Shown here: positions 1-5,530 of the stretch, one piece after another | Position numbering within the stretch: the stretch's first letter is position 1 | Layout: every line of letters starts with the position of its first letter | Source: Candidatus Hydrogenedentes bacterium CG07_land_8_20_14_0_80_42_17 | GTDB taxonomy: Bacteria; UBA8481 | DNA length: 5,530 nucleotides | Assembly: GCA_002780065.1 (NCBI GenBank) | Contig: PEWQ01000154.1 | Span: forward strand, 1-5,530 | Reading direction: 5' to 3' | Translations under genes and position numbers: made by a program | Notes under the pieces: generated by a model | The model's database searches: none | Told to the model about the DNA's origin: nothing | The model's input: the letters and a program-made list of their open reading frames with translations, nothing else

Positions 1-10
1 TGCGAAATAA

Positions 11-52
11 TTGAAAAATGAAAATTGGAAAAATAAAATTTTCAATTTGCAA
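11..52. repeat. AT-rich imperfect inverted repeat
   Basis: Positions 11-26 (TTGAAAAATGAAAATT) pair with the reverse complement of 37-52 at 14 of 16 positions, around a 10-base spacer. The right arm runs into the 7-bp tandem repeat. The composition is nearly all A/T, so some self-complementarity is expected by chance. It could be one edge of a small non-autonomous repeat that continues to the left of the window. Confidence 0.45.
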
Positions 53-70
53 TTTCCAATTTGCAATTTC
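43..70. repeat. Tandem 7-bp repeat, four units
   Basis: The 14-mer CAATTTGCAATTTC occurs twice back to back (43-56 and 57-70) with no mismatch. It resolves into four 7-bp units of the form CAATTT followed alternately by G and C. It is too short and simple to be a CRISPR array and contains no spacers. Confidence 0.85.
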
Positions 71-94
71 AAATATAATAACATACCAGATACC

Positions 95-140
95 AAGACA
101 CTGAGATTTTTATCTATTTTTTTCCGTGTCTCAGTGCCTC
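95..140 (-). repeat. Imperfect hairpin in the 3' region of the operon transcript
   Basis: Minus-strand RNA can form a 12-bp stem between 140-129 (GAGGCACTGAGA) and 106-95 (TCTCAGTGTCTT), with two G-U wobbles and no mismatch, around a 22-base A-rich loop. The same two positions are A-C mismatches in plus-strand RNA, so pairing favours the direction in which the operon is read. No T run follows, so it does not look like an intrinsic terminator. It may be part of a dispersed palindromic repeat or a 3'-end stabilising structure. Confidence 0.45.
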
Positions 141-261
141 TGATCTTTTCGAACCCTGTTGTGAGGTTTTTTCATCTTCATGGTAACTCTGTGGTTGCAT
201 TCCATATCGACTTGCATGACTCCGGTATAAATACAGATTTTCTAATTTTACAAATCACGCA

Positions 262-1722
262 TCACTGTCTTTGAATCGACTCCAGCCTCCCGTTTATGGC
301 TCTGATTATTTTTTCCCATACTTCAAATGGAAGGTCTGGTGCTCCTGACTCACTGAATGAACCTATGACTCTTTCGTTGATAATCAGATTGGCAATGATA
401 GTCAGTTTGCCGTTTTGAACCTTGTATTCTCCTTCTACAACAAATGGCCCTGATGAATTGTAAAAGCCTTTCTTCTTCCAACTCTTGTGCAGAACTTCCA
501 TCGCTGATGTTCCGAGCCAATCGTAATCCTCAGGCCCTTCTCTATATGCAAACGGCATAGCTCTTACACCTAACATAATTTTTTCTGCAACTGGAGTCGG
601 AGGAATAGGCTCAAGATATTCGGAGGACTCTTCTTCAACACTGACGCTGACAGTTATGTGTGAACTTGCCGCCTGATTTTTTTGAGGAGTAGGAAAAGAA
701 ATTTCAGAGCTCGGCACTGATTCTTGAGGCTTATTCGAAATGGTTTGATAGTCCGGTTCACGCCTTGCCTCTCCAAAAGCATACGAGAGCGAAAATCTAT
801 GGTTGTCGCCAAGCCTTTCAAATGGAACGTACGCATAATCCAGAGAGACCCCGGCGAGAGTGACTCCTGCTCCTGCGGTAAAACCTTTGTAGTCGCTTGT
901 GTTGTTGTCGAATCGATATCCGCCTCTTAGCGCTAGAGCGGGAATTGGAAGAACCTCTGCGCCTGCTGAAATCACCGGAGTGTTGTCTATCGCAAGATTG
1001 GCGTCTATTCCTAAACGAAGCCGATCTCTTAAAAATCTGTTTCCCGCCGATAATTTCAAAGTGACCGGCAATGGATCCGATTCATATCTGAACCTCGACA
1101 AGAATCCTAGATTTTGAACTGCGGCGCCGAGCCTCCATGTCTTTCCAATCGGAGCATAGAGCAATCCCAAATCGTATGCTAGACCTGTTGCTGACTCGTC
1201 GGAGATGGTTTGCTGAATGAATTTTGCCGTCATGCCCCACCTGAATCTGTGAGTTCCCCACAAAAATTCATTTGAATATGCTAGAGCGAGTAAATGATCG
1301 TAAGCAGAAAAATTTCCTGCAATCGTATATGGATTTCCTGCCCCCGGCGAATTAAGAATAGTTCGAGTCATCGAACCGTAATCGAGCAAAGTATAGTTAA
1401 GCGCAAAAGTTCCGTAGGGTTTTGAAATCGGATGAGCGTAAAAGATTGAATTGAGTTTTATGTCGGCAACCAATTCCGCGTGCGAAAATTGAATCTGTTT
1501 TTTTGGCAGAGCTGAAAGTCCTGCAGGATTTGAGTAGATTGAAGCAACATCGTCTCCGAGAGCTCCGTAAGCCTCGGCAAGCGCCGCGGCTCGGGGGGAA
1601 ATAGTGAGTTTCAGAAATGATGCTCCGGTCGTCCCGAGATCTTTTCGACCGAGCGCATGAAGAGGAGGTGCTACCGAAAAGAAAATAAAAAGTGCAGTCG
1701 TAATAACAAATTTATTCTTCAT
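262..1722 (-). CDS. PorV/PorQ-family outer-membrane beta-barrel with a C-terminal TolB-N/FlgO-like extension
   Basis: A 486-aa protein. Residues 1-23 are a signal peptide (MKNK, hydrophobic core, LHA). Residues ~28-70 carry the family signature: GTTGASFLKLTISPRAAALA, then GDDVASIYSNPAGLSAL. Alternating-hydrophobicity strands continue to ~318, ending in HRFSLSYAFGE as the last barrel strand. PorV and PorQ belong to the T9SS; PorV carries CTD-bearing cargo from the translocon to the attachment complex. Known members end near the last strand. Here a Pro/Ser/Glu-rich linker (~319-380) leads to a ~105-residue domain (IMLGVRAMPF, DWLGTSAMEVLHKSW, FVVEGEYK, LTIIANLI, VWEKIIRAINGRLE) that resembles TolB-N/FlgO/CsgG-type folds and should face the periplasm. 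The start ATG overlaps the previous stop as ATGA, and no good Shine-Dalgarno lies within 12 bases, so translational coupling is likely. There are no cysteines. Family assignment is firm; PorV versus PorQ versus a lineage-specific paralog cannot be decided here. Confidence 0.95.
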   Translation of the reverse strand: MKNKFVITTALFIFFSVAPPLHALGRKDLGTTGASFLKLTISPRAAALAEAYGALGDDVASIYSNPAGLSALPKKQIQFSHAELVADIKLNSIFYAHPISKPYGTFALNYTLLDYGSMTRTILNSPGAGNPYTIAGNFSAYDHLLALAYSNEFLWGTHRFRWGMTAKFIQQTISDESATGLAYDLGLLYAPIGKTWRLGAAVQNLGFLSRFRYESDPLPVTLKLSAGNRFLRDRLRLGIDANLAIDNTPVISAGAEVLPIPALALRGGYRFDNNTSDYKGFTAGAGVTLAGVSLDYAYVPFERLGDNHRFSLSYAFGEARREPDYQTISNKPQESVPSSEISFPTPQKNQAASSHITVSVSVEEESSEYLEPIPPTPVAEKIMLGVRAMPFAYREGPEDYDWLGTSAMEVLHKSWKKKGFYNSSGPFVVEGEYKVQNGKLTIIANLIINERVIGSFSESGAPDLPFEVWEKIIRAINGRLESIQRQ

Positions 1723-4544
1723 TTAATTATTGCGACCTTTCCGATCTTCACCATTCCATTGGCTCGAATCCAGAAGATGTAAACGCCTGACGCGACATCC
1801 CTGCTGAAGTCGTTCTTCGCATCCCATTTTGCAATTACGCTGTTGCCCTGCACTTCGAATTCCGACGCATCTTCTCGATTCAATATCCTTACCCGCTCGC
1901 CGGCAACATTGAATATCTCGATTCGGTCGGTTGAAGGCGGCATGAAAGCAAAAGTGATTCTCGCAGGCAATGGATGCCCCGCATCGATGTACTCCTTTGC
2001 GTTGAACGGATTCGGATAGACAACAAGTCTGTCGAAATTCGTAATGTCTCCGGCGCCTGCCAGAACATTCCAAATAGAAAGTTCACTTGTGATTATTGCG
2101 ACTCGATCGCTGTCTACCTGAACCCACTGTGTCTTTTCTGAAGAAGGCGCAACCCACTGCTTCGAATTTTCATCGAGCTTTCTTATCACGAGTCTGCGCT
2201 CATTAACAAATCCTGGACTGTATACTGTGACGCTGTCGGTTGTAATGTAATGAATTCTTAAAGTTGCCTCGACAAAGTAATCTGAAGGAGCAATAGCTCC
2301 GCTTGGCCTTATTATTCGTATCAGCCTGATCGGAGAGTAAGTGTCGGGATAAATGCCGTTGGAGATTAGCTCGACTGTCGGATCAAAGAATATCTTTTCG
2401 TTTGCTTCATCTATAGCTGCAAGTGAAATTGCGAGTTCTGTTTCAGTGAAGTTTGCGTAGTCGTAAATTTCATCGTAATTCAAAATTTGAAGATAATAAT
2501 ATGTATCATTGTAATTCAGAGATGATTTTGTAATTTCGATTTCGGTAACTCCCAGCGCGTCGGTAAATGTAGATATGATGCTGTCTGATGGACTCTTGAT
2601 TTGACATTGCCCAATGTTTGAACCGATGGATTCACCGTCAACTGCAACGGAAAATATTCTTGCATAATAAGTTGTATTCGAAATCAGACCGGATGTTTCG
2701 ATTACATTTACGTTTGTTGCAGTCGTGCAGACTCTTGCTGATGCAATTCCGGAATCGACTTTTGATAAATTGGAATCGAGATAAATTTCGTAGTGGTCGA
2801 TTAAGTTTATGTTCTGAGCTGGAGGCATCCACGAAATTATTGCGCGTGTATCCCACGCGGTGACAGACAATCCGACGGGTGGAAGCAGTGCTGGTGGGAA
2901 CGGAGTAGAAACGGAAAGTTTAGCGGTTGTGGGAACGTTCCAATTATCTCCGGTGACGTTCCATTCGTTGTTGCCGGAGTCACCGTAAACTTTGTTGATT
3001 ACATCTCTGGCAGGATTCAAATAATCGTTTCCTGTAGAAAATGCCTCTGTCCATATTCTTGGAACAAAACCGAAAGGAGCAGAATAAGTGAGAGCAACTT
3101 CTATCCATGATGTTTCATTATTTGTCGAGCGCGATATTAATGCATTACCTTGACTTGACCACGAGGAACCATCCCACTTCATCAGCTCGGCAACATCAGC
3201 CGGAGGCCCATTCGTTTGGTCGGAAGTTTTAATGAATACTGCATACTCGGGACGCCGAGAAGGAAATGCGACATTCTTTGCATAACTGCCAAGCGAGGCA
3301 TGCTTCAAGTCAACTGCGCCTTGCGAATCTCCGGTTGTGTCGATCAATAAAACGTAAGCGCCCCAGTTTGCTTGAAAAATATCTCCGGCAATTTCCAGCG
3401 CATAGTACAGATATTGAGCATCGCGAGTCACCCACATTCGAGTGAGATCCAGATTCGAAAAAGATTGGTCGCCGCGAGGATCGTTGGCAATTGGAGATCC
3501 ATACATGGCATCGATGCTCCCATCGATTTCGACCGCAGGTTTAATCCATTTTACTTCTTTGTATCCGCCGGACCACTCGAACTGTTTTGTCTCGTAGCTC
3601 GACATGCCGTATGCGTTAACTGTTTTGATTGTGTAAACGAATACCGAGTCGGGTTGAGCAACGATAGATGTATCTATTAGATATATTGGCGAGTTCCATG
3701 GATTGCTGTCGTCTTCATCGGAATATATCGAAAACCCGGTGACTGTTTGAGTTATGTTCTGAAACGGCAATTGAGAGAGTGGAGTAATTGGATTTGATTC
3801 AGCTCGAAGAATTTGAAATCCGTAAAGTGGTGCGCCTGACAAAAAGCGGCTTGCGCCTTCTACGTGCGGAGCAAAATTATCTCCGCCGATAGAGTAGTCC
3901 CATGAAAGCTGAGCCTTGGACGTTCCAATTTGCAGTGCATTTACGTCGTAGCTGTTCGTTCCTTCGAGACTCCCTGAGGTATCATGGTCAGTACCTTGCG
4001 AAATGAGAGTTGTCGCCAGCCACGATGCAAGAAACGGATTGGCGATTGAAAATGTCGTGTCCGCGCCTTGTTCACCCCAAACAGATTTATCTCCATACGC
4101 GTTATACACGACATATCCGTTGCTTGCATTTGATGGAATGGTAACGGTGCGACTTCGGTTCGAATCTTGATTTCTTGTGCCGTTCGGTTCAGTATTTAGA
4201 AATGCGTCAGTGGAGTCCGGCTCGAATTCAGGAATCCGAAATTCAAAATAGTATTGATAACTAGCGCCGGGATAGACTGTTGCCATCACTGCCCAAGAGC
4301 CGTCGCCGAGCGGCGTCATTATCAACCCTGATTTTGAATCGACAGTATTGTCGGAAGGATTAGCTACAATTATTTTAACTGAACTTTCAGGTGTGGTTGC
4401 TCCTGTGAAGAGAATTGCTTTTGGAAAATCTGCAAATGGTTTTTGGACCGGCAATGCAATAATTGACGGAGCAGGCAATATAAATAATAGAAACGATAAA
4501 TAAATCATAAAACGCATCAATTTCATATTGACTGTTAAAAGCAT
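1719..4544 (-). CDS. Multidomain secreted protein with C-terminal T9SS (type A) sorting domain; probable non-catalytic surface protein
   Basis: A 941-aa protein counted from the ATG at 4544. Residues ~7-30 (MKLMRF then a hydrophobic stretch ending SIIA) form a signal peptide. Residues ~43-137 resemble an early-set/CBM48-like domain, with GDGSW, YPGASYQYYFEF and a closing NRSRTVTIP strand. Residues ~138-326 include an FN3-like module shared with the upstream gene. Residues ~331-546 resemble CBM9/DOMON-type glycan-binding domains (VEIDGSIDAMYGSP, then W-V-T-R-D-x-Q-Y-L-Y-Y-A-L). Residues ~555-649 are an FN3 domain (ISWMPP, HYEIYLD, TYYARIFSVAVDG) holding the protein's only two cysteines. Residues ~656-833 are beta-rich and unassigned, with a W-V-x-P-S...S-E-L-S-I-W pattern common just before sorting domains. 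Residues ~838-941 are the T9SS CTD: YPNPF, an amphipathic ITFAF strand, GERVR, WDAKN, SGVYIFWI and the final GKVAIIK. The expected route is Sec export, T9SS passage across the outer membrane, CTD removal and surface attachment. No glycosidase or protease domain was recognised, so a binding or scaffold role is an inference. Confidence 0.95.
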   Translation of the reverse strand: MLLTVNMKLMRFMIYLSFLLFILPAPSIIALPVQKPFADFPKAILFTGATTPESSVKIIVANPSDNTVDSKSGLIMTPLGDGSWAVMATVYPGASYQYYFEFRIPEFEPDSTDAFLNTEPNGTRNQDSNRSRTVTIPSNASNGYVVYNAYGDKSVWGEQGADTTFSIANPFLASWLATTLISQGTDHDTSGSLEGTNSYDVNALQIGTSKAQLSWDYSIGGDNFAPHVEGASRFLSGAPLYGFQILRAESNPITPLSQLPFQNITQTVTGFSIYSDEDDSNPWNSPIYLIDTSIVAQPDSVFVYTIKTVNAYGMSSYETKQFEWSGGYKEVKWIKPAVEIDGSIDAMYGSPIANDPRGDQSFSNLDLTRMWVTRDAQYLYYALEIAGDIFQANWGAYVLLIDTTGDSQGAVDLKHASLGSYAKNVAFPSRRPEYAVFIKTSDQTNGPPADVAELMKWDGSSWSSQGNALISRSTNNETSWIEVALTYSAPFGFVPRIWTEAFSTGNDYLNPARDVINKVYGDSGNNEWNVTGDNWNVPTTAKLSVSTPFPPALLPPVGLSVTAWDTRAIISWMPPAQNINLIDHYEIYLDSNLSKVDSGIASARVCTTATNVNVIETSGLISNTTYYARIFSVAVDGESIGSNIGQCQIKSPSDSIISTFTDALGVTEIEITKSSLNYNDTYYYLQILNYDEIYDYANFTETELAISLAAIDEANEKIFFDPTVELISNGIYPDTYSPIRLIRIIRPSGAIAPSDYFVEATLRIHYITTDSVTVYSPGFVNERRLVIRKLDENSKQWVAPSSEKTQWVQVDSDRVAIITSELSIWNVLAGAGDITNFDRLVVYPNPFNAKEYIDAGHPLPARITFAFMPPSTDRIEIFNVAGERVRILNREDASEFEVQGNSVIAKWDAKNDFSRDVASGVYIFWIRANGMVKIGKVAIIK

Positions 4545-4551
4545 ATTTATT

Positions 4552-4557
4552 TCCACC
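4552..4557 (-). promoter_or_regulatory. Shine-Dalgarno-like site choosing the ATG at 4544
   Basis: On the minus strand GGTGGA lies 7 bases before ATG (4544-4542). It matches GGAGGA at five of six positions with normal spacing. The first in-frame candidate, GTG at 4556, lies inside this motif and so would have no ribosome site of its own. Later in-frame ATGs (4526, 4517, 4508) have no purine-rich element before them. The ATG at 4544 is therefore preferred, though a start at 4526 would still leave a complete signal peptide. Confidence 0.55.
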
Positions 4558-4600
4558 GGTCGAAAAATTTCTGTTTTTGTTCTTCATCCCTCCCCATTGA

Positions 4601-4641
4601 AAAGAAAAAATGCCGGGCGCTGTAATCTTCTACAGCGCCCG
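4601..4641 (-). terminator. Rho-independent terminator after the partial upstream gene
   Basis: Read on the minus strand, an 11-bp perfect stem (CGGGCGCTGTA / TACAGCGCCCG, positions 4641-4631 and 4624-4614) closes a 6-base loop. Three bases later comes TTTTTTCTTTT. The stem starts 25 bases past the stop of the upstream gene. On the plus strand no T run follows, so it acts in one direction. It sits only about 57 bases before the start of the next minus-strand gene, so downstream genes need either readthrough or a promoter squeezed into that gap. Confidence 0.9.
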
Positions 4642-4666
4642 AACACAAAATTACAACCTTAGAGGA

Positions 4667-5530
4667 TCAACCGATGTTACGCTTGATTTTTACTGCTGTC
4701 GCAGGCATTCGAAGATCAGGCCTTCTTACACCGTCAATGTAAGGTGTGAGATAAACCCGTCCTGTTGTGCGTCCGTCAGGAAATACAACTTCGTCGTTGA
4801 AATGCTCTACGATGAAGAAGACTCGAATCGCGGGGCCTCGTGTAATTGAATCGTTTCCACCGCTGAAGTCCTGACGAGTTGTATCGTTATTCAGATATTG
4901 ATATGCATTGTACCAAGTCACGCAATAATAAAATGTGCTGACAGTGTCAGGCATCGATGTGTCAATACAGTTAGTCACATTGAAGGAATTATTATCGTCG
5001 TCAGCATAGTTTGTATCGCCGCCATTGGTTACGAGTGTAGTAATGTCGTTAAATGCCAACCCTGAAAATCCGGCTTGCGCAGGTGAATCCGAGCGCCAGA
5101 TGCGGAATCCGTATTGCGGTGAACCTTTGAGAGTTTGTGTTCCAATATAAGTGTTGGCGCCCATGACTGACGGAACAAATATTTCAGCGCCGCCTATATT
5201 GAACGTCCATGAAAGCTGGAATGAAGAGTCGCCTGTCTGGAGCACATCTAATCCGTAAGCATTGGTTCCATCCATATTGCCGAAATAAGTATCAGGAGAA
5301 CCGTTTGAAACTCGAGCAAAAGTGTCGGCCGGCACGTTTAGCCCGGCCATTGTCACCCAACCGCCGTAATTAGTGAGATACGGATTTTCAGTTGTGAGCA
5401 CATCAGTATCAGGACCCTGATATCCAATTACTGAAGAATCTCCATAAACGTGATAAAGAATATAGCCATCAGTTGCAGTAGTTGGAATCAACACAGAGCG
5501 AGCTCGATTTCTATCTTGATCGCGTTCATT
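4667..5530 (-). CDS. C-terminal part of a secreted FN3-like protein, paralog of the downstream gene, no T9SS sorting domain (5' end outside window)
   Basis: Function is not recognised. The frame is open to the window edge (first visible residues NERDQDRNRARS) and ends at a TGA, leaving 287 visible residues of a longer protein. The first ~225 align without difficulty to residues ~124-326 of the next gene. Shared landmarks are the Arg-rich R-x-Q-D-x-N-R-x-R motif, a YGD-S-V-x-G-x-QG block, [DE]GTN-[SA]-Y, LSW-x(3)-IGG, YGF-x-I-x-R and a PD-[ST]-V...NAY strand pair, the last part resembling an FN3 fold. Two cysteines (NC-IDTS and YYC-VTW) lie on what should be neighbouring strands and are absent from the paralog, so a disulfide is possible. 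The last ~62 residues have no counterpart in the paralog, and no YPNPF-type sorting domain follows. The stop is 25 bases before an intrinsic terminator. By analogy with the paralog, the missing N-terminus probably carries a signal peptide and an early-set domain; this is inference. A GTG at 5494 is internal, not the start. Confidence 0.9.
   Translation of the reverse strand, partial: NERDQDRNRARSVLIPTTATDGYILYHVYGDSSVIGYQGPDTDVLTTENPYLTNYGGWVTMAGLNVPADTFARVSNGSPDTYFGNMDGTNAYGLDVLQTGDSSFQLSWTFNIGGAEIFVPSVMGANTYIGTQTLKGSPQYGFRIWRSDSPAQAGFSGLAFNDITTLVTNGGDTNYADDDNNSFNVTNCIDTSMPDTVSTFYYCVTWYNAYQYLNNDTTRQDFSGGNDSITRGPAIRVFFIVEHFNDEVVFPDGRTTGRVYLTPYIDGVRRPDLRMPATAVKIKRNIG

Follow-up and report, generated by a model that had tools for sequence, protein, structure and literature searches.

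A stretch of 5,530 nucleotides of contig PEWQ01000154.1 from Candidatus Hydrogenedentes bacterium CG07_land_8_20_14_0_80_42_17, analysed in full and referred to here as the window, encodes a 486-residue protein in which a PorV/PorQ-family barrel, a disordered linker and a compact domain are almost certainly joined in one chain. Both fold and sequence profiles assign the compact domain, which is distinct from the barrel, to the TolB-N/FlgO/CsgG kind. The gene is coupled to an upstream gene for a product with a type IX-like tail, and this coupling, which the first-pass annotation of the DNA did not use, gives the strongest hint of what the protein does. The arrangement suggests a one-piece anchor from surface to periplasm, a barrel made together with a surface protein that it probably holds.

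Architecture of the fused chain

The fused gene is read from the minus strand, and its product is divided as follows:

262..1722, minus strand: gene of the fused PorV/PorQ-family barrel (486 aa), one intact open frame
1654..1722, minus strand: likely signal peptide, residues 1-23 (MKNKFVITTALFIFFSVAPPLHA), recognised by eye from its basic start and hydrophobic core
775..1632, minus strand: 14-stranded barrel, residues about 31-316, from the PorV_fam match, AlphaFold strands and Foldseek
583..768, minus strand: flexible Ser/Pro/Glu-rich linker, residues 319-380, from composition and pLDDT
265..582, minus strand: short FlgO/TolB_N/CsgG-type module, residues 381-486, probably periplasmic, from AlphaFold and from fold and profile matches

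Window positions 265-768 correspond exactly to residues 319-486, the part of the protein that follows the barrel. The NCBIfam model NF033709 (PorV_fam) matches residues 31-316 with E 2.2e-48 and 165.5 bits against a cut-off of 90, spanning the whole model (1-326 of 326), and because this match ends at 316 the residues after about 318 form an extension. The full-length AlphaFold model, computed from the window protein and three relatives (four sequences) and of moderate confidence in the barrel, places the last barrel strand at 306-316 and a folded domain at 386-485, in agreement with the first-pass annotation, which had ended the barrel near residue 318 and counted some 168 residues beyond it. 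The linker was likewise correctly described as rich in Pro, Ser and Glu, as residues 319-380 contain 11 Ser, 9 Glu and 9 Pro among 62, and the pLDDT falls under 50 at 324-383. Residues 381-486 are folded rather than disordered, since the module modelled alone reaches a mean pLDDT of 84.4, and its order of elements by DSSP (E-E-H-E-E-E-H) matches the list of strands and helices proposed from the letters. A reading of the extension as extra barrel strands is ruled out by the AlphaFold models of the domain and of the full protein. Scans of the window protein with Pfam and NCBIfam gave no match in the post-barrel part.

Identity of the barrel

The barrel strands are modelled at 75-316 and form a 14-stranded, FadL-like barrel like that of PorV. 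The top Foldseek match is PorV from the SprA complex (6h3i_F, E 9.9e-12), which ranks above FadL. When the PDB is searched with a profile of the entire fusion, only two kinds of protein come up, PorV at the barrel (E 2e-28) and FlgO at the end (E 0.0017). The equivalog cut-offs are missed both for PorQ (123 of 220 bits) and for PorV (53.2 of 250 bits). Judged by its sequence, the window barrel belongs to the PorV/PorQ family, yet it is not a PorV or a PorQ in the strict sense. Family and fold are thus common to PorV, PorQ and the window barrel; PorV and PorQ chains end near their last strand. In type IX secretion a single PorV handles many type A cargoes; each of the two genomes compared here has 14-15 paralogs, most of them beside a tail-bearing gene of their own.

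Fold and sequence kinship of the module

In Foldseek searches the module matches TolB best (E 2e-4); GNA1162, PelC and LpoB, whose domains are likewise of TolB-N type, come next with HPF interspersed, and the periplasmic domain of CadC is also among its fold matches. Alignment with VIA-align gives Z 10.9 for TolB (rmsd 2.9, 100 aligned), Z 10.4 for CsgG (rmsd 2.4, 101 aligned) and Z 10.4 for FlgT. HPF, a cytosolic ribosome hibernation factor, ties at Z 10.4 in the same comparison and has an identical beta-alpha-beta-beta-beta-alpha order, so that fold alone is indecisive for the module. A chance fold match of the HPF kind is rejected because sequence profiles pick FlgO/CsgG. A profile of nine module sequences finds FlgO as the sole sensible match in the PDB (E 0.025); with twelve sequences the top two matches are both FlgO (E 0.0019) and the next, which is unrelated, follows at 0.56. 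When only the two full-length modules were used as query, the PDB returned no sensible match. Against 290 genomes the module profile yields six matches outside the two genomes of the order, comprising one true FlgO, four proteins over the Pfam cut-off for CsgG/FlgO and one that is similar by eye. The TolB-N/FlgO/CsgG-like character first read from the letters is accordingly upheld by the AlphaFold model with its TolB match and by the profiles that find FlgO.

The module family is absent from Pfam, and the window's own module lies below every curated Pfam and NCBIfam cut-off of the FlgO/TolB_N/CsgG superfamily. Domains of the paralogs L011 and L055 match Pfam FlgO at E 0.0076 and 0.017, both under the cut-off, and the full-length domain of L055 matches nearly the entire TolB_N model at E 0.0013, also under the cut-off. 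Profile-profile comparison links the short, intermediate and full-length module types with E values from 1e-4 to 2e-9 in single comparisons. Full-length versions with an extra middle segment (L016/L076 and L055) occur in the same two genomes, and against them the profile alignment shows a gap of about 23 residues where the strand-helix segment is missing from the window module, which is the shortened middle segment that the first reading had noticed. Known proteins with a module-like fold and a weak but specific sequence similarity (FlgO, the TolB N-terminal domain, CsgG, PelC, LpoB and GNA1162) are mostly outer-membrane-associated and periplasmic; the window module differs from them in sitting on a barrel and in its missing segment. 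The module shows no peptidoglycan-binding signature, and Pfam recognises no such domain in the window protein.

Recurrence within the order

The order is poorly sampled, and the comparison covers two of its genomes, the window's own (G000; 2.39 Mb, 87% complete) and a second (G001). At least 14 PorV paralogs are present in the first and about 15 in the second, of which five and seven, respectively, bear the module. In these 12 fusions W and G positions are conserved and the module always occupies the same position past the last strand; two of them bear a second domain further along the chain, more diverged, C-terminal and set off by another Pro-rich linker (L077:6966-7274, on the C204 barrel, and L047:1598-1915, on the C110 barrel). 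In the window's genome a further PorV frame (L007, G000:C171, 1246-2598) is masked by a run of N past the barrel, which leaves its extension unreadable.

The second genome contains a one-to-one ortholog of the window protein, L019, with 50% identity over residues 14-483 and the same kind of upstream gene. Since this ortholog is joined by further module-bearing paralogs in the two genomes, the fusion is not an assembly accident; a frame shift or misjoin is excluded, as the full-length ortholog and other paralogs carry the same architecture. A single-sequence search of the genome contigs found no relative of the window fusion, and an alignment search of the same contigs found ten loci, three with the module and all three from the second genome of the order. 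The short module is restricted to the order within the sample, while the principle of fusion is wider.

The module also occurs without a barrel. In G000 (C206, L018:1390-1845) it forms a free frame of 154 residues with a lipoprotein signal and the lipobox VSAC, upstream of genes reading like phosphohexomutase, mutS and mutL, and in G001 (C109, L138:1486-3234) a LysM protein carries a window-type module at its end. Its occurrence as a lipoprotein and behind wall-binding LysM domains argues that the module belongs under the outer membrane. A periplasmic location, as the first-pass annotation proposed, also fits the topology of the barrel and the sister domains OmpA, AMIN and TPR that other PorV chains carry at the same point.

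Link with the tail-bearing gene upstream

The start of the barrel gene shares bases with the end of a longer gene on the same strand:

1719..4556, minus strand: putative cargo of 945 aa with an fn3 domain (Pfam fn3, E 3.4e-6)
1734..2021, minus strand: type IX-like C-terminal tail of the putative cargo, residues 846-941, from sub-cut-off matches to tail models
1719..1722, minus strand: ATGA overlap of the upstream stop and the barrel start, from the sequence AATTAAATGAAG (AAATGA) and the ends of the open frames

The tail matches Por_Secre_tail (E 0.0087) and TIGR04183 (E 0.0024) without reaching either cut-off, and the C-terminal end of the PorU model matches it as well. Its last 95 residues are 68% identical to the tail of the gene preceding L019, and the nearest relatives of the window barrel and of the window tail are both found in the L019 pair. 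At window positions 4667-5530 lies a gene open at its 5' end; its product shares 38% identity with residues 128-344 of the putative cargo and has no sorting tail.

Across the two genomes 20 of 29 PorV genes lie directly behind a tail-bearing gene, far beyond the chance expectation of about 0.5% per gene, a rough estimate from about a dozen tail genes among some 2,300 genes per genome. Barrel and tail also co-vary. In the two-genome set their distances correlate with a Mantel r of 0.668, reached in 0 of 5000 permutations, a value that co-duplication of barrel-tail pairs would also yield as the set consists mostly of paralogs; for all 78 pairs r is 0.483 (0 of 2000 permutations), to which shared descent contributes because the set covers many lineages. 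Several PorV paralogs in the two genomes have the upstream tail gene and no module, and the module is therefore dispensable for the pairing itself.

Type IX components in the genomes

A frame of 2117 aa on C34 of the window's genome is SprA-like, with E 6.1e-28, yet its 95.8 bits fall short of the curated cut-off of 200, and 1 of 14 control genomes also matched. Compared by sequence with Pfam and with solved structures, this protein gave no match. The PorM/GldM model (TIGR03517), from which this 87% complete genome is distant, has no match in G000 and a best E of 0.16 in G001, and the PorU model finds matches in the window's genome via its tail region only. With PorM/GldM undetected and PorU seen by the tail region alone, type IX export here is unproven; the parts of such a system recognised in the window's genome are the SprA-like protein, which is divergent, and the tails of type IX-like form. 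The barrel had been called a type IX carrier from the letters; the family part of that claim stands, and its type IX part is weakened by this partial set of recognised components and by the missed PorV and PorQ equivalog cut-offs.

Extensions of PorV barrels in other lineages

A search for long C-terminal extensions, proposed in the first-pass annotation, returned the 12 module fusions in the two genomes and TPR, OmpA, AMIN and the family f73 elsewhere. Among 58 extensions examined, TPR is found in 27 and OmpA in 7, and AMIN and fn3 are also present; as the PorV loci were chosen partly for long frames, the extension figures (60 of 138, and the set of 58) are counts and not rates. In family f73 (L102:1483-3873 and L103:1196-3652, from G072 and G213) a PorV barrel, a FlgO-type domain, TPR, a CsgG-type domain and OmpA follow each other in one chain of about 800 aa, and the window module profile matches L102 at E 1.5e-8 and L103 at 8.4e-10. 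Like the window protein these chains place FlgO-/CsgG-type domains after a PorV barrel; unlike it they have these domains at full length and also carry TPR and an OmpA domain that binds peptidoglycan. A C-terminal OmpA domain on PorV barrels was also seen in three other genomes (L156:2432-3292, together with AMIN, L150:941-1531 and L068:2825-3301). Other extensions have no recognised family (L160:1442-2026, L169:1663-2331 and L053:3092-3388); those of L160 and L169 gave no match in Pfam or NCBIfam, and those of L160 and L053 resemble further module variants.

The spread of TPR, OmpA, AMIN and FlgO/CsgG domains behind PorV barrels across several lineages points to periplasmic tethering as a general property of carrier barrels, one that evolved more than once. 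Searches of open-access literature gave no account of a PorV-family barrel extended by FlgO/CsgG-type, TPR or OmpA domains. Each part of the window protein, taken singly, is of a known kind.

Proposed function and alternatives

In known systems PorP retains type B cargo on the outer side and contacts PorE, a peptidoglycan binder, on the inner side (PMC9143113, PMC10202324), PorQ retains PorZ through the uncleaved tail of PorZ (PMC10202324), and PorV receives type A cargo from SprA (PMC10994853). PorP/SprF with PorE resembles the window pair in having a FadL-like barrel encoded beside its cargo, and the window barrel would likewise hold cargo outside and be anchored from within. The two differ in that the periplasmic part of the known system is a separate multidomain peptidoglycan-binding lipoprotein, whereas in the window it is fused and of the FlgO type, and in that the window barrel is of the PorV/PorQ family. 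By analogy, the window fusion is most likely a covalent counterpart of PorP-PorE.

That the fused barrel serves as a carrier or anchor dedicated to the upstream protein, with its periplasmic dock built in, has, in our judgement, about an even chance of being correct. Starting from the observed architecture, fold, recurrence, coupling and barrel-tail co-variation, the 945-aa protein would be exported via a divergent SprA-type translocon using its C-terminal tail, and the same tail would then keep it attached to its own PorV/PorQ-type barrel on the outside, the two proteins being presumably translated from one coupled message. On the inner face the flexible arm of 60 residues would present the small FlgO/TolB_N-type docking domain to a periplasmic partner, either an assembly of outer-membrane lipoproteins or a component attached to peptidoglycan, and the surface protein may thereby be held, or the carrier handled, from inside. 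The anchor reading is supported by the domains at the sister position in other lineages (OmpA, AMIN and TPR), which grip peptidoglycan or partners.

The strongest alternative, possible though distinctly less probable, is that the module acts during translocation as a docking or release element connecting the carrier with either the SprA-like translocon or some ring or motor in the periplasm, rather than in later anchoring. FlgO, CsgG and PelC, relatives of the module, form multimers on the periplasmic side of the outer membrane. A FlgO-domain protein is present in PDB 9yds as 58 chains of one protein, and the five to seven module-bearing carriers per genome would be expected if they had one common partner. 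In the F. johnsoniae translocon SkpA contacts the periplasmic face of PorV, and energy input is needed to pull PorV off (PMC10994853). However, export as such cannot need the module when PorV paralogs with an upstream tail gene lack it, and PorM/GldM was not detected in either genome.

Two further roles for the module appear improbable, each to a similar degree. As a sensor or activator it would be altered by cargo binding outside, with an outcome such as LpoB-like activation of wall synthesis or CadC-like reporting, in keeping with the fold matches to LpoB and to the CadC periplasmic domain; a disordered linker of 60 residues is however poorly suited to conformational signalling, and no synthase or regulator gene adjoins the pairs inspected. 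A module that merely serves its barrel, as an aid to folding or stability or as a block of the pore from inside, would agree with its small size and position in cis, but sister barrels lacking it are intact and common, and the module also exists without a barrel (L018 and L138). That the barrel is an ordinary FadL/UPF0164-like channel outside protein export, with the adjoining tail genes a coincidence, is very improbable, for although UPF0164 members are known in Treponema and Pfam UPF0164 matches the barrel weakly, this reading runs against the coupling to tail genes, the co-variation and the rank of PorV from the SprA complex above FadL as a fold match.

A more far-reaching reading, which we regard as a long shot, is that the FlgO-type modules of several carriers, perhaps together with the free lipoprotein, build a ring beneath the outer membrane or attach to one there. 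In a type IX-like system found outside Bacteroidota, such a ring would stand in for the PorK/N ring, and the carrier of every surface protein would then plug into a common periplasmic machine. How type IX carrier barrels are tied to the envelope and how the match between carrier and cargo arises are open questions in the field, and fusions of a PorV barrel with a dock, encoded beside a cargo gene, expose the physical connection itself in a form that can be cut and swapped.
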